This document shows, in pieces, positions 1-64,000 of a DNA stretch of 64,000 nt. Source of the DNA: Pseudoflavonifractor sp. An44 (GTDB taxonomy: Bacteria; Bacillota; Clostridia; Oscillospirales; Oscillospiraceae); assembly GCF_002161675.1 (NCBI RefSeq), contig NZ_NFIH01000011.1, forward strand, positions 1-64,000, given 5' to 3'. Within the stretch, counting starts at the first letter, position 1. Each line of letters starts with the position of its first letter. The notes under the pieces were generated by a model, which had not been told where the DNA came from, did not search any database, and was given only the letters and a program-made list of their open reading frames with translations. Both the position numbers and the translations under genes were made by a program.

Positions 1-119
1 CTGACCGCCCGCGCTGCACAATTGAATGTAACTCGATACAAGCAAGTAAAGTCGAATTGATGTTGGGCTGCATGTGCTCAAATGATTGGATGATGAAATC
101 AATGTAGACGAAATTCCCC
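1..119 (+). repeat. 119-bp direct repeat, copy A (truncated by window edge)
   Basis: Bases 1-119 are identical to 325-443 (offset 324, an exact multiple of three). In copy B this segment encodes the end of a signal peptide and the active-site cysteine region of a papain-like protease. Copy A is therefore the same portion of a second, upstream protease copy whose start lies outside the window. After base 119 the copies diverge, and copy A has no catalytic-histidine region. Both copies share the same internal junction, so the duplication followed the damage or spread by conversion. Confidence 0.9.
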
Positions 120-215
120 CATCTCCCCTTCAAAAAAGGTCAAAGGGTGGAGTTCTTATGGCGTCATGACCAGGATCTTCCCCTCCATGATATTGGTTAT
201 TTTTGAAAACAATGG

Positions 216-244
216 TTGACGCCACCAAAAAAATTTTATACAAT
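216..244 (+). promoter_or_regulatory. Predicted sigma-A promoter
   Basis: TTGACG (216-221) and TACAAT (239-244) are separated by exactly 17 bp in AT-rich DNA. The predicted transcript would begin just ahead of the GTG at 259 that opens the degenerate secreted protease. It may be a relic now that the gene is broken. Confidence 0.55.
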
Positions 245-258
245 ATAACCGAAATGAA

Positions 259-637
259 GTGAGTGAACTGCAAAAAACGTTCCGTCTCTGTTTTATTTCT
301 CTTTTTCTCCTATTTTCTCTCTCCCTGACCGCCCGCGCTGCACAATTGAATGTAACTCGATACAAGCAAGTAAAGTCGAATTGATGTTGGGCTGCATGTG
401 CTCAAATGATTGGATGATGAAATCAATGTAGACGAAATTCCCCTCATCATGCGCATGCAGTGGAACTCTGGCGGTGGACACGTGTTGGTGCTGTGTGGTG
501 TCACAGGTGACAATTTGACCTTAATCGACCCTTGGGAAAATTGTGTAACGAGAAGCTACTCCTATGTCGCACTACTCAATGGAACATCCATTCAATCAGG
601 AACTGGATACTACTCACACACATGGATGTCTTGCTAA
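259..637 (+). pseudogene. Degenerate secreted papain-like (C39-like) cysteine protease
   Basis: Reading from GTG 259 gives a convincing signal peptide (hydrophobic run FISLFLLFSLSL, cleavage near ARA-AQ). It is followed by RYKQVKSN, a stop codon, then CWAACAQMIG, the typical active-site cysteine motif of papain-like/C39-like peptidases. The frame then changes to one that begins near 410 and reads NSGGGHVLVLCGV and LTLIDPW, the usual catalytic-histidine region and following DPW motif. The stretch normally found between the Cys and His motifs is missing. An in-frame stop, a frameshift and an internal deletion make this a pseudogene. I infer the family from these motifs only; a specific peptidase subfamily cannot be assigned. 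Confidence 0.7.
325..443 (+). repeat. 119-bp direct repeat, copy B
   Basis: Perfect copy of 1-119, inside the degenerate protease gene at 259-637. It continues uninterrupted into the histidine-containing half of the protease, unlike copy A. Identity without a single mismatch suggests a recent event. Confidence 0.9.
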
Positions 638-669
638 AGTGCCACATAATAGAAAGGAGGTTTTGACGT

Positions 670-1596
670 ATGGTACGAAAATGGTTTGTATGCCTGGTAT
701 CCCTTTGTATTCTGGCCGCCACACTCCCCATTCACGCCCCCGCTGCGGCCACCTCACCCCCCTCAGACTTTTCCCAAGTCTGCCCAGATCCGTCCCAACT
801 GGAGCAAGAGATTCTCTCCCATCTCACCGTGGCGTATGAGAACACGTTGCCCACCCTTTCCACTCCGGAGAGTGAGGAAGATGCAATCCCTACGTCCGTA
901 GATTTTTCCACTGCCATTCCCGTCTACATTGACACCGAGTTGGAGAACCTGTCTTTGGTGCAGCAAGCCGATATTCAAGCTCATCTGGAGCAATGCGTCT
1001 CCGTCTGGGTCATTCCCATGCAGGTGGGCTCTCTGTACGCCACGGTAACACTGGCCAAAGGACTGCCACTCAATCCAGAAACTGCGCATCTCATGACCCC
1101 TGCGGAACAGACTTCTGTTCAGGAAAAAGAAGGCCTATGGACCGTGAGTGAAGTGGCCATGTACACCGATTTCACCCCATATTCCACCCAAATCTCCCAA
1201 CTGGAACAGGCGGGAATCACCACGGAAGATGCGGTTTTGGTGGGTGGACTACCCGGCATTCGTATGCCTATGCTGTTGCTGTTTGAAGACGACATCGCCT
1301 CCTACTGGTATCCCATGGGAGACTATGGACCTTCCGAGGCGGAAGTCACTGGCTCCTATGTCCATCAGGCCAGGTTCCAAGGTGAATCTCTGCACCCCTT
1401 CTATGACTATGAAGCGGTCCTTTCCTATGCCAAGACCAATCAAACCTCCACCCAGACGGACAGCTCGGGTATGCCCAACGGCTCTACCAGCCAGGGCCCC
1501 ACACTGGTGGATTTTGTCCCACTCTTGGTGGCAGGGGCATTCCTCATCGTTGTCCTTTTGGTAGCTTTATGGGTGCTCCGCCGTCGGAAGAAATAA
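670..1596 (+). CDS. Secreted membrane-anchored protein of unknown function
   Basis: A 308-residue protein beginning after a strong AGAAAGGAGG ribosome site. Residues 1 to about 27 form a signal peptide ending around APAAA. The body has no domain I recognise. Near the C-terminus a Ser/Thr/Gly-rich linker precedes one membrane helix (about 282-302) and a cytoplasmic RRRKK tail, so it should be a type I membrane protein with its bulk outside the cell. It lies 32 bp downstream of the broken secreted protease, in the same direction, so it may have been co-expressed with it as a partner or propeptide-like factor; that link is inference. Confidence 0.75.
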   Translation: MVRKWFVCLVSLCILAATLPIHAPAAATSPPSDFSQVCPDPSQLEQEILSHLTVAYENTLPTLSTPESEEDAIPTSVDFSTAIPVYIDTELENLSLVQQADIQAHLEQCVSVWVIPMQVGSLYATVTLAKGLPLNPETAHLMTPAEQTSVQEKEGLWTVSEVAMYTDFTPYSTQISQLEQAGITTEDAVLVGGLPGIRMPMLLLFEDDIASYWYPMGDYGPSEAEVTGSYVHQARFQGESLHPFYDYEAVLSYAKTNQTSTQTDSSGMPNGSTSQGPTLVDFVPLLVAGAFLIVVLLVALWVLRRRKK

Positions 1597-1610
1597 TTCA
1601 CAAAACATGA

Positions 1611-1653
1611 ACATGCCCGTGAGCGTGGGAATCACCCAGGCTCACGGGCATGT
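1611..1653. terminator. Convergent intrinsic terminator-like hairpin
   Basis: A perfect 14-bp stem (1611-1624 pairing with 1640-1653) lies between the plus-strand gene ending at 1596 and minus-strand hisC ending at 1661. The T-runs are short (TGTTTTG on the minus strand, TTTCG on the plus), so termination may be moderate in both directions. Confidence 0.65.
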
Positions 1654-1660
1654 TTCGTAG

Positions 1661-2713
1661 TTACAGTTCTTGCAGGGCTCCCAGCAGGGTGTCCATCTCG
1701 GCATCGGTGCCAATGGAAATGCGCAGCCAGTTGGAAATAGCCGGGTTGGACCACCACCGTACCAGCACCCCACGCTCCCGCAGGCCGTCCAACAGGGCCT
1801 TCCCGGACTTGTCCGGATGGGAGACAAAGAGGAAGTTGGCCTGAGAGGGCAGTACCGTGTACCCCATCTCCCGCAGCCGCTGGGCGGTGCGCTCCCGGGT
1901 GGCCATTACCTTTTGACAGGTCTGTGTAAAGTAGTCCTCGTCCTCCACCGCCGCCTTTGCTCCCGCCTGAGCCAGACGGTCCACGGTGTAGGAGTTGATG
2001 GAGTCTCGGACGCAGCACAGGCCCTGGATGAGGTTCGGGTTTCCCATGGCCCAGCCCACCCGCAGCCCAGCCAGGGCTCGGGACTTGGAGGCGGTCTGGA
2101 TGACCAGCAGGTTGGGATAGCGGTCAATGAGCCCCACCGAGCTCTCCCCGCCGAAGTCCACGTAGGCCTCGTCCACGATGACCACCACGTCCGGGTTGGC
2201 ACGCAGCAGCTTCTCCACCACCTCCCGGGACACGCCCTGTCCAGTGGGGGCGTTGGGATTACACAGCACCACGCCGCCGTTTTTCCCCATCAGCTCCTCC
2301 ACCGGGGTGGAGAAGTCCGGGTTCATGGGCACTTGGCGGCAAGTGAGGCCAAAGTAGTTGGTGTACACGGGATAAAAGCTGTAGGTGATCTGGGGAAAGA
2401 CGATCTCTTTGTCCGGGTCAAAAAAGGCCTGGAAGGCAAAGGCCAGCACCTCATCCGAGCCGTTGGAGCAGAACACCTGGTCCGGGCTGAGCCCCTCCCG
2501 CCGGGCAATGGCACAGCGCAGCTCCAGGCACTCCGGGTCCGGGTAGAGGCGCAGTGTCTCCCCCGCCGCCCGGGTGATGGCCTCCACCACCTTGGGAGAG
2601 GGCGGGTAGGGGCACTCATTGGTGTTGAGCTTCACAAAGGTCTGGCCCTTGGGCTGCTCCCCCGGTACATAGGGCACCGCATCCACAATGCGGCGGCTCC
2701 AAAACTCTTTCAT
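1661..2713 (-). CDS. hisC: Histidinol-phosphate aminotransferase
   Basis: A 350-residue class I/II PLP-dependent aminotransferase that converts imidazole-acetol phosphate and glutamate to histidinol phosphate. Visible signatures are the N-terminal KLNTNECPYPPSP segment, FCSNGSDEVL, the DEAYVDF region, and the PLP lysine in TASKSRALAGLRVGW. Length fits the family (about 350). It overlaps the upstream DUF951 gene by 4 bp, so it is probably translationally coupled. No other his genes are adjacent; a PHP histidinol-phosphatase lies about 58 kb away at 60772. Related aromatic or threonine-phosphate aminotransferases share this fold, so substrate is probable rather than proven. Confidence 0.88.
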   Translation of the reverse strand: MKEFWSRRIVDAVPYVPGEQPKGQTFVKLNTNECPYPPSPKVVEAITRAAGETLRLYPDPECLELRCAIARREGLSPDQVFCSNGSDEVLAFAFQAFFDPDKEIVFPQITYSFYPVYTNYFGLTCRQVPMNPDFSTPVEELMGKNGGVVLCNPNAPTGQGVSREVVEKLLRANPDVVVIVDEAYVDFGGESSVGLIDRYPNLLVIQTASKSRALAGLRVGWAMGNPNLIQGLCCVRDSINSYTVDRLAQAGAKAAVEDEDYFTQTCQKVMATRERTAQRLREMGYTVLPSQANFLFVSHPDKSGKALLDGLRERGVLVRWWSNPAISNWLRISIGTDAEMDTLLGALQEL

Positions 2714-2907
2714 GCCTGTCCCTCCTCTCGTTTCACCCGCTTGATGGCCTTCTCTGCCTTGGCCCGGGGAATCATCATCTCCCGCTGGCAGCCCAGACAG
2801 CGCAGCTTAAAGTCCATTCCCACCCGCAGCACCTGCCAGTCCTTGCAGCCACAGGGGTGTTGCTTCTTCATCTCCAGCACGTCGCCGACCTGTATATCCA
2901 TGGGCAT
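2710..2907 (-). CDS. DUF951 family small protein
   Basis: A 65-residue protein with the DUF951 pattern: MPMDIQVGDVLEMKK at the N-terminus, then HPCGC, W-VLRVGMDFKLRCLGC, and a basic C-terminus. The paired cysteines (CGC and CLGC) suggest metal binding. The family is widespread in Bacillota and of unknown function, often suspected to bind nucleic acid. It is coupled to hisC by a 4-bp overlap and follows rarA by 15 bp, so the three form one minus-strand transcription unit. Confidence 0.85.
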   Translation of the reverse strand: MPMDIQVGDVLEMKKQHPCGCKDWQVLRVGMDFKLRCLGCQREMMIPRAKAEKAIKRVKREEGQA

Positions 2908-2922
2908 GGGATGCCCCTCCTC

Positions 2923-4185
2923 TCATTGGTGTTTGATCTTGTCCCAGTAGGCCTTAGCGGCCTGCTCGGTCTTATTGGGGCCGTACTCATAGTACACCCG
3001 CCCCACCAGAGCGTCGGGCAGATACTGCTGCTTCACCCAGTGGTTGGGGAAGTCGTGGGGGTAGAGATACCCCTGCTCCCGCTCAAAGCCTGTGCCGTCG
3101 GCGTGGACATTTTGCAGGTGTCGGGGGAAGTCCCCGGTCTTGCCCGCCCGCACATCCGCCATGGCGGCATTGATGGCGTCATGGCCCGAGTTGGACTTGG
3201 GGGCGGTGGCCATGAGGATGGCGGCATCCGCCAGGGCTAGCCTGGCCTCGGGCAGCCCCAGCATGGTGGCCGCATCCACGCAGGCCTTGACAATGGGGAT
3301 GACCTGGGGATAGGCCAGTCCCACATCCTCGCAGGCAATGACCATCAGCCGCCGACAGGCGGACAGCAGGTCCCCCGCCTCCAGCAGCCGAGCCAGATAG
3401 TGCACCGCCGCATCGGGGTCCGAGCCCCGGATGGACTTTTGCAGGGCGGACAGAATGTCGTAGTGCTGGTCTCCGTCCCGGTCATAGCGCATGGAGGAGC
3501 GCTGGGCCACCAGTTTGGCATCTGCCATGGTGATGGTCCGCACCCCGTCCGGGGTAGCGGCGGCATTCATGAGCACCTCCACCCCGTTGAGGGCCTTGCG
3601 CACGTCTCCCCCGCTGGCCTGGGCCAGGTACTCCTTCACCCCGTCCTCCCAGCAGCTCTCTCCGCCTAGCTCCTCGTCCATGAGCTTCACCGCCCGCTCC
3701 ACCGCCGGGAGCAGGTCCTCCGGGGTGAGGGCCTTGAACTCAAAGACGGTGGACCGGGACAGGATGGCGTTGAAGATGGTGAAATAGGGGTTTTCCGTGG
3801 TAGAGGCAATAAGGGTGATCTTTCCCGTCTCGATATAGTCCAGAAGGGTCTGCTGCTGCTTTTTATTGAAGTACTGAATCTCGTCCAAATAGAGCAGCAC
3901 CCCGTTGGGGGCCAGCAGCGTCCCCACCTGGTCCATCACCTCCCGCACGTCGGCCAGAGAGGCGGTGGTGGCGTTGAGGCGGCGCAGGGCGCGCCCGGAC
4001 CGCTTGGCGATGATATCCGCCACGGTGGTTTTCCCTGTACCCGAGGGGCCGTAGAACACCATATTGGGGATGTTGCCGCTGTCCACAATCCGGCGCAGCA
4101 GGCCGTTCTCCCCCAAGATATGTCGCTGACCCACCACGTGGTCCAAGGTCTGTGGCCGAATGCGATCTGCCAAGGGCTGATACAT
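2923..4185 (-). CDS. rarA: Replication-associated recombination protein A (AAA+ ATPase)
   Basis: A 420-residue MgsA/RarA/WRNIP1-family clamp-loader-like ATPase acting at stalled replication forks. Features are the Walker A GPSGTGKTTVAD, the Walker B YLDEIQYFNKKQQQ, the sensor STTENPYF, and the C-terminal tetramerisation region with HYLARLLEAGD. I start it at the ATG at 4185 (MYQPLADRIRPQ), because the family begins here and the 42-residue upstream extension is unlike it. A purine-rich AAAGGA site lies upstream. It leads the DUF951-hisC unit. Confidence 0.92.
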   Translation of the reverse strand: MYQPLADRIRPQTLDHVVGQRHILGENGLLRRIVDSGNIPNMVFYGPSGTGKTTVADIIAKRSGRALRRLNATTASLADVREVMDQVGTLLAPNGVLLYLDEIQYFNKKQQQTLLDYIETGKITLIASTTENPYFTIFNAILSRSTVFEFKALTPEDLLPAVERAVKLMDEELGGESCWEDGVKEYLAQASGGDVRKALNGVEVLMNAAATPDGVRTITMADAKLVAQRSSMRYDRDGDQHYDILSALQKSIRGSDPDAAVHYLARLLEAGDLLSACRRLMVIACEDVGLAYPQVIPIVKACVDAATMLGLPEARLALADAAILMATAPKSNSGHDAINAAMADVRAGKTGDFPRHLQNVHADGTGFEREQGYLYPHDFPNHWVKQQYLPDALVGRVYYEYGPNKTEQAAKAYWDKIKHQ

Positions 4186-4273
4186 ACCCCCTGCACCGTC
4201 CTTTCTTTTGTCAATTCTCTTGTGACATTTTAGCACACCAAAGCGAATCTCGCAAGGGCGAAGGGGGAGCCCC

Positions 4274-5413
4274 TCACCTGCCCTTGCCCTGACACCGGGC
4301 CAGATGGGCAATGGCCCCGGCGGCCCGGCGCACCTGCTGGGAGGTGTTGAACGCCGAGCAGCTCAGGCGCACCGTCCCAGTGTCCAGGGTGCCCGCCGTC
4401 TTGTGGGCCAACGGGGCGCAGTGCAGCCCCGCCCGCACAGCGATGCCCCGGCGGGCCAGCCAGCTTCCCACCTCTTCGCAGTCCATCCCCTCCACGGTGA
4501 TGGAGCACACCCCCGTCTGGGTTCCCTTGGGGCCTCGGAATACTCGCACCCCAGGCACTTGCTCCAAACCGTCCATCAGCTGGCCGCTCAGACATTCCTC
4601 ATAGGCGCCGATGCGGTCCACGCCCTTGCACCGGACAAAGCGCAGTCCAGCCAACAATCCCGCCGCCCCAGAGACGTTCTGGGTACCCGCCTCCAGGCGG
4701 TCGGGGAGAACGTCCGGCATGGTCTGGTTTTGGGACTCGCTGCCCGTACCCCCGTACAGCAGCGGGGCAGGCTGCTCCTCTCCGCACAGCAACAGCCCGG
4801 TGCCCTGGGGCCCGTACAGCCCCTTGTGCCCCGGCATGGCCACGTAGGCCGCCCCCCACTCTGACAGGCGCACAGGCAGACACCCGGCGGACTGGGAGGC
4901 GTCCACAATGAGGGGCACTCCACGCTCCCGGCACATCCGGGCCAGCTCGCCTATGGGCATAATAAAGCCGAAGACGTTGGAGACATGGGTGCAGACCACC
5001 ACATCCACCCCGCGCCGCAACTCCTCCTCAAAGGCGGCCAGCATCCCCGCCTGGTCAAACACTGGGGCTTGGGCCACCCGGATGGTCAGGTCCCCCCGGG
5101 CACACAGAGGGCGGGTGACAGCGTTGTGCTCATAGCCGGAGATGAGCACGGTGTGCCCAGGGCGCACCAGGGCGTGGATGGCTAAATTCAGCGCATGGGT
5201 GGCGTTGTAGGTGAGCACCACCTGCTCTGGATTGGGTACATCGAAGAGCTGGGCCGCCGTCTCCCGCAGCGCGTAGAGGGTATCCGCTGCCCGCATCCCC
5301 GCCCCATGTCCGCCTCGGCCAGGGCTGGCCATATGTGTCATGGCCCATGCGGTGGCAGAGGGCACCGAGGCGGGCTTCTCCATGGTGGTGGCTGCGCTAT
5401 CCAAGTAGATCAT
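4274..5413 (-). CDS. Cysteine desulfurase-like class V aminotransferase
   Basis: A 379-residue PLP enzyme of the compact cysteine-desulfurase family common in anaerobic Bacillota. It opens with MIYLDSAATT. The PLP lysine is in AMPGHKGLYGPQGTG, preceded by DASQSAGCLP. The C-terminus carries the RAGLHCAPLAHKTAG loop with a cysteine in the position expected for the persulfide-forming residue. It would take sulfur (or selenium) from cysteine or selenocysteine. It overlaps the DUF3343 gene upstream by 4 bp, a pairing that suggests persulfide or selenide hand-off to that small carrier. Confidence 0.85.
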   Translation of the reverse strand: MIYLDSAATTMEKPASVPSATAWAMTHMASPGRGGHGAGMRAADTLYALRETAAQLFDVPNPEQVVLTYNATHALNLAIHALVRPGHTVLISGYEHNAVTRPLCARGDLTIRVAQAPVFDQAGMLAAFEEELRRGVDVVVCTHVSNVFGFIMPIGELARMCRERGVPLIVDASQSAGCLPVRLSEWGAAYVAMPGHKGLYGPQGTGLLLCGEEQPAPLLYGGTGSESQNQTMPDVLPDRLEAGTQNVSGAAGLLAGLRFVRCKGVDRIGAYEECLSGQLMDGLEQVPGVRVFRGPKGTQTGVCSITVEGMDCEEVGSWLARRGIAVRAGLHCAPLAHKTAGTLDTGTVRLSCSAFNTSQQVRRAAGAIAHLARCQGKGR

Positions 5414-5664
5414 ACCGATACCTCCTCATAGCTCCCGTCCTCCAGCTGCTGATAGATACCACGGGGGACAAGCTTTGCCTCCCGCATCAGCTCCACCGCC
5501 CGCTCCAGCCACCGCTGAGACACTTTGATGCAGTATGCGCACCCCGCCCGGGCAATGAGCCGGGGCGCTCGCACCAGATAGGCAGAAATGCCGGCCCGCT
5601 CCAGCAGCCGCACCCCACGCTGGGCATAGGTCAGGGAGCGGCATACAATCAGATCATATACCAT
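5410..5664 (-). CDS. DUF3343 putative Se/S carrier-like protein
   Basis: An 84-residue protein of the DUF3343 family. It has the expected small alpha/beta pattern, with the conserved cysteine motif GCAYCIKVSQ near residues 45-54 and a preceding RAPRLIARAG segment. Family members occur beside cysteine desulfurases and selenium genes and are thought to carry sulfur or selenium. Its stop codon overlaps the start of the desulfurase-like gene (ATGA-type coupling), supporting a joint function. Which chalcogen is used cannot be told from sequence. Confidence 0.8.
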   Translation of the reverse strand: MVYDLIVCRSLTYAQRGVRLLERAGISAYLVRAPRLIARAGCAYCIKVSQRWLERAVELMREAKLVPRGIYQQLEDGSYEEVSV

Positions 5665-6202
5665 ATGGTATCATTTCCCTTCCCGTTGGATGGTCCGCTC
5701 CCACAAAAAAAAGATACGGACGCTCTTGCACATCCTATGCACAAGAGTGCCCGCGTGATAGTCCAGGGGCCTGTTGCAAAATTGTGGTTTTGCAACAGGC
5801 CCTTCCATTTTATCAATCCCTCCGACTCGTCGGTGCGGACTTTGTATCCCTCGCCTCGCCCCTGAGAGGCGGGGCAAGTCTCGCTCACGCCGTCGCACCT
5901 CCTCTCCCCACCAAACCCGCTGGCGCTGGGCTTTGGCGGGGACCCCATAATACCGTGCCACCTCCCTTTGCACAAGGGAGGCTTTTCACCGGGAAAATTC
6001 TTTACATTTCTGCTTTACAGGAGAAGCTTGCATGCAAGAAAATTCTTTCTGACTAGAGAACCCAGGCTAAAGACTTGGTAAACGCGAAATGTGACACAAG
6101 CAAAAAAACACCAAAACTGTACATTTGCAAAAAATCGAGTATGCCCTCAAACTCACAACAAACGTTCGTAAAAAGGCCTGCTATTATTACGCAACACACT
6201 TG
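5665..6202. other. Long intergenic region with palindromic repeat-like DNA
   Basis: No convincing gene. The strongest structure is a perfect 15-bp inverted repeat, 5767-5781 with 5788-5802 (GGGCCTGTTGCAAAA arms, 6-nt loop). A second, weaker symmetry lies around 5724-5746. From about 5840 to 5985 the DNA is GC-rich with short inverted motifs (CCTCCCTTTG...CAAGGGAGG at about 5961-5983). After 6060 the composition switches sharply to AT-rich. This looks like small interspersed, MITE-like repeat DNA at the edge of a foreign island. Confidence 0.5.
5767..5802. repeat. 15-bp perfect palindrome (possible interspersed repeat or terminator)
   Basis: Arms GGGCCTGTTGCAAAA and its exact complement flank a 6-nt loop. 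A closely similar string (GGGCCGTTGCAAAATAC) occurs on the minus strand at about 7209-7226, just after ispF. The shared core suggests a dispersed element rather than a simple terminator. Confidence 0.55.
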
Positions 6203-6418
6203 TTATTGGCTTTTTCTGTAATTGTTGATATTTGTTAATATGGTTATGATTATAACTAAATCTAAAAACACCCAAAAAAACATATATTCAGAAATTCCTA
6301 TCCCATCAATAACAAAAACAACCAACTCCAAAACCATAACAATAAACCATAATGCCACCTGCGTCAGTAATAAAATGAACCTAGCTTTCTTGCCCTCTGT
6401 GACTTTTTTCCTCCCCAT
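6203..6418 (-). CDS. Small two-helix membrane protein
   Basis: A 71-residue protein with a basic N-terminus (MGRKKVTEGKKAR), two hydrophobic helices (about 14-36 and 43-63) and a polar tail. A TAGGTGAACT ribosome site precedes the ATG at 6418. The DNA is far more AT-rich than neighbouring core genes, suggesting acquisition by transfer. I do not recognise a family. Beside damaged glycine-rich peptide genes it could be a bacteriocin immunity-type protein, but that is only suggested by size, topology and context. Confidence 0.55.
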   Translation of the reverse strand: MGRKKVTEGKKARFILLLTQVALWFIVMVLELVVFVIDGIGISEYMFFWVFLDLVIIITILTNINNYRKSQ

Positions 6419-6464
6419 AGTTCACCTACTCATCTAGTGCAAGTTTATAAATTCCCTTAAACCT

Positions 6465-6562
6465 TTAGATTAAAAAATTCAGTACTCCCCAAACAGCTGC
6501 ACCCGAAATTCCAAGTGTTGCTGTAATACACCCGACAGCAGCTGCGGCTCCAGCCTTCCATG
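6465..6562 (-). pseudogene. Remnant of an Ala/Gly-rich hydrophobic peptide gene
   Basis: Minus-strand translation ending at the TAA at 6465 gives AWKAGAAAAVGCITATLG followed by ISGAAVWGVLNFLI. This resembles the C-terminal core of small membrane-active (bacteriocin-like) peptides. Upstream it hits a TGA after a few codons, and the DNA becomes GC-rich and unrelated (about 6563-6606), so the N-terminal part has been replaced. No start or ribosome site remains. Confidence 0.45.
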
Positions 6563-6666
6563 CGCCACGACTTCGTCATTGGCAAGGACGTGGACAAGCG
6601 CTCATAAAGCATAAGTTTACTAGGTTGCCTGCCTGATTAGAGTTAGGCTAGATGTTACAACTATGC

Positions 6667-6849
6667 TTATTTCCTCACAAATCGTGTGAATACAAAAACA
6701 AAAAAGAACGCTACGATTCCACTTGCTATTGATTGTACGAGTGTAGATGTCTCATTGAGAAAATAATGATTTACAATAAACAAAACCAATGTCATACACA
6801 CAAAAAGTAATGCAGCAAGTAGACCAGATTTAATCTTTTTATCACTCAT
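6667..6849 (-). CDS. Small two-helix membrane protein
   Basis: A 60-residue protein. I start it at ATG 6849 (MSDKKIKSGLL) because an AGAAAGGAC ribosome site sits 8 nt upstream; the longer open frame to 6996 overlaps remnant DNA and reads poorly. It has a short basic N-terminus, two membrane helices (about 8-27 and 36-55) and ends FTRFVRK. Size and topology resemble bacteriocin-immunity proteins, but no family is recognised. The surrounding DNA is AT-rich and transferred-looking. Confidence 0.6.
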   Translation of the reverse strand: MSDKKIKSGLLAALLFVCMTLVLFIVNHYFLNETSTLVQSIASGIVAFFFVFVFTRFVRK

Positions 6850-6862
6850 TGCGAAGTCCTTT

Positions 6863-7094
6863 CTACCTATCCAATATATATATACTTTTACTGGGCAAAA
6901 ACGGAACATCAACAGAGAACTTAACTCCCGACGTAATGCGAGTACGAGATATTGATCCACCAATAATCCATCCGATTGCTGCACCAAGTATTCCACCTAC
7001 AACGGGCCCAGTTAACTAGCTAACGCTCCACCTGCTGGCCCAGCTATTGCCATACCTATTCCTGTGCATACAATAGTACATATTGCGCTAAGGG
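6863..7094 (-). pseudogene. Broken glycine-zipper membrane peptide gene
   Basis: On the minus strand one frame reads LSAICTIVCTGIGMAIAG then PAGGALAS and hits a TAA near 7014. In another frame the sequence resumes as TGPVVGGILGAAIGWIIGG and runs to a TAG at 6863. Together they look like one glycine-zipper hydrophobic protein interrupted by a stop and a frameshift. No start is visible at the 5' end. It may be a relic of a bacteriocin-like or membrane-active peptide. Confidence 0.45.
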
Positions 7095-7234
7095 TTATTT
7101 AAGCAAAAATGATAAAACGAGCACCGCAGTACTTAGGCCCCCTTGTGTAAAGGGGGCTGGACCCGTAGGTGACTGGGGGATTGTCTGTCCATGTGGTTGG
7201 GCAATCGGTGTATTTTGCAACGGCCCTTCTTTGT

Positions 7235-7717
7235 TTATCGGTTCAGAAGTGCCACGGCGTGGGCGGCCATGCCCTCCCCGGAGCCGGTGAAGCCCAGCCC
7301 CTCCTCGGTGGTGGCCTTGACGTTGACGCAGTCCTCCTCCACCCCCAGCACCTGGGCGATGTTGCGCCGCATCTGGGGGATGTATCCGGCCAGCTTGGGC
7401 CGCTGGGCCAGGATGGTGGCATCCACATTGCCCACCGTGTACCCCTTTTCCGTGAGCATATCCCGCACCCGAGCCAGCAGCAACATACTGTCGATGCCCG
7501 CATAGGCGGGGTCGTTGTCCGGGAAGGCGTGGCCGATGTCCCACAGCCCAGCGGCGCCCAGCAGGGCGTCCATCACTGCATGTACCAGCACATCCGCATC
7601 CGAGTGGCCCAACAGGCCCTTCTCCCAGGGGATTTCCACGCCCCCTAAGATGAGCTTGCGCCCCTCCACCAGGCGGTGCACGTCATAACCATGTCCCACT
7701 CGCATCATTGGTTCCAT
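7235..7717 (-). CDS. ispF: 2-C-methyl-D-erythritol 2,4-cyclodiphosphate synthase
   Basis: A 160-residue MEP-pathway enzyme converting CDP-ME 2-phosphate to ME-cyclodiphosphate with loss of CMP. The metal-binding GHGYDVHR near the N-terminus, the [11 protein letters not shown] motif, and the C-terminal [19 protein letters not shown] are all present. Length is normal. Its start overlaps the end of ispD by 13 bp, the common ispD-ispF arrangement, so the two are cotranscribed. A soluble homotrimer is expected from the family. Confidence 0.96.
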
Positions 7718-8424
7718 CCCTCCAAAATCACTCGGGCCACCGCCAGGTCTGCCGGGGTGGTCAATTTGATGTTGCTCCGGTCCCCTTCCACCAGGGATAC
7801 CGGCATGCCCAGCCGCTCCACCGCCGAGCAGTCGTCTGTGAGGGGGGCGTTGTCCTGCATCGCCTTGGTCAGAGCCCCCCGAATCAGATCACCATCGAAC
7901 ATCTGGGGCGTCTGCACAGCAAAGAGGGTAGCCCGGTCTGGGGTGTGGTCCACTACACCGTTCACCGCCACCTTAATAGTGTCCTGCACGGGTATGGCAG
8001 GGGCTGCGGCCCCGGTCTGGGCGGCCTTGTCCACTACACGCTCCATCACCTGGGAACTCACAAAGGGCCGAGCCCCGTCGTGGATACCAATGAGCTTGGC
8101 CTGAGGGGACACCTCGCCCACCCCCAGTTGGGCAGACTCCACCCGGGTGGCGCCGCCCCGTACCACTTTCGTCACTTTTGTGAGTGCCATCTCCCGGGCC
8201 AGGGCCGCCACAGGGCCCACCAGGTCCTCCCGGGTGACCACCACGATCTCCTCCACCCGGTCACTGGCCTCCAGAGCTGCCAGGGTGTGGGCCAGCACCG
8301 GCCGACCGTCCAGCTCCAGGAACATCTTATCCTGTCCCATGCGCTGAGAGGAGCCCGCCGCCACCACAACCATAGCACAGCCAGGGGCCTGAGGCCCCTT
8401 TCGTTTCCGTCCAAACAATGACAT
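7705..8424 (-). CDS. ispD: 2-C-methyl-D-erythritol 4-phosphate cytidylyltransferase
   Basis: A 239-residue nucleotidyltransferase making CDP-ME from MEP and CTP. The N-terminal nucleotide-binding signature [20 protein letters not shown], the [11 protein letters not shown] segment and IHDGARPFV are visible. I start at ATG 8424 ([10 protein letters not shown]), which has GGAGGAAGACAT upstream, rather than the longer open frame. The extra basic N-terminal 15 residues are mildly unusual. It is cotranscribed with ispF and separated from carD by a strong terminator hairpin. Confidence 0.94.
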
Positions 8425-8442
8425 ATGTCTTCCTCCACTGAG

Positions 8443-8470
8443 AAAAAAGGAGCCGTGCGGCTCCTTTTTT
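8443..8470. terminator. Bidirectional intrinsic terminator after carD
   Basis: A 12-bp arm AAAAAAGGAGCC pairs with GGCTCCTTTTTT across a GTGC loop, giving a T-run on both strands. It lies 3 bp beyond the carD stop and 19 bp before the ispD start, so it should insulate ispDF from carD. Confidence 0.85.
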
Positions 8471-8473
8471 ATT

Positions 8474-8953
8474 TTATTGGTGCAGAACCTTGTTGACCCG
8501 CTCCTCCACGGCCTCATAGGGCATGCTCTGGGCCAACACCAGCTCGGAAATCAAAATCTGCTTAGCTGAGTGGAGCATCTTCCGCTCCCCGGTGGACAGC
8601 CCCTTCTGGGTCTCCCGGTACATCAGCCCCTTGACCACCTTGGCCACCTCCAGCAAATTTCCGCTTTTGATGCGCAGCATATTCTCCCGGTAACGTTGGT
8701 TCCAGTTGGACGTCATGTCCACCTGAATGTCCTCCATCTCCGAGAGAATATGGGTGGCCTCCTGACCGGACACCACGGGGCGGACGCCGATCTCGTCGCT
8801 GTGTTCTGTGGGAATCATGACCATCATGCTTCCCGTCGATAGTTTGAGCAAATAGTAGTCCTGAACCTTCCCAGCTACCTTCTTGCGCACAATGGAGTCA
8901 ATGACTCCCGCCCCATGCATAGGATGCACCACCTTATCACCAATCTGATACAC
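8474..8953 (-). CDS. CarD/CdnL/TRCF-domain transcription regulator
   Basis: About 159 residues. The N-terminal RNA-polymerase-interacting domain starts YQIGDKVVHPMHGAGVIDSI, and a helical DNA-binding C-terminal half includes MLRIKSGNLLEVAKVVKGL. CarD proteins bind the polymerase beta subunit and stabilise open complexes, notably at rRNA promoters. I prefer the GTG start at 8953, as GGGAGGTGG sits just upstream; a TTG at 8968 overlaps that site. It has its own promoter and terminator. Confidence 0.88.
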   Translation of the reverse strand: MYQIGDKVVHPMHGAGVIDSIVRKKVAGKVQDYYLLKLSTGSMMVMIPTEHSDEIGVRPVVSGQEATHILSEMEDIQVDMTSNWNQRYRENMLRIKSGNLLEVAKVVKGLMYRETQKGLSTGERKMLHSAKQILISELVLAQSMPYEAVEERVNKVLHQ

Positions 8954-8990
8954 GATTCCACCTCCCAAATGTGTATAATATCACAAAGTT

Positions 8991-9019
8991 AGTATACCCC
9001 TTTTCCCAATGCAATGCAA
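8991..9019 (-). promoter_or_regulatory. Predicted sigma-A promoter for carD
   Basis: On the minus strand, TTGCAT (9019-9014) and TATACT (8996-8991) are separated by exactly 17 bp, about 40 bp ahead of the carD GTG start. The region between carD and the FAH gene is otherwise empty apart from the terminator at 9061-9102. Confidence 0.65.
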
Positions 9020-9060
9020 GCGGGAGGAAAATATTTTCCAAGAAAAATACGCTCTGTTTA

Positions 9061-9102
9061 CAAAAAAGAGGCGCTGCAAGCCTGTGGCTCACAGCACCTC
9101 TT
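9061..9102 (-). terminator. Intrinsic terminator after the FAH-family gene
   Basis: An 11-bp stem with one G-T pair (9066-9076 with 9092-9102) is followed on the minus strand by CCTCTTTTTTG. It lies 4 bp beyond the stop of the gene at 9107-9859 and closes the lon-engB-FAH run. Confidence 0.8.
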
Positions 9103-9106
9103 GAGG

Positions 9107-9859
9107 TCATTTCACTTGGTTGCGCAGAACGCCGATGTGGGAGATCTCCACCTCCACCACATCCCCGGACTGCATGGGGCCAATGCCAGCGGGGGTTCCC
9201 GTGGCCACCACGTCACCCGGCTCCAGGGTCATGGAAGCGGTGATAAACTCCAGAAGCTTTGGCACGGTGGTGATAAAGTCCCGGGTGTTCCCCTGCTGGA
9301 CCACGCTGCCGTTGAGACGGGTGGTGACTTCCAGGCGGTCGGGGTCCACCCCGTCCACCACCCAGGGGCCCACCGGACAGAATCCATCCATGGACTTTCC
9401 ACGGGTCCACTGGCCGTCGTGCTTCTGCACGTCCCGGGCGGTGACATCGTTGAGACAGGTGTAGCCCAGCACATACCCTGCATAGTCCTCTGCCCGGATT
9501 TTGGAGGCCTGGCGGCGGATGACCACTGCCAACTCCCCCTCATAGTCCAGGCGCTGGACAAACTCCGGCGGGTCGATCTCCCCGCCAGGGGTGTTGAGGG
9601 CGTTGAGGCCCTTCATAAAGAGAACGGGAAATCCGGGGGGCTCAGAGCCCATCTCCCGGGCGTGCTCGGCGTAGTTCTTACCTACGCACACGATCTTAGT
9701 GGGAGTACAGGGGGCCAACAGCGGACAGTCTGCCAGCTTGACGCTGCCTCCGTCGTACTCCACGCCCTCATAGGGGGCGCAAGTGAGGGTCTTCACCTGC
9801 TCTCCCTCCACCACGCCCCACTGGGGGCCGCTCTGGCTGAGAAACCGCACGTACTTCAT
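9107..9859 (-). CDS. Fumarylacetoacetate hydrolase family protein
   Basis: A 250-residue FAH-fold enzyme. The N-terminal small domain is followed by KIVCVGKNYAEHAREMG, the metal-ligand motif DYEGELAVVI, LNDVTARDVQ, and GTPAGIGPM near the end. The family hydrolyses or decarboxylates 2-oxo/enol acids (fumarylpyruvate, oxaloacetate, hydroxyhepta-dienedioate) using a divalent metal. The substrate cannot be predicted here; oxaloacetate decarboxylase-like activity is common for stand-alone copies. It follows engB by 3 bp and precedes a terminator. Confidence 0.87.
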   Translation of the reverse strand: MKYVRFLSQSGPQWGVVEGEQVKTLTCAPYEGVEYDGGSVKLADCPLLAPCTPTKIVCVGKNYAEHAREMGSEPPGFPVLFMKGLNALNTPGGEIDPPEFVQRLDYEGELAVVIRRQASKIRAEDYAGYVLGYTCLNDVTARDVQKHDGQWTRGKSMDGFCPVGPWVVDGVDPDRLEVTTRLNGSVVQQGNTRDFITTVPKLLEFITASMTLEPGDVVATGTPAGIGPMQSGDVVEVEISHIGVLRNQVK

Positions 9860-9862
9860 CTC

Positions 9863-10456
9863 TCAGCCCTCCATATGGTTGAAGATCAGCTCCAACAGGG
9901 CCTGCTTGCCGTCTCCCTTCTCCGCAGAGAAAGGAATGACGGGGACGGCCTCGGGCAGCTCCAGGGTGTCCCGCACCCGCTGGAGATTCCCCTCCACCTC
10001 GCTCTTTTTCAGCTTGTCCAGCTTGTTGGTCACCACCACATAGGGCTTGTCGGTGGTGAGGAAGAAGTCACTCATCACCTTGTCGTCGGCTGTGGGCTTG
10101 TGGCGGGCATCCACAATGAGAATGCCCAGAGTCATCAGAGAGGTATCGGCAAACCAGCCCTCAATGAGCTTGGCCCACCGGGCCCGCTCGGCCATGGACA
10201 CCTTGGCGTAGCCATAGCCGGGCAGGTCCACCAGGTAGAGCTGTTTGTCAATGAGGAAGTAGTTGATATGGGTGGTCTTGCCGGGGGCAGAGCCCACCCG
10301 GGCGAAGTTCTTGCGGTTGAGCAGACGGTTGATTACCGAGGACTTGCCCACGTTGGACCGCCCGGCAAACACCACCTGGGGCAGAGCGTCCCGGGGAAAG
10401 TCAGCGGGCTTGGCTGCCGAGCGGACGAACTCCGCCTGATTCAAATTCACCTTCAT
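9863..10456 (-). CDS. engB: Ribosome biogenesis GTPase EngB/YsxC
   Basis: A 197-residue TRAFAC GTPase needed for 50S subunit assembly. The G1 motif is GRSNVGKSS, followed by GKTTHINYF, the G3 motif DLPGYGYA and the G4 motif TNKLDK. I choose ATG 10456 (MKVNLNQAEF) because GAGGTGA lies 5 nt upstream; a GTG at 10465 would add three residues. It sits immediately downstream of lon, as in Bacillus subtilis (lonA-ysxC). Confidence 0.95.
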   Translation of the reverse strand: MKVNLNQAEFVRSAAKPADFPRDALPQVVFAGRSNVGKSSVINRLLNRKNFARVGSAPGKTTHINYFLIDKQLYLVDLPGYGYAKVSMAERARWAKLIEGWFADTSLMTLGILIVDARHKPTADDKVMSDFFLTTDKPYVVVTNKLDKLKKSEVEGNLQRVRDTLELPEAVPVIPFSAEKGDGKQALLELIFNHMEG

Positions 10457-10466
10457 ATCGCTCACC

Positions 10467-12881
10467 TCACTGGCACAGATTTACTGCCGTCCCAGGAGCC
10501 TTTGCCTCCGGGGGCAGAAGGGTGTCATTCCCTTTGGGGGGCTGGCCGTCAGAGACCAGCGCACAGGCCAGCACCTGGTCGGCCTGGGATACGGGAATAA
10601 ACTTCAAGCTCTCTCGCACCAAGGGGTCAATCTCCTCCAGGTCCTTCACATTGTCTTCGGGGAGAATGACAGTACTCATACCATTGCGCAGGGCGGCCAT
10701 GGTCTTCTCCTTCAGACCGCCGATGGCCAGCACCCTTCCCCGGAGGGTGATCTCCCCGGTCATGGCCACGTCACCCCGCACCGGGGTTCCGGTGAGGGCG
10801 GACACCATGGCGGTGGTGATGGCAATGCCTGCCGAGGGTCCGTCCTTGGGCACAGCGCCCTCGGGGAAGTGGACGTGGATGTCCTTGTCCTTATAGAAGG
10901 TGCCAGGCAGCCCCAGCTGGCTGACCCGGCTGCGGATGAAGGACAGGGCGGCCCGGGCGGACTCCTTCATCACGTCCCCCAGGTTGCCGGTGAGCTCCAC
11001 CTTTCCGGTGCCCTCCACCACGTTGACCTCCACCTCCAGGATTTCGCCGCCCACAGAGGTCCAGGCCAGGCCGTTGACCACCCCCACCTGGGGCTGGCCC
11101 GCCGCCTTGTCCTTGGCGTAGCGCCGGGTGCCCAGGAAATCGGACAGGTTGTCCGGGGTGATGTGCACGCTCTTGCACTCCTCCCGCACCAGCTTCATGG
11201 CAGACTTCCGGCACAGCTTGTCCAGCAGCCGCTCCAGGCGGCGCACCCCGGACTCCCGGGTGTAGCCGGAGATGATCTGGTGCAGGGCCTGGTCGTTGAG
11301 CTTCACCTGGGTACGGGTGAGGCCGTGGGCCTTGAGCTCCTTGGGCCATAGGTGGCGCTTGGCAATCTGCACCTTCTCCTCGTCGGTATAGCTGCCCAGT
11401 TCAATGATCTCCATCCGGTCCAGCAGAGGCCGGGGGATGGTATCGGTGGTGTTGGCCGTGGCGATAAACAGCACCTCGGACAGGTCAAAGGGCATCTCCA
11501 GGTAGTGGTCCCGGAAGGTGGCGTTCTGGTGCACGTCCAGCACCTCCAGCAGAGCGGCGCTGGGGTCGCCCCGGTGGTCGCTGCCCACCTTGTCCAGCTC
11601 GTCCAGCACCAGCACCGGGTTGACGCTCCCCGCCTGGCGGATGCCGGCGATGATGCGTCCGGGCATGGCTCCCACGTAGGTCTTGCGGTGGCCTCGAATC
11701 TCCGCCTCGTCGTGGACGCCGCCCAGGGAGATGCGGGCCAGCTTTCGGTTCATGGCCCGGGCCACGCTCATGGCAATGGAGGTCTTACCCACACCGGGCG
11801 GGCCCACCAGGCACAGCACCTGGCCCTTCAGATTGGGAGACAGCTGCTTGACGGCCACAAACTCCAAAATACGCTCTTTCACCTTCTCCAGGCCGTAGTG
11901 GTCGGCTTCCAGCACTTTGGACACGGCAGCCACGTTGGCCCGCTCACGGGTTTTCACCGTCCAGGGCAGCTCCAGGCAGGTATCCAGGTAGCCCCGGAGC
12001 ACCGAGGCCTCGGCGGAGCCGTAAGGCTGCTTCTCCAGATGCTTGATTTCTTTGTTCAGCTTTTCCCGTACTTCGTCGGGCAGCTTGGCCTTGGCCACAC
12101 GCTCCCGGTATTCAGCGATCTCGTCGCCGTCGCCCCGGTCGCCCAGTTCTCGCTGGAGCACCTTCAGCTGCTCTCGCATGTAGTAGTCACGCTGGTTTTC
12201 CGCCATCTGCTCCTGGACCTTGCCCTCCAGCTCGCTCTCCACCTGGCGGATCTCCACTTCCCGGGCCAGGATGCGCACCAGCTTCTCCAGCCGCTTGGCG
12301 GGGCGCAGTTCCTCCAGGATGAGCTGCTTGTCCTCAAAGCGCAGGGGCAGGTTCTGGGCGGTATAGTCGGCTATGTACACCGGGTCGTCGCTGGCCAGCA
12401 GCTTCAAATACAGCTCCGGGGACACCCGGTCGGACAGCTCGGTGTATCGCTCCACCATGGAATAGATCTGGCGAATCAGGGCCTCGGTGCGGGGGGTGTT
12501 CTCCCGGGCGGCGGGCTCCTCCTCCAACAGCTCCAGCTCGGCGGTGAGGTAGGGCTCAGTGGTGAGCAGCTGCAGCATTTTGCCCCGCTGTTTGCCCTCC
12601 ACCATCACCCGCACATTGTTGTCGGGCAGACGGAGAATCTGCTTGATGGTGGCCACGGTCCCCACCTGATACAGGTGCTCCTGGGCGGGGTTCTCGGCCG
12701 CCAGGTCCTTCTGGGTCACCAGGAAAATCTCCCGGTTCCCGGTCATGGCCTGTTCCAGGGCTCGGATGGAGAACTCCCGACCCACATCGAAATGAAGCAG
12801 CAGATGGGGAAATACCGTAATAGCCCGCAGGGCCAGGGCAGGCATGGCCACAATTTCCCGCTCATGTATGGTCTCACTCAT
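10467..12881 (-). CDS. lon: ATP-dependent protease La (LonA)
   Basis: An 804-residue LonA. It has the N-terminal substrate-binding LON domain (to about 200), a coiled-coil stretch, the AAA+ module with Walker A GPPGVGKTSIA and the DELDK Walker B region, and the C-terminal Ser-Lys protease domain with PKDGPSAGIAI. It degrades misfolded and regulatory proteins in the cytoplasm. ATG 12881 (MSETIHEREIV) is preceded by AAAGGAGG. It belongs to the tig-clpP-clpX-lon-engB cluster. The short Gln/Pro-rich C-terminal tail is probably unstructured. Confidence 0.97.
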   Translation of the reverse strand: MSETIHEREIVAMPALALRAITVFPHLLLHFDVGREFSIRALEQAMTGNREIFLVTQKDLAAENPAQEHLYQVGTVATIKQILRLPDNNVRVMVEGKQRGKMLQLLTTEPYLTAELELLEEEPAARENTPRTEALIRQIYSMVERYTELSDRVSPELYLKLLASDDPVYIADYTAQNLPLRFEDKQLILEELRPAKRLEKLVRILAREVEIRQVESELEGKVQEQMAENQRDYYMREQLKVLQRELGDRGDGDEIAEYRERVAKAKLPDEVREKLNKEIKHLEKQPYGSAEASVLRGYLDTCLELPWTVKTRERANVAAVSKVLEADHYGLEKVKERILEFVAVKQLSPNLKGQVLCLVGPPGVGKTSIAMSVARAMNRKLARISLGGVHDEAEIRGHRKTYVGAMPGRIIAGIRQAGSVNPVLVLDELDKVGSDHRGDPSAALLEVLDVHQNATFRDHYLEMPFDLSEVLFIATANTTDTIPRPLLDRMEIIELGSYTDEEKVQIAKRHLWPKELKAHGLTRTQVKLNDQALHQIISGYTRESGVRRLERLLDKLCRKSAMKLVREECKSVHITPDNLSDFLGTRRYAKDKAAGQPQVGVVNGLAWTSVGGEILEVEVNVVEGTGKVELTGNLGDVMKESARAALSFIRSRVSQLGLPGTFYKDKDIHVHFPEGAVPKDGPSAGIAITTAMVSALTGTPVRGDVAMTGEITLRGRVLAIGGLKEKTMAALRNGMSTVILPEDNVKDLEEIDPLVRESLKFIPVSQADQVLACALVSDGQPPKGNDTLLPPEAKAPGTAVNLCQ

Positions 12882-12965
12882 GGTTGTATTCCTCCTTTCC
12901 ACCTCCCAGAAGGAGGCGATATAAGCAAAGGGGCGAGCACGAGGCCCGCCCCTATCAAAATTTGG

Positions 12966-14279
12966 TTAGGATGCGTTTCCCTTCCGGGCCGCCTGTCCGC
13001 CCGGCTCCGCCCGCAGAGAGGCTGCACCCAGTCTGGGTCTGGCGGGACGTCCTTCCTCCCGCACCACCTCAGGGGGCTGCTCTCCCCGGATGGCTTCGGG
13101 GGTGATGATGACCTTGGCGATGGAGTCGTCCGAGGGCACATCGTACATGATGGGAGTCATCACTTCCTCCAGCACCGCCCGCAGACCACGGGCGCCGATC
13201 TTCCGCTCCACCGCCTTCTGGGCCGCTGCCTCCAGGGCCTCGGGGGTGAACTCCAGCTCCACGTTGTCATACTCCAGCAGCTTCTGGTACTGCTTGACCA
13301 GAGCATTCTTGGGCTCGGTGAGAATCTGCACCAGCTGCTTGCCGTTCAGGGCCTTCAGGCCAGTGATCACCGGCAGACGGCCCACCAGCTCGGGGATGAT
13401 GCCGAACTTCAGCAGGTCATGGGGCTGCACGTTGCGGAAGATATCCTCCTCGCTGCGCTCGGCAGCGGTGCGCACCTGAGCGCCAAAGCCCATGGTCTTC
13501 TGGTCCATGCGCTGCTCAATGATCTTCTCCAGACCATCAAAGGCACCACCGCAGATGAACAGGATGTTCTTGGTGTCAATCTGCAAGAACTCCTGGTGGG
13601 GGTGCTTGCGGCCACCCTGGGGCGGGACATTGGCCACCGTACCCTCCAAAATTTTCAGCAGAGCCTGCTGCACGCCCTCGCCGGACACATCCCGAGTGAT
13701 GGAGGTGTTCTCGCTCTTCCGGGCGATCTTGTCGATCTCATCCACATAGATGATGCCCCGCTGGGCCAGCTCAATATCGTAATCTGCCGCCTGCACCAGC
13801 CGCAGCAGAATGTTCTCTACGTCGTCACCCACATAACCGGCCTCGGTGAGGGTGGTGGCGTCGGCAATGGCAAAGGGCACCTTCAGCACCCGGGCCAGAG
13901 TCTGGGCAAAGAGAGTCTTGCCGCAGCCGGTGGGGCCCACCAAGAGGATGTTGCTCTTTTGCAGCTCCACCGAGTCCCCGCCACCAAAATAAATCCGCTT
14001 ATAGTGGTTGTACACAGCCACGGACAGGGCGATTTTCGCCTGCTCCTGGCCGATAATATATTCATCCAGCACATCCCGAATCTCTCGGGGGGTGGGAATC
14101 ACGTCGGGCATCTCCGGACTGCCCAGCTCCGGGCGCTCTTCCTCGTCCAGAATGCTCAGGCAGAGGTGGACACACTCGTTGCAGATGTATGCCCCGGGTC
14201 CGGCAATGATACGCTCGACCTGCTCCTGATGCTTGCCGCAAAAGGAACAGCGAACGGTTTTGTACTCATCTCGAGCCAT
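12966..14279 (-). CDS. clpX: Clp protease ATP-binding subunit ClpX
   Basis: A 437-residue AAA+ unfoldase. An N-terminal zinc-binding domain has paired cysteines (CSFCGKHQ and [10 protein letters not shown]). The Walker A is [12 protein letters not shown], the Walker B region [13 protein letters not shown], and the pore-loop GYVGDD and the ClpP-contact region are present. The C-terminal 35 or so residues are a basic, Pro/Arg/Ala-rich extension beyond the usual end. It lies 68 bp downstream of clpP and feeds substrates to that peptidase. Confidence 0.97.
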
Positions 14280-14347
14280 GAATTACCTTCCTTTCGTCAG
14301 ACGTGCCAAAGAGCGAAGACAGTGTTTGTCTCCGCCCTTTTGCATCA

Positions 14348-14929
14348 TCAACGATTATAAATGACCTTGTCAATGAGGCCATAGGCCGCTGCTTCTTCGG
14401 CGGTCATGAAATTGTCACGCTCACAGTCGGCGGTGACCTGCTCCACGCTCTTGCCGCAGTTGTCGGCCAGGATCTGGTTCATCCGCTTCTTGATGACTTC
14501 CAGACGCTTGAGGTGGATGGCCATATCGGTGATCTGTCCCTGGGTACCGGCAGAGGGCTGGTGAATCATGATCTCCGCATTGGGCAGAGCCAGACGCTTG
14601 CCCTTGGTACCGGCAGAGAGCAGAAATGCGCCCATGGAGGCGGCCATACCCACACAGATGGTGGACACGTCACACTTGATATACTGCATGGTGTCATAGA
14701 TGGCCATGCCGTCGGTGACAGAGCCGCCGGGGCTATTGATGTAGAACTGAATGTCCTTGTCCGGGTCCTGAGCCTCCAGGTACAGAAGCTGGGCCACAAC
14801 CAGGGCGGATGTGGTGGCGTTCACCTCTTCACCCAGGAAAATGATACGGTCGTTGAGCAGACGGGAGAAGATGTCGTAGGAACGCTCTCCCCGGCTGGTC
14901 TGCTCCACAACATAGGGAACTAAACTCAT
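14348..14929 (-). CDS. clpP: ATP-dependent Clp protease proteolytic subunit
   Basis: A 193-residue serine peptidase forming the 14-subunit barrel with ClpX. The catalytic Ser lies in GMAASMGAF, the His in [11 protein letters not shown], and the [16 protein letters not shown] region is intact. ATG 14929 ([12 protein letters not shown]) is preceded by GGAGAGGTTTCC, and the family starts here, so the longer open frame is rejected. It is flanked by tig upstream, across a hairpin, and clpX downstream. Confidence 0.97.
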
Positions 14930-14975
14930 GGAAACCTCTCCTTCGTTACTGGAAATCAGTCCCAGTATACCCAGC

Positions 14976-15009
14976 AGCAAGGGAGGAATATTCCTCCCTT
15001 GCTGGTTTT
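14976..15009. terminator. Hairpin between tig and clpP
   Basis: A perfect 13-bp palindromic arm (AGCAAGGGAGGAA with its complement, 14976-15003). The T-run (GGTTTTTTA) is on the plus strand, opposite to gene direction; on the minus strand the hairpin is followed by GCTGCTGGG. It may be an mRNA processing or stability element, a partial tig terminator, or a stop for antisense transcripts. Confidence 0.6.
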
Positions 15010-15022
15010 TTACGGGATGAAA

Positions 15023-16345
15023 TTACTCGCCCTGAGCCTCGGTGGTCTCAGCCTGAGCCTCTTCCTTCTTCTTGGCGGGCTTCTTGGCGGAGGCCTTCAC
15101 CAGCTCCAGAGCCTTCTTGGAGCCCAGGTCCTGCTTCATGTCGCTCTCGTTGGTGACCTCACGGACCTGCTCCTCGGTGACGTTGAACTGCTCGGCCAGG
15201 CGCTTGACCTCGGCGTCCAGCTCCTCCTGAGTGACCTCGATGCCCTCGGCCTTGGCCACGGCATCCAGAGCCAGAGCGGTGCGTACGGCGCGGTCAGCGG
15301 CGGTCTTAGCCTGGGCACGCACGTCGTCCATGGACAGACCCATGTACTTCAGGTAGTCCTGGAAGTTCAGGCCGTTCTGCTGCATGCGCATGGCCTGCTC
15401 CTCCACCATCTTGTCGGCGCGGTAGTCCACCATGGCCTCGGGCACGTCGCACACCAGGTTCTCCAGCAGGGCGTCGATGACAGCGGCCTCGTAGTCGCGC
15501 TCGGCCTGCTGCTGACGGCGGGCCTTCAGCTTCTCCTTCAGGTCCTTCTTGAACTCATCCAGAGTGTCAAACTCGGACACGTCCTTGGCGAACTCGTCGT
15601 CCAGGGCGGGCTCCTGACGCTCCTTGACCTCGTTGACCTTCACCTTGAAGACCACGGCGGCGCCAGCCAGATCGGCGGTGTAGTTCTCGGGGAAGGTGAT
15701 GTCCAGGTCCTTCTCCTCGCCGGCCTTCATGCCGATGACCTGCTCCTCGAAGCCGGGGACGAAGGTGCCGGAGCCCAGCTCCAAGGAGTAGTTCTCGCCC
15801 TTGCCGCCCTCGAAGGCCACGCCGTCCTTGAAGCCCTCGAAGTCGATGACAGCCACGTCGCCCTTCTTGGCCTTGCGGTCCACGCTCACCAGGCGGGAGG
15901 CACGGTCGATGTAGGGCTTCATCTCAGCCTTGACATCGGCGGCGGTGACCTTCACCTCGGGCTTGGCAACCACCAGGCCCTTGTACTCCTTCACGGAAGC
16001 CTCGGGCTGCACGGTGACCAGAGCCTTGAAGGTGAAGCCGTCCTTGCTGACCTCCACGATCTCCAGCTTGGGGTAGGCCACGGGCACAATGCCAGCCTCC
16101 TTCAGAGCGGCATCATAGGCAGCGGGATAGGCCTCCTCCACAGCGTCCTCAAAGAACACCTGCTCGCCGTACATCTTCTCCACCATCTTGCGGGGCACCT
16201 TGCCCTTGCGGAAGCCGGGGACCATGATGTTCTTCTTCTGCTTGTTGTACACCTTGTTGATGGCGGCGTCAAACTCAGCAGCGCTGACCTCGATGACCAG
16301 CTCAATGGCGCTGTTTTCTTTCTTCTCGTTGCTCTTGATGTTCAT
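15023..16345 (-). CDS. tig: Trigger factor (ribosome-bound chaperone)
   Basis: A 440-residue chaperone and peptidyl-prolyl isomerase that binds L23 at the exit tunnel. The ribosome-docking signature GFRKGKVPRKM is near residue 45, an FKBP-type domain is around 150-240, and a long helical C-terminal domain follows. It ends in a Lys/Ala/Glu-rich tail (KKPAKKKEEAQAE). ATG 16345 (MNIKSNEKKE) is preceded by GGAGGAACGTATAC. A GC-rich hairpin lies in the leader at 16364-16386. It heads the tig-clpP-clpX-lon-engB cluster. Confidence 0.96.
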   Translation of the reverse strand: MNIKSNEKKENSAIELVIEVSAAEFDAAINKVYNKQKKNIMVPGFRKGKVPRKMVEKMYGEQVFFEDAVEEAYPAAYDAALKEAGIVPVAYPKLEIVEVSKDGFTFKALVTVQPEASVKEYKGLVVAKPEVKVTAADVKAEMKPYIDRASRLVSVDRKAKKGDVAVIDFEGFKDGVAFEGGKGENYSLELGSGTFVPGFEEQVIGMKAGEEKDLDITFPENYTADLAGAAVVFKVKVNEVKERQEPALDDEFAKDVSEFDTLDEFKKDLKEKLKARRQQQAERDYEAAVIDALLENLVCDVPEAMVDYRADKMVEEQAMRMQQNGLNFQDYLKYMGLSMDDVRAQAKTAADRAVRTALALDAVAKAEGIEVTQEELDAEVKRLAEQFNVTEEQVREVTNESDMKQDLGSKKALELVKASAKKPAKKKEEAQAETTEAQGE

Positions 16346-16449
16346 GTATACGTTCCTCCAACTTAGCCCCGCCTGAGGCTGGGGCTTTCTTTCTGATAAA
16401 TCCAATCCATTCTATCAGATTGTACAGAAGATTTCCACTGTTTTTTTTG

Positions 16450-17139
16450 TCAATCCAAAATTTTTTTCGGACGGAAACCGATGTAGTCTGCAGCCACCAG
16501 CTGATAGGCCACGCTTCCCTGCACTCCCTCCACCGCCAGACGGTGGCTGGGACCGTGGAGATGGCCGTAGCAACACAGCTTTACCTGGTACTGCTCCAGC
16601 AGCTGCAAAATCTCCGGGCACTGGTACCCCTTGTACAGGGGCGGATAGTGGAGAAAGCAGTATTTCTCCGCCTCCCCCGCCGCCTTCAGCGAGGTCTCCA
16701 GGCGCATCACCTCCCGGCGAAACACCTTCCCCGAGGGGGCGTTGGCCTGCTCCTCATAGAACCAGCCCCGGGTGCCGCACAGGGCCACATCCCCGTAAAA
16801 GGCGCAGTTGTTGTGGAGAATGTGCAGGCGCTCCAGGCCGTTTGCCTGAAAAAAGGCATTCATCTTGGAGGCGGTGTTCCACCAGTAGTCGTGGTTTCCC
16901 TTCAAAATCCACTTCTCCCCCGGCAGCCGGGAGTTGAGAAACTCCAGGTCCTTTTTCGCCTCCTCCAGGCTCATACCCCAGGACAGGTCCCCGCACAGCA
17001 CCACCGTGTCATCGTCCGATACGCAGGAAAAGCCTTCCTCCAGCTTCTCCACATAGCCTTCCCAACTGCCCCCGAACACCTCCATGGACTTGTCGGCGCC
17101 CAGAGACAGATGGGTGTCTCCGATGGCATAAAGGGCCAT
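16450..17139 (-). CDS. Calcineurin-like metallophosphoesterase
   Basis: A 229-residue binuclear metallophosphoesterase. All motif blocks are visible: GDTHLS, CGDLSWGM, KGNHDYWW, a mid histidine (CFLHYPPLY) and CYGHLHG. This subfamily is small and cytoplasmic, and its physiological substrate is unknown. It lies 21 bp downstream of thrC on the same strand, so it is probably cotranscribed. Function beyond metal-dependent phosphoesterase cannot be given. Confidence 0.88.
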   Translation of the reverse strand: MALYAIGDTHLSLGADKSMEVFGGSWEGYVEKLEEGFSCVSDDDTVVLCGDLSWGMSLEEAKKDLEFLNSRLPGEKWILKGNHDYWWNTASKMNAFFQANGLERLHILHNNCAFYGDVALCGTRGWFYEEQANAPSGKVFRREVMRLETSLKAAGEAEKYCFLHYPPLYKGYQCPEILQLLEQYQVKLCCYGHLHGPSHRLAVEGVQGSVAYQLVAADYIGFRPKKILD

Positions 17140-17160
17140 TTCTTCCCTCCTTGTCCCCGG

Positions 17161-18648
17161 TCAGCGCAAGTGCTCCAGCACCTGATCCACCATGTGCTCC
17201 TTCTCGGCGACGGTGTCAAACCGGGGCTGTTTGTTTTTCAGTCGGGCCAGAGGCTGGGGCACCTCTACCCCAGTGAGCTGGGACAGCTGGTCCAGAATCT
17301 CCGTGCCAGCGGCGTGCTCCTGCACCCCCAGGGCGTCCAGCACGCTGGAGCAGAACTTGAAGGGGCTGGCGGTGGACACCACCACCGTGGGGGTCTCGTC
17401 CCCGCTCTCCTTGCGGTACTGCTCCAGCACGTCAAAGGCCACAGCGGTGTGGGGGTCAATGAGGTAGTGCTGCTCCTCCCACATGCGGCGGATGGTCTCC
17501 TTGGTCTGAGCATCGTCACAGTACCCAGCGGCAAAGGTCTGGTGCAGCTTGGTCTTGATGGGCACGCTCACCTCATAGCTGCCCTTCTCCGCCAACTGCT
17601 CCATGTACTCGGTCACCTGCTTGTCATCCCGGCCGGACAGCTCAAAGAGCAGACGCTCCAGGTTGCTGGAGATGAGAATGTCCATGGAGGGAGACAGAGT
17701 GTTGTGGAAGGGACGATTGCGGTCATACACACCCGTGCGGAGAAAATCGGTGAGCACGTTGTTCTCATTGGAGGCACAGATGAGGGTCTTAATGGGCACC
17801 CCCATCATTTTGGCATAATAGGCAGCGAGAATATTGCCGAAATTTCCCGTGGGCACGCAGACATTGATCTCCTGGCCCTTCTCAATGGCGCCCTCCCGGC
17901 GCAGATCGCTGTAGGCGGAGATGTAATAGACGATCTGAGGCAGCACACGGCCCCAGTTGATGGAGTTGGCAGAGGACAGGAAATAGCCGCGCTCGGCCAG
18001 CTGCTGGGCCAGCTCCTCGTCGGCAAACAGCTTCTTGACCCCGGTCTGAGCGTCGTCGAAGTTGCCCACTACGGCGCACACGCCCACGTTGCCACCCTCT
18101 TGGGTGACCATTTGCAGCTGCTGAATGTCAGACACGCCGTCCTTGGGATAGAACACCAGGATCTGAGTCTTGCTCACATCCTTGAAGCCCTCCAGGGCAG
18201 CCTTTCCGGTGTCGCCAGAGGTGGCCACCAGAATGCACACCGTCTTCTTCTCATCGTTCTTCCGCAGAGAGGCGGAGAGGAGATGGGGCAGCATTTGCAG
18301 GGCCATATCCTTGAAGGCGCAGGTGGGGCCGTGCCACAGCTCCAGGCAGTAGGTGTTGTCGTCCAGACGGCGCACCGGAGCCACCTCGGGGTCAGAGAAC
18401 TTTCCACCGCCGTAGGCCGCCCGGGCATATCCCGTCAGCTCAGAGCTGGAGAAGCCCTCCAAAAATCCGTTCAGCACATACACCGCCCGCTGCTGGTAGG
18501 ACATATCCTTCAGGGACTCCAGGGCATTTCCCGCCAGGCGGGGCAGCACCTGGGGAGTCATCAGACCTCCGTCCGGCGCCAGTCCCTTGGCAATGGCCTG
18601 AGCCGCAGTCATACGCAAATTGTTGTTTCTCGTGCTCAGATAATTCAT
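17161..18648 (-). CDS. thrC: Threonine synthase
   Basis: A 495-residue PLP enzyme making threonine from O-phosphohomoserine. The N-terminus has the family pattern NYLSTRNNNLRMTAAQAI and the ligand region YGGGKFSDPEVAPV. The PLP lysine is in CAFKDMALQMLPHL, and VATSGDTGKAALEGF and PTGNFGNILA bind substrate and cofactor phosphate. Length fits the long (about 495) class. Its start overlaps the end of the dipeptidase gene by 4 bp, giving translational coupling. No hom or thrB gene is nearby. Confidence 0.95.
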   Translation of the reverse strand: MNYLSTRNNNLRMTAAQAIAKGLAPDGGLMTPQVLPRLAGNALESLKDMSYQQRAVYVLNGFLEGFSSSELTGYARAAYGGGKFSDPEVAPVRRLDDNTYCLELWHGPTCAFKDMALQMLPHLLSASLRKNDEKKTVCILVATSGDTGKAALEGFKDVSKTQILVFYPKDGVSDIQQLQMVTQEGGNVGVCAVVGNFDDAQTGVKKLFADEELAQQLAERGYFLSSANSINWGRVLPQIVYYISAYSDLRREGAIEKGQEINVCVPTGNFGNILAAYYAKMMGVPIKTLICASNENNVLTDFLRTGVYDRNRPFHNTLSPSMDILISSNLERLLFELSGRDDKQVTEYMEQLAEKGSYEVSVPIKTKLHQTFAAGYCDDAQTKETIRRMWEEQHYLIDPHTAVAFDVLEQYRKESGDETPTVVVSTASPFKFCSSVLDALGVQEHAAGTEILDQLSQLTGVEVPQPLARLKNKQPRFDTVAEKEHMVDQVLEHLR

Positions 18649-19586
18649 GATTGTCTCACTACCCTCATTAAGTTATTGTAAAACACATCGTGCAGCAGCT
18701 CTTCCCCATATCCATAACTCAGTAGATACGAATAGAGCCCGGAAAGCCGGGTGATGTGGGATAGGGGTTCCACGAGCTCCGCCCCGTCCCAGTCGCCCCC
18801 CAGGGCCACACATTTGTCCCCACCCAGGGCCAGGATGTGGTCCAAGTGGCGGCGTACCGCCTCCAGGTCCCGGCTGCCGCCTACAAAGTTCTCATAGAAA
18901 TTTAGTCCAATGACACCTTGATGCTCTATTATGGCAGTTATCTGCTCATCCGTCAAGTTTCTTGTGTGGTCACACACCGCCCGGGCGTTGGAGTGGCTGG
19001 CAATCACGCCCCCTTGGCACAGGTCCATCACGTCCCAGAACCCCGCCCCGGACAGGTGAGACACGTCCACCAGCACCTCCAGTTCCCCCATCCGCCGCAC
19101 AAATTCCCGGCCCAGCGGGGTGAGGCCCTGGTGGGGCTGGTCGCTGTGGGAACCGCTGAGGGCATTGGCATGATTCCAGGTTGGGTTGATGGCGCACACC
19201 CCCTGCCGGGCGGCCCACTCCAGGCCCTCCAGGCTGCACCCCAACAGCTCCGCCCCCTCCACAGAGATGAATGCGGCACACTTCCCTTCCCGGTTGGCCT
19301 GACGGGCCTCACGGGCGGTGGTGCAGTGGGTCACCAGATGAGAGTAGCAGTCCATCTGATGGCGGAAATAGTTCAGCTGGCTTTTGCAGGCTGCTTCGGG
19401 ACATCCGCCCCCCACGTAGCCCGGGGCCGTCCACAGGGCAAACACCTGGGCATAGGCCCCAAAAGTGTCCAGCGCAGAGCCCAGCTCCAGCGCCCCGGTG
19501 TTGTAGGGCAGCTCCTCCCCCATGGCCCAGCAGCGGTACACCGTGTCACAGTGTCCATCCATCACAGAAAATCGGTTCATTCCCAC
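18645..19586 (-). CDS. Membrane-dipeptidase family (M19) peptidase
   Basis: A 313-residue renal-dipeptidase-like zinc hydrolase. The zinc motif DGHCDT is near the N-terminus, followed by SVEGAELLG, NPTWNHAN, the VDVSHLSGAGFWD histidine motif, SHSNARAVCDHTRNL and LGGDWDGAE. It cleaves dipeptides, including some with D-residues. No signal peptide is present, so it acts in the cytoplasm. It is coupled to thrC by a 4-bp overlap and follows yraN by 5 bp, in a row reaching back to ylqF. Confidence 0.92.
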   Translation of the reverse strand: MGMNRFSVMDGHCDTVYRCWAMGEELPYNTGALELGSALDTFGAYAQVFALWTAPGYVGGGCPEAACKSQLNYFRHQMDCYSHLVTHCTTAREARQANREGKCAAFISVEGAELLGCSLEGLEWAARQGVCAINPTWNHANALSGSHSDQPHQGLTPLGREFVRRMGELEVLVDVSHLSGAGFWDVMDLCQGGVIASHSNARAVCDHTRNLTDEQITAIIEHQGVIGLNFYENFVGGSRDLEAVRRHLDHILALGGDKCVALGGDWDGAELVEPLSHITRLSGLYSYLLSYGYGEELLHDVFYNNLMRVVRQS

Positions 19587-19591
19587 TCACC

Positions 19592-19963
19592 TCAAAAAGC
19601 ATTTTCCAGATAGTTTATGTGGGGATGACGGGTGGCAGTCCCCTGGGGCGCATAGATTTCTGCCACGTCGAACCGGGGCTGAAGCTGGGTGGGATGGGCT
19701 TGCAGGTAGAGCAGTGCCGCCGCCCGCAGCTTGCGCTGCTTGGAGAGCGTCACCGACTCCCGGGCGGTCATGATATCGTCGTTGCGCCGCAGCTTCACCT
19801 CCACAAAGGCCAGGTACTTGCGGTTTGTGGCCACCAGGTCCAACTCCCCCAGCCGACAGCGGTAGTTGACATCCACGATGTTGTACCCCTGTTTGCGCAG
19901 GTAGTTGGCCACCTGCATCTCTCCCCACTTGCCCAGCAGGCGGGCCTGTTCCCCGCCCCTCAT
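19592..19963 (-). CDS. YraN/UPF0102 family endonuclease-like protein
   Basis: A 123-residue protein with the UPF0102 signature: RGEQARLLGKWGE at the N-terminus, NYRCRLGELDLVATN and FVEVKLRRN. The E-L-D...E-V-K arrangement matches the PD-(D/E)XK nuclease core, so it may be a structure-specific nuclease, though the role is unproven. It overlaps rnhB by 4 bp, the usual rnhB-yraN arrangement. Confidence 0.9.
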   Translation of the reverse strand: MRGGEQARLLGKWGEMQVANYLRKQGYNIVDVNYRCRLGELDLVATNRKYLAFVEVKLRRNDDIMTARESVTLSKQRKLRAAALLYLQAHPTQLQPRFDVAEIYAPQGTATRHPHINYLENAF

Positions 19964-20589
19964 AGCTTCTTCAAAAAGCTGCGGCGGTGGATGGGACAGG
20001 GTCCATACTCCCGCAGCAGCTCATAGTGCAGCTTGGTGGGGTACCCCTTGTGCTTGTCAAAGGCGTATTGGGGATATGCCTGGGCCATCTCCTCCATGTA
20101 TCGATCCCGGCTGACCTTGGCCAGGATGGAGGCAGCGGCAATGGAGGCGGAGTGGGCATCCCCCTTCACCACCAACTGGTGAGGAGCGGTGATGGCGCAG
20201 CGGCTTCCGTGGTCCCGGTTGCCGTCCACCAGCACCAGCTGGGGGGCAGGCTCCAGGCCGTCAATGGCCCGCTGCATGGCCAGCATCCGACAATTGAGGA
20301 TGTCCAGCTGGTCGATCTCCTCCGCCTCTGCCCAGGCCACACTATAGCTCACCGCCTGCTCCCGGATGAGGTCAAAGAGCAGCTCCCGCCGCCGGGGTGT
20401 CACCTTCTTGGAGTCGTTGAGATAGGGCAGCTCCGCCCCCTGGGGGAGAATCACCGCCGCAGCGTACACCCGCCCGGCCAGGGGTCCGGCTCCCGCCTCA
20501 TCCACCCCGGCCAGGTGCTCAATCCCCGCTTGGGCACGAATCTGGGCATCCCACTGGTAAAGGTCGATGCGCTCTTCCCCGTTATTCAT
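19960..20589 (-). CDS. rnhB: Ribonuclease HII
   Basis: A 209-residue type 2 RNase H that removes ribonucleotides and RNA primers from DNA. The catalytic motif GVDEAGAGPLAGRVYAAAVI is near residue 45, with VDGNRDHG and an ASILAKVSRDRYME carboxylate region. I start at ATG 20589 (MNNGEERIDL), which has GGAGGATATCC upstream; the longer open frame runs into ylqF. It overlaps ylqF by 8 bp and yraN by 4 bp. Confidence 0.94.
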   Translation of the reverse strand: MNNGEERIDLYQWDAQIRAQAGIEHLAGVDEAGAGPLAGRVYAAAVILPQGAELPYLNDSKKVTPRRRELLFDLIREQAVSYSVAWAEAEEIDQLDILNCRMLAMQRAIDGLEPAPQLVLVDGNRDHGSRCAITAPHQLVVKGDAHSASIAAASILAKVSRDRYMEEMAQAYPQYAFDKHKGYPTKLHYELLREYGPCPIHRRSFLKKL

Positions 20590-21442
20590 GGATATCCTCC
20601 GGCCGTTCCAGTGTAAAGCGTCCAAGCTTGCCACCTCGGAACTCATCCAGCAGCACCCGAGACATCCGCTCGGTGTCCACCTCGCCGCCAGAAATCAGCA
20701 TGCCGCGCTTGTGGGCAGCCATCTCCAGCAGCTCCCAACCGGCCTTTCCCTCCAGGTCTTTGAGCTTGTAACGCTCCTCCAACACGCCAGGATAATGGGC
20801 GCTCAAAAGGGCCATCAGGCCGCAGGCCAGCTCCTCGCCGTCCAGAATCTCGTCTCGCACAGCGCCTGTAAAGGCCAAATGCATGCCAGTAGTCTCGTCC
20901 TCAAATTTGGGCCAGAGAATGCCGGGGGTGTCCAGCAGGTCCAGGCCCTGGTCGATGTTCACCCACTGCTTGCCACGGGTGACGCCGGGGCGGTCCCCCG
21001 CCTTGGCAGACTTGCGGCGGGCCACTTTGTTGATGAAGGTGGATTTGCCCACATTGGGTACCCCCACCACCATCACCCGCACGGGACGGCCCACCTGGCC
21101 CTTGGCTCTCCAGGCCTCGATCTTCTCCCGCAGGGCCTGCTTGACCACGTTGGAAAACTGGTTGACGCCCTTGCCGCTCTTGGCATCGGTCTCCAGCACC
21201 GCATAGCCCTTTTGCTTAAACCAGGCCATCCACTGGGCAGTGACCTTGGGGTCTGCCTGATCGGCCCGGTTGAAGATGATCATACGGGGGCGGTCCCCCA
21301 CCATGGAGTCAATGTCCGGGTTGCGGCTGGAGATGGGAATGCGGGCATCCACCACCTCCGCCACCATGTCCACGAACTTCACGTCCTCCTCCATCTGGCG
21401 GCGGGTCTTAGTCATATGTCCGGGATACCATTGGATGTTCAT
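20582..21442 (-). CDS. ylqF: Ribosome biogenesis GTPase YlqF/RbgA
   Basis: A 286-residue circularly permuted GTPase for late 50S maturation. It starts MNIQWYPGHMTKTRRQMEED. The G4-type motif FNRADQAD comes before G1 GVPNVGKST and G3 DTPG, as expected for the permuted order, and a C-terminal helical domain follows. It lies downstream of rplS, the conserved rplS-ylqF-rnhB order. A leader hairpin (about 21459-21477) and a TATAAT at 21493-21498 suggest its own promoter after the rplS terminator. Confidence 0.94.
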   Translation of the reverse strand: MNIQWYPGHMTKTRRQMEEDVKFVDMVAEVVDARIPISSRNPDIDSMVGDRPRMIIFNRADQADPKVTAQWMAWFKQKGYAVLETDAKSGKGVNQFSNVVKQALREKIEAWRAKGQVGRPVRVMVVGVPNVGKSTFINKVARRKSAKAGDRPGVTRGKQWVNIDQGLDLLDTPGILWPKFEDETTGMHLAFTGAVRDEILDGEELACGLMALLSAHYPGVLEERYKLKDLEGKAGWELLEMAAHKRGMLISGGEVDTERMSRVLLDEFRGGKLGRFTLERPEDIHE

Positions 21443-21531
21443 CGTGCTCCCCTTTCTCTGGGAGCGTTTCTCCCAGTGCAGATTTTCTATCTATTATACT
21501 AAAGATTTGTCCTATGGGAAAGTGGGAATAC

Positions 21532-21562
21532 AAAAAAAGGAGCGGAAATTCCGCTCCTTTTC
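21532..21562. terminator. Intrinsic terminator after rplS
   Basis: AAAAGGAGCGGA pairs with TCCGCTCCTTTT (about 21535-21561), with A/T tracts on both sides so it could work in both directions. It lies 19 bp beyond the rplS stop and separates rplS from ylqF. Confidence 0.85.
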
Positions 21563-21580
21563 TCGTGCAAACTGGTGCAA

Positions 21581-21922
21581 TTACAGATCTTCCTTGACCT
21601 TAGCAGCCTTACCGACGCGGTTGCGCAGGTAGTACAGCTTGGCGCGGCGAACCTTACCGTGACGGACGGTCTCCACCTTCTCGATGGTGGGAGCGTGCAG
21701 GGGGAACACCTTCTCCACGCCCACGCCGTAAGACACACGACGCACGGTGAAGGTCTCCTCGATGCCGCCGTGCTTCTTGGCGATGACGGTACCCTCGAAC
21801 ACCTGGATACGCTCACGGTTGCCTTCCTTGACGCGGATGTGCACGCGGACGGTGTCACCCACGTTGGCCACGGGGGCCTCGGCCTTCAGATACTTCTGGC
21901 TAAATTGCTTCAGCTGTTCCAT
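21581..21922 (-). CDS. rplS: 50S ribosomal protein L19
   Basis: A 113-residue L19, a protein at the 30S-50S interface. The conserved [48 protein letters not shown] and the C-terminal [17 protein letters not shown] are all present. ATG 21922 follows TAGGAGGAAATATCA. It is transcribed alone from its own promoter and ends at a strong terminator. Confidence 0.97.
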
Positions 21923-22001
21923 TGATATTTCCTCCTAGTATTCAGGCGTTCGTGCGTCAACGTGTCATGCGCAGAGGACCACCCTTATTTAAGACCGAGT
22001 T

Positions 22002-22030
22002 ATTTTACCATAGTGGCCGAGAGAAAGCAA
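22002..22030 (-). promoter_or_regulatory. Predicted sigma-A promoter for rplS
   Basis: Minus-strand TTGCTT (22030-22025) and TAAAAT (22007-22002) are spaced 17 bp apart, about 80 bp ahead of the rplS start. It lies immediately after the stop codon of the M50 protease gene, so rplS is expressed independently of that sporulation pair. Confidence 0.65.
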
Positions 22031-22034
22031 GTCT

Positions 22035-22652
22035 TTATTTCCCTTTTTTTCTTCTCTTGTTCTGCCACCACCCCAGGGTCTCCCGGCGCACCACCCCCCA
22101 GAACAGCCACGTAGAGGTGAGGAGCAAAGTGACGTTGGCATATGCGCCCATGACGATGGCCCCCACACCTACCAGTCCCCCTACCACCAGCGCAGACAGA
22201 CCGGTCTCCCACCGGTCTGCCCGCTCCGGCCCCAACAGCGGCGAAATGTAATTGCGAAAGATGCGAGCGCCGTCCAGAGGTCGGATGGGCAGGAGGTTGA
22301 ACGCCCCCACCCCCACGCTCAAAGCGGCCAGCACATAGAGCTGTCCCGCCCATGCCAGCCCGCCCAGCACCAGATTGGCCGCCGGGCCTGCCAGGGCCAC
22401 CACCGTGTCCTCCCCATAGGACAGGGTGCGGGAATACCGCATAGTCATCTCCGCCCCCACCGCCGTGAGGCTCACCTGTTCCAGATGCCCCCCAAGGCAT
22501 TTGGCCGCCCCCAAGTGGCCCAGCTCATGGACCAGGCAGGCCAGCAATCCCCAGGGCAGCAGCCCCACCCCCTCGTCCAGGTAGAACAGCACCCCCAACA
22601 CCAGCCAGAACCCGGCGCTCACCCGCCACTTGGCCTCAGGACGGGTCCACAT
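22035..22652 (-). CDS. spoIVFB: Site-2 protease family M50 metalloprotease (SpoIVFB-like)
   Basis: A 205-residue intramembrane zinc protease. HELGH (near residue 43) and the distal NLLPIRPLDGARI, which supplies the third metal ligand, lie within hydrophobic segments; about five to six helices are predicted. In Bacillus, SpoIVFB cuts pro-sigma-K in the mother cell. Its start overlaps the end of the M23-domain gene by 17 bp, matching the spoIVFA-spoIVFB operon. The spo name is inferred from this pairing and the sigma-E-like promoter upstream. Confidence 0.82.
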   Translation of the reverse strand: MWTRPEAKWRVSAGFWLVLGVLFYLDEGVGLLPWGLLACLVHELGHLGAAKCLGGHLEQVSLTAVGAEMTMRYSRTLSYGEDTVVALAGPAANLVLGGLAWAGQLYVLAALSVGVGAFNLLPIRPLDGARIFRNYISPLLGPERADRWETGLSALVVGGLVGVGAIVMGAYANVTLLLTSTWLFWGVVRRETLGWWQNKRRKKGK

Positions 22653-23592
22653 AATAGGCCGGGTCCAGTCGGATCTTATCCTTTTCTATGGTAAGGTGCA
22701 GGTGGGGACCCGTAGCCATCCCCGTCTCCCCCACCAGGGCCACCGTCTGCCCGCAGGTCACGGTATCCCCCTTTTGAATGAGCAGCTTGCTGCAATGGGC
22801 ATAAAAAGAACTCACCCCGTTTTTATGGGTGATTTTAAAATACAACCCGAAGTCGTCGCTCTGGCCGATGTACTCCACCACCCCGTCGGCAAAGGCCTTA
22901 ATCTCCGTGCCCTCATCGGCGGCAATGTCCAGCGCCAAATGGAACTCGTTTTTCTGGGTGATGGGGTTGGTGCGGTATCCAAAGGTGGAGCTCACCGGCC
23001 CGGTCACCGGGCACACCGTCTTCTCCAGCCCCAGCTCGTAGTACTCATAGCTGACATTGGAGGGCAGCGCCACCCCGTCCGGACTGTACTCCTGAGCCAC
23101 CGCCGTCACCACCTCCGGCGTGGGGGCGGGTGTGGGTGCTGGGGTGGGTTGAGGGGTAGGCGCTGGCGTGGGGGTTGGTGCAGGGGTCGCCGTTGCCTCC
23201 GGCTCCTCCTCTGCGGCCCCACCGTGACCATTTATGTAGGACTGCCCCAGGTCCTGCTGCTGGCTCAGAAGGGTCACCTGCTGACCGGCTGCGTTCCCGC
23301 TCCCCTGGTCGGTTCCCTCCACCAGTTGCTCCAGCCACGCCGCTCCGGGCAACTTCTCCCCCGCCCAGGCCGCTGCCTGCTGCATCCAGCTCCCCAGGTC
23401 CATGTCCGCTTGCAGCATCTGGCGCACCGCCTCCGCCTGGCCGGGAAACACCCCTCGCCCGATAAACACCAACAAAAACAGCATGCCGCTGGCCACCAGC
23501 TGAATCCCCCAGCGGGCCGCTCCCGGCGCGGCCGCTGGCTTTCCCCGCCGCGCCCCCGCCGGAGTGGAACGCCGTCTCACCCCTGTGTCCAT
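22636..23592 (-). CDS. spoIVFA: Membrane-anchored M23 (LytM) domain protein, SpoIVFA-like
   Basis: A 318-residue protein with a basic cytoplasmic start, one membrane helix (about 28-47), an extracytoplasmic region, a Pro/Thr/Ala repeat linker (about 150-180), then a LytM domain to the end. The domain keeps HLALD (HxxxD) and GPHLHL (HxH), so metal binding looks possible. Paired with an M50 protease, it fits SpoIVFA, the anchor and regulator of SpoIVFB. A SpoIIQ-like role is an alternative, given the intact LytM motifs. Confidence 0.78.
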   Translation of the reverse strand: MDTGVRRRSTPAGARRGKPAAAPGAARWGIQLVASGMLFLLVFIGRGVFPGQAEAVRQMLQADMDLGSWMQQAAAWAGEKLPGAAWLEQLVEGTDQGSGNAAGQQVTLLSQQQDLGQSYINGHGGAAEEEPEATATPAPTPTPAPTPQPTPAPTPAPTPEVVTAVAQEYSPDGVALPSNVSYEYYELGLEKTVCPVTGPVSSTFGYRTNPITQKNEFHLALDIAADEGTEIKAFADGVVEYIGQSDDFGLYFKITHKNGVSSFYAHCSKLLIQKGDTVTCGQTVALVGETGMATGPHLHLTIEKDKIRLDPAYYVDPS

Positions 23593-23625
23593 ACGCTCCC
23601 TCCCTTGTCCAAATCAACCTAATGC

Positions 23626-23654
23626 ACCCTATGCTCCGGCGAGCTGGAATATTC
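23626..23654 (-). promoter_or_regulatory. Possible sigma-E-type promoter for spoIVFA-spoIVFB
   Basis: On the minus strand GAATATT (23654-23648) and CATAGGGT (23633-23626) are 14 bp apart, resembling the sigma-E pattern (KMATATT, 14-15 bp, CATACAHT), about 40 bp before the gene. The Bacillus spoIVF operon is sigma-E dependent, which agrees. Confidence 0.5.
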
Positions 23655-23696
23655 CCCCGGTAATTTTGTCGATTTTGTGAACTTTTTGAAAAGCCA

Positions 23697-23725
23697 TTGA
23701 CAACCGGGAGTGACGCGCCTATAAT
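23697..23725 (+). promoter_or_regulatory. Consensus sigma-A promoter for the marR-ABC operon
   Basis: TTGACA (23697-23702) and TATAAT (23720-23725) match consensus perfectly with 17-bp spacing. Such a strong promoter implies repression when the operon is not needed; the palindrome at 23738-23754 is a candidate operator. Confidence 0.85.
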
Positions 23726-23737
23726 CCCTTATGTTTC

Positions 23738-23754
23738 TTAATTATGTTACTTAA
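23738..23754. promoter_or_regulatory. Candidate MarR operator
   Basis: TTAATTATGTTACTTAA is an imperfect 17-bp palindrome (outer TTAA arms perfect) just downstream of the -10 box, covering about +6 to +22. Length and AT content suit a MarR dimer, and it lies directly ahead of the marR gene, suggesting autorepression. Confidence 0.5.
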
Positions 23755-23795
23755 CCTTTTTTGAGGGTTCAGTACCAAGATGGGAGGTTATAACA

Positions 23796-24296
23796 TTGAA
23801 GGATCAGCAACACCCACGTGCGCTGGAGCTGCTGCGGGAGATGGACCTGCTGCGCCGCACCTGGAAGCTGGCCATCCCCAACACCGGAATCAACAAGTCG
23901 GAATTTTTCACCCTGTACACCCTGCGCTGTCCCAATGGCCAGGCTCTGTCCTGGGGTGAGGGCTGCTCCCAAGAGCCCGCCCCCATGACCCTGTCCACCC
24001 TGGCCAAGGCCATGAAGCAGAGTATGCCGGCGGTGAGTCAGCGCATCACCAAGCTGGAGGAACTGGGCTATGTCCGGCGGGAGCCGGACCAGCGGGACCG
24101 CCGCACGGTGTGGATTCACCTGACGAGCGCAGGCAACGAGCTGCTCCAGACCACCGGCTCTGAGATGTTGGGGAAGTTGGAGCGGGTACTCCACCGGCTG
24201 GACACCCAGGACGGGGTCAACGCCCAGCTGCTCATCCAAGCCTTCCACTGCCTGGCCCTGGCAGTGCAAGAGGAATTTTCCCAGGGCAAACCGTAA
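23796..24296 (+). CDS. MarR family transcriptional regulator
   Basis: A 166-residue winged-helix repressor. The recognition region reads TLSTLAKAMKQSMPAVSQRITKLEELGYV, followed by the wing REPDQRDRRTVWIHLT, typical of MarR. The TTG start at 23796 has a well-placed GGGAGG. It is 23 bp upstream of two ABC exporter half-transporters, so it most likely represses them and itself until a drug-like ligand binds. Confidence 0.9.
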   Translation: MKDQQHPRALELLREMDLLRRTWKLAIPNTGINKSEFFTLYTLRCPNGQALSWGEGCSQEPAPMTLSTLAKAMKQSMPAVSQRITKLEELGYVRREPDQRDRRTVWIHLTSAGNELLQTTGSEMLGKLERVLHRLDTQDGVNAQLLIQAFHCLALAVQEEFSQGKP

Positions 24297-24319
24297 CTTC
24301 TAGGAGGGAACCAGATTTT

Positions 24320-26512
24320 ATGCTGAAACTCAAGCGTTATTTGAAACCCTATGCCGTTTTGTTGTTGATGGGCATTGTGTTTCTCTTTGGCCAGGCCATG
24401 CTGGAGCTGTCCCTGCCCAACTACATGAGCGACATCGTCAATGTGGGCCTGCAACAGGGAGGCATCACCTCCCCCGCTCCCCAGGTAATCTCCGCCGACG
24501 CCTTTGGCCTCATGGAGCAGTTCATGTCCCAAGAGGACCGGGATGTGGTGGAGGAGGCCTACGTGGCCCTGGCAGACCACCCGGACTATGAGGACCTGTC
24601 TGCCACCTTCCCCAAGGCCGCAGACACCGACCTGGCTCTGAACACCCAGGACACCCAAGCGGTGGAGACCGCCTTTGGTCGGGCCAGCTACGCCTTGACC
24701 CAGGTCATGAGCCAGACCTCTGGCTCCAGCGAGGACGACCAGGCCTCTATCGCTGAGGGATTCCAGGCCCTGGGCCAGATCCTGGCCCAGCCTCAGGCCC
24801 AAGAACTCATCCAGCAAGCCATTGACGTGGCATCCCAGACCCCGGACACCATGCTGGAGCAGACAGGTGTGGCCATGGTCAAGGCCTTCTATCAGCAGCT
24901 GGGTGCTGACACCGATGCCATTCAGACCCACTACATCCTCACCACGGGTGGACGCATGGCCGTGTTGGCGGTGCTGCTCACCCTGTGCGCCGTGGCCGCC
25001 GGCTACTGCATGGCCCGCATGGGCGCCGGGGTCGCTCGGGACCTGCGCCGGGATGTGTTCACCAAGGTCACCTACTTCAACAACGATGAGATGGACCGCT
25101 TCTCCGGGGCCACCCTCATCACCCGTTCCACCAACGACATCACCCAGGTGCAGAATTTCCTGAGTATGGGTCTGCGGCTACTGTGCTTTGCCCCCATCAT
25201 GGGCATTGGTGGCCTCATCATGGGCCTGTCCACCTGCGTCAACCTGGCCTGGGTGCTGGCTCTGGCCCTCATCGTCATGCTGGGCCTGCTGCTGGTGCTC
25301 TTTGCCGTGGCCATGCCCCGCTTTAAGAAGATGCAGGCCCTGGTGGACCGCCTCAACCTGGTCAGCCGGGAGGAGATCGGCGGCCTGATGGTGGTGCGTG
25401 CCTTCTCCAATCAAAAGTTCATGCAGGACCGCTTTGAAAAGGCCAATGACGACCTCACCTCCAACACCCTCTTCGTCAACCGGGCCATGGCCACCATGAT
25501 GCCCGCCATGACCCTGGTGATGAACGGCCTGTCCCTGCTCATCGTGTGGTTCGGCGGCAAGCAGATCGCCGCCAGCAACTTGCAGGTGGGCGACATGATG
25601 GCCTTCATTCAGTACGCCATGCATGTCATCATGAGCTTCTTGTTCATCAGCATGATGTTTATCATGGTGCCCCGGGCCTCCGTGTCCGCCGAGCGTATCA
25701 ACGAGATTCTCCAGACGGAGGTGCAGGTCAAGGACAGCGACCACCCCACCCACCTGAGCCAGCCTGTGAAAGGCGTGGTGGAGTTCCGGGACGTGTCCTT
25801 CCGCTACCCCGGCGCCGACGCCGATGTGCTGGAGCACGTGAGCTTTGTGGCCCGGCCCGGACAGACCACCGCCTTCATTGGCTCCACTGGTTCCGGCAAA
25901 TCCACCCTCATCAACCTCATCCCCCGCTTCCACGACGTCAGCGAGGGCAGCATCACCCTGGATGGAGTGGACATCCGAGATCTACCCCAGAAGGAACTGC
26001 GGGACGCCATCGGCTACGTGCCCCAGAAGGGCCTGCTGCTCCGGGGCACCGTGGAGAGCAACCTGCGGTACGGCAATCCCGACGCCTCCCAGGACACCAT
26101 CGACAACAGCGCCCGCATCGCCCAGGCCTCCGAGTTCATCTCCCACCTGGACCAGGGTATGCAGACCCCCATCAGCCAGGGCGGCACCAACGTCTCCGGC
26201 GGACAGCGGCAGCGTCTATCCATTGCCCGGGCTCTGGCCAAGGAGGCCCCGGTGTATATCTTCGACGACACCTTCTCCGCTCTGGACTTTAAGACCGACG
26301 CCCAGCTCCGAGCCGCTCTGAAGGAGTACACCACCCAGGCCACCGTCCTCATCGTGGCCCAGCGGGTATCCACCATCCTGGATGCCGACCAAATCCTGGT
26401 TCTGGACCAGGGCAAGGTGGTGGGCTGCGGCACCCATCAGGAGCTGATGCGCACCTGCAAGACCTATCAGGAGATTGCCCAAAGTCAGCTTTCAAAGGAG
26501 GAATTGGCATAA
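24320..26512 (+). CDS. Heterodimeric ABC exporter subunit with large extracellular insert (degenerate-site NBD)
   Basis: A 730-residue type IV exporter half: membrane domain then nucleotide-binding domain (from about 480). It is about 150 residues longer than usual, owing to an acidic, helical extracytoplasmic insert (about 45-205) between the first two helices. The NBD has Walker A IGSTGSGKST, signature NVSGGQRQR, and a Walker B of IFDDTFSALD where Asp replaces the catalytic Glu. That is the hallmark of the degenerate-site partner in heterodimers such as BmrC or TM287. It overlaps the next gene at a single base. Predicted drug or lipid-like export. Confidence 0.92.
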   Translation: MLKLKRYLKPYAVLLLMGIVFLFGQAMLELSLPNYMSDIVNVGLQQGGITSPAPQVISADAFGLMEQFMSQEDRDVVEEAYVALADHPDYEDLSATFPKAADTDLALNTQDTQAVETAFGRASYALTQVMSQTSGSSEDDQASIAEGFQALGQILAQPQAQELIQQAIDVASQTPDTMLEQTGVAMVKAFYQQLGADTDAIQTHYILTTGGRMAVLAVLLTLCAVAAGYCMARMGAGVARDLRRDVFTKVTYFNNDEMDRFSGATLITRSTNDITQVQNFLSMGLRLLCFAPIMGIGGLIMGLSTCVNLAWVLALALIVMLGLLLVLFAVAMPRFKKMQALVDRLNLVSREEIGGLMVVRAFSNQKFMQDRFEKANDDLTSNTLFVNRAMATMMPAMTLVMNGLSLLIVWFGGKQIAASNLQVGDMMAFIQYAMHVIMSFLFISMMFIMVPRASVSAERINEILQTEVQVKDSDHPTHLSQPVKGVVEFRDVSFRYPGADADVLEHVSFVARPGQTTAFIGSTGSGKSTLINLIPRFHDVSEGSITLDGVDIRDLPQKELRDAIGYVPQKGLLLRGTVESNLRYGNPDASQDTIDNSARIAQASEFISHLDQGMQTPISQGGTNVSGGQRQRLSIARALAKEAPVYIFDDTFSALDFKTDAQLRAALKEYTTQATVLIVAQRVSTILDADQILVLDQGKVVGCGTHQELMRTCKTYQEIAQSQLSKEELA

Positions 26513-28335
26513 TGGCAGGACCTATGAGACACGGCCCCATGGGCGGCCGTAACCCGATGGGAGAAAAGGCAGCCGATTTCAAGGGCACCATGATCAAGCT
26601 GCTGGGCTACATGAAGCGCTATCTCCCCATGCTCATCATCGCTCTGGTGTGCGCCATTGCGGGCACCGCATGTTCCATCCTTGGTCCTAAGATTCTGGGC
26701 CAAGCCACCACCAAGCTGTTTGAAGGCTTGATGGCTATGATCGCCGGTACTGGCTCCATTGACTTTGACGCTCTGGCCCAGATTTTGCTGTTCCTGGGCG
26801 GTCTGTACCTGTTCAGCGCTTTGCTCAACTATGTCCAGGGCTGGCTCATGGCGGGCATTGCCACCAAAGTCAGCTACACCATGCGCACGGACATCAGCCA
26901 GAAGATCGACCGTCTGCCCATGTCCTACTTTGACAAGGTGTCCCACGGCGAAGTGCTCAGCCGTATCACCAATGACGTGGACTCCGTCACCCAGACCCTG
27001 AACCAGAGCCTGTCCCAGGTGGTCACCCAGGTGACCCTGCTGCTGGGCGTGCTCATCATGATGCTGTCCATCAGCCCCTGGATGACCCTGGTTGCCCTGT
27101 GCATCCTCCCAGTGTGCCTGATCATTGTCACCAGCGTCATTCGCCACAGTCAGAAGTTCTTCCGCAGCCAGCAGGAATATCTGGGCCATGTCAACGGCCA
27201 CGTGGAGGAGATGTACGGCGCCCATGTGGTGGTCACCGCCTTCAACGGCCAGGAGGACTCCATCCGAGACTTCAACGAGATGAACGAGAAGCTCTACCAC
27301 AGCGCATGGAAGAGCCAGTTCCTCAGCGGTCTAATGATGCCTTTGATGAACTTTGCCAGCAACCTGGGCTATGTGGCCATCTGCGTGCTGGGCGGCTTCC
27401 TGGCTCTGAACCAGGCCATCACCGTGGGTGACATTCAGGCCTTCATCCAGTACGTGCGCCAGTTCACCCAGCCCATCAACCAGCTGGCCAACATCTCCAA
27501 CCAGCTCCAGCTCACCGCTGCCGCCGCCGAGCGGGTGTTCCTCTTCCTGGAGGAGCCGGAAGAGGAGGCCGACCCGGTGCCTGCTGTAGACCCTGAATCC
27601 ATCGACGGCTCGGTGCAGTTTGCCCACGTAAACTTTGGCTATCTGCCGGATAAGACCATCATCCACGACTTCTCCGCCTCCATTCAGCCTGGCACCAAGG
27701 TGGCCATCGTAGGTCCCACCGGAGCCGGTAAGACCACCATCGTCAAGCTGCTTATGCGCTTCTATGACGTCAATCAGGGAGCCATTCTCCTCAGCGGCTA
27801 CGACGTGCGCCAGTTCGCCCGGGGCGAGATGCGGGACGCCTTCGGTATGGTGCTCCAGGACACCTGGCTGTACAACGACACCATCATGGAGAACATCCGC
27901 TTCGGCCGTCTGTCCGCCACCGATGAAGAGGTGCTCCAGGCCGCCAAAGCCGCCCAGGTGGACCACTTTGTGCGCACCCTCCCCCATGGCTATGACACGG
28001 TGCTCAACGAGGATGCCAGCAACATCAGCCAGGGCCAGAAGCAGCTGCTCACCATCGCCCGCACCATCCTCTCGGACCCCAAGATTCTCATTTTGGACGA
28101 GGCCACTTCCAGTGTGGACACCCGCACCGAGGTGGCCATCCAGACCGCCATGGACCGCCTCACCCAGGGCCGCACCAGCTTCATCATCGCCCACCGGCTG
28201 TCCACCATCCGCAACGCCGACGTCATCCTGGTGATGAAGGACGGTGACATCGTGGAGACTGGTACCCACCAGCAGCTGCTGGATCAGAACGGCTTCTACG
28301 CCAATCTGTACAACAGCCAGTTTGCCACCACCTAA
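26512..28335 (+). CDS. Heterodimeric ABC exporter subunit (canonical Walker B)
   Basis: A 607-residue half-transporter partnering the 730-residue protein. A Met/Gly/Pro-rich N-terminus is followed by six helices and an NBD with Walker A GPTGAGKTT, signature NISQGQKQL (SQGQ instead of SGGQ) and Walker B ILILDEATSSVD with the catalytic Glu intact. One degenerate and one active site across the pair is known for BmrCD/LmrCD-type multidrug exporters. The operon ends at the hairpin 28345-28390. Confidence 0.93.
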   Translation: MAGPMRHGPMGGRNPMGEKAADFKGTMIKLLGYMKRYLPMLIIALVCAIAGTACSILGPKILGQATTKLFEGLMAMIAGTGSIDFDALAQILLFLGGLYLFSALLNYVQGWLMAGIATKVSYTMRTDISQKIDRLPMSYFDKVSHGEVLSRITNDVDSVTQTLNQSLSQVVTQVTLLLGVLIMMLSISPWMTLVALCILPVCLIIVTSVIRHSQKFFRSQQEYLGHVNGHVEEMYGAHVVVTAFNGQEDSIRDFNEMNEKLYHSAWKSQFLSGLMMPLMNFASNLGYVAICVLGGFLALNQAITVGDIQAFIQYVRQFTQPINQLANISNQLQLTAAAAERVFLFLEEPEEEADPVPAVDPESIDGSVQFAHVNFGYLPDKTIIHDFSASIQPGTKVAIVGPTGAGKTTIVKLLMRFYDVNQGAILLSGYDVRQFARGEMRDAFGMVLQDTWLYNDTIMENIRFGRLSATDEEVLQAAKAAQVDHFVRTLPHGYDTVLNEDASNISQGQKQLLTIARTILSDPKILILDEATSSVDTRTEVAIQTAMDRLTQGRTSFIIAHRLSTIRNADVILVMKDGDIVETGTHQQLLDQNGFYANLYNSQFATT

Positions 28336-28344
28336 CCCAAGCAA

Positions 28345-28390
28345 AAAAGAACGGCACAGGTTTTCTCAAAGAAACCTGTGCCATTCTTTG
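28345..28390. terminator. Convergent intrinsic terminator
   Basis: An imperfect stem (AAAGAACGGCACAGGTTT against AAACCTGTGCCATTCTTT) sits between the ABC exporter operon and the convergent LUD-domain gene. Short T/A runs flank both sides, so it probably serves both. Confidence 0.75.
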
Positions 28391-28396
28391 TATCCA

Positions 28397-29038
28397 TCAA
28401 TATCCCAGTTCCTCGCCTACCAGGATCACCTTGATGCGGCCGGGCACCCGCTGCTGGCGGTGAATCACCGTGGTGCAGCAGATGCGGTCCGGGCTGTGGC
28501 AGTCCTCACAGCGTCCGGTGACGGTGCAGGGGGTCTTTCTGTGCAGCCGTACCGCGTTGGCCGGAGCGGCCACCTGCTCCACCCGGGCCACTGCCGCCTC
28601 CAAATCGGGTACAATCTTGTTGTATCCCACCACACAGATGACGCTCTTGGGGCCGTAGGTCATGGCAGCCACCCGGTTGGCGTTGCCATCCACGTTGTAC
28701 AGCTCGCCCTGCTCGGTCACGGCGTTACAGCTGGTGAGGTAACAGTCGGCAAAAAAGGCCTTACGCAGGACCAGGTCGATCTCCTCTTGGGGCACCGCCT
28801 CCCGGTCATAGAACTCGTAGTCACCGCTGCGCAGAAGGTCCATGATGCCCGCCTCACTCAACGTCATGCTTCCTCCACAGGCAACCGTGCACCCCTTGGG
28901 CAACAGCTCCTGCACCAGCTTTCGGGCGTCCTCCAGGGTAGGCGCATAGTAGGCAGTCATATTGTTCTCTTCCAGCTTCTTTGCAGTGCGCTCAATGAGC
29001 TTCTCCCGCACCAGAGCCATAGGTTCGTGATTGGTCAT
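28397..29038 (-). CDS. LUD-domain protein (LutC/YkgG-like, DUF162)
   Basis: A 213-residue LUD-domain protein. The family pattern is visible: NNMTAYYAPTLEDARKLVQEL, CGGSMTLSEAGIMD, SCNAVTEQGELYNVDGNANRVAAM and VVGYNKIVPDLEAA. A C-terminal run of cysteines (CEDCHSPDRICC) could bind metal. Members take part in lactate use (LutC) or are stand-alone proteins of unknown role, as here. ATG 29038 is preceded by AAAGGAGAGAGG. No lutA or lutB is adjacent. Confidence 0.87.
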   Translation of the reverse strand: MTNHEPMALVREKLIERTAKKLEENNMTAYYAPTLEDARKLVQELLPKGCTVACGGSMTLSEAGIMDLLRSGDYEFYDREAVPQEEIDLVLRKAFFADCYLTSCNAVTEQGELYNVDGNANRVAAMTYGPKSVICVVGYNKIVPDLEAAVARVEQVAAPANAVRLHRKTPCTVTGRCEDCHSPDRICCTTVIHRQQRVPGRIKVILVGEELGY

Positions 29039-29224
29039 GGCGGCCTCTCTCCTTTTTGTCAAATAGATGGTTCCATTGTACTCCATTTCCACCAGGGTGT
29101 ACAGGGTCTTTTCTCTCCGCTCGTCTTTCAAAATTCTTAATAAAACCTTGATGATATTCTCAATCCCCCATGGTATACTCAGGGAGAATTTGATAAACCT
29201 GCATTCTTTTTGGAGGTGGGTACA

Positions 29225-30007
29225 TTGACTGATTCCTTCACCTTTTCTCTCTCCCCTCTGGACACCGAAGCCCTGCTCCCCCAGCTCGCCGCGGCGCTGG
29301 AAAAGCGAGTGGAGCTCCACTCCCGCCAGCGACTTCCCGGCCTGTGGCAGGTCACCGACAAGCTCTCGAACGCAGAGCGTGGCTCCCAGCCTGTGGTAAA
29401 CCATCGCAAACGTCTGCGCCAGTTTTTAGGACTCCTACTCTGGGTGCTGGGCCTGCTGCTGTTGGCCCCCGGGCTCATCGACCCCCAGGAGCTGTTTGTC
29501 CCGCTGGTGGCAGGAGCCTGTGCCTTCTTCTTGGGCCAGCTGACCCTCTGGCTCTACCAGCGCACCCTGCTGGCCATTCTGGACTTGGCCTGCGGTCTCT
29601 TCCTGTGCATGTCTGCCCTGGGCGCTCCCAATCAGATGCTAGGTTTGCTGTGGGCAGCGGTTCCCTGCCTGCTGGTGAGTGTCGCCGTCCTGCCCTCTCG
29701 GCGGCGTCAACGCACCACCCCCTTTGAGAAAGAGGCACGGAACCTTCTTGCCAAGTACCAGGACCTCAAGCCCCACACCATCCAAGCGGTGTTTGACCAC
29801 CAGAGCCTCACCGTGTCTCAGCCAGAGGACAACCCCAGTGTATACCCCTATTCCACTGTGTCTTTCTTTGTGGAGACCCCTGATCTGCTTCTCCCCTTTT
29901 TCCAGGATACGCTGCTTCTCCTACCCAAGTACGATCTAACCACTGGGACCATGGACCAGCTGCGCACCCTGCTGGCCCAACAGGCCCCCTATGAAATTCT
30001 GGAATAA
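29225..30007 (+). CDS. Membrane protein with C-terminal YcxB-like domain
   Basis: A 260-residue protein. I choose TTG 29225 because GGAGGTGGG lies 4 nt upstream. A soluble N-terminal segment (about 1-65) is followed by a cluster of about four hydrophobic helices (about 70-165), a basic RRRQR stop-transfer and a cytoplasmic beta-rich domain. In that domain VFDHQSLTVSQ...YSTVSFFVETPDLLLPFF resembles YcxB-like domains. Function is unknown. It precedes the XRE-type gene by 98 bp on the same strand. Confidence 0.7.
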   Translation: MTDSFTFSLSPLDTEALLPQLAAALEKRVELHSRQRLPGLWQVTDKLSNAERGSQPVVNHRKRLRQFLGLLLWVLGLLLLAPGLIDPQELFVPLVAGACAFFLGQLTLWLYQRTLLAILDLACGLFLCMSALGAPNQMLGLLWAAVPCLLVSVAVLPSRRRQRTTPFEKEARNLLAKYQDLKPHTIQAVFDHQSLTVSQPEDNPSVYPYSTVSFFVETPDLLLPFFQDTLLLLPKYDLTTGTMDQLRTLLAQQAPYEILE

Positions 30008-30105
30008 TCCCTGGATTTTTGACTCTCTCCCCCGATTCTACTTCTGAGGGGTGTTCCTTTTCTCCTCTTTCTGCTATACTTGCAGCCAAGAGAGGGGGTA
30101 TATCC

Positions 30106-30999
30106 ATGGACCTTGTGAAAATCGGGGCATACATTGCCAGCAAGCGGAAGGCGTTAGGGCTGACTCAAAAACAGGTGGCAGAAAAGCTGGGCATGAGTGA
30201 TAAGTCGGTCTCCAAATGGGAGCGGGGTATCTGCCTGCCAGACGTGTCCGTCTATCTGGAGCTGTGCGAGATTCTGGGCATCACCATCAACGAGTTTCTC
30301 GCCGGAGAGGACATCCCCCGGGAGGATCTCCCGGCCAAATCGGAAGACAATCTCATCCAAGTGACCCAGGACAGCCAGCACCGACAGCGAAGGCTCAAGC
30401 AGGTCATCGCCACTCTGATGGCCCTCACCCTGCTGGTTTGCGGCTGCCTGGGCGTGGTCCTCTACAGGCACTTCTCCCAACCTCAAAACTACATCCAGGC
30501 ACTAGACCAGAATGGCCCGGAGGTAACGACAGCGGAGCTATTGTCCCAGAACGATGGAGCCATGCTCTTCCGGTTTTACGCCAAAAAACCTTATCACCAA
30601 CTGACGGTGTATCAGTATGAGTATCGCTCCGGAGAGCTGGTAGGCAAAACAGCGGTGGCAGATCTTTTATCCACAGGCGAAACCGCCTGGTCCGACGGTA
30701 TGCTGGCCTTCATTCCGGAATTTGAAGCTTCCAGAGTGCGTCTGGTGGTCACCAACGATGGCACCACGCACACCAAGGAACTCCCCATTCTAGAGGGTGT
30801 CGAGGACATCACCTCCTACATCCGAGGCTCCACTCAGGTAGAGGGAACCCTTCCCATCGCCGATGATACTGAGCAAGGCCTGCTGGCGCTGGGCTATGGG
30901 AAATGGGGACTGGCGCCCCTCTCCCTAGAGCAATTGGAACAGGGACACGCAGAGCCATCCATGGACTTTGCATATTACTTTTCCGTGGTCTTCTCATAA
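30106..30999 (+). CDS. XRE-family regulator with membrane-anchored extracytoplasmic domain
   Basis: A 297-residue protein. Residues 5-60 are a helix-turn-helix (LTQKQVAEKLGMSDKSVSKWERG). A linker leads to one membrane helix (about 105-126), and the rest (about 170 residues) is predicted outside the membrane. One-pass HTH sensors of this type may respond to envelope or extracellular signals. The ATG at 30106 follows AGAGGGGGTATATCC. The target is unknown. Confidence 0.82.
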   Translation: MDLVKIGAYIASKRKALGLTQKQVAEKLGMSDKSVSKWERGICLPDVSVYLELCEILGITINEFLAGEDIPREDLPAKSEDNLIQVTQDSQHRQRRLKQVIATLMALTLLVCGCLGVVLYRHFSQPQNYIQALDQNGPEVTTAELLSQNDGAMLFRFYAKKPYHQLTVYQYEYRSGELVGKTAVADLLSTGETAWSDGMLAFIPEFEASRVRLVVTNDGTTHTKELPILEGVEDITSYIRGSTQVEGTLPIADDTEQGLLALGYGKWGLAPLSLEQLEQGHAEPSMDFAYYFSVVFS

Positions 31000-31017
31000 T
31001 GATCATACACGTTTTCA

Positions 31018-31060
31018 AGCCACCTGCCCTTCTCTCTGGGGCAGGTGGCTCGTTCTATTT
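31018..31060 (+). terminator. Intrinsic terminator after the XRE-type gene
   Basis: AGCCACCTGCCC pairs with GGGCAGGTGGCT (31018-31050), followed by CGTTCTATTTTTC. It lies 18 bp past the stop codon at 30999. Confidence 0.8.
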
Positions 31061-31066
31061 TTCTAT

Positions 31067-31228
31067 CTACTCTCTCCCCTGATACTCGCTTTTCACAATT
31101 TCAAACATCTCCTCCGGGGTCTCCTGGCATCCCCCTTCCAGCCACAGCTTGATGATACTGGTCAGACCGCTTTTGAAAAACTCCATGTGATAGCGAATAA
31201 AGCGGTTTTGGAAAAGTAGAACACTACC
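31067..31228 (-). pseudogene. C-terminal fragment of a TetR-family regulator
   Basis: Minus-strand translation ending at the TAG at 31067 reads FQNRFIRYHMEFFKSG, LTSIIKLWLEGGCQETPE and EMFEIVKSEYQGRE. This is characteristic of the C-terminal ligand domain of TetR regulators (the W-EGG-ETPEEM segment). The frame closes at a TGA about 10 codons upstream and the HTH domain is absent. It appears cut off by arrival of the MobC-bearing DNA to its right. Confidence 0.6.
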
Positions 31229-31306
31229 TGGTCATGAGCTTGTGGTAATGTCTTTTTGCCAGCTCCATAACCATAAAAGCCATGAGGAACGATAAGGAGG
31301 ATTGCC

Positions 31307-31489
31307 ATGCACGAAAAAGACAACTATCTGAAAACCGCCGAACTCTCCACAGAGCAGAACTGCAACATGATCGACGGCGTACCCAACAACACGCCTATCC
31401 CGCCTGCGTCCCCGGAGCTGGACGCAAAACCGCTGGATAAAGTGAAGGAGCCCAAAGAGCGCAGAAAGGGCCGGGAGCTGGAACGCTGA
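31307..31489 (+). CDS. Small hydrophilic protein upstream of MobC
   Basis: A 60-residue, charged, proline-containing protein with no predicted structure beyond a basic C-terminal KEPKERRKGRELER tail. GATAAGGAGGATTGCC provides a strong ribosome site. Its TGA overlaps the ATG of mobC, so the two are translationally coupled. I recognise no family; small proteins like this precede MobC in Clostridia integrative elements. Confidence 0.6.
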   Translation: MHEKDNYLKTAELSTEQNCNMIDGVPNNTPIPPASPELDAKPLDKVKEPKERRKGRELER

Positions 31490-31830
31490 TGGAGAACCGC
31501 AAGCGGAATGTTCATCTGCACGTCATGGTGACGCCGGACGAGCTGGCGGCCATCCATGAGCGGATGGCCGAAGCGGGCATTTCCAATGCCGGGGCTTATG
31601 TGCGGAAGATGGCTCTGAACGGGTATATCCTGCACGTTGACCTTGCGCCCATAAAAGAATTGATCTCGCTGCAAAGGCGTTGTTCCAACAATCTCAATCA
31701 GGTCGCCGTACACGCGCATACCTACGGCGTGTACCCGGAGGAAATCGACGGATTGAAGCGAGACTATGAAAAGCTGTGGGGCGAGGTGTCAAAGGTGCTG
31801 CGGGAGCTCTCCGAGCTGGTTCAAAAGTAA
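31489..31830 (+). CDS. mobC: MobC-like mobilisation (relaxosome accessory) protein
   Basis: A 113-residue protein. NRKRNVHLHVMVTPDELAAIHERMAEAGISNAGAYVRKMALNGYI is a ribbon-helix-helix-like DNA-binding start, and LISLQRRCSNNLNQVAVHAHTYGVY is the MobC hallmark. MobC proteins help the relaxase nick the transfer origin of plasmids and integrative elements. No relaxase follows: a terminator comes immediately, then opposite-strand genes. It is therefore a stranded fragment of a mobile element. Confidence 0.82.
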   Translation: MENRKRNVHLHVMVTPDELAAIHERMAEAGISNAGAYVRKMALNGYILHVDLAPIKELISLQRRCSNNLNQVAVHAHTYGVYPEEIDGLKRDYEKLWGEVSKVLRELSELVQK

Positions 31831-31876
31831 AATAGGAGGGATAAAAGTCGCACGACTTTTATCCCTCCTATTTTTT
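31831..31876. terminator. Strong convergent intrinsic terminator
   Basis: A perfect 20-bp stem (31831-31850 with 31853-31872; 2-nt loop) ends in TTTTTT on the plus strand and begins right after the mobC stop. It also overlaps the stop of the minus-strand gene at 31875. Such a perfect junction hairpin may mark a recombination point. Confidence 0.85.
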
Positions 31877-32747
31877 ATAGGTATTTTGTTTTCATCAAAT
31901 CAATTATATCTTCACTACTGTATCCTTTGAGTGAAAGCTCTCGTATTTCGAGTAAATACTTTTCAAAAGTTAATTTCCCTTCAACCAATATTCTTTTTGT
32001 TGCGGCAAAAACATCAAAAAACTCCGTATATGACATGGTAAGGGTAGTTACTTTATCGAACATCTTCTCAATCTCGCTGGAGATATTAGGGTTTGTTAGT
32101 CGCTTGTTATAGCAGTACGCATAGAAACCGTAGTAAATTTCACAGCAAGAAATAATATCGGTTTGACAAACGCCTTTGATTAACTCGATTACATTGATAG
32201 CTTCTTCATATTCGCCGGTAATAACTTGGCGAAAGGCCAAATATCGAATGACTTCGCTTTTATCCAATATAGATAGCTGATTGTATTTTGTCGTCGTGTG
32301 AGAAATAGCTTTTAGACGTTTGTAGATTCTATCATGGTCTTTGATGTCTAATTTGCAGGCAGCTTGGCTTAATATTGCTTCTTGCTTTGCAGCTAATCTT
32401 ATAACAGAAACATAAAACACAATTACAATATATGCTAAATATAAAATGACAAATAAAGTAATATTGGCCTTTTCCCAATCAATCGAGTAAATCGTTAACA
32501 CGCCTAATACAAAACTGAGTGTAGTTTCAGAAAAGCTTTTTGTGCTGACGTAAATACCTATTGAAATTAAAAGAATAAGTAATCCTAACAAGTATGTCGT
32601 AGAAAATCCTTCTGACAGGTAGCTTCGTATGCCTAAATCTACCAAATAAATTAACACCAAAAAAAGGACAGGCATTTTCTTAAATAGCACTTGAACCAAA
32701 TTTTTTAGTGCCCGACACGCTTCAAATAAACTTTTGCTTTTTTTCAA
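31875..32747 (-). CDS. AT-rich membrane protein of unknown function
   Basis: A 290-residue protein. Basic residues precede about four membrane helices (about 24-130); the remaining 160 residues are a cytoplasmic helical domain (LDIKDHDRIYKRLKAI, GEYEEAINVIELIKG) that looks TPR-like. A TTG start overlaps the TGA of the upstream small gene (TTGA) and has GGGGGGTAAGGC before it. Codon use is strikingly AT-rich relative to neighbours, so it was probably acquired by transfer. No family recognised. Confidence 0.65.
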   Translation of the reverse strand: MKKSKSLFEACRALKNLVQVLFKKMPVLFLVLIYLVDLGIRSYLSEGFSTTYLLGLLILLISIGIYVSTKSFSETTLSFVLGVLTIYSIDWEKANITLFVILYLAYIVIVFYVSVIRLAAKQEAILSQAACKLDIKDHDRIYKRLKAISHTTTKYNQLSILDKSEVIRYLAFRQVITGEYEEAINVIELIKGVCQTDIISCCEIYYGFYAYCYNKRLTNPNISSEIEKMFDKVTTLTMSYTEFFDVFAATKRILVEGKLTFEKYLLEIRELSLKGYSSEDIIDLMKTKYL

Positions 32748-32947
32748 GCCTTACCCCCCTTTTTCGGGAAATTGTCCATAAATATCTTAAAGACTTCTGG
32801 GCCTGATATTCCATATTTGTTTCCAATATTCCATAACTCTGTTTGAAGCTTTTCAAAGGAAATGTCAAATGGTATATCGCCTAATTTATTCATCATAATT
32901 TTGCAGTCCATTAAAATCAACTGCTTTTGTGATTCCCTCACATCCAT
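32744..32947 (-). CDS. Small soluble protein coupled to the AT-rich membrane protein
   Basis: About 67 residues, mostly helical and amphipathic (SQKQLILMDCKIMMNKLG...FKIFMDNFPKKGGKA), without membrane segments. ATG 32947 and GTG 32941 are both possible starts; GAGAGGGGTG lies just upstream, and the predicted promoter excludes the earlier TTG at 32977. Its stop overlaps the start of the membrane gene by 4 bp. The pair is an isolated two-gene unit of unknown role. Confidence 0.6.
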   Translation of the reverse strand: MDVRESQKQLILMDCKIMMNKLGDIPFDISFEKLQTELWNIGNKYGISGPEVFKIFMDNFPKKGGKA

Positions 32948-32968
32948 CACCCCTCTCTTCGCACACTG

Positions 32969-32997
32969 ATTATACAATATTCTTTCTTATGAAACAA
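32969..32997 (-). promoter_or_regulatory. Predicted promoter for the AT-rich gene pair
   Basis: Minus-strand TTGTTT (32997-32992) and TATAAT (32974-32969), 17 bp apart. Transcription would start near 32962, only about 15-20 nt ahead of the small gene, giving a very short leader. Confidence 0.6.
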
Positions 32998-32999
32998 TG

Positions 33000-33024
33000 G
33001 CTTCGGGCCATGTTGACCCGAAGC
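33000..33024. repeat. Hairpin repeat, copy 1
   Basis: GCTTCGGG (33000-33007) pairs with CCCGAAGC (33017-33024). The hairpin and its loop (CCATGTTGA) recur almost unchanged at 33414-33434, on the other side of the CD1845-like gene. Confidence 0.65.
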
Positions 33025-33113
33025 TCCGGGACAGGATTCACTAATCTTTCGCAACATTTATGTCCCCGGGCAGGCATGATAAAATAGAGATAGAAAGAAT
33101 AAAGGAGGTTTTG

Positions 33114-33407
33114 ATGATGAAGATACTGCTGAAAATATTAGTCGCGCCCTTCGCTCTGGCGCTGTCCCTTCTGGCGGCTCTGCTGGTGTTTCTGTTTGAT
33201 ATTTGCGCCTTCCTGCTGACGATTGCCTCCGTGATCCTGGCGGTGCTGGGTATCGCCCTCTTTTTCACGCCGACCCCCATTGGCGGGATTGTATTTCTGT
33301 TCCTCGCCTTCCTTCTTTCGCCGTATGGGCTGCAAGCGGCGGCTGGTTCTCTGCTTTGGGCGCTGGACGGAGGCAAATCCGCTCTGTACCGGTTTCTGGC
33401 AAGTTAA
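33114..33407 (+). CDS. CD1845 family membrane protein (integrative-element gene)
   Basis: About 97 residues starting MMKILLKILVAPFALAL after AAAGGAGG (ATG 33114, or 33117 with better spacing). Two to three hydrophobic helices and a C-terminal FLLSPYGLQAAAGSLLWAL segment match the CD1845 family, small membrane proteins encoded in Tn1549/CTn-type conjugative elements. Its usual neighbours (relaxase, VirD4, VirB6) are absent, so it is debris from such an element. Role unknown. Confidence 0.72.
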   Translation: MMKILLKILVAPFALALSLLAALLVFLFDICAFLLTIASVILAVLGIALFFTPTPIGGIVFLFLAFLLSPYGLQAAAGSLLWALDGGKSALYRFLAS

Positions 33408-33413
33408 ACAGAC

Positions 33414-33434
33414 TCGGGCCATGTTGGCCCGAAG
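33414..33434. repeat. Hairpin repeat, copy 2
   Basis: TCGGGCCATGTTGGCCCGAAG, just after the stop of the CD1845-like gene, nearly repeats 33000-33024 in the same orientation. It can form a GGGCC/GGCCC stem and may act as a terminator. The two copies bracket the gene. Confidence 0.6.
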
Positions 33435-33483
33435 TGGGGGCGGTCTGGACGGGCCGCCCTTTTTTCATAGAAGGGAGGGATGA

Positions 33484-33831
33484 TTTCTGGCTACCACAAC
33501 TTTGTTGCAGCGCCATGCGGGCGAAGGCGAAACGATAGCCACCTATACCTTCTACAAAATTACGGTGGCCGCGGTCCAAAGAGTTCGGCATTGGGACACC
33601 TCTCCCCTGTCGGTGGTCATCCGCAACATCCGATATGCGGAGGTGGCGGCTTCGGTATTGACGTTGCAGCGGTCCATGTTGGTCTCCTTCGGCACATCGG
33701 AACACACACCTTCCCAGTGGATGAATGCGCTGACCGGTGCTGCCGTATGTGCCTTCATTCTATCTCTAGGCATTTATCTAATCTGGAAATCGAGAAAGGA
33801 AGTTAAACCATGGCAAAATCCAAACTTGTAA
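33484..33831 (+). pseudogene. C-terminal part of a multi-pass membrane protein
   Basis: An open frame with no good start: it follows a TGA at 33481, and the nearest ribosome-like site (GGGAGGG, 33473-33479) would favour an ATG in another frame. It reads ATYTFYKITVAAVQRVRH, SVLTLQRSMLVSFG and a final membrane helix LTGAAVCAFILSLGIYLIW. That resembles the end of a conserved Bacillota membrane protein family with several helices; the N-terminal helices are missing. Deletion, perhaps through the nearby repeat, is likely. Confidence 0.5.
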
Positions 33832-34013
33832 ACGCAAATGAGAAGCTCGCAGAAAAAGTCACCGCCACCTTTGGCGCCATTCAAGACCGCGTGGTAAGTG
33901 GCTACACCAAAATGGAGGACGCCTTTGTGGACCGCTATCTCACCCGGGACGGGGAGAGCGTGGAGGAGGCAAAAGCACGGCTGAAACGAGAGCTGGAGGA
34001 GTCGAAGCAGTAA
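33810..34013 (+). CDS. Small conserved charged protein
   Basis: A 67-residue protein, MAKSKLVNANEKLAEKVTAT..., ending in the charged helix GESVEEAKARLKRELEESKQ. It starts 22 bp before the end of the truncated membrane gene, with GAAAGGAAGTTAAACC as ribosome site. Similar short proteins with a VxGYxKxEDxFVDxYLTxDGE pattern accompany regulators in many Clostridia. No function is known to me. Confidence 0.7.
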   Translation: MAKSKLVNANEKLAEKVTATFGAIQDRVVSGYTKMEDAFVDRYLTRDGESVEEAKARLKRELEESKQ

Positions 34014-34116
34014 GTTGCCTCCCTTCACCTCTCCATTCCGCCTGCAAATTTAGGATGAAACCGGGGCCCTGATGTGGTACAATACCCGTATCATGCAACA
34101 GAAGGGAAATATTATA

Positions 34117-34572
34117 ATGACAAAGATCTTGTTTGTATGTCACGGCAACATCTGTCGAAGCCCCATGGCGGAATTCGTTATGAAACACCTGGTCCAAGAG
34201 GCCGGGGTGGCGGACCAGTTCTCCATTGCCTCCGCTGCCACCAGCACCGAAGAGATCGGCAACCCCGTCTATCCCCCTGCCGCCCGCACCCTGGCCGCCC
34301 ACGGTGTCCCCTGCTCCGGCCACGCCGCCCGCCAATTGCGCAAAGCGGACTATGAGGTCTATGATCTGCTCATTGGTATGGACGACGCCAACATCCGCAA
34401 CATGCAGCGCATGTGCGGCGGCGACCCCCAGGGGAAAATTCACCAGCTTCTGGACTACACAGACCGTCCAGGAGAGGTGGCAGACCCCTGGTACACCGGC
34501 AACTTCGAGGCCACTTGGCGGGATGTATGGGAGGGCTGCAACGGCCTTCTGGCACAGCTGCGCCAGCACTAA
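34117..34572 (+). CDS. Low-molecular-weight protein-tyrosine-phosphatase
   Basis: A 151-residue phosphatase. The P-loop VCHGNICRSPMAE carries the catalytic Cys (near 8) and Arg (near 14), and the general-acid Asp is in VADPWYTGNFEATW. The class removes phosphate from tyrosine, and in some lineages from arginine. ATG 34117 follows GAAGGGAAATATTATA. It ends at the terminator at 34591. No kinase or capsule genes are near, so the target is unknown. Confidence 0.93.
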   Translation: MTKILFVCHGNICRSPMAEFVMKHLVQEAGVADQFSIASAATSTEEIGNPVYPPAARTLAAHGVPCSGHAARQLRKADYEVYDLLIGMDDANIRNMQRMCGGDPQGKIHQLLDYTDRPGEVADPWYTGNFEATWRDVWEGCNGLLAQLRQH

Positions 34573-34590
34573 TATCACCTAGGCAACGTA

Positions 34591-34630
34591 AAACCGGCTG
34601 CGGAGAGTTCTCCGCAGCCGGTTAATTTCA
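34591..34630. terminator. Convergent intrinsic terminator
   Basis: AACCGGCTGCGGAGA pairs with TCTCCGCAGCCGGTT around a 2-3 nt loop, between the phosphatase gene and convergent hpf. Confidence 0.85.
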
Positions 34631-34646
34631 TCTTATGGGAGTTGGT

Positions 34647-35192
34647 TTAGCCCTCGTCCTCAATGAGGCCGTATCCGCCGTCGTTGCGCTGATACACCAC
34701 GGAGAAGGCACCCGTGTCGTCATTCTTGAAGGCGAAGAAGGTGTGGCCCAGCAGATCCATCTGCAAGATGGCCTCGTCCACCGTCATGGGCTTGATGGGG
34801 AACTTCTTGGTGCGAACCACCTCGAACTTGCTCTCCTCCACCACGTCGGGGACAAAGGTGGACTGCTCCTCCTGGGGAATCACACGGGTGAAGGCGTCCT
34901 GACGCAGACGCTTCTCCAGACGGGTCTTATGCTTGCGCAGCTGACGCTCCATGGACGTGACGGCGGCATCCACCGATGCGAACATATCGGAGGTGCTCTC
35001 CGCCACACGCAGAATCGTGGCCCCGGAGCGGATGGTCAGCTCTACCTTGTTCCGGTCCTTCTCCACCGAGAAGACCAGATTGGCCTCGCTGTCCGTCTTG
35101 AAGTAACGCTCCAGCTTTCCCACCTTTTTCTCTGCATAGTTGTGCAGAGCCTTGGGCAAATGGACCTTCTTTTCCGTAAAGGTAAACTTCAT
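34647..35192 (-). CDS. hpf: Ribosome hibernation-promoting factor, long form
   Basis: A 181-residue long HPF. The N-terminal S30AE domain (MKFTFTEKKVHLPKALHNYAEKK) is followed by a charged linker and the C-terminal dimerisation domain (RTKKFPIKPMTVDEAILQMDLLGHTFFAF). It dimerises 70S ribosomes into inactive 100S particles in stationary phase or stress. I use ATG 35192, the family start; AAAGGAGCTGAAGCAC lies upstream. Confidence 0.94.
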   Translation of the reverse strand: MKFTFTEKKVHLPKALHNYAEKKVGKLERYFKTDSEANLVFSVEKDRNKVELTIRSGATILRVAESTSDMFASVDAAVTSMERQLRKHKTRLEKRLRQDAFTRVIPQEEQSTFVPDVVEESKFEVVRTKKFPIKPMTVDEAILQMDLLGHTFFAFKNDDTGAFSVVYQRNDGGYGLIEDEG

Positions 35193-35322
35193 GTGCTTCA
35201 GCTCCTTTCGCCCCCCACCAGGAGGGCGTATCATTGGGAGGTTCTCTCCTTGTTAAAGAGTATAACACATTTCCTTTGCGGACGCTATACCTTTATGAAA
35301 ATTTCACAATTTCTTTTTCTCG

Positions 35323-36168
35323 TTACAGTGTGCCACAGGCATGGCGGGTGACGTGACAGCCCAGGTTCACCACACAGGGCAGTCCGGCAATGTGGGTGCC
35401 AAAGGGCTCGATGGCCACGGTGAGGGCGGTGGTGGTACCGCCCATGCCCTGGGGCCCAATGCCCAGACGGTTGATGCGCTCCAGCAGACGCTGCTCCATC
35501 TCCCGATAGAAGGGGTCGGCGTTCCACTCCCCCGCCGGGCGCAGCAGCGCCCGCTTGGCCAGAATGGCGGCCTTCTCTGAGGTGCCGCCCAGGCCCACGC
35601 CCACCACCACAGGAGGACAGGGGTTGGACCCAGCCTGAGACACGGCCTCCACGATGAAGTCCTCCACCTGCTCCTGGGTTACAGAGGGATTGAACATCTT
35701 CATCTTGGTCATGTTCTCGCTGCCAAAACCCTTGGGCGCCACGGTGATCTCCACCTGGTCTCCAGGCACCATCTGCAAATGAAGGATGGCGGGGGTGTTG
35801 TTCTGAGTGTTTACCCGGCGCAGGGGGTCCTCCACCACAGACAGGCGGAGGTGGCCCTGGACGTAGCCCTCCGCCACGCCCTGGTTCACCGCCTCCTCCA
35901 GGCTACCGCCTGTGAGGTGGCAGTCCTGGCCCCAGTTGACAAAGACCACGGCCATACCGGTGTCCTGGCAAATGGGCAGCCCCTTCTCTTCGGCAAACTC
36001 GTAGTTCTCCCGCAGGTCGCCCAGAATAGCCTGTCCCACGGGAGAGGCCTCCGCCTTGCACGCCTCACAGATAGCATTGCGCAAATCCTGGGGCAAAATG
36101 GTATTGGCCTGAATGCACAGCTCCCGCACCAACTGGGAGACCTGCCGGCTTGTAATTTCTTTCATCAT
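35323..36168 (-). CDS. Fe-S fumarate hydratase / tartrate dehydratase alpha subunit
   Basis: A 281-residue alpha-type subunit of class I fumarases and L-tartrate dehydratases. The conserved LPICQDTGMAVVFV, APKGFGSENMTKMKMFNP and SNPCPPVVVGVGLGGT provide the cysteines for a 4Fe-4S cluster, with a final Cys in NLGCHVTRH. Its start overlaps the amidohydrolase by 4 bp. The beta subunit, normally next door, is not here: downstream is the convergent end of the region with hpf. Substrate (fumarate or tartrate) is undecided. Confidence 0.88.
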   Translation of the reverse strand: MMKEITSRQVSQLVRELCIQANTILPQDLRNAICEACKAEASPVGQAILGDLRENYEFAEEKGLPICQDTGMAVVFVNWGQDCHLTGGSLEEAVNQGVAEGYVQGHLRLSVVEDPLRRVNTQNNTPAILHLQMVPGDQVEITVAPKGFGSENMTKMKMFNPSVTQEQVEDFIVEAVSQAGSNPCPPVVVGVGLGGTSEKAAILAKRALLRPAGEWNADPFYREMEQRLLERINRLGIGPQGMGGTTTALTVAIEPFGTHIAGLPCVVNLGCHVTRHACGTL

Positions 36169-37301
36169 CTCTCCACCTCTCGTCCGTCAATGAATACATG
36201 GGTCACCTGGCTGCGCCAGTCCAGGGGAGGACCGTCCAGCACCACCAAGTCCGCATCCTTGCCCTGGGTGATGGACCCCATGCGGTGGTCCACCCCGGCA
36301 ATACAGGCGGCGTTGATGGTGATGGCCGCCAAGGCGTCCTCCTCTTCCATCCCGTGTCGGGCTGCCATGGCCGCACACAGCAACAGCTGGGGCGCTGTGG
36401 TCTCCGGGTGGTCGGTGCAGATGGCCACCCGCACACCTGCCTTGGTCAGAAGCGCCGCATTTTCCAAGGTCATCTGGCGAAGCTCCCCCTTGGAGCGATC
36501 GGTGAGGATGGGGCCGGTAATCACCGGCACCTCCTCCCGGGCCAGGTAGTCGGCGATCAAATACCCCTCGGTGCCGTGGACGATGGCATAGTCCAGCCCG
36601 AACTCCTTGGCAATGCGCACCGCCGTGGCGATGTCGTCGGCCCGGTGCACGTGGAAGTGAGCGGGCACCTCCCCCGCCACCACCGGGCGCAGGGCGTCCA
36701 GACAGGGGTCGAAACTAGGCATCTCCTCCTGTGGGTCGGCCTGCGCCGTGGCCCACTTCAACTGATACTCGGATGCCCGAGCCAGCAGCTCTCGGATGAC
36801 CGCCGCCGTGCCCATACGGGTGGCTGGCCATCCGTCCCGCCCCTTGGGGTTTTCCCCCAGGGAGAACTTCATGGCCGCCGGAGCCTGTACCACCATCTCG
36901 TCCACAATGCGGCCCGCCGTCTTCATCAGCACCGCCTGGCCTGCAACGGGGTTGGTGGAGCCGGGGTGTACCATCACGCAGGTCACCCCCGCCTCCCGGG
37001 CCTCCTTCACATAGGGGTCCATGGGGTTGACCCCGTCCAGCACCCGGATGTTGGGGGTACACACCTGGGAGGTCTCATTGAGGTCCTCCCCGTCGCACCC
37101 ACATAGCCCCAGGTGGCAGTGGATGTCCATCAGTCCCGGCAAAACATGCCCTCCTCGGGCATCCACAGCGTTCTCCAGCTCGGCCCCGTCGGGCAGCTGG
37201 TCCATACGCCCCACCTGCTGGATTTTTCCGTTCTCCACCCGGATATAGCCGTTGTCTATGGTCTTGCCCTCCATGGTGTGGATGACTCCGTTGAGAATCA
37301 T
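36165..37301 (-). CDS. Amidohydrolase (imidazolonepropionase-like)
   Basis: A 378-residue metal-dependent hydrolase. The HxH metal motif is in HVLPGLMDIHCHLG, with a later VPAHFHVHRADDI, the AIVHGTEGYL region and the C-terminal Asp in VAICTDHPETTAPQ. The substrate class is cyclic amide, imide or similar. ATG 37301 (or TTG three bases earlier) follows GAGGAGGGATGC. It heads a two-gene unit with the dehydratase alpha subunit (4-bp overlap), suggesting a shared catabolic step; the compound is unknown. Confidence 0.85.
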   Translation of the reverse strand: MILNGVIHTMEGKTIDNGYIRVENGKIQQVGRMDQLPDGAELENAVDARGGHVLPGLMDIHCHLGLCGCDGEDLNETSQVCTPNIRVLDGVNPMDPYVKEAREAGVTCVMVHPGSTNPVAGQAVLMKTAGRIVDEMVVQAPAAMKFSLGENPKGRDGWPATRMGTAAVIRELLARASEYQLKWATAQADPQEEMPSFDPCLDALRPVVAGEVPAHFHVHRADDIATAVRIAKEFGLDYAIVHGTEGYLIADYLAREEVPVITGPILTDRSKGELRQMTLENAALLTKAGVRVAICTDHPETTAPQLLLCAAMAARHGMEEEDALAAITINAACIAGVDHRMGSITQGKDADLVVLDGPPLDWRSQVTHVFIDGREVER

Positions 37302-37425
37302 CAAGGCGCATCCCTCCTCTCGACCGAATTTTTCCTCTGGGTTTGCTATACTCTCTTGTGCGGTATCACCGCAGCATGGGAACCCCCATGCAGTCATTCC
37401 ATTCTCCCGCGCAACAAAACCTCTG

Positions 37426-37455
37426 GGCTTCCCCTCTCCGGGGGAAGCCACTTTT
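37426..37455 (+). terminator. Hairpin with plus-strand T-run
   Basis: GGCTTCCCC pairs with GGGGAAGCC, followed on the plus strand by ACTTTTTATG. No plus-strand gene ends here; it may block antisense transcription into the yabR operon. Confidence 0.5.
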
Positions 37456-37458
37456 TAT

Positions 37459-37492
37459 GCAAAAAAACAGGGCGGGCTTTGGCGCCCGCCCC
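37459..37492 (-). terminator. Intrinsic terminator after yabR
   Basis: GGGCGGGC pairs with GCCCGCCC, with TGTTTTTTTGC on the minus strand. It ends the yabP-yabQ-divIC-yabR operon, 16 bp past the yabR stop. Confidence 0.8.
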
Positions 37493-37507
37493 TATGAGAG
37501 CATGGAA

Positions 37508-37981
37508 TCAGCGGCGGCCTCGACGGCTGCTGCGCTTTTCATTCATATGCAGCTCAGACAGCTTGCTGTCCGAACTGGCCATAAACTGTTTGAGCTGATC
37601 CTCAAAGCTCACGGGCCCCTTGGGCTGAGGCGGTGCTGCCTGGAAGCTGCTCACGCCAGGTCGGCGGCTGGGACGGCGCTCCCCACCGTTCTCACTCCGA
37701 TGCCCCGCAGGCCGGGCGTTGGGACGGCGCTCCGGACGGGCCGGAGGAGGAAGCACTTGCTTCATCGACAGGTTGATACGATTGTTTTCGTCAATGCCGA
37801 TGACCTTCACCGTTACCGCCTGGCCCTCATTGAGATGCTCGTGAATGTCGTTGACATAGGTGTAAGCAATCTCAGAAATGTGGACGAGGCCGGAACGATT
37901 CTCCGGCAGCGAAACAAATGCGCCAAACTTGGTGATCCCAGTCACCTTTCCTTCCAGAATGGATCCAACTTCAAACCCCAT
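37508..37981 (-). CDS. yabR: S1-domain RNA-binding protein (YabR-like)
   Basis: A 157-residue protein. Residues 1-72 are an S1 domain (GSILEGKVTGITKFGAFVSL, SGLVHISEIAYTYVNDIHEHL, VKVIGIDENNRINLSMK). The rest is a basic, Pro/Arg-rich tail. ATG 37981 is chosen because the S1 domain begins immediately. It is last in the yabP-yabQ-divIC-yabR order known from B. subtilis, which supports the name. Likely binds RNA or ribosomes. Confidence 0.86.
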   Translation of the reverse strand: MGFEVGSILEGKVTGITKFGAFVSLPENRSGLVHISEIAYTYVNDIHEHLNEGQAVTVKVIGIDENNRINLSMKQVLPPPARPERRPNARPAGHRSENGGERRPSRRPGVSSFQAAPPQPKGPVSFEDQLKQFMASSDSKLSELHMNEKRSSRRGRR

Positions 37982-38036
37982 AAACTTTTCTTTTCCCTCT
38001 CCCTGTGATTTCAGGACGCGGGTTTGCGCCCCGTTT

Positions 38037-38315
38037 TTATTTGGACGTATCCACAAAGCAGATCTCGCCCGGCTCCATCAGCCCCAACATGGCTCTGGCA
38101 ATGTCCGCCAAGTAATTGGGGTCACTGCTGTGCTGAATGTCGTCGGTGAGCGCGGCGTTTTCCTCTTTCTGCTGCTGTACCTGCTGGGCCAGCTCGTCTC
38201 TTTTGTCCTGAGCTGCCATCAGCTGGCTTCTCATGGACAGCAGTCCGATGGCGCCAGCGACCAGGAGCACCAGCACCAACAGTTTTGTACCAATGCCTGC
38301 TCGTTTGACTTTCAC
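38037..38315 (-). CDS. divIC: Septum formation initiator, DivIC/FtsL family
   Basis: A 92-residue bitopic membrane protein. The short cytoplasmic start MKVKRAGIGTK is followed by one helix (about 11-30) and a coiled coil (RDELAQQVQQQKEENAALTDDI), then a conserved end (YLADIARAMLGLMEPGEICF). It joins the divisome core with FtsL and DivIB. The GTG at 38315 has AAAAGGAGG 9 nt upstream. The last 194 bp of the yabQ frame overlap it. Confidence 0.85.
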   Translation of the reverse strand: MKVKRAGIGTKLLVLVLLVAGAIGLLSMRSQLMAAQDKRDELAQQVQQQKEENAALTDDIQHSSDPNYLADIARAMLGLMEPGEICFVDTSK

Positions 38316-38772
38316 TATGGTCGGCCTCCTTTTCTGCCTGTGCATCAACGTCATATACAATGTTTATTTTATACCATTTCAACCATTTTTGAAAGTCCTT
38401 TTTTTGATTTTTCAAAACTTTTTTTGTTTTCCCAGCCGCACACACGGCAGGTGTCAAAAAAAATCGAACAATCCCGTGAATCCACCGAAAACTTCGAACA
38501 AAAATGGGGAGCAAAATGCGGCTGGCCGTGGTCAGGTACACCACGCCGCCCAGCAAAAATGCCCCGCCATGGTAGATGCGCACCACCCCGTTGCCCAAAA
38601 CCAGGGCGTGGACAAACACCGCCACCGCCGTCCCAATCCAGAATGTGACATCCAACAGAAACCACAGCCAGCGCCACGGACAGCTCCGGCGTATCCCCCG
38701 CATGGCGTCATATAACACACCCAGGCCCAGGCCCAACAAGAAACCTTGTCCGAGCACCTGGGCCTGGGTCAT
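38122..38772 (-). CDS. yabQ: Spore cortex biosynthesis protein YabQ
   Basis: A 216-residue protein. The first about 115 residues (MTQAQVLGQGFLLGLGLGVLYDAMRGIRR, then four or so helices including FLLDVTFWIG) match YabQ, needed for spore cortex formation. The remaining C-terminal part is hydrophilic and, from about residue 150, is read out of frame over the divIC ribosome site and coding sequence, so it may be non-conserved. An earlier ATG at 38787 is possible but has a poorer ribosome site. Confidence 0.82.
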   Translation of the reverse strand: MTQAQVLGQGFLLGLGLGVLYDAMRGIRRSCPWRWLWFLLDVTFWIGTAVAVFVHALVLGNGVVRIYHGGAFLLGGVVYLTTASRILLPIFVRSFRWIHGIVRFFLTPAVCAAGKTKKVLKNQKKDFQKWLKWYKINIVYDVDAQAEKEADHSESQTSRHWYKTVGAGAPGRWRHRTAVHEKPADGSSGQKRRAGPAGTAAERGKRRAHRRHSAQQ

Positions 38773-38790
38773 GACATTGATCCCCATACC

Positions 38791-39072
38791 TTATCGAAGC
38801 AGCCGGGAGAAAAAGCCTCCTACATTTCGCTCTGTCCGCTCCTCATAACTCAAGGCGTCGATCTTCCCTTCTACCTTCAGATCGCCGCCGTCCAGGGACA
38901 GCTTTTCAATGTGAAGCCCTTCTCCACTGACCACCAACATCCCCTGGGTGGTGGAGAGCACGATGTTGGTGTCGTCAAACCGCTCCACATCCTCCACCCC
39001 GGACACCGTCAGGCCTCTGCGGTCCTCCATCGTCACGTGATGGCGGGCCGCTGCCGCTACCTCATATCCCAT
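38791..39072 (-). CDS. yabP: Sporulation protein YabP
   Basis: A 93-residue YabP/YqfC-like protein. MEDRRGLTVSGVEDVERFDDTNIVLSTTQGMLVVSGEGLHIEKLSLDGGDLKVEGKID is the family pattern, and FFSRLLR closes it. It is needed for spore formation in Bacillus, where it is sigma-E controlled. It precedes yabQ by a few bases. A sigma-E-like promoter lies upstream (39103-39131). Confidence 0.92.
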   Translation of the reverse strand: MGYEVAAAARHHVTMEDRRGLTVSGVEDVERFDDTNIVLSTTQGMLVVSGEGLHIEKLSLDGGDLKVEGKIDALSYEERTERNVGGFFSRLLR

Positions 39073-39102
39073 GCAACCACTCCTCTTTCCTTGGATGGTT
39101 CA

Positions 39103-39131
39103 TGTATATGGGGTTTGTCCCGGGATTATGC
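39103..39131 (-). promoter_or_regulatory. Possible sigma-E-type promoter for yabP-yabQ
   Basis: Minus-strand GCATAAT (39131-39125) and CATATACA (39110-39103), 14 bp apart, about 30 bp before yabP. It resembles the sigma-E pattern and overlaps the end of the AI-2E-family gene. Confidence 0.5.
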
Positions 39132-40286
39132 CTCTCCAGATTCCTGAGGATCTTCCACTTCTTGCAGCTCCTTCCCCGGCAGGCGCTGGCGCAGGTCGTA
39201 CTTCAAAATAGTGTACACCACCGCCGTGAGGGGGACGCTGATGACCAGGCCGATAAAGCCCAGCAGGCTGCTGCCCACTGTCACCGCGGCCAGCACCCAG
39301 ATGCCGGGCAGGCCCAGAGAGGTACCCACCACCCGGGGATAGATGAGGTTTCCCTCCAACTGCTGGAGCACCGCCAGGAACACCAAAAACCAGAACGCCT
39401 TGATGGGGCTGATCATGGCCAGCAGCAGCGCCGCCAACACGGCCCCGATGTAGGCGCCTGCCACCGGAATCAGCGCAGAGACGCCGATAATCACCGAAAT
39501 CAGGGGTGCGTAGTCAAAGCGGAACACCACCATCCCGATAAAACACAAGCTGCCCAAAATACAAGCCTCAATGAGCTGACCGGAGACGTATTTGGTGAAG
39601 GTATCTGCCGTCAGACGCACCACGGCCAGCACACGCTTGGCAATGGATTCGGGCAGGTACACCACCACCAGGCGGCGGCACTGCGCGGTGAGCTTGGGGC
39701 CACCGGAGAGCATATACACCGAGAACACAAAGGCGATCACCGTGGTCACCACCGCCGACACCAGAGAGCTGGTGGCCGAAATCAGATGGGGCACCGTGCC
39801 CGTCAGGGTATCCAGTACCTGGTTGAGGGCATCGCCCAGGATATCGTTGATCTTATCCGACAGGTTCAGCTTGGCCAAATTCTCCAGCGAGAGGCGCTGG
39901 GTGATAAAATCAATCACTTCCTGCAAGTTTTCAGCATAGATGTTCATGTTGCCCACAAAGCGCTGGATGCTGCGGGTCAGCTCCGGCACCACCAGGGAGA
40001 TGAGCACGCCGATGACGGCAAACAGCATCACATAGGCGGTGACCACCGCCAAAGGCCGGGCCAGCTTCTCTCTCTTCTTTCCCAGCCCCTTGGCATAGAG
40101 GCGGGCAAAGAAATTACAGGGGCGGCTGAGGATAAAGGCGATGGCAAAGCCGATGAAAATGGGACGGAAGGCCAGCAGCACACCGGAACACCAGTCCAGC
40201 ACCACGTCGATCTTCACAATCACCACCACCAACGCTACCACATAGGTGATGAGCAACAACAATTTTCGAAACACTCCGTTGTCCAA
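39126..40286 (-). CDS. AI-2E family transporter (PerM/YdbI-like)
   Basis: A 386-residue membrane protein with about eight helices in the usual 3+5 arrangement. Conserved parts are GFAIAFILSRPCNFF, the central amphipathic segment, and the C-terminal ISVIIGVSALIPVAGAYIGAVLAALL and GNLIYPRVVGTSLGLPGIWVLAAV. Members export small molecules or act as ion antiporters; the AI-2 name is historical. The TTG at 40286 fits the AAAGGAG site; the GTG at 40295 is the alternative. Confidence 0.88.
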   Translation of the reverse strand: MDNGVFRKLLLLITYVVALVVVIVKIDVVLDWCSGVLLAFRPIFIGFAIAFILSRPCNFFARLYAKGLGKKREKLARPLAVVTAYVMLFAVIGVLISLVVPELTRSIQRFVGNMNIYAENLQEVIDFITQRLSLENLAKLNLSDKINDILGDALNQVLDTLTGTVPHLISATSSLVSAVVTTVIAFVFSVYMLSGGPKLTAQCRRLVVVYLPESIAKRVLAVVRLTADTFTKYVSGQLIEACILGSLCFIGMVVFRFDYAPLISVIIGVSALIPVAGAYIGAVLAALLLAMISPIKAFWFLVFLAVLQQLEGNLIYPRVVGTSLGLPGIWVLAAVTVGSSLLGFIGLVISVPLTAVVYTILKYDLRQRLPGKELQEVEDPQESGEA

Positions 40287-40377
40287 CGTCAGCACTCCTT
40301 TGCTTTCATTGTTCTCTCACAGTGTACCATTATACCTCTCTTGCGTCAATGAATACCAGAAGATGCTAATCTTACCG

Positions 40378-41256
40378 TCAGAACGAGTTGTGCACGTCGT
40401 CGCCTCGGGCCTGTTCCAGGTTCATTAGCTTCTTGCGGGCTGCCGAATGGGTGAGCATGGCGGCCAACAGCTCGTTGTCCTGGGTCTCAATGGCCCGGCG
40501 GTAGGCGGCCAGGCGGCCCTCCAGCCGTTTCACCGTCCGGCTCAGAGCCTCCCGATTGAGAGAAAACAGCTGGGTCCACAGCGCCACATCCAGAGCTGCC
40601 ACGCGGGTACAGTCACGGAAGGAGCCGCCCTCAAAGCCCCGGCAGGAGAACAGCTCCTCGTCGTCGCACACCGACAGGGCTATGATATGCATCAGCTGAC
40701 TGGTGTAGGCAATCATCTCGTCATGGCGCTCCGGGGTGGTGCGGATCACATCCCGGAACTGACAGAACCGAGCCATGCGCTCCACCAGGTCCACGTGCTC
40801 TTGACTCACCCCTTCCGGGGGTGTCATGATAAAGTGGGTGTTCCGGAACAGCCCCGCTTCGGCGTTGTCAATGCCGGAGACCTCCTTACCTGCCATGGGG
40901 TGGCAGCCGATGAAGTCCACGTTGTCGGGCAGACACTGGGCTCCGTCCATAATGGCCCGCTTGATGCCGCACACGTCCACAATGACACTGCCCGGTTTAA
41001 AGTGGCTGCGGTGCTCCTCCAAAAAGGACACAATGCCCTGAGGATCCTGGGCCAGAATCACCACGTCCGCCCCGGGAAGCTCTTCCGCTGCGTCATAGGT
41101 CACCCGGTCCGCTGCGTGCCGCTCCACCGCTTTCTGATAGGTGGAGGCAGAGCGCACCACGCCCACCACCTCATAGTCCTCAAATCCCTGTAACGCCATG
41201 GCCATGGACCCGCCAATCAGGCCCAATCCCACCACCACAATTCGTTTCTCTGCCAT
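40378..41256 (-). CDS. tyrA: Prephenate dehydrogenase
   Basis: A 292-residue NAD(P)-dependent enzyme for tyrosine synthesis. The Rossmann motif VVGLGLIGGSMAMAL, DVCGIKRAIMD, FIGCHPMAGKE (catalytic His) and TPERHDEMIAYTSQLMHI are present. No ACT domain follows, so feedback control may be weak or absent. ATG 41256 follows GAAGGGAAGGAATACC. It appears monocistronic and far from other aromatic genes. Confidence 0.92.
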   Translation of the reverse strand: MAEKRIVVVGLGLIGGSMAMALQGFEDYEVVGVVRSASTYQKAVERHAADRVTYDAAEELPGADVVILAQDPQGIVSFLEEHRSHFKPGSVIVDVCGIKRAIMDGAQCLPDNVDFIGCHPMAGKEVSGIDNAEAGLFRNTHFIMTPPEGVSQEHVDLVERMARFCQFRDVIRTTPERHDEMIAYTSQLMHIIALSVCDDEELFSCRGFEGGSFRDCTRVAALDVALWTQLFSLNREALSRTVKRLEGRLAAYRRAIETQDNELLAAMLTHSAARKKLMNLEQARGDDVHNSF

Positions 41257-41429
41257 CGGTATTCCTTCCCTTCTGATGCGTCTTCCCCATGATGGGACCA
41301 TGGGTGTTTTCTTTCTTTGCAGTTTAGCACTTTCAAGCGTCAAAGTCAATGGACAATCTCACTTGCGCCTCGCCATTTCCTATGCTACTATATTTGTACC
41401 CGATTTTTATAGAAAAAGGAGCGTCTTTC

Positions 41430-41888
41430 ATGGCTTTTCACATCACCACATCCGAATTTTCTCAGACCATCCAACAGGCTCTGGACACCCTGCACCCCAA
41501 CTGTGATCCTGAAAAGCCCAATCTGCACCTGTGTCCCCGCCTCGTCTCCTGCGACGGTCCCTCCCTCTCCGTGGAGTTGGAGTACGATACCAAGGCCTGG
41601 ACTTCCAATCCCATGGGCATTGTGCACGGCGGCGTGCTGGCTCTTATGCTGGACAATGCCATGGGACTGACCTGCTACTGCATCTACGGCCACTTCACAC
41701 CCACCATCTCCATGAATCTCACCTATGCCCGGCCTGTGGCCCTCAACGAGACGGTTCGGCTTCGCGTCACCACCCTCTTGGCTGGCGGCACCACCGCCCA
41801 GCTCCAGGCCCAAATCTATCTTCCCGGACAAGAGGAGCGGGTTCTGGTCTCTGCCACTGGCGTGTACTGCTCCCGGACTCGCTCATAG
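41430..41888 (+). CDS. PaaI-family hotdog thioesterase
   Basis: A 152-residue hotdog-fold protein. NPMGIVHGGVLALMLDNAMGLTCY is the PaaI-type active-site helix, followed by TISMNLTYARPVALNETVRLR. The class hydrolyses acyl- or aryl-CoA thioesters. ATG 41430 follows AGAAAAAGGAGCGTCTTTC. It is separated from the TetR-type gene by 86 bp on the same strand, so regulation by that protein is possible. Confidence 0.87.
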   Translation: MAFHITTSEFSQTIQQALDTLHPNCDPEKPNLHLCPRLVSCDGPSLSVELEYDTKAWTSNPMGIVHGGVLALMLDNAMGLTCYCIYGHFTPTISMNLTYARPVALNETVRLRVTTLLAGGTTAQLQAQIYLPGQEERVLVSATGVYCSRTRS

Positions 41889-41974
41889 CGTCCCATGCTG
41901 GTTATTGACTTCTCTGCACTGTGGTGGTAACGTATTTGATAAGATTATGACCATTTGTTTCAGGAGCTCTTCAT

Positions 41975-42568
41975 ATGGACAAAGAACATACACAGGGAAC
42001 GTCATCCCCAAAATCAGAGGCCACCAAACAGCTTCTCTCTGAAATCTCCTATCAGTTATTTAAGGAACAGGGCTTCGAGCAAGTGGGCGTGCGAGACATT
42101 GCCGCCAAGGCCGGTATGACCACCGGAGCCTTCTACTATTACTTTAAAAGCAAAGCCGATATCCTCAATCACCACGCCAAAATGCGGGCCCGATGGCTGT
42201 TCCATCAGGTCCCAGGTATGCTGGAGGGGCTCTCTCCCCTGGAAAAGATTCGGCAGTTTTTAGGCAGCTATCTGTGCCAGGTCTTTTTGGATGAGGGCTG
42301 GGAGCTGTGCGAAAGCCGCATGTTTGCCCGGTACTATGACAAGCGGGAGAGCTCGGGGCTGTCCTCCACCATCCGCCTATACTGCGAAGAGGCCAAAGAG
42401 CAGGGTCTCTTAATTCCCGACTGTGACGTGGACCAGATGGCCGGCGACCTGGTACTGGCGTGCCGGGGCGTGGAGTACGACTGGTGTCTGCGCCACGGCG
42501 GCTATGACATCCATCAGCGGATGTTCCGTCTGGTGGACATGGTACTCAGCCACTACACAAAAGCTTAA
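41975..42568 (+). CDS. TetR/AcrR family transcriptional regulator
   Basis: A 197-residue regulator. The N-terminal HTH reads QLFKEQGFEQVGVRDIAAKAGMTTGAFYYYFKSKADIL, a textbook TetR domain. The C-terminal ligand domain contains an unusual run of acidic and aromatic residues. No efflux pump is adjacent; the upstream thioesterase is the closest candidate target. The gene ends at a strong hairpin. Confidence 0.9.
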   Translation: MDKEHTQGTSSPKSEATKQLLSEISYQLFKEQGFEQVGVRDIAAKAGMTTGAFYYYFKSKADILNHHAKMRARWLFHQVPGMLEGLSPLEKIRQFLGSYLCQVFLDEGWELCESRMFARYYDKRESSGLSSTIRLYCEEAKEQGLLIPDCDVDQMAGDLVLACRGVEYDWCLRHGGYDIHQRMFRLVDMVLSHYTKA

Positions 42569-42577
42569 CCAAAATAG

Positions 42578-42622
42578 ACAGCACCCTGTATCCTGGAGCA
42601 ATCCGGATACGGGGTGCTGTTT
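42578..42622. terminator. Convergent intrinsic terminator
   Basis: ACAGCACCCTGTATCC pairs with GGATACGGGGTGCTGT (one mismatch), with TTTCA on the plus strand, between tetR and the exonuclease gene. Confidence 0.8.
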
Positions 42623-42626
42623 CATA

Positions 42627-43190
42627 TTATCGTCTTTTTTCCGTGCGGATGCGCTCCACGTCATAGGTGCGCACAAATCCCGACACGTCCGCCCCGGTCT
42701 CCACACAGCGGAAAAAGATCTCCCCGCAAGCTCTGCTGTCGCTTCCGGCGTGGTGGTGGTCCAGCTCCAGGCCAAAGTAATCGCACAGGGTATTGAGCTT
42801 GTGGTTGGGGGACTGGGGAATGAGCCGACGGCTCATCTGACAGGTGCAGGCATAGGGCACCCGCTTATGCCAGGTCAGGCCATAGTCCCGCAGGCACTTG
42901 GCCAACACCGACATGTCAAAGGGCGCATTGTGGGCCACCAACATTCCCTGTTCCAAAATAGGGCGAATGGTCTCCCACAGCTGGGGAAAGGTGGGCTCAT
43001 GGGCCACCATCTCCGGGGTAATCCCGGTGAGCTCCACATTGAAGGGCTCAAACTCTTCCTCTGGATTGACCAGGGAATAGAACTCCTCCACCACCTGCCC
43101 CCGCTCCATCACGGTGATACCAACGGCGCTCATACGGTCGTTGAGGGAGTTGGGGGTCTCTACATCAAAGGCAACAACTCTCTGGGACAT
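42627..43190 (-). CDS. DEDDh 3'-5' exonuclease (DNA polymerase III epsilon-like)
   Basis: A 187-residue nuclease. ExoI AFDVETPNSLNDRMSAVGI (first D and E), ExoII VAHNAPFDMSVL (D), and ExoIII HHHAGSDSRACGEIF (H and D) are intact. Stand-alone epsilon-like nucleases of this type (PNS-NDRMSA variant) are common in Clostridia and may act in repair. No helicase or polymerase domain is attached. It appears monocistronic. Confidence 0.9.
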   Translation of the reverse strand: MSQRVVAFDVETPNSLNDRMSAVGITVMERGQVVEEFYSLVNPEEEFEPFNVELTGITPEMVAHEPTFPQLWETIRPILEQGMLVAHNAPFDMSVLAKCLRDYGLTWHKRVPYACTCQMSRRLIPQSPNHKLNTLCDYFGLELDHHHAGSDSRACGEIFFRCVETGADVSGFVRTYDVERIRTEKRR

Positions 43191-43260
43191 CTCTCACAGG
43201 CCTCTCTTTATGTTTTTTCACTGCCGGCCATTCTACCACAGATTTTCCGTCCCGTCTACC

Positions 43261-43614
43261 TCACAGCTGTTCCTGCCATTGGGCTTCCCGGAATCCCACC
43301 AGCACAAATTTCTCTCCTATCACCAGGGGACGCTTGACCAGCATGCCGTCGCTGGCCAGCAGCTGATACTGCTCCTCCTCAGACATGGTGGGCAGTCGGT
43401 CTTTCAGCCCCAGGGCCTTGTAGGCCAGACCGGAGGTGTTGAAAAACTTCTTCAAAGGCAGGCCGCTCTTCTCATGCCACGCCTTTAACTCCTCCGCTGT
43501 GGGATTCTCCTCCTTGATGTTCCGGGCCTCATAGGCCACACCCCGCTCATCCAGCCAGGCCTTGGCCTTTTTACAGGTGGTACAGGGGGGATATTGCAAA
43601 AATAAGACACTCAT
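43261..43614 (-). CDS. ArsC/Spx-family thioredoxin-fold protein
   Basis: A 117-residue protein with the CTTC redox motif near the N-terminus (PPCTTCKKAKAWLDERG), LPLKKFFNTSGLAYKALGL and a C-terminal RPLVIGEKFVLVGFREAQW. It is an arsenate-reductase-like protein of the YffB/Spx group. Without ars genes nearby, an Spx-like or unknown thiol role is as likely as arsenate reduction. It lies 15 bp downstream of the ferredoxin gene. Confidence 0.87.
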   Translation of the reverse strand: MSVLFLQYPPCTTCKKAKAWLDERGVAYEARNIKEENPTAEELKAWHEKSGLPLKKFFNTSGLAYKALGLKDRLPTMSEEEQYQLLASDGMLVKRPLVIGEKFVLVGFREAQWQEQL

Positions 43615-43629
43615 AGGTTACGCTCCTTT

Positions 43630-44397
43630 TTACTGGCTCTCCCTCCCCTGATACGGGGGACAGAGATACCGCTGTTTGTTTCGGGTGGCCTTTCCGTACT
43701 CAATGGCCTCCACGGGGCACTTGGAGATACAGGCCATGCAGTGGGTACACTGAGCGCCCCACACGGGCTTTCCGTTCTCCAGATGGATGTTGTTAAGGGG
43801 ACACACATGTTGGCACTTGCCACAAGAGATACAGGTGTCCTTGGCATAAAACTTCTTGGCCTTGGCATAGAAGCGGTAAAACGCCTGATTGACCACGCCA
43901 GATTTCAGGCCGTCCCACTTCCCAGTGGAAATAGGCGGGAAGGACTTGCCCTCCTCCATCCACTGTTCCCCCTGCTGCAATGTGGCCACCGCCTTTTGCC
44001 GCATGGTCTCAGCCTGGGCAGGGTCGGGGGGCGTAAACATCACCAGATAGTTATCCGGCATCACCACCGGCAAGGTCCCCCGATACGTCAGAGCCTTTCG
44101 CTGGCACAGTTCCTGGAGTTTGGGCTCTGCATTCCCCACCTCTCCACCGCAGGTCATGACGAAGTAGGCGTCCCGACTGCCGCTGAAATGGCCGCGGATG
44201 ATAAAATCTTCCACAATTCTGGGAATCTGCCAGCAGTAGGTGGGCATGACAAACACCCAGGGCTTCTCTGATTGCAGCTCGGCTGCCACGCCGTGGCGAA
44301 TATAGTAGAAGGTGTCCAGCAGGTCATCCTTTCGGTGGTCCGCCAGCCACTCCGCACAAAATTGGCTGTTTCCTGTGGCCGAAAAATAAACAATCAT
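43630..44397 (-). CDS. EFR1 family ferredoxin (flavodoxin plus two 4Fe-4S)
   Basis: A 255-residue electron carrier. Residues 1 to about 170 are flavodoxin-like (MIVYFSATGNSQFCAEWLA, a WVFVMPTYCWQIPRIV loop). The C-terminal part has two 4Fe-4S motifs, CISCGKCQHVCP and CTHCMACISKCP. It probably passes electrons between flavin and iron-sulfur partners in anaerobic metabolism. The partner is unknown. It is likely cotranscribed with the Spx-like gene. Confidence 0.92.
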   Translation of the reverse strand: MIVYFSATGNSQFCAEWLADHRKDDLLDTFYYIRHGVAAELQSEKPWVFVMPTYCWQIPRIVEDFIIRGHFSGSRDAYFVMTCGGEVGNAEPKLQELCQRKALTYRGTLPVVMPDNYLVMFTPPDPAQAETMRQKAVATLQQGEQWMEEGKSFPPISTGKWDGLKSGVVNQAFYRFYAKAKKFYAKDTCISCGKCQHVCPLNNIHLENGKPVWGAQCTHCMACISKCPVEAIEYGKATRNKQRYLCPPYQGRESQ

Positions 44398-44552
44398 ATT
44401 CGTTCCTCCAAGGGATCCTTCCCTCTCTCCTTACGCACACAGTAACCGAATTTGGCCCCGGTGTCAATGTTCCAAAGAGAAAAAACTACACATAAACTTC
44501 CTGTGAAACCGTGTGAAATCTGTGCGTATCGGGAGGAATATTTCCGTTTCGT

Positions 44553-45422
44553 TCAGAGTTCGGCCTGTATATGGGTTTGCAGCACCCCTGCCACCGCCGC
44601 CAAAGTGTCATCGGGCAGCATTCCATACTCCCCATACTGGGCAGCGGCAGCGTCTCCCGCCGCCCCGTGGAGGTACACCGCCCAAGCCACCAGCTCCCCG
44701 GGACAGGAAACACATCCCGTCAGCTGTTTTTGACCCAGCAGTGAGGCAATCATCCCCGCCAGAATATCCCCGCTGCCTCCCTTGGCCATACCGGGATTCC
44801 CGGTGGTGTTGCGCCACACCCTGCCCTGAGGGTCCACGGTGAGGGTCTCGTGGCCCTTGAGCACCACCACGCAGCCCGTGTCCTGAGCCAGCTCAGCCGC
44901 CTGCTCCACCCGGTCGTTAAGCGGCAGCGAACATCCAGCTAAGCGGGCAAACTCTCCATCGTGGGGTGTGAGGACGGTGAGCCCCGTTCGGGTCCTGAGC
45001 CGTTGGATCTGTCCTTCCAGGGCATTGAGGCCGTCCGCATCCAGCACCAGCGGCCCCTCTATGTCTTCAATCAGGCGGAAAACGATCTGCTGGGCCCGTG
45101 GGCTGCGCCCCATCCCTGGGCCCGCCAGTACCACATCACAGCTACGGGCTCGCTCCACCAGTTGCTCCGTATCGTCGGGCAGCGGGAAGGGCATGGCGCT
45201 GGAGCACCGGGTGGCTACCATGGGATACACATCTCTGGGCACACCCAGATACACCAGACCTGCTCCACTGCGCAGTGCTCCCTGGGCGGCAAACACCGGA
45301 GCCCCGGTATACCCTTCACTGCCCGCCACAATCAGAAGCTTTCCGTAGTCCCCCTTGTGGCTGTCCCGCTCCCGCCGGGGCAGCCGGACCATCTCATTTG
45401 TCACCAATCGTTCTTCTCTCAC
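44553..45422 (-). CDS. nnrD: ADP-dependent NAD(P)H-hydrate dehydratase
   Basis: A 289-residue ribokinase-like enzyme that repairs hydrated NAD(P)H. Visible are RRERDSHKGDYGKLLIVAGSEGYTGA, VLAGPGMGRS, LDADGLNAL, TPHDGEFARL and the nucleotide motif GNPGMAKGGSGDILAGM. The epimerase half found in fused forms is absent. GTG 45422 follows GGGGGAGAGAAGCC and overlaps the upstream stop by 4 bp. It is the last gene of the PadR operon. Confidence 0.92.
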   Translation of the reverse strand: MREERLVTNEMVRLPRRERDSHKGDYGKLLIVAGSEGYTGAPVFAAQGALRSGAGLVYLGVPRDVYPMVATRCSSAMPFPLPDDTEQLVERARSCDVVLAGPGMGRSPRAQQIVFRLIEDIEGPLVLDADGLNALEGQIQRLRTRTGLTVLTPHDGEFARLAGCSLPLNDRVEQAAELAQDTGCVVVLKGHETLTVDPQGRVWRNTTGNPGMAKGGSGDILAGMIASLLGQKQLTGCVSCPGELVAWAVYLHGAAGDAAAAQYGEYGMLPDDTLAAVAGVLQTHIQAEL

Positions 45423-45685
45423 GGCTTCTCTCCCCCTTCCATGAGCTTGCCCACGATATAGGAATAGTTCTCCCGTCGGTGCGGGAGAAGGCAGGCGCTG
45501 CAATCCTTTACACCTCCCGGGGTATAGGTGAAGTTCCCACCGCACGTTTCCCCCATGAGATACAGGGGGCAGTAGCAGAACAGGCAGTTAAAATTCTCCG
45601 GGTTTTGGATGGGATGGCAGGGAAAGAACTCACAGCTGGTATGCGAGAAAAACTCATAGTTATGCGAAGGCTTATTATTACTCAT
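45419..45685 (-). CDS. Cysteine-rich small-domain protein
   Basis: An 88-residue protein with eight or more cysteines in a metal-cluster-like spacing (FSHTSCEFFPCHP, NCLFCYCPLYLMGETCGG, VKDCSACLLPHRREN). It matches the cysteine-rich small domain seen in many anaerobes. Zinc or iron-sulfur binding is likely. It overlaps both neighbours by 4 bp, so its expression is tied to the PadR operon. Function unknown. Confidence 0.83.
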   Translation of the reverse strand: MSNNKPSHNYEFFSHTSCEFFPCHPIQNPENFNCLFCYCPLYLMGETCGGNFTYTPGGVKDCSACLLPHRRENYSYIVGKLMEGGEKP

Positions 45686-46185
45686 TGTAGTCCTCCAAAT
45701 GTCTCGCCCACCAGCTGCATCTGCTCCTGGGTAGGCTCCCAGCCGAAGGCGATCTCCACCACACAGTCCTGGTAGCACAGCAGATAGGTCCGCAGGCGTA
45801 CCCCATCCGTCTTTCTATATGCTTCCTGGGCCAGCCAAGGAGCGGCGTCTACCTGCTCATGGTCTGCCCACAGCCTCTCGTCCCGGCACAGGTCGTACAA
45901 AATGGGGAGTTTCACCAAGGTCACCGTATACATCTTCCACCCCGTGTGCTCCCCCAGCTCTGCCAGGTCCTCCACCTGTTGGCTGGGCTGGGGCTCATAC
46001 GCATCCTGATCGAGATAGGTAACCCACACATGCGCGGTGCGGGGTTCCACTCGCCGGAACGTCCACCAAATGCCAAAGACATTCTCCAGCACCCAGCCCT
46101 CCCGGGCTTGTTTCTCCAAATAGCGAATGGTCGCACCGGAATCGAAAAACGCCAATCGCTTCCAGGTTCGTTTCCGTGTTTTCAT
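45682..46185 (-). CDS. DUF2812 domain protein
   Basis: A 167-residue protein. The DUF2812 pattern is visible in KRLAFFDSGATIRYLEKQAREGWVLENVFGIWWTFRRVEP and the tryptophan-rich GWKMYTVTLVKLPILYDL region. It lacks the membrane helices found in longer members. DUF2812 proteins are typically encoded next to PadR regulators, as here (4-bp overlap); their role is unknown, perhaps sensing or envelope stress. Confidence 0.82.
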   Translation of the reverse strand: MKTRKRTWKRLAFFDSGATIRYLEKQAREGWVLENVFGIWWTFRRVEPRTAHVWVTYLDQDAYEPQPSQQVEDLAELGEHTGWKMYTVTLVKLPILYDLCRDERLWADHEQVDAAPWLAQEAYRKTDGVRLRTYLLCYQDCVVEIAFGWEPTQEQMQLVGETFGGLQ

Positions 46186-46505
46186 GAGCGCTCCTCCTCT
46201 CCCATGATCTGTCGGTAGTCCCGGGCCTGGGCACAGATGCGGGCATATTCCTGGTCCAACATCTCCTGCCCCTTGGGGGTGATGAGATAGCTGCGCCGCC
46301 GCCCCTCCACCCGGGTCTCCACAATGCATTCCGCCTCCAAAAACTGCTCCAACAGATTGTACAGCGTCCCCGACCCCACATGCACCCTGCCCTGGGTCAT
46401 GGCAGGCACCTGGTCCAAAATGTCGATGCCGCACCGCTCCTCCCGTAGGCAGAGCAGCACATAAAACATCTGCTCGGACAGGGTCTGAAACTTGGCCCGT
46501 GCCAT
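46182..46505 (-). CDS. PadR family transcriptional regulator
   Basis: A 107-residue PadR-s1-type repressor. The winged helix reads SEQMFYVLLCLREERCGIDILDQV, VHVGSGTLYNLLEQFLEAECIVETRVEGRRRSYLITPKG, and a short dimerisation helix ends the protein. It heads a tightly overlapping operon (DUF2812, Cys-rich protein, nnrD). Its promoter contains matching palindromes, strongly suggesting autorepression. TAAGGAGGTGAGAGG precedes the ATG. Confidence 0.92.
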   Translation of the reverse strand: MARAKFQTLSEQMFYVLLCLREERCGIDILDQVPAMTQGRVHVGSGTLYNLLEQFLEAECIVETRVEGRRRSYLITPKGQEMLDQEYARICAQARDYRQIMGEEERS

Positions 46506-46519
46506 CCTCTCACCTCCTT

Positions 46520-46576
46520 ATCTCGAACATCGAGATTCCTCACCCTCATTGTATTCTCGATGTTCGAGATTGTCAA
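46520..46576 (-). promoter_or_regulatory. PadR promoter with two palindromic operators
   Basis: Minus-strand TTGACA (46576-46571) and TACAAT (46553-46548) are 17 bp apart. The spacer contains TCTCGATGTTCGAGA (46555-46569, plus-strand reading). A second palindrome, TCTCGAACATCGAGA (46521-46535), lies downstream next to the ribosome site. The two are reverse complements of each other, centred 34 bp apart, about three helical turns, suited to cooperative repressor binding. Confidence 0.85.
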
Positions 46577-46587
46577 GAAGATTCTAC

Positions 46588-46616
46588 TTGACAGGAAACC
46601 GTACTACTCATATAAT
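46588..46616 (+). promoter_or_regulatory. Consensus sigma-A promoter for the GntR/ABC operon
   Basis: TTGACA (46588-46593) and TATAAT (46611-46616) match consensus with exactly 17-bp spacing, divergent from the PadR promoter 12 bp away. The two -35 boxes almost abut, so the regulators could affect each other's promoters. Confidence 0.88.
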
Positions 46617-46650
46617 ACAGTTAGAAAGTGTACTACACCTATAATACACT
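46601..46650 (+). promoter_or_regulatory. Tandem YtrA-like operator motifs
   Basis: GTACTAC-rich 20-mers at 46601-46620 and 46630-46649 agree at most positions. The second lies within AGTGTA-N12-TACACT (46627-46650), close to the inverted repeat reported for B. subtilis YtrA. The first overlaps the -10 box. Both lie directly ahead of the gntR gene. Confidence 0.65.
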
Positions 46651-46670
46651 TTGGAAGGAAGTGATACACC

Positions 46671-47054
46671 ATGGTGCGCTTTGACGACCTGCGCCTCCGG
46701 GATGGGGCCCCCATCTACCTACAGATTATGGAGCATCTGAAGGCGGGCATTGCCGCCGGAACCGTGCAGGATGGGGACGAGCTGCCCTCCCGGCGCACCC
46801 TCTCCGCCCTGCTGGGGGTCAACCCCAACACCATTCAAAAGGCCTTTCGTCTGCTGGAGGAGGAGGGGCTCATCTCCTCCCGAACGGGAAGCAAGAGCTG
46901 TGTGTGTCTCTCCGATCAGCAGTCTCAGGCCATGCAGCAGCAACTGCCCAACACCCAGACCTTGGAGTATATTGAAAAAATGCGGGCCATGGGTCTCACC
47001 CGCAGCCAGACCATCGCCCTCATCGAGACCCTATGGAAGGAGGATGTCCCATGA
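46671..47054 (+). CDS. GntR family regulator, YtrA subfamily
   Basis: A 127-residue protein. The winged helix is APIYLQIMEHLKAGIAAGTVQDGDELPSRRTLSALLGVNPNTIQKAFRLLEEEGLISS, followed by a very short C-terminal dimerisation region, the YtrA hallmark. YtrA repressors control ABC transporters linked to envelope-active antibiotics. It starts the operon and overlaps the next gene by 4 bp. Confidence 0.92.
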   Translation: MVRFDDLRLRDGAPIYLQIMEHLKAGIAAGTVQDGDELPSRRTLSALLGVNPNTIQKAFRLLEEEGLISSRTGSKSCVCLSDQQSQAMQQQLPNTQTLEYIEKMRAMGLTRSQTIALIETLWKEDVP

Positions 47055-47773
47055 GAAAAACTGGTTCCCTTCTCTATCTTACCGTCGCCGCCTCCTTTTG
47101 GCGGGTGCTGGTCATTCTGGCGGGAATGGCCGTGGTCCAGCTGGGGGTTGCTGTGGGGATACCCAAGGTCCTCCCGGAAAGCTACGGCGCACCTTATGTG
47201 TTTTCTCACCTCGCGTTCCGCCTCCCCGCCGCGGCGGCCTTGATTCTGGTGATGTACACCCTGATGCGCTCCCATGGCAGTCGCCCCACTCAGACGAGTT
47301 ACACCCTGATGCGTCTTCCTGTGTCCTATACTCAGGTGTTTCTCATCTATCTGGTGTACGCCGTGGCGGTCCTGCTGCTGTGCTGGTTTGCCCAGCTGGC
47401 GGTGGTGGTGGCAGCCACCCAGTTGCTGGCCACTCTCTACCCCACCTTTGACTGGGGGGAACAGACGCTCTTCCTCACCAGTGTTCAGAGCGGGTATGTC
47501 CACGTCCTGCTCCCCCTGCTGGATGGGTGGAGTTGGGCCAGTACCACCATGATCTATGTGGGTCTCGGATTCATCACTGCGGTGGGCATGGTGCGGAGCT
47601 GGCAGGGCAAGCTGCTGGTGTGGTCCTTCATCTTCCCCCTGGCCTTGTCCATCACGCCTCTGGAGCTGAGAAGTCATTCCTGGTCCACCGTGATGGCAGT
47701 GCTGCTCGTTGTGGGCTGCTGTGTGGAAGGAGGCCTTCTGGTTTTGAATCTGCGGAAAGGGGTGGGAGAATGA
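47051..47773 (+). CDS. ABC transporter permease-like membrane protein
   Basis: A 240-residue protein with about six hydrophobic helices, beginning MRKTGSLLYLTVAASFWRVLVILAG. No soluble domain. Position between a YtrA-type regulator and an ABC ATPase marks it as a permease subunit of an antibiotic-response exporter (YtrC/D-like), though sequence similarity cannot be judged by eye. It overlaps both neighbours by 4 bp. Confidence 0.75.
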   Translation: MRKTGSLLYLTVAASFWRVLVILAGMAVVQLGVAVGIPKVLPESYGAPYVFSHLAFRLPAAAALILVMYTLMRSHGSRPTQTSYTLMRLPVSYTQVFLIYLVYAVAVLLLCWFAQLAVVVAATQLLATLYPTFDWGEQTLFLTSVQSGYVHVLLPLLDGWSWASTTMIYVGLGFITAVGMVRSWQGKLLVWSFIFPLALSITPLELRSHSWSTVMAVLLVVGCCVEGGLLVLNLRKGVGE

Positions 47774-48243
47774 AATGGAAGCGCTATCTCCCTGTGGAGG
47801 CCAATGCCACCGTCCTTCGCCGGGGTTTTGTGGCTCTAACTGCATTCTCTCTGGTGTGCAGCCTGTCCTTTTTCAACGCTTACGCCCGCGCCCTTCCAGG
47901 CATCGAGCAGATTGCCGTCTCATTCCCCGGTGTCCAAATGCCCCCCTTCTCCCTGCTGCTGGGGCCCAGCCTCTACGGCTTCTGGGTCTCCGCCCTAGCT
48001 ATGGTGCCCCTGGCCGGGTACTTCTGGGCTCTGCACACCCGTCTGAGCCACAGTGTATACCTCATGCGGCGGCTCCCGGACCGCTGGGAGCTGGCCCGCC
48101 GCTGCCTCACCCTCCCTGTGTTGGCGGCACTGTTCTTCCTGGGTCTATCCCTGGCGCTGTGGCTGCTGGACTTCGCCATCTATTGGACTGTTACCCCGGA
48201 CCGTTTTCTCCCCTCCTCCCTCTGGGAGGCCCTGTGGAGCTAA
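47770..48243 (+). CDS. Second small membrane subunit of the ABC system
   Basis: A 157-residue protein with about three to four helices (LTAFSLVCSLSFFNAYARA, LYGFWVSALAMVPLAGYFWAL, LPVLAALFFLGLSLALWLLDFAIYW) and a basic loop (YLMRRLPDRWELARR). It is short for a permease and may pair with the 240-residue subunit. GGGAGAATGA coupling to the previous gene; 13 bp before the ATPase gene. Confidence 0.7.
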   Translation: MKWKRYLPVEANATVLRRGFVALTAFSLVCSLSFFNAYARALPGIEQIAVSFPGVQMPPFSLLLGPSLYGFWVSALAMVPLAGYFWALHTRLSHSVYLMRRLPDRWELARRCLTLPVLAALFFLGLSLALWLLDFAIYWTVTPDRFLPSSLWEALWS

Positions 48244-48256
48244 GGAGGTTATCGTC

Positions 48257-49012
48257 ATGCTGCAACTGAACCGTGTAAGTAAGACCTATCATCTGACCAC
48301 CCATGCCCTGCACCAGGTCAACCTCTCCATCGCCCCCGGCGAGATCGTAGGGCTGTTGGGGGAGAACGGAGCGGGCAAGACCACCCTGCTCAAGTGCATT
48401 CTGGGTCTCTTGTCCTATCAGGGCTCCATCACCCTGGACGGGGCACCCATTGGCCGGGACAACATCGCCCGTCTCAGCTTTGCCACCTGTGAGCACTCCT
48501 TTTTCCCCACCCTCACCCCCCAGGAACACCGGGTCTTCTATCGGGAGCACTTCCCCACCTGGCGGGACCAGCGGTTTGAAGCCCTCATGGACTTCTTCCG
48601 CCTGCCGGGAAACCGTCCCCTGCGTGCCATGTCTGTGGGCCAGCAAAACCAGGTGGAGGTGATTTTGGCTCTGTGCCAGGGTGCGGACTACATTCTCATG
48701 GATGAGCCCTTTGCCGGAAACGATGTATTCAACCGAGAGGACTTCTACAAGGTACTGCTGGGGATTCTGGAGCCCACCGAGACAGTCATTCTCTCCACTC
48801 ACCTGCTCTCCGAGATCAACCACTTTGTCAGCCGGGCGGTGCTGCTGTGGGATGGTCAGATTGTGGGGGACGTCTCCACCGCCGACCTGGATGAACAGGG
48901 ATTGACCGTTCTGGACTATGTAAAAGAGAAGTACCACTATCAACCGGATCGGGTGAGCAACGCTCTTTCCCAGCTCAGCGGAGAGGAGGATGACCTATGC
49001 GGAAATCGTTAG
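48257..49012 (+). CDS. ABC transporter ATP-binding protein
   Basis: A 251-residue ATPase. Walker A GLLGENGAGKTT, Q-loop region FATCEHSFFPTLTPQEH, a variant signature MSVGQQNQVEV (SVGQ in place of SGGQ), Walker B YILMDEPFAGND and switch His in STHLLSE. This compact type partners multi-spanning permeases such as YtrBCD. TAAGGAGGTTATCGTC precedes the ATG. The next gene starts inside its last 16 bp. Confidence 0.93.
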   Translation: MLQLNRVSKTYHLTTHALHQVNLSIAPGEIVGLLGENGAGKTTLLKCILGLLSYQGSITLDGAPIGRDNIARLSFATCEHSFFPTLTPQEHRVFYREHFPTWRDQRFEALMDFFRLPGNRPLRAMSVGQQNQVEVILALCQGADYILMDEPFAGNDVFNREDFYKVLLGILEPTETVILSTHLLSEINHFVSRAVLLWDGQIVGDVSTADLDEQGLTVLDYVKEKYHYQPDRVSNALSQLSGEEDDLCGNR

Positions 49013-50337
49013 CTGCTTTTTGTCTGGTATTTGCCCTGTTGGCTGGATTCTTCGGCTACACAGTAGTGGAGGCCCTGGACGCCCAGGACGCTGTGTCCTT
49101 CACCGTGGAACAGCAGATAGGGGACCCTGCTGCTGCCCAGGGATTCCAGTTAAACATTCCTACCGTTCAAAATTATGATATGGCCTGGGACACCACGCTA
49201 ACCTTGGGCTCTACCCCCACCTGGAGCACAGACTATCGCTATGACCCCGGAAATATCAGCTGGTATACCCCTCAGGAGAGTTCTCCTATGCTGTCCATTG
49301 CTGTGGGAGACACCTCCATGTTCTATATTTCCGGTGACGATTGGTCCACCAACGTCATCGGCCAAGCCTATCGTGAGATCATTGAAGACGTGTCCAGCCG
49401 AGCCCCTGCCAAGGGAAGCTACTCTGAAACCGTAGTACTGAGCGACTATCTGGATTATTATCCTGTGATTTTGTCTGATATCCCCCTGCCCGACTCTTAC
49501 AGTTCCGGCTGGGAAACCTGGGATTTGACCCAAGCCCTCCGCATTCCTGTGGGCCAGGGAGATACCATACAAGTGGATTTGGAACTGGACCAGAATTTCG
49601 TCATCTCCTCTATTTACCTCTCCACCCCTCAGGCTCCCCCTCTATACAGCGAAGCAATCCTATCCAACGGCTATTATTATGTGCTTTTTAGCCCCGAACA
49701 ACAGGATGGCACTCCGGTATCGGGTGCCTCTTCCTATGGGCTATACCGCATCCCCGCCTCTGGCGGCCAGGCTTTAGCTGCTCAAAACTGCACTCTGTGC
49801 TACCAAACCAGCGGCAAACCCCAACACCTGGCTTTGTCAGACGGCGGATACCACCTTCTCCTCATGGAGAACCTGGCGGAAAACAACTATCAATTTCTTC
49901 TTCTGGACACCCTCACCTATCAGCCGCTGCAGGAGATCCCCATCCAACTCCCAGATGAAAACCATACCTTTATCATCCAAGATTCGTATCTGGGGGTACT
50001 GTCCTTATCAGACGATTATCCCGCCCCGCTGGTTCAATCCCTGAACCTTTGGGCCAAAAATGACTTTGGCCTGTATGTACCCGTATTGGACTGCGACCTG
50101 ACCCAGGCTCACTTTCCCCTCGGTGTATCGTTCCAAACCTACTACGATGGAGAGCGCCTGGTGATGGCCTCCTACCTTCAGACCTCTCCATCTGGCTATA
50201 TGGTCACTCCATCTGTGTCGATAGCAGTATGTAACTCGGACGGCCTGGCGTATTCTGCCCGCTTTATCCACAGCCAGAGCATCACAGGATTGATTCAGGT
50301 CCAGGACTATCGGCTCACCCTGACTCCGGTTTCCTGA
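48997..50337 (+). CDS. Extracytoplasmic protein with N-terminal membrane anchor
   Basis: A 446-residue protein. Residues 4-27 form an uncleaved-looking signal or anchor (LAAFCLVFALLAGFFGYTVV); the rest is outside the membrane and rich in Tyr, Ser, Pro and Gln with repeated short beta segments. That would fit a propeller-like fold, but I recognise no domain. It is the final gene of the GntR/ABC operon (16-bp overlap), so it may sense or bind the exporter's substrate at the cell surface. Confidence 0.7.
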   Translation: MRKSLAAFCLVFALLAGFFGYTVVEALDAQDAVSFTVEQQIGDPAAAQGFQLNIPTVQNYDMAWDTTLTLGSTPTWSTDYRYDPGNISWYTPQESSPMLSIAVGDTSMFYISGDDWSTNVIGQAYREIIEDVSSRAPAKGSYSETVVLSDYLDYYPVILSDIPLPDSYSSGWETWDLTQALRIPVGQGDTIQVDLELDQNFVISSIYLSTPQAPPLYSEAILSNGYYYVLFSPEQQDGTPVSGASSYGLYRIPASGGQALAAQNCTLCYQTSGKPQHLALSDGGYHLLLMENLAENNYQFLLLDTLTYQPLQEIPIQLPDENHTFIIQDSYLGVLSLSDDYPAPLVQSLNLWAKNDFGLYVPVLDCDLTQAHFPLGVSFQTYYDGERLVMASYLQTSPSGYMVTPSVSIAVCNSDGLAYSARFIHSQSITGLIQVQDYRLTLTPVS

Positions 50338-50439
50338 AAAAATTTCCCCACACCGCTGTTTTTCTCCAGCAAGACGTGGTATAATAACAGCGGTACCAAA
50401 GGCACCCAATATACATGAATCGGAACAGGAGGTTTTCCC

Positions 50440-50817
50440 ATGAACACTCGATTCCTGCGCTGCAAGCACTGCGGCAACATTGTCGGCATCATCCACGACG
50501 CTGGTGTCCCCATCTTCTGCTGTGGACAGCCCATGGAGGAGCTGACCCCCAACACCGTAGAGGCCAGCGGCGAGAAGCATGTCCCCGTAGCCAGTGTGGA
50601 AAACGGCGTTCTCACCGTCCAGGTGGGTTCTGTGGAGCATCCCATGACCCCTGAGCACTTCATCATGTGGGTCTATGTGAAAACCGAGAACGGCGGCCAC
50701 CGCATCCAGCTCAAGCCCGGCGACGCCCCCCGCGCCGTGTTCCATCTGGGTGACGAGAAACCTGTGGCTGTGTACGCCTACTGCAACCTCCACGGCCTGT
50801 GGATGACCGAACTGTAA
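50440..50817 (+). CDS. dfx: Desulfoferrodoxin (superoxide reductase)
   Basis: A 125-residue class I desulfoferrodoxin. The N-terminal desulforedoxin centre has CKHCGN and CCGQPMEE. The superoxide-reductase iron site has EKHVPV, VGSVEHPMTPEHFIMWV and the C-terminal CNLHGLW. It reduces superoxide without making oxygen, protecting anaerobes. A TATAAT near 50390 and AGGAGG before the ATG support solo expression. A strong terminator follows. Confidence 0.96.
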   Translation: MNTRFLRCKHCGNIVGIIHDAGVPIFCCGQPMEELTPNTVEASGEKHVPVASVENGVLTVQVGSVEHPMTPEHFIMWVYVKTENGGHRIQLKPGDAPRAVFHLGDEKPVAVYAYCNLHGLWMTEL

Positions 50818-50842
50818 CAGATACTCTCCCCCCTTAGATAAA

Positions 50843-50886
50843 AGGAGTGCGGACTGGTTGATTGACCAGTCCGCACTCCCTTTTCT
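50843..50886. terminator. Convergent intrinsic terminator
   Basis: GGAGTGCGGACTGGT pairs perfectly with ACCAGTCCGCACTCC, with CTTTTC on the plus strand and CTTTTAT on the minus. It serves both dfx and the cysteine-desulfidase-like gene. Confidence 0.88.
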
Positions 50887-52160
50887 TATTGTCCCGTCAT
50901 AATGCGCAAGATTTCCCGGTCTGTCTCCCGCATGCCCAGGCGCCCCAGGCGGGCCACCATGTTCAGAGTGTTCTCCACTCCTTTTTTCACAATGCCGTCC
51001 CCATCGTAAAACTCGTGTCCGGCCTTGTACATCTCGTAGCCCATCAGGCCCGCCTCCAGAGCCAGAGAGATTTTCGCCGCACAGGAGGCCTTGGCCCCGT
51101 CGCACACCATGCCGGACACCACAGCCAGAGAATTGACCAGGGTGTGAGCCACCCCATCCAGGCCCATACCGTCCAGATAGGCAATGGCGGCGGCAGCGGC
51201 ACAGGCCGCGTTCACCGCCCCGCAAAAGGCGGACAGGCGGCCCAAATTGGTCTTTTGGTGGACCGTGAGCAGATTGGACACCACCATGGCCCGGTACATC
51301 CGCTCCTCCCCAATGCCCTTCATGGCCGCATATTCCATCACAGGCAGGGAGGCGGTGAGGCCCTGGTTTCCACTGCCCGAGACAATGACCACCGGCAACT
51401 CGCAGCCGCTCATACGGGCGTCAGACCCGGCCGCCGCCCGGGCACGCAACCGGGCTTTCCAGTCGTTTCCCGCCTGGGCCATCAGCTCTTTTCCGATCAT
51501 GGCCCCGTAACAGCCCTCCAGTCCCTCCTGGGAGATGGCCCAGTTCAGCTGGGCCTGCTGCTGGATGGGCTGGCGGATGTCCTCCAGGTCCACGCTGTCG
51601 GCAAAGTCCAAAATGTCCTCCACCGTGAGCAGTTGCTGCAAAGGGTTTTCCTGCATGGCCTGGGGAACCTCCCGCTCTTGCAGAACCTGGCCGTTGCGGC
51701 TGACATGCACCAGGTTGGTGTGCTGGTCCACCATCCGCACTCGGGCCACATCGTCTCCCGTTCGGACCTCCACCAGGATGTCAAAGGGGTGGGTGGTGTC
51801 CAGAGGCAAAATGGTCACCCGCTCCTGGGCCAGATATTCCTCCACCGCCTCCATGTCCTGATCGGTCACATGGGCGATGCACTCCAGCTGAGCCTGGGCC
51901 TGGGCAGCCACGGTCCCCACCGCTGCCGCCACCTCCAGGCCACGTCTGCCCCCGGTGTTGGGCACCACCACGCTCTTGACATTCTTAATGATGTTGCCGC
52001 TGACGTGGAGCTTCACCTGCTGGGGCAGCTGCCCCAGGGTCTGGCGGGCCACCGCACAGGCATAGGCCACCGCAATGGGCTCGGTACACCCCATGGCAGG
52101 CTTTAACTCCTCTCGGAGGATTTGCACATACGCTTGATATCTCTCATCGGTCCGTTGCAT
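50886..52160 (-). CDS. L-cysteine desulfidase / UPF0597 family protein
   Basis: A 424-residue Fe-S enzyme family member (CdsB/YhaM). Conserved parts are KPAMGCTEPIAVAYA at the N-terminus, SGSGNQGLTASLPV and the C-terminal FCGAVNAACAAAAA and SGMVCDGAKASCA, whose cysteines could hold a 4Fe-4S cluster. CdsB releases sulfide, ammonia and pyruvate from cysteine; serine-dehydratase-like activity is an alternative. TTCCTG-N17-TAGAAT upstream may give it a promoter separate from the B12 operon. Confidence 0.88.
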   Translation of the reverse strand: MQRTDERYQAYVQILREELKPAMGCTEPIAVAYACAVARQTLGQLPQQVKLHVSGNIIKNVKSVVVPNTGGRRGLEVAAAVGTVAAQAQAQLECIAHVTDQDMEAVEEYLAQERVTILPLDTTHPFDILVEVRTGDDVARVRMVDQHTNLVHVSRNGQVLQEREVPQAMQENPLQQLLTVEDILDFADSVDLEDIRQPIQQQAQLNWAISQEGLEGCYGAMIGKELMAQAGNDWKARLRARAAAGSDARMSGCELPVVIVSGSGNQGLTASLPVMEYAAMKGIGEERMYRAMVVSNLLTVHQKTNLGRLSAFCGAVNAACAAAAAIAYLDGMGLDGVAHTLVNSLAVVSGMVCDGAKASCAAKISLALEAGLMGYEMYKAGHEFYDGDGIVKKGVENTLNMVARLGRLGMRETDREILRIMTGQ

Positions 52161-52236
52161 GGAGCTGTCTCTCCTTATCTGGTGTTTTTCTTCATTCTAC
52201 CATAGGTCCCGCTCCACAGGAAGGGGCATTTCCCCC

Positions 52237-53538
52237 TCATTCCATCAGCAGCCCGTACTTCTTGCGCATGCGCCGAATTTTCTTCAGCATGGGCTTGGCA
52301 CAGAGCGATAAAAACACCACGGTGGACACCCCGTGGGTGATGTTTACAGGCACTCCCGCCACGTAGCAAGCCAGCACCGACTGCCAGGTCAGCCCCTCCA
52401 ACACAGATAGGGCGGTGGAGGTATCCAGCAACAGGCCGTAAATGACCACGGTGGCCAAAAACCCATATACGCACACCCCCATGAGAGAGAGTTTTCCCCG
52501 CCGCATCCGCTTTTCAAAGAGCAGCCCCGCCAAGAAGCCGATGACGCCAAAGGCAAACATCTGCCAAGGGGTCCAAGGCCCCTGCCCAAAGAAAAAGTTG
52601 GACACAAACCCGGTCATGGCTCCCGTGAGGAATCCCGCCTCTGCCCCCAGCCCAATGCCCGCCACGATCACCAAGGCGGTCACCGGTTTGAAGTGGGGGA
52701 GCATGAAAAACACCGCCCGCCCCGCCGTGGCGATGACCACCAGAGAGGAGATGAGCACCAATTCCCTGGCCTGGGGTCGGCGGTCCTCAAAGACGGCAAA
52801 GAACGGGAGCATCGCCGCCACAATGACACAGATAGAGATAAAATAGTAGCTACGCCCCTTCAAAAACACAATGCCAAAGGCGATGAGCAGCGGGATAAGC
52901 ACCAAAATCACCCCAGCGGCCAACCGGGTCCGCCGTCCCATGCCCCGGACGGTGGGCACTGAGGCCAACTCCACCCGCTGGGTGTTCAGCAGCCGCCCCG
53001 CTCCCAAAAGAAAGGCCAACCCTGCCGCCCCTTGGCCGCAGGCAAACCCGGTCAGCTGCATGTGGCTGAACACCGTCAGGTCCCAGAAGGTGTTCCCCTG
53101 GCCCAGAGCGGCGTTGAGTATCTCACTCAGGCGGACAAGCACCACCGCCGCCCCCGCCACAGAGAGCAGGGCCAGGAGGGCGGACAGCCGCACCGCCGCC
53201 GTGGCACCTTTCTTTCGCCGCCAGGCCAGCCCCGCGGCGAGGAGCAGAACAGGAATGGAGAGCCCTGCTGCCAGCTGGGTCGCCCTCAGCCACACCAGCG
53301 TTCCCCCGTCCAGGGTCAGTAACTGGGGGTCCTGCACTAGATATAGCTGAGAGGCTAACTCCACACTCTCCCCCGCTCGCCACAGGGTAAACTGGTCTGT
53401 CAGGCCCTGATAGGCCAGCTCCGGGATGGAAAACCAGGGGGCAAAGGCCGCATTGGCCGCCATGGCCACACACAGCCATACCGCCACCATCACCCAGCTG
53501 TCCGCCCCGGTGCCCGTCTTCACTTTGTCTGTGTACAT
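52237..53538 (-). CDS. ECF transporter S component with extra N-terminal membrane domain
   Basis: A 433-residue membrane protein. The C-terminal about 200 residues (from about 235) look like an ECF S component with six helices (ELVLISSLVVIATAGRAVFFMLPHFKPVTALVIVAGI, GFLTGAMTGFVSNFFFGQGPWTPWQMFAFG). The N-terminal about 215 residues hold five or so further helices plus a soluble stretch, which ordinary S components lack. ATG 53538 overlaps the EcfA gene by 19 bp. Given the cobalamin riboswitch, a corrinoid (CbrT-like) substrate is inferred. Confidence 0.83.
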   Translation of the reverse strand: MYTDKVKTGTGADSWVMVAVWLCVAMAANAAFAPWFSIPELAYQGLTDQFTLWRAGESVELASQLYLVQDPQLLTLDGGTLVWLRATQLAAGLSIPVLLLAAGLAWRRKKGATAAVRLSALLALLSVAGAAVVLVRLSEILNAALGQGNTFWDLTVFSHMQLTGFACGQGAAGLAFLLGAGRLLNTQRVELASVPTVRGMGRRTRLAAGVILVLIPLLIAFGIVFLKGRSYYFISICVIVAAMLPFFAVFEDRRPQARELVLISSLVVIATAGRAVFFMLPHFKPVTALVIVAGIGLGAEAGFLTGAMTGFVSNFFFGQGPWTPWQMFAFGVIGFLAGLLFEKRMRRGKLSLMGVCVYGFLATVVIYGLLLDTSTALSVLEGLTWQSVLACYVAGVPVNITHGVSTVVFLSLCAKPMLKKIRRMRKKYGLLME

Positions 53539-55169
53539 GCCCGCACCACATCCTCCACCGTCACCGCCTGGGGAAAGACCTCCCGTGCCATCTGATTGGC
53601 GGCGGTGGTGTAAAAATGATTGCCCAGAAAGAAGTCCCGGGCGGGCTTCTGGCACACCAGCTGGCCCCGGAACAGCAGCCCACAGGTATCCGCATAGGCG
53701 GCGCAGAACTCCACATCGTGGGAGACCATGAACACCGTCTTGCCCTGTCCGGTAAGCGCTCCCAGCACCTGGGCCAGGGTCTGTTTATAGCACCCGTCCA
53801 GTCCCTTGGTGGGCTCGTCCAACAGGAGAATCTCCGGGTCCAGCAGCAATACCTTGGCCAGAGCCGCCCGCTGCTGCTCCCCCCCGGACAAATCATAGGG
53901 GTGCTGGCCCAGCACCCCCTCCAGCTGGGTCACACGGATGGCCTGGGCCAAGCGCTCCTCCCGTTCCTTTCTGGACAGGAGCAGCTCGTCCAGCAGCTCC
54001 TCCAGGTCCGCCCCCACCGTGTCCTGAACAAAGAGGCACTGGGGATTCTGGGGCAGAACTCCCAAAATCCCCCGCTCCAGAGGCCGCCCCCGCTTTCGCA
54101 CCTGACCGCCAATGCGGATTTGGCCCCGGTAAGGGTGATTCTCTCCAGAGAAGAGGGAGAGAGCTGTGGTCTTGCCCCCACCGTTGCCCCCCATGAGGGC
54201 GTACAGCTGCCCTCTGGGCACCTGGAGGTTGAGCCCCTGGAGCACATCCGCCCCGTGGCGGTCATAGCGAAACCACACCTCCCGAGCCTCCAGGGCAAAA
54301 TCCCTGGGAGCGGACTGGTCAGGGGTCTCTACGGGGGGCTGGGGCTTGTCCCGGTACTGCTCCAGCCAGGTCCGCCCCTCCTTCACTGTCATGGGGCAGG
54401 CCTCTCCCCCCTCCACTCGATTATAAATCTGCATGGGCACCGGGCAGCACACCCCCAGAGGGTGGTGGGCCAGAGCCCGCCCCACCTGCCGGGGGGAGCC
54501 GTTGCAGAGGATTTTGCCCTCCTCCAGCACCACCACCTGGTCCGCCATGGGGAACACCTGGTCCAGGCGGTGTTCCACCACCACCACCGTCAGCCCCAGC
54601 TGCTGGTTGAGCCGCTGGAGGGTGTGGAGAAAGTCGGTGGCCGCCATGGGGTCCAACTGGGAGGTGGGCTCGTCCAGCACCAGCACCTGGGGGTGCATGG
54701 CCATCACCGAGGCCAGGTTGAGAAGCTGTTGTTCCCCGCCGGACAACTCCTCCACCTTCCGGTCAAACCAGTCCTGGAGGCCAAAATAGCTGGCCATCTC
54801 CGCCACCCGAAGCCGCATGTCCCCCAGCTCCAGCCCCAGGTTCTCCAGGCCGAAGGCCATCTCGTGCCATACCTTATCGGTGACCAGCTGCTGCTGGGGA
54901 TTTTGCATCACAAAGCCAATCTCCCCCGCCTGGGTGCGCAGGTCCACCTGGTGCAGCGGAGTACCCTTGTAGAAGATCTCTCCGGTCCGGGTTCCGTGAG
55001 GGGTCAGGGCACTTTTGAACTGGCGGATGAGGGTGGATTTTCCACACCCGGACCGCCCGCAGATCACCACGAATTCCCCTGCCCCAATTTGGAGGTTCAC
55101 CTCTCGCAGCGCAGGGACTGACGCGTCGGGATAGGAGAAGGTCAGATTTTGCACATCCAATAACGCCAT
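53520..55169 (-). CDS. ECF transporter ATPase, fused two-domain EcfA
   Basis: A 549-residue protein with two ABC domains in tandem. Domain 1 has Walker A GRSGCGKST, Q-loop FVMQNPQQQ, signature LSGGEQQ and Walker B LVLDEPTSQLD. Domain 2 (from about 305) has GGNGGGKTT, VLPQNPQCLFVQDTV, LSGGEQQRAALAK and LLLDEPTKGLD. It replaces separate EcfA1 and EcfA2. I use ATG 55169 (MALLDVQNLTFSYPD); the 230-residue upstream extension is the ecfT gene in another frame. It overlaps ecfT by 28 bp. Confidence 0.93.
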   Translation of the reverse strand: MALLDVQNLTFSYPDASVPALREVNLQIGAGEFVVICGRSGCGKSTLIRQFKSALTPHGTRTGEIFYKGTPLHQVDLRTQAGEIGFVMQNPQQQLVTDKVWHEMAFGLENLGLELGDMRLRVAEMASYFGLQDWFDRKVEELSGGEQQLLNLASVMAMHPQVLVLDEPTSQLDPMAATDFLHTLQRLNQQLGLTVVVVEHRLDQVFPMADQVVVLEEGKILCNGSPRQVGRALAHHPLGVCCPVPMQIYNRVEGGEACPMTVKEGRTWLEQYRDKPQPPVETPDQSAPRDFALEAREVWFRYDRHGADVLQGLNLQVPRGQLYALMGGNGGGKTTALSLFSGENHPYRGQIRIGGQVRKRGRPLERGILGVLPQNPQCLFVQDTVGADLEELLDELLLSRKEREERLAQAIRVTQLEGVLGQHPYDLSGGEQQRAALAKVLLLDPEILLLDEPTKGLDGCYKQTLAQVLGALTGQGKTVFMVSHDVEFCAAYADTCGLLFRGQLVCQKPARDFFLGNHFYTTAANQMAREVFPQAVTVEDVVRACTQTK

Positions 55170-56032
55170 TTCAAATCCTCCACCAAGTTGAGTATCAAAG
55201 GCAGGGCGCACAGCACCCCGTAGAGGGCATAACACACACAGGCCGGGACGGTGGCCACGTTTATGCGCCACACCGGGAAATACAGCATATTCAGCTGTCC
55301 TGTGACTACGCCCGCCGCCACGCATCCAAAGCACAGGGCCATCCCCGCCGCCAAGGCGGTGGAACGCCCATCCCATCGGAAGGGGTGGTATAGGGTGCGC
55401 CCCCGCAGGCCATAGCCACGGGCCCGCATGGAGTCGGCAGTGTCCACCGAGTGTTCCAAAGACCATGTGACTAGGATGGACAGCACCCGCCCCCCCTTTT
55501 TCAGCCGCTGCCATGGGGTGCCCTCCCCCACGTCCCGGCCCACGCACCGCTGGGCTGCCATCACCCGCTTGGCCTGGGTCAAAAACAGGGGAAGAAAGCG
55601 CAGCACCATGGAGAAGATGAGGGCTAGGGCGGGAAAGCCCTTGCCAAAGAGGTACACCACCTTGTCCTCCGTCATCACGTCCTGCCAGGTGGCACACCAC
55701 AAGATCACCACCCCCATCATCCCCCCGGTGCATAACCCGTACACCACAGACTCCAGGGTCACCGGGTTCCCCGAGGGCAGGTACCCCAGAATGGTGAGGC
55801 CCTGGTGGGAGAAGAGGGGATTGATCACGGCCGAGAGCACCACCACCGGAAGGGCCAGCAGGCACACCCGCACAAGCCCCTTCCCGCCCCGCAGGCGGAA
55901 CAGATAGGCGGCGGCAGAGACTCCCGATAACACCAGCAACACTGGGTGCATGTAAAAGAGGGTAACCCCCAGCACCAGAAGGTAAAAGATGAAATTGATA
56001 CCCGGATGACAGCGGGAAAACTCGTCCTTCAC
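55142..56032 (-). CDS. ECF transporter transmembrane component EcfT
   Basis: A 296-residue protein with several helices and the two Ala-Arg-Gly-type coupling motifs: SMRARGYGLRGRT is clear, and AAQRCVGRDVGEG precedes it. These contact the ATPase. GTG 56032 follows GGAGAGGGCGGC. It lies between the DUF4430 lipoprotein and the fused ATPase, making a complete ECF module (S, A-A, T) in one operon. Confidence 0.92.
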   Translation of the reverse strand: MKDEFSRCHPGINFIFYLLVLGVTLFYMHPVLLVLSGVSAAAYLFRLRGGKGLVRVCLLALPVVVLSAVINPLFSHQGLTILGYLPSGNPVTLESVVYGLCTGGMMGVVILWCATWQDVMTEDKVVYLFGKGFPALALIFSMVLRFLPLFLTQAKRVMAAQRCVGRDVGEGTPWQRLKKGGRVLSILVTWSLEHSVDTADSMRARGYGLRGRTLYHPFRWDGRSTALAAGMALCFGCVAAGVVTGQLNMLYFPVWRINVATVPACVCYALYGVLCALPLILNLVEDLKWRYWMCKI

Positions 56033-56051
56033 GCCGCCCTCTCCTCCTCTC

Positions 56052-56774
56052 TTACAAATCAAAGCCCAGATCGCAGGTGTACTTAAACTCGATGACGTCC
56101 CCGTTCTTCACCGTGTACTTGCTCACCCCGTAGTTGGGCTTGGTCCCATTGACGTAGTACATCCAGCCGGACCCGGCCCCACAGTCGAACTCATAGAGGT
56201 TGTTGATGCCCTCAATGTAGTGGCTGCCAAAGCCGGGGGTGTACTCGTACTCCATGTGGATGCCGTAGGTCTGGGTGGCTCGGAGGAGCACGTCAAACAC
56301 CGACTCCCCCTCCTCAAAGGAGATGGCCTTGCGGGACAAAATCACCCCGTCTGAGGGCACCAAACTCTCCTTCCCTGGGGTTAGGTCCTCCATGCGCCCT
56401 AAAATGGTCTTGCACTCAATGGAGAGATAACAGATGTTGACCTTGGGCGTGGGAGTCGGTTGGGGAGTGGGAGCGGGCGTGGCCTTCACCGCCGGCTTCT
56501 GAGTGGGCTTGGGTGTCGGCGCCGGCGTGGCTGCCGCTGCGGACGACTCTCCCCGGTCCTGACTCTGGGCGGGCTGCTGAGTCGTCGCCGGGGCCTCACT
56601 GGCCTGGGGCTCCCCAGAGGGCTGCTCGCTGGGAGCAAGACTCTCCTCCACCCCCACGGTGGGGGACACTGTGGGGGTGACCACAGCGCCCTGCTCCCCC
56701 GTGTTTCCACAGGCCGCCAAAGTCAGCAGCAGCAACAGGGAAAACAGGCACATCCATCGTTTCAAATGCTTCAT
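56052..56774 (-). CDS. DUF4430 (transcobalamin C-terminal-like) lipoprotein
   Basis: A 240-residue lipoprotein. The signal ends in the lipobox LAACG (Cys near 22). A long Pro/Thr/Ala/Ser linker follows (about 30-110). The C-terminal about 125 residues are a DUF4430 domain (EGESVFDVLLRATQTYGIHMEYEY, YIEGINNLYEFDCGAGSGWMYYVNG, NYGVSKYTVKNGDVIEFKYTCDLG). This domain is related to the C-terminal beta domain of transcobalamin/intrinsic factor. It likely hands corrinoid to the ECF transporter. Confidence 0.88.
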   Translation of the reverse strand: MKHLKRWMCLFSLLLLLTLAACGNTGEQGAVVTPTVSPTVGVEESLAPSEQPSGEPQASEAPATTQQPAQSQDRGESSAAAATPAPTPKPTQKPAVKATPAPTPQPTPTPKVNICYLSIECKTILGRMEDLTPGKESLVPSDGVILSRKAISFEEGESVFDVLLRATQTYGIHMEYEYTPGFGSHYIEGINNLYEFDCGAGSGWMYYVNGTKPNYGVSKYTVKNGDVIEFKYTCDLGFDL

Positions 56775-56801
56775 AGGCTCTCCTCATACGCCGGAGGCTT
56801 T

Positions 56802-59800
56802 TTAGCCCCGGCTCTTTCTCTTACGGTCGGTCCAAGCAGCGGCACACAGCCCCGCTGCGCTCATGCCCAGAATCACCAGAGATTCCACCAGGGGGCTGGT
56901 ATCTCCGGTCTGGGGCACCTGGGGCTCCTCCTCCCCGCTGCCCGGATTCTCTCCGCTGTCTCCATCCTCTGTGGGGGGCGCGGGGGTCCACTGGGTCAGG
57001 TCAAAGAGGGTGTTCTCCCCTGCCACAAAGCGGCGGTAGGCCTCCAGGGCGTAGCCGATCTGCACGGTGCCCATGCCGTCAGGCTTGTCACTGCTCATAA
57101 AGGTGGTAAAGCCGGACTCCCGCTTGAACTGGTCCAGTTTGGTGACCAGATTGTAGTTGCCGTGGGTGAACCCGTTGTCCGGGTCCAGAGGGTCGATGCC
57201 CGCCACCGCCAGGGCGGTGAGCACCTGGGCGGCGGTACAGCCGTTGTCATCCCCCTCATTGATGTAGCCGCAGTCGCTGGTCATCTGGCTGCGCAGGTAC
57301 TCCAGCGCCCGGTCAAAGGCCTGGCTCACCTGCTCCATGTCCCGGTATGGGGCCAGGGCCTGGAGGGTCATGGCGGTGACATCCACACTCACCGTGTCCG
57401 CCGAGGACAGGCCGAACCCGCCGTTGGCATTTTGGAAGGTGAGAATCTTCTCAATGAGGGTCTCCCGGGTCCACCGGGCATCCTGGGGCACCTCATAGTC
57501 CTTGGTATCCAGGGCCAACAGGGTGTAACTCATCATGTTGGAGGTCATGCGGTCCAGATTGGGGTAGTTGTACAGGGTCTCAATGAGGTCCATCCCCGCC
57601 ACGTCGGTGGGGTCCTTCCCCATGGCCAGCAGCGCCACCACCACCCGGAAGTAGTCGGTGGGCAGCATTCTCCCGCCGCTTTCCAACTGCTGGGTGATGC
57701 TGGCGTAGTAGCTGTCCAGATCGCTCTGGCTGAGGCTGGCCCCGGCCCGGAGCAGCGTAAACAGGCTCCACTCGGCCCCATAGGTGTAGTTGCCCTCCAG
57801 CTGGCTGTCCAGGTAGGACAGAGCGTGACGGATGTTATCCGTCACATATCGGTCAAAGTCCAGGTCCTCCACAGCGTCCGGCTGAGTCACCGTCACGGTG
57901 AACTGGATGGGCTTGGCTCCCTTGGTGTCGTCCAGAGGGGTGCCCGTCACTGTCACCGTGCCCTGCTCCAGGGCGGACAGGGTGTGAGTGGTGGTCATGG
58001 TGCCGGGGGTGCTGGTGACATAGTCGTTGACCTTCACAATCCCGTCCTGGCTGTAGGTCCAGGTAAACCGCTGGTTGGTGGCGTTTGCAGGAGTCACCAG
58101 CAGGTCCAGGTTCATGGACTCATACTGAGCCAGAGTGAGCGTGGTCTCCTCCATCTCCACCTGCTCCAGGGGATGCTTATACTCAAAGCGAATGGTAATG
58201 TCCTGGGTGGCTGCGGGGTTGTCCACGCTGGTGACGGTAAACCGGGCCGTGCCCGCCTTCTTGGGAACGATACCGTTGCCATACGTGGCCTGGAACTCCG
58301 CCACATCCGGGTCGTGGGACACCCACACCACGTCCTTGACGGTGGCGTTGTGGGGCTCAATGTTGATCTCATACCGCCGTTCCGGGTCGGTATCATGGGA
58401 GGTAATGCCCACGTACTGGTTGCCCAGGCCGTTCCACCCCTCGATGTAGAACACCTCAGGATAGGTCACCGTCAGACCGGTCACGTCAATGCGCTGGGCG
58501 GTGGCCTGGAAGCTCACGGTGACCTGGGGGTTATCCGCCAGGGACACAGTGAAGGTGTGCATGGACTGGTCCTCGGCAAAGAACTCCAGGCCGTTCTCCC
58601 CATCCAGGGTATAGATATAGGAGCCTTCGGTGGAGGTCATCTCCAGAGCCTGATTGGGGATGGTGATGTACACCCCGTCCAGGCAGCCCTTCACCGTCAA
58701 CTGCTGGGGCTGGGTACCGCTCAAATGGAGGGGTTTCTCCCCGGTGACGGGCCAGCCATCCTGGTACAGCTTCAGGTCGGTGACCTGGGTGGGCACCACC
58801 TTCAAGGTAAAGGTGGCCAGTTCCTGAGCCACATACCAGTCGGGGTTCTTGTCGTACACATAGGCTTGATACTCGCCCACCGAAGGATAAAACTTACCGC
58901 TGGAGGAAATGTGGATGGTGGAGGACTCCGAGCCTCCGTTCTGCTGGCTGCAGCTCCAATAGGTGCTCTGTCCCTCAGCTACGCCCTCCAGCACAAACCG
59001 CCCCTCATCCAGCGCGGAGAGGGTGAAGGTGTGGGTGTCGTCCCACTGGGTAATGCGCCCGTCCGTGTGGTAAAACACCACCGTGGGGGTGGTGGGCACT
59101 TCTCGAGGGGTGACGGTGACGGTGCATACGGCACTACAGGCGCCAGCCGTCACCGTAATTTGAGCGCTTCCCGCCTGGTGGGCCACCACCAGGCCGCTGT
59201 CATCCACGCTAACAATGTCGGGGGCACTGCTCTGCCACACCACAGCGTCGGTGGAGTCGGCCGGGGTTACCGTGGCGGTGAGCCGCACCCCCTGGCCCTC
59301 CTCCAGGTCCAGCTTGGTCTCACTCAGGGTAACGGACTGGGCGGCAATGCCCGTCACGGTCACCATCACCGTGGCCTTCACCGTCTCGTTGGCCTGGGCG
59401 GTGATGACAGCGGTGCCCTCTCCCACAGCCCGGACCACGCCCTGATCGGTGACCTGGGCCACATGGGTGTCCTCACTGTACCACACCACGGTGTCGTTGC
59501 TCTCCTCCGGGATCACCGTGGCGGTGAGGGCCTGGGTCTCTCCCACCATCAGGGTCACTTCCCCAGGAGTCACGGTGATGTCGGTGGCGGGGACCTTCTG
59601 GGCCAGCAGTTGGGAGACAATCTGGGTCTGCTCATTCACCTGCTCCTGGGTGGCCGTCCCATCCACCGCCACCTGCAACGCCTGCTCATAGACCTGGGCG
59701 TTGGCGTCAATCTGGGCCTGGGTCAGCTGGGCCAGGCTGGATACCAGCTTGTCCTTGTTGATCCCCAGAGCACCCTGTCCGGCCTCTGCGGCAGGCGGGA

Positions 59801-60251
59801 TGTAGTCGGGAGTACCCTGAGCGCTGTCCTGAACGTAAATGAGGCGAATCACTTCTCCCGCCTGTACCTGGTACTTGTTGCCCACCTTGACGCTGTCCAC
59901 AAATGGCCACCAGGCTTTTTTGCCCCAGTTCACCTCACCCACCGCTTGGCCATCGTTTGGGGTGACAGTAAAGCCGTATAGGGTGCTGTAGGTCACGCTG
60001 CCCCGGTCTTGATAGCCCCGTTGCAGCACGTCCACCAGGATATCTCCCTCCTCCAACTCCACCTGGGTGGGGGGCAGATAGTACATGGTGTGGCCACTCT
60101 CGTCGGCGTACTCCATGGTCACCGTCACGGTCTGCACTCCGCTCCGGCTGGTGTTCAGGGCCAACGCCCCGGATACCAGGGTCCACACCATGGCCAGGGT
60201 CAGCAGCAGACTCAGCCACCGCCGCCCCCTTCTTCTCGCTTCTGCTCTCAT
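56802..60251 (-). CDS. Wall-anchored transcobalamin-like surface protein
   Basis: A 1149-residue protein. In order: signal peptide (to about 31); a DUF4430-like domain (about 40-155, QVELEEGDILVDVLQRGY...QAGEVIRLIYVQD); a helical segment; two bacterial Ig-like (Big2) domains (about 222-385); further beta domains, one Ig-like near 630-730; an alpha/alpha prenyltransferase-like repeat domain (about 810-1070, FQNANGGFGLSS, SVDVTAMTLQALAPY); a linker, a VPQTGD sortase-type motif, one helix and a basic tail. Both domain types of animal B12 carriers are present. It is the first gene after a cobalamin riboswitch. Confidence 0.87.
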   Translation of the reverse strand: MRAEARRRGRRWLSLLLTLAMVWTLVSGALALNTSRSGVQTVTVTMEYADESGHTMYYLPPTQVELEEGDILVDVLQRGYQDRGSVTYSTLYGFTVTPNDGQAVGEVNWGKKAWWPFVDSVKVGNKYQVQAGEVIRLIYVQDSAQGTPDYIPPAAEAGQGALGINKDKLVSSLAQLTQAQIDANAQVYEQALQVAVDGTATQEQVNEQTQIVSQLLAQKVPATDITVTPGEVTLMVGETQALTATVIPEESNDTVVWYSEDTHVAQVTDQGVVRAVGEGTAVITAQANETVKATVMVTVTGIAAQSVTLSETKLDLEEGQGVRLTATVTPADSTDAVVWQSSAPDIVSVDDSGLVVAHQAGSAQITVTAGACSAVCTVTVTPREVPTTPTVVFYHTDGRITQWDDTHTFTLSALDEGRFVLEGVAEGQSTYWSCSQQNGGSESSTIHISSSGKFYPSVGEYQAYVYDKNPDWYVAQELATFTLKVVPTQVTDLKLYQDGWPVTGEKPLHLSGTQPQQLTVKGCLDGVYITIPNQALEMTSTEGSYIYTLDGENGLEFFAEDQSMHTFTVSLADNPQVTVSFQATAQRIDVTGLTVTYPEVFYIEGWNGLGNQYVGITSHDTDPERRYEINIEPHNATVKDVVWVSHDPDVAEFQATYGNGIVPKKAGTARFTVTSVDNPAATQDITIRFEYKHPLEQVEMEETTLTLAQYESMNLDLLVTPANATNQRFTWTYSQDGIVKVNDYVTSTPGTMTTTHTLSALEQGTVTVTGTPLDDTKGAKPIQFTVTVTQPDAVEDLDFDRYVTDNIRHALSYLDSQLEGNYTYGAEWSLFTLLRAGASLSQSDLDSYYASITQQLESGGRMLPTDYFRVVVALLAMGKDPTDVAGMDLIETLYNYPNLDRMTSNMMSYTLLALDTKDYEVPQDARWTRETLIEKILTFQNANGGFGLSSADTVSVDVTAMTLQALAPYRDMEQVSQAFDRALEYLRSQMTSDCGYINEGDDNGCTAAQVLTALAVAGIDPLDPDNGFTHGNYNLVTKLDQFKRESGFTTFMSSDKPDGMGTVQIGYALEAYRRFVAGENTLFDLTQWTPAPPTEDGDSGENPGSGEEEPQVPQTGDTSPLVESLVILGMSAAGLCAAAWTDRKRKSRG

Positions 60252-60283
60252 GTTCTCAAGTCCTTTCCTGGGAAATGAATATC

Positions 60284-60515
60284 AAAAAGCGGCTGCAACC
60301 CATGGTTGCAGCCGCTTTCAGGCAACACAAAAGGAAGGCCCGCCCATCGCCTTGGGCGCACCTTGGTCCCATCATATGCAGGTCTTCTGGCTCTGGCCTC
60401 ATCGCCCTGGCCGTCTTCCCAGAAACTTCCGTTTCCAGTGACATATTGGCCAGCACTCTTCCATTACAGCGGCGGCTCCGCACAGGTTTTGCACCTGTTT
60501 CCCTTTTCAATCTGC
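60284..60515 (-). promoter_or_regulatory. Cobalamin riboswitch with intrinsic terminator
   Basis: On the minus strand, GGGAAACAGGTGCAAAACC, CGGAGCCGCCGCTGTAA, TCACTGG, GGGAAGACGG and GATGAGGCC occur in order. They are followed by the B12 box GAGCCAGAAGACCTGC (60393-60378), all as in the cobalamin aptamer. The expression platform ends in a 15-bp terminator stem (60286-60300 with 60304-60318) and TTTTTG, 33 bp before the surface-protein ATG. B12 should therefore switch the operon off by premature termination. Confidence 0.95.
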
Positions 60516-60555
60516 CCGATCACAGATCACACATGTGGTTTATGCAATTATCTCT

Positions 60556-60561
60556 ATTATA
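60556..60561 (-). promoter_or_regulatory. Probable -10 box of the B12 operon promoter
   Basis: TATAAT on the minus strand, about 40 bp ahead of the first conserved aptamer block. No good -35 is visible at 16-18 bp (TTTTCG at best), so the promoter is tentative. Confidence 0.5.
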
Positions 60562-60771
60562 CATGGCAGGCAGGCAAACGAAAAGGGGAATTTTGCACCC
60601 AGACCATTTCTAGTGATTTTATCCCCATACCCTCCGTTTACCTGGGCCAAACTGTTCTATTTCCACATAATATATTTTTCCATGACATTCTCCTTTTCTC
60701 TTTTGCAAAATTCCGGTATACTAAAAGCAAGAACCATAACATTTCACGAGCTACAGAAAGAAGGTCACTGT

Positions 60772-61587
60772 ATGCCATCTTATTTGGCTGACTACCATAC
60801 CCACACCCACCTGTCCGGCGACTCCAAATCCCAGCTGTGGGAAAACCTCAACGCCGCCTGTCAGGCGGGGATTCCCGAACTGTGCATGACCGAGCACTGG
60901 AACCTCTTAAACCAGCGGGGAGAACGCCTTCCCACTCACTACGACTTTGATGCCGTACTGAATCAGTGGGCAGCGCTCAAAGACGACTGGGCCCACCGGG
61001 TGGAGGTGCGGGTGGGCATCGAGCTGGGCAACAGCACCGTGGACACCGCCGCCGTCCAGGCCTGTCTGGACTTTCCCGAGCTGGACTTTGTCATCGGCTC
61101 CCTCCACTCCGTGAGCCTGGACCTGGGGGGCATCGGTATTTTCACCTATGCCAAGTCCTGCACCGACCCCCAGCGGGCCAATTCCGTTTTGGAGGACTAC
61201 ATCCGGCAGATGGAGGAGCTGGCGGAGGACGGCACCTTTGACGTGCTGGGCCATATCATCTATCCCCTGCGCTACTTCTCCCCGGACTTTCACCTCACCC
61301 TGGACCCCTGGCAGGACCGGCTGGACGAGATTCTCCGCCGGGTCATCCACAGCGGCAAGGGCATCGAATTGAACACCACCCAGGGCACCACCGTCCGCCA
61401 GTGGCTGCCCCTGCTCACCCGCTACCGGGAGCTGGGGGGCGAAATCCTCACTTTGGGCTCGGATGCCCACCGCCCCCAGTTCATCGGCGCCGGCTTCCAA
61501 GAGGCCGCCCAGATGCTCCAACACCTGGGCTACCGCTATGTGTGTACCTATCGCCAGAGAAAGCCCCAATTTCACTCCATCCGCTGA
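60772..61587 (+). CDS. hisK: Histidinol-phosphatase, PHP family
   Basis: A 271-residue PHP-domain phosphatase. Metal motifs are DYHTHTHLSGDS at the N-terminus, MTEHWNLLN, GIELGN, FVIGSLHSV, DVLGHIIYPLRY and GSDAHRP near the end. This is the HisJ/HisK-type enzyme dephosphorylating histidinol phosphate, the step after HisC. ATG 60772 follows AAGAAGG. It diverges from the B12 operon. A general PHP phosphoesterase cannot be excluded. Confidence 0.86.
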   Translation: MPSYLADYHTHTHLSGDSKSQLWENLNAACQAGIPELCMTEHWNLLNQRGERLPTHYDFDAVLNQWAALKDDWAHRVEVRVGIELGNSTVDTAAVQACLDFPELDFVIGSLHSVSLDLGGIGIFTYAKSCTDPQRANSVLEDYIRQMEELAEDGTFDVLGHIIYPLRYFSPDFHLTLDPWQDRLDEILRRVIHSGKGIELNTTQGTTVRQWLPLLTRYRELGGEILTLGSDAHRPQFIGAGFQEAAQMLQHLGYRYVCTYRQRKPQFHSIR

Positions 61588-61623
61588 CCTCACCCCTACC
61601 ATCAGACAAAAGGAGGTATCTTC

Positions 61624-61980
61624 ATGGAACTCAAGGAAATCATGGCCCTGTCTCGCTTCGCCGTTTTGGGCGATACCCTCAACCCGGAAAAATACGCCTA
61701 TAAGATCAAGCACGCCCTTCTGGAGAAGGGCTACACCGTCTATCCTGTGGGCAAGGAGCTGGCCTCCCTCAACGACATCCCGGACGACATTGATGTCATC
61801 GACCTGTGCATCCACCCCACCAAGGGTCTGAACCTGCTCCAGGAGTGCAAAAAGCCCTTCCGCTGCGTGCTCATCCAGCCCGGCGCTTCCGACGAGGCCC
61901 TGCTGGCCTACCTCCAGGAGCACCACATTCCCTACTTGGACGGCTGCGCCCTGGTGGGCCTCCGGCTGTACAGCAAATAA
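61624..61980 (+). CDS. CoA-binding domain protein (YccU-like)
   Basis: A 118-residue Rossmann-type CoA_binding_2 protein (FAVLGDTLNPEKYAYKIKHALLEKGYTVYPV, IDVIDLCIHPTKGLNLL, CVLIQPGASDEALLAYL). Members bind CoA or nucleotides without a known enzymatic role. AAAGGAGGTATCTTC precedes the ATG; it follows the phosphatase by 36 bp, so the two may be cotranscribed. Confidence 0.88.
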   Translation: MELKEIMALSRFAVLGDTLNPEKYAYKIKHALLEKGYTVYPVGKELASLNDIPDDIDVIDLCIHPTKGLNLLQECKKPFRCVLIQPGASDEALLAYLQEHHIPYLDGCALVGLRLYSK

Positions 61981-61998
61981 GCCCCATCCCCATGACAA

Positions 61999-62042
61999 CA
62001 ACCGCCCCGGCTCTCGTTTCTCAAGAGCCGGGGCGGTTTTCG
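61999..62042. terminator. Convergent intrinsic terminator
   Basis: AACCGCCCCGGCTCT pairs with AGAGCCGGGGCGGTT, followed by TTTCG. It separates the CoA-binding gene from the convergent modC end. Confidence 0.88.
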
Positions 62043-62047
62043 CATCT

Positions 62048-63064
62048 TCATTCATCTGTCAGAGGGAGCAATTGGGAGGGTGGCAGCTCAATCCACACCC
62101 CCTGGGCATGGTCTACTGCCTGCCAATCCCAGTTGGACACCTCCATTTGCAGCGCTCCATCTCCACATGCCAGGAACACCGATACCGAGAAGGGCCCCTG
62201 GTCCACCTGGGTGCAGCGACAGAATAGCCGATGGTCCCCGGGGCCATCCACCAGACGGATGTGGTGGGGCTGAATGGCCACATAGGCGGCATTCTGGGGC
62301 ACCTGCACTGGTAGTCCCCAGGCTGTGGCATACGCCACTCCATTCCCCCGATGCTCCAGCGGGGAAATGTTAGGGCAGCCCATGAGGCGGCAGGCCGACA
62401 AGGTGCGGGGATGGTTGAAAAACGCCTCTGTGGTCTGCATGGGCTGGGAGGCCCCGTGGTGGACCACACACACCTGATGGCACATCCGCCGCACCTCATC
62501 CCTGCTGTGGGTGACCAAAAGGCAGGGGCCGGAGAACTGCTCCAGAAACCGGGATAGCTCCCCCTGAATCTCCCCTCTCAGATGGGTGTCTAGGGCTGAA
62601 AAAGGTTCATCCAGCAGCAGCACCTGGGGCTGGGCGGCCAGAATCCGGGCCAGGGCCACCCGCTGCTGCTGTCCCCCTGAGAGCTGACGGGGGCGCTTGT
62701 GTCGGTGCTCCTGCAACTGAAAGCGGCGTAGCAGCTCCTCCACCGCCATTCGGTCCCGGGTAGCCACGGCGATGTTCTGCTCCACGGTGTAATGGGGGAA
62801 CAGGGCGTACTGCTGGAAGAGATACCCCACCTTCCGCTGCTGGGGCGGCAGGTTCACCCCCTGTTTGTGGTCAAACAGCACTCGACCGTCTAGTTCGATG
62901 TGTCCTGCGTCCGGGGTGAGCAGTCCGGCAATACACCGCAGTGTCACCGTCTTGCCGCTGCCTGAGGCACCCAGCAGTCCGGTCACCTCCTCCAAAGGGG
63001 CAGTAAAGGAGACCCGGAGCCGAAACTTCCCCAGCTGTTTTTCGATGTCTACCATCAGGGACAT
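62048..63064 (-). CDS. modC: Molybdate ABC transporter ATP-binding protein
   Basis: A 338-residue ATPase. Walker A LLGASGSGKT, Q-loop GYLFQQYALFPHYTV, signature LSGGQQQRVALAR, Walker B LLLDEPFSALD, then a C-terminal regulatory TOBE-like domain (from about 240). With modB and modA next door, it powers molybdate (possibly tungstate) import. ATG 63064 has AAGGAGA about 10 nt upstream; a GTG at 63073 overlapping the modB stop is the alternative. Confidence 0.92.
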   Translation of the reverse strand: MSLMVDIEKQLGKFRLRVSFTAPLEEVTGLLGASGSGKTVTLRCIAGLLTPDAGHIELDGRVLFDHKQGVNLPPQQRKVGYLFQQYALFPHYTVEQNIAVATRDRMAVEELLRRFQLQEHRHKRPRQLSGGQQQRVALARILAAQPQVLLLDEPFSALDTHLRGEIQGELSRFLEQFSGPCLLVTHSRDEVRRMCHQVCVVHHGASQPMQTTEAFFNHPRTLSACRLMGCPNISPLEHRGNGVAYATAWGLPVQVPQNAAYVAIQPHHIRLVDGPGDHRLFCRCTQVDQGPFSVSVFLACGDGALQMEVSNWDWQAVDHAQGVWIELPPSQLLPLTDE

Positions 63065-63069
63065 GTCCG

Positions 63070-63726
63070 TCACCTCTCCTTGCGCTCCAACAGATTGATG
63101 GCCAGCAGCACCACCCCAGAGATGGCCAGATTCACCAGCACCCAGCGCAGCGCCATAGTATCGTTACCCGTGCGCCAAAACTGGTAGACTGTGGTGGAGA
63201 TGGTGGCGGTCTTTCCTGGGGTATACCCTGCGATCATAGAGGTGGCTCCGTACTCCCCCAGAGCCCGGGCAAAGGCCAGCACCGTCCCCGCCAAAATACC
63301 CTGGCGGCAACAGGGCAGCTGAATGTGCCAGAAGATCCACACATTTCCCCGCCCCAAGGTCCGGGCGGCATCGGTAAGGGTGGTATCATAGCTCTCAAAG
63401 GCGCCCCGGGCGGTGCGGTACATCAGGGGGAAGGCCACCACCGCCGAGGAAAACACCCCCGCATACCACACCATGGTCAGGCGCACATCCAGCAAGCGGG
63501 CCACCACACTCCCCACTGCCCCGTTGGGTCCCAACAGGCACAGCAGCAGATACCCCACCACCGTGGGGGGCAGCACCAGGGGCAGGGTGAGCACCACGTC
63601 CAGAACCCCCTTCACCACCGGATGGCACCGGGAGATCACCTGGGCTGCCCACAGGCCCACAAAGAAGATGAGGACGGTGGACAGGGCGGCAATGCGCAGA
63701 GAGTTGAAGAGTGGATACAGGTCCAT
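63070..63726 (-). CDS. modB: Molybdate ABC transporter permease
   Basis: A 218-residue permease with five to six helices. VVLTLPLVLPPTVVGYLLLCLLGPNG is the ModB signature region and ALGEYGATSMIAGYTPGKT contains the EAA-type coupling loop. It forms the membrane channel with ModC. Its start overlaps the modA stop by one base, and its end abuts modC, so the order is modA-modB-modC. Confidence 0.94.
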   Translation of the reverse strand: MDLYPLFNSLRIAALSTVLIFFVGLWAAQVISRCHPVVKGVLDVVLTLPLVLPPTVVGYLLLCLLGPNGAVGSVVARLLDVRLTMVWYAGVFSSAVVAFPLMYRTARGAFESYDTTLTDAARTLGRGNVWIFWHIQLPCCRQGILAGTVLAFARALGEYGATSMIAGYTPGKTATISTTVYQFWRTGNDTMALRWVLVNLAISGVVLLAINLLERKER

Positions 63727-64000
63727 CAGTTCTCCCCTTGGGCGATCAGGGTGAAGCCCACATCCTTCCAGACAGAAATGGCCTCCTCATTGGTGTAGAG
63801 ATAGGTGAGAAAATCCTCTGCTGCGTCATAGCTGTCCGCCTGTCCGCTCTTCATCACAGCGGCGGGATAGATCACCTGCTGGCACATCTCCGGCGTGGCG
63901 GCATCCACCACGTTGAGGCCATAGGTGCTGGCATCGGTGGCATACACCATTCCGGCGTCCACCATCCCCTCCTGTACCTGGCGGGCCACCTCCGAGACGT
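63726..64000 (-). CDS. modA: Molybdate-binding protein, partial (C-terminal part)
   Basis: About the last 90 codons of ModA; the gene runs off the right edge. VSEVARQVQEGMVDAGMVYATDAST and the C-terminal AAEDFLTYLYTNEEAISVWKDVGF are typical of the periplasmic-binding-type molybdate receptor (lipoprotein in Gram-positives). The N-terminus, with its expected lipobox, is outside the window. Confidence 0.9.
   Translation of the reverse strand, partial: VSEVARQVQEGMVDAGMVYATDASTYGLNVVDAATPEMCQQVIYPAAVMKSGQADSYDAAEDFLTYLYTNEEAISVWKDVGFTLIAQGEN

Follow-up and report, generated by a model that had tools for sequence, protein, structure and literature searches.

Among the closest described systems is ECF-CbrT of L. 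delbrueckii (PDB 6FNP; CbrUVT in gut reconstructions). According to PMC5997447, CbrT by itself binds B12 with nanomolar affinity and relies on a single ECF module that also serves other S components; the same paper names an L. delbrueckii gene, cbrS, which may encode a DUF4430 protein and hence constitute prior art. B12 transport systems are still to be identified in many gut genomes, as stated in PMC6593275. An operon of Pseudoflavonifractor sp. An44 (contig NZ_NFIH01000011.1, GCF_002161675.1), located in the 64,000-nt stretch of DNA analysed here (the window), is similar to ECF-CbrT in its EcfT, its EcfA, its CbrT-like S component and its predicted cobalamin/cobinamide ligand. Unlike that system, it pairs the S component with ECF genes of its own, in which EcfA is fused, and adds a cobalamin riboswitch, a lipoprotein with DUF4430, a giant protein for the surface and a further ~190 membrane residues at the N-terminus of the S component. 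The locus is very probably a B12-repressed corrinoid capture-and-import operon, in which a CbrT-type ECF importer is combined with an extracellular transcobalamin-like capture module. No description of an ECF importer with such a module was found in the open literature. The features of the operon are:

60360-60549, minus strand: cobalamin riboswitch aptamer, full length (RF00174, model positions 1-189 of 189)
about 60280-60319, minus strand: terminator hairpin with a 16-bp stem and a U run at its end; probable expression platform
56802-60251, minus strand: giant surface protein, 1149 aa (from ORF, Pfam, structure model and profile comparison)
59802-60146, minus strand: DUF4430-like domain of the giant, residues 36-150 (hhalign against the lipoprotein DUF4430 alignment)
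56952-57911, minus strand: alpha/alpha barrel region of the giant as modelled, residues 781-1100 (helices from about residue 799)
56904-56918, minus strand: VPQTG sortase-type motif, followed by a hydrophobic segment (residues 1121-1139) and RKRK
56052-56774, minus strand: DUF4430 lipoprotein, 240 aa (PF14478, 78.1 bits; DUF4430 at 56076-56309)
55142-56062, minus strand: EcfT, CbiQ-type transmembrane subunit (PF02361, 31 bits, cut-off 25)
53520 to ~55169, minus strand: fused EcfA, two ABC ATPase domains (two ABC_tran stretches; presumed start)
52237 to ~53538, minus strand: S component, 433 aa, with a CbrT-like core (presumed start)

The riboswitch, the terminator and the ECF genes

The riboswitch and terminator are followed, all on the minus strand, by the genes for the surface giant, the DUF4430 lipoprotein, EcfT, the fused EcfA and the S component. 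The first two genes are separated by 27 nt and the remaining junctions overlap; longer in-frame ORFs than those given are present for both EcfA and the S component. The first-pass annotation had described a set of five same-strand genes with short gaps or overlaps behind a complete aptamer and a terminator, and the ORFs, Pfam and RF00174 all agree with this description. In the covariance-model search, RF00174 was matched end to end with a score of 107.1 bits (E 7.6e-26; gathering cut-off 31.5), and this was the sole match to the model found in the 2.75-Mb genome. The stretch 60284-60515, originally put forward for this search, stops a little short of the match on its 5' side.

The terminator stem-loop itself spans about 60285-60319, and its 3' side ends in UUUUU, with four of the five U residues counted within the stem. 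A 66-nt stretch holding the terminator folds with -35 kcal/mol (z -4.6), and none of 200 shuffled sequences did as well, in keeping with the terminator proposed earlier; the hairpin is absent from the listing of a simple consensus scan. It probably serves as the expression platform, which would be off when the ligand is bound.

EcfT contains six hydrophobic segments, and the fused EcfA scored 334.5 bits against ECF_ATPase_1 (cut-off 315). The last ~240 aa of the S component form the CbrT-like core, preceded by the additional membrane N-terminus. When compared with the PDB, the core profile found L. delbrueckii CbrT (6fnp_A) with an E-value of 7.2e-22, followed by RibU at 8e-7. The operon accordingly holds EcfT and a paired EcfA beside an S component homologous to CbrT, and the original assignments of these three genes were confirmed by Pfam, NCBIfam and the profile match to CbrT.

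The surface giant, the lipoprotein and the transcobalamin-like barrel

From N- to C-terminus, the giant comprises a signal segment, a DUF4430-like domain, three Big_2 Ig-like domains, the alpha/alpha barrel and the VPQTG tail. We take VPQTG to belong to the sortase-type wall-anchor motif class, and the motif suggests that the protein is anchored to the wall by this tail. The lipoprotein has a lipobox, LAAC, read from its sequence, and is the sole PF14478 match found in the genome. In NCBIfam the giant had no match, and the lipoprotein had only four, all below the cut-off and confined to its signal peptide and low-complexity linker. Both proteins had been put forward as DUF4430 proteins. For the lipoprotein this stands on the Pfam match, whereas in the giant no DUF4430 is called by Pfam, and the assignment comes from hhalign, where its N-terminal domain matched the lipoprotein DUF4430 with a probability of 94% and an E-value of 1.4e-7 (a single pair, with only six rows on one side).

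The corrinoid binder had been deduced from DUF4430 alone; the C-terminal barrel of the giant, which is at least as important, had been overlooked. The barrel was modelled by AlphaFold with a pLDDT of 94.8, and the N-ends of six alternate helices carry conserved polar residues. In a fold search against the PDB, ranks 1-8 were all transcobalamin (best E 8e-6), with farnesyltransferases close behind for the barrel alone (7e-5) and other toroids close too; on this ranking the barrel has the alpha/alpha domain of the transcobalamin/intrinsic factor/haptocorrin fold. When the barrel-DUF4430 tandem of a relative was modelled, ranks 1-15 were transcobalamin, intrinsic factor or haptocorrin (3.8e-11 to 1.4e-9), and rank 16 was a farnesyltransferase at 4.6e-5. 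The overlay rmsd of the tandem model was 22-24 Å, so either the two domains are arranged differently or their arrangement is predicted poorly. The An44 giant does not have the barrel-then-DUF4430 order in one chain: its DUF4430-like domain is at the N-end, and the other DUF4430 resides in the separate lipoprotein.

Sequence and profile searches found no direct link from the giant's barrel to transcobalamin, and the DUF4430 profile found no transcobalamin in the PDB. PF01122 (Cobalamin_bind) had no match in the An44 genome, and its cut-off was passed in none of the genomes of 60 relatives and in none of 398 genomes. Three matches at E <= 0.01 among the 398 genomes all fall within DUF4430 or riboswitch loci. 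Two weaker ones (E 0.018 and 0.073) occur among the 60 relatives, in stretches where no barrel, DUF4430, ECF or riboswitch match was seen. Searches by phmmer with two relatives that have weak PF01122 hits found no B12 carrier.

Linkage across Bacillota and competing explanations

We collected 79 related loci, chosen by barrel similarity alone. DUF4430 is present in 70 of these and the full ECF module (EcfT, EcfA and S) in 55; barrel and DUF4430 share one frame in 48, and in 23 they are consecutive in one chain, as in transcobalamin. One such natural tandem occurs in Paenibacillus agri. An upstream cobalamin riboswitch was found in 53 of the 79 loci (51 at >=40 bits, the rest after applying Rfam to the other 28), while in 26 none was found upstream on the coding strand. 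Among the 60 relatives, 23 of 56 DUF4430 places are preceded on their own strand by RF00174 at a distance of <=6 kb, against about 0.08 expected from a rough uniform-placement estimate using one genome size, and we rejected chance proximity on this count. Of 24 genomes from a phylum-wide draw, 23 contained RF00174 and all 24 a CbrT-like S component. In these genomes, RF00174 was located <=11 kb upstream of 34 of 50 DUF4430 places (two by below-cut-off matches only), and five genomes had no DUF4430 place with a riboswitch within 11 kb. The linkage to cobalamin riboswitches, for which a gene-neighbourhood survey had been advised, thus recurs across Bacillota. A minimal riboswitch-DUF4430-S pair lacking the barrel also exists.

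The operon could encode an ordinary CbrT-type ECF cobalamin importer, with the giant and the lipoprotein co-regulated but devoted to another task, such as adhesion or another ligand, and binding no corrinoid. ECF transporters are not known to depend on external binding proteins, and the Big_2 Ig-like domains of the giant are of a kind common in adhesins. The barrel-less minimal pair and the nanomolar B12 affinity of CbrT on its own, as given in PMC5997447, also fit this explanation. We nevertheless regard it as unlikely, as barrel and DUF4430 together resemble the vertebrate B12 carriers far above anything else in the PDB, EcfT, EcfA and S accompany the barrel in most of the loci, and DUF4430 adjoins an S-profile match even in the minimal pair.

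Import of a cobalt compound, of haem or of some other tetrapyrrole in place of a corrinoid is very unlikely, even though EcfT is a member of the CbiQ (cobalt) family and haem uptake by ECF transporters is on record (PMC7299338). The closest relative of the S component is CbrT, which serves cobalamin and cobinamide, on which ground a cobalt importer was rejected, and both the cobalamin riboswitch and the transcobalamin-like fold argue against such ligands. The genome encodes MetH; CbiC had no match in it, so bare cobalt would probably not be made into a corrinoid. A role of the barrel as a secreted terpene cyclase- or prenyltransferase-class enzyme is extremely improbable, despite its best sequence matches being squalene-hopene cyclases (profile E 3e-14; Pfam Prenyltrans/SQHop): transcobalamin came first in the fold search, the giant carries a signal for export and is encoded in an ECF operon with a B12 riboswitch, and none of the 55 barrels aligned has the last Asp of DXDD, the catalytic motif of class II terpene cyclases (in the register of the squalene-hopene cyclase alignment, M, V, I, T or L occupies position 178), which led us to reject a terpene cyclase.

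A proposed capture relay and its relation to known B12 systems

A Gram-positive corrinoid-scavenging relay of surface binder, lipoprotein and ECF importer, as first suggested in the initial annotation, remains the best reading, given the riboswitch, the CbrT-like S component, the barrel fold, the tandem and the recurrence; corrinoid binding, the relay and its direction are the parts that we infer. At low cellular cobalamin, the riboswitch would let transcription through the terminator, and the giant would be exported and, judging from its motif, held at the wall. The barrel, together with the DUF4430-type domains present in giant and lipoprotein, would grip the corrinoid between barrel face and beta domain in the manner of transcobalamin, as the fold and the domain order in relatives suggest. 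On this model the corrin would lie against a barrel face lined by W48, T85, R89, N125, D177, T179, Q229 and Q284 (in the numbering used for the conserved residues), with DUF4430 as its cap. The lipoprotein may then carry the ligand to the membrane, where the CbrT-like S component would bind it and the EcfT/EcfA module would power import.

We lean, with some reserve, towards a broader proposal, in which a surface barrel-plus-DUF4430 corrinoid clamp of Bacillota is the prokaryotic counterpart of transcobalamin, intrinsic factor and haptocorrin, homologous domain for domain, and feeds a CbrT-type ECF importer as a dedicated extracellular capture relay. The clamp and the animal carriers would then descend from a single ancestor that bound B12, and binding of corrinoids would be a general property of DUF4430 in bacteria. 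The clamp is a possible bacterial relative of intrinsic factor and transcobalamin. For many Bacillota, the operon offers a concrete candidate for B12 capture and import; it also points to a likely function for DUF4430 and to a role for terpene-cyclase-like surface proteins. Should the proposal hold, B12 could be contested by some gut bacteria using proteins built like host carriers.

Similar to BtuF of BtuCDF, the capture module would, if the model holds, be an extracytoplasmic binder feeding an ABC-type importer. The fold of BtuF is unrelated to that of the module, and the BtuH locus of Bacteroidetes supplies a route through the outer membrane rather than an ECF importer. BtuCDF is itself of a transporter type unrelated to ECF, according to PMC5997447. 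BtuH, as portrayed in PMC8941943, is likewise an accessory B12 binder of a transport locus, in which Ig-like domains precede the B12-binding domain at the C-terminus; that domain is reported there to be without known structural homologues, whereas the best matches of the An44 barrel are transcobalamins (a comparison by description). From vertebrate transcobalamin, intrinsic factor and haptocorrin the bacterial proteins differ in not passing the cut-off of PF01122, and the An44 barrel and lipoprotein DUF4430 are split over two proteins. The vertebrate carriers work through receptor-mediated endocytosis, whereas the An44 module would be surface-anchored beside an importer. Both nevertheless have an alpha/alpha barrel and a DUF4430-type beta domain, which in relatives follow each other in the same one-chain order.

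Operon, riboswitch and probable corrinoid demand

The first-pass annotation had proposed a cobalamin aptamer and terminator ahead of five same-strand genes, and this arrangement was borne out by a full RF00174 aptamer, a hairpin and identification of all five genes:

52237-60549 (-): riboswitch-terminator-five-gene set, comprising a full cobalamin riboswitch, a terminator hairpin, a giant surface protein, a DUF4430 lipoprotein, EcfT, a fused EcfA and an S component

The operon riboswitch was the single RF00174 match found in a search of the genome, as was the lipoprotein for PF14478 (DUF4430). Just downstream, on the same strand, lies a gene for a serine dehydratase alpha-chain family protein (PF03313; 50886-52160, -), and a simple scan gave no terminator between it and the operon.

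The genome encodes one MetH-type protein that combines both B12-binding domains with a pterin-binding and a homocysteine-methyltransferase domain (622 residues of the 816-aa frame read, L182). Searches of the genome gave no match to CbiC, the corrin-pathway gene searched, or to an adenosyltransferase of the PduO type. The organism therefore probably needs corrinoid from outside, CbiC being the pathway step checked. A second, weak PF02310 match belongs to an IMP dehydrogenase.

A 13-row profile of the S component core, searched against PDB sequences (E ≤5), matched CbrT of L. delbrueckii best (6fnp_A, E 7.2e-22); the remaining three matches were RibU at 8e-7, 4hzu_S, annotated 'Predicted membrane protein', at 1.9e-5, and, at 0.15, a motility protein. 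CbrT imports cobalamin and cobinamide (PMC5997447), and CbrUVT is listed as a B12 transporter (PMC6593275). In the S component (52237-53538, -), the CbrT-like core is preceded by ~190 additional residues that include three predicted hydrophobic segments, the first and second of them separated by a long loop; the lipoprotein may dock on this extension.

Conservation of the locus

A gene-neighbourhood survey, as the first-pass annotation had suggested, recovered the riboswitch/DUF4430/ECF linkage in relatives, named genomes and a phylum draw; the operon is real and conserved. A profile of the C-terminal alpha/alpha barrel of the giant found at least 518 confirmed relatives in named genomes, and the best 80 of these yielded 79 loci, including Pseudoflavonifractor, Clostridium, Intestinibacter, Paenibacillus and Sporosarcina; the loci are not independent, since many are Paenibacillus. 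Counting same-strand matches to profiles built in this analysis within the stretch examined, these loci held DUF4430 (70/79), EcfT (57/79), EcfA (59/79) and S (57/79), with the three ECF components together in 55 and barrel and DUF4430 in one frame in 48. A same-strand riboswitch of at least 40 bits was present in 51/79, at most 1.5 kb ahead of a set gene's open frame or no more than 400 nt into it. Rfam added L135 (AdoCbl) and L146 from the other 28, giving 53/79, a total that excludes L119, where the riboswitch is on the opposite strand; in six of the 26 riboswitch-less loci (L107, L111, L112, L148, L155, L170) the first gene runs off the edge of the stretch, which leaves its upstream side outside view.

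Several loci have unusual switch arrangements. The L119 riboswitch (6117-6320, -) opposes a barrel-DUF4430 frame starting ~400 nt away. L151 (1244-3496) has three successive cobalamin riboswitches (1244, 2277, 3308) ahead of the main set, each with a DUF4430 frame behind it (144, 144 and 460 aa), which suggests that a riboswitch-DUF4430 unit was duplicated repeatedly. In L106 (6216-6653), a pair of cobalamin riboswitches separated by 65 nt precedes the set and may be a tandem switch.

Among 60 relatives, DUF4430 occurred in 42 and RF00174 in 29, the riboswitch search using stricter filters that lost weak matches. Twenty-three of 56 DUF4430 places had RF00174 upstream on their own strand at a distance of up to 6 kb (~0.08 expected), using 23 of the 38 riboswitches. 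One relative, G033 (L065-L070), has six RF00174 and five DUF4430 matches, with a recorded contamination of 7%. In 16 of 40 locus stretches, a DUF4430 frame lay near an S-profile match (E 2e-11 to 5e-3) without a match to EcfT, and in 12 of these 16 pairs the DUF4430 place is 295-564 nt behind RF00174. Such minimal pairs indicate that DUF4430, and not the barrel alone, is tied to B12 uptake.

The phylum draw was picked by the lipoprotein profile, which 25 of 299 genomes matched, the Pseudoflavonifractor genome among them. The other 24 had RF00174 in 23 cases and a CbrT-like S component in all 24. RF00174 lay on the same strand within 11 kb upstream of 34/50 DUF4430 places, spread over 19 of the 24 genomes (within 6 kb for 28/50), and S within 11 kb downstream of 25/50; six of the 105 riboswitch matches used fall under Rfam's cut-off, and two of the 34 places depend on those alone.

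The giant and the vertebrate B12 carriers

Pfam recognized three Big_2 stretches in the giant and a toroid match under threshold, and profile comparison identified its N-terminal domain as DUF4430-like (94%, E 1.4e-7). InterPro describes DUF4430 as transcobalamin-like. The closest named barrel relatives among the matches listed come from an uncultured Oscillospiraceae, at 95%, and from Pseudoflavonifractor, at 88 and 80%. Barrel/DUF4430 giants of L187, L188 and L115 carry three SLH stretches near the C-terminus, so anchor type varies among giants.

The barrel (residues 781-1100) was modelled from 55 aligned sequences, the window's and those of 54 of the 79 loci, as an all-helical alpha/alpha barrel (pLDDT 94.8). 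In a Foldseek search against the PDB the first eight ranks were all transcobalamin (E 8.3e-6 to 6.3e-5); from 7e-5 on came farnesyltransferase and other toroids, interspersed with more transcobalamin and intrinsic factor chains. Taking polar residues kept in at least 80% of the 55 rows, the six even-numbered helices carry E47/W48, T85/R89, N125, D177/T179, Q229 and T282/Q284 near their N-terminal ends, and the six odd-numbered helices only Y68 and R149; R55, D100, D135, Q160, Q184, Y189, D240, Y292 and R294 lie elsewhere. In the model, the cluster near the helix N-termini, on one face, could resemble a putative ligand pocket, and we infer that the face may bind corrinoid.

In 23 of the 79 loci, DUF4430 follows the barrel in the same frame within fewer than 180 residues. 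The tandem modelled, a relative's protein rather than the window's (Paenibacillus agri, L161; pLDDT 86.7, pTM 0.71), used an alignment of 14 of these 23, all 14 with Pfam DUF4430. Its PDB ranks 1-15 were transcobalamin (12 chains), intrinsic factor (two) and haptocorrin (one) at E 3.8e-11 to 1.4e-9, with farnesyltransferase at rank 16 (4.6e-5). Overlay on the carriers gave an rmsd of 22-24 Å, so the two domains align successively, without one shared rigid arrangement.

The vertebrate Cobalamin_bind profile, PF01122, had no match in the window genome. Among the 60 relatives, two genomes matched at E ≤0.1 (0.018 and 0.073), none over the cut-off; the 3-kb stretches around them matched neither the barrel, DUF4430 and ECF profiles nor the riboswitch, and these two thus give the carrier link no support. 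In 398 phylum-drawn genomes there were three matches at E ≤0.01, again none over the cut-off: in barrel-plus-DUF4430 frames of L187, starting 172 nt downstream of a riboswitch, and of L188, whose 9-kb contig lacks one, and in a 393-aa frame of L189, 190 nt downstream of a riboswitch and with neither barrel nor DUF4430 by our own profiles. Each is weak evidence for the link, but every one of the three sits in a locus with DUF4430 or a B12 riboswitch.

Uptake model and known systems

The best model is a relay, for which gene content, fold and linkage are what has been shown: corrinoid would be captured at the wall and transferred to the lipoprotein, which would pass it to the S component for import. 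No description of this system was found in the open-access literature searched; there, DUF4430 and cobalamin co-occur in a paper on vertebrate carriers (PMC4350170) and in a Lacticaseibacillus proteome paper.

Unlike the vertebrate carriers, the window protein has neither a PF01122 match nor the barrel-DUF4430 order in one chain, and for these reasons we do not claim membership of that family. The protein nonetheless likely works like a vertebrate B12 carrier, and the system is best read as an ECF importer of the CbrT type equipped with a transcobalamin-like extracellular module.
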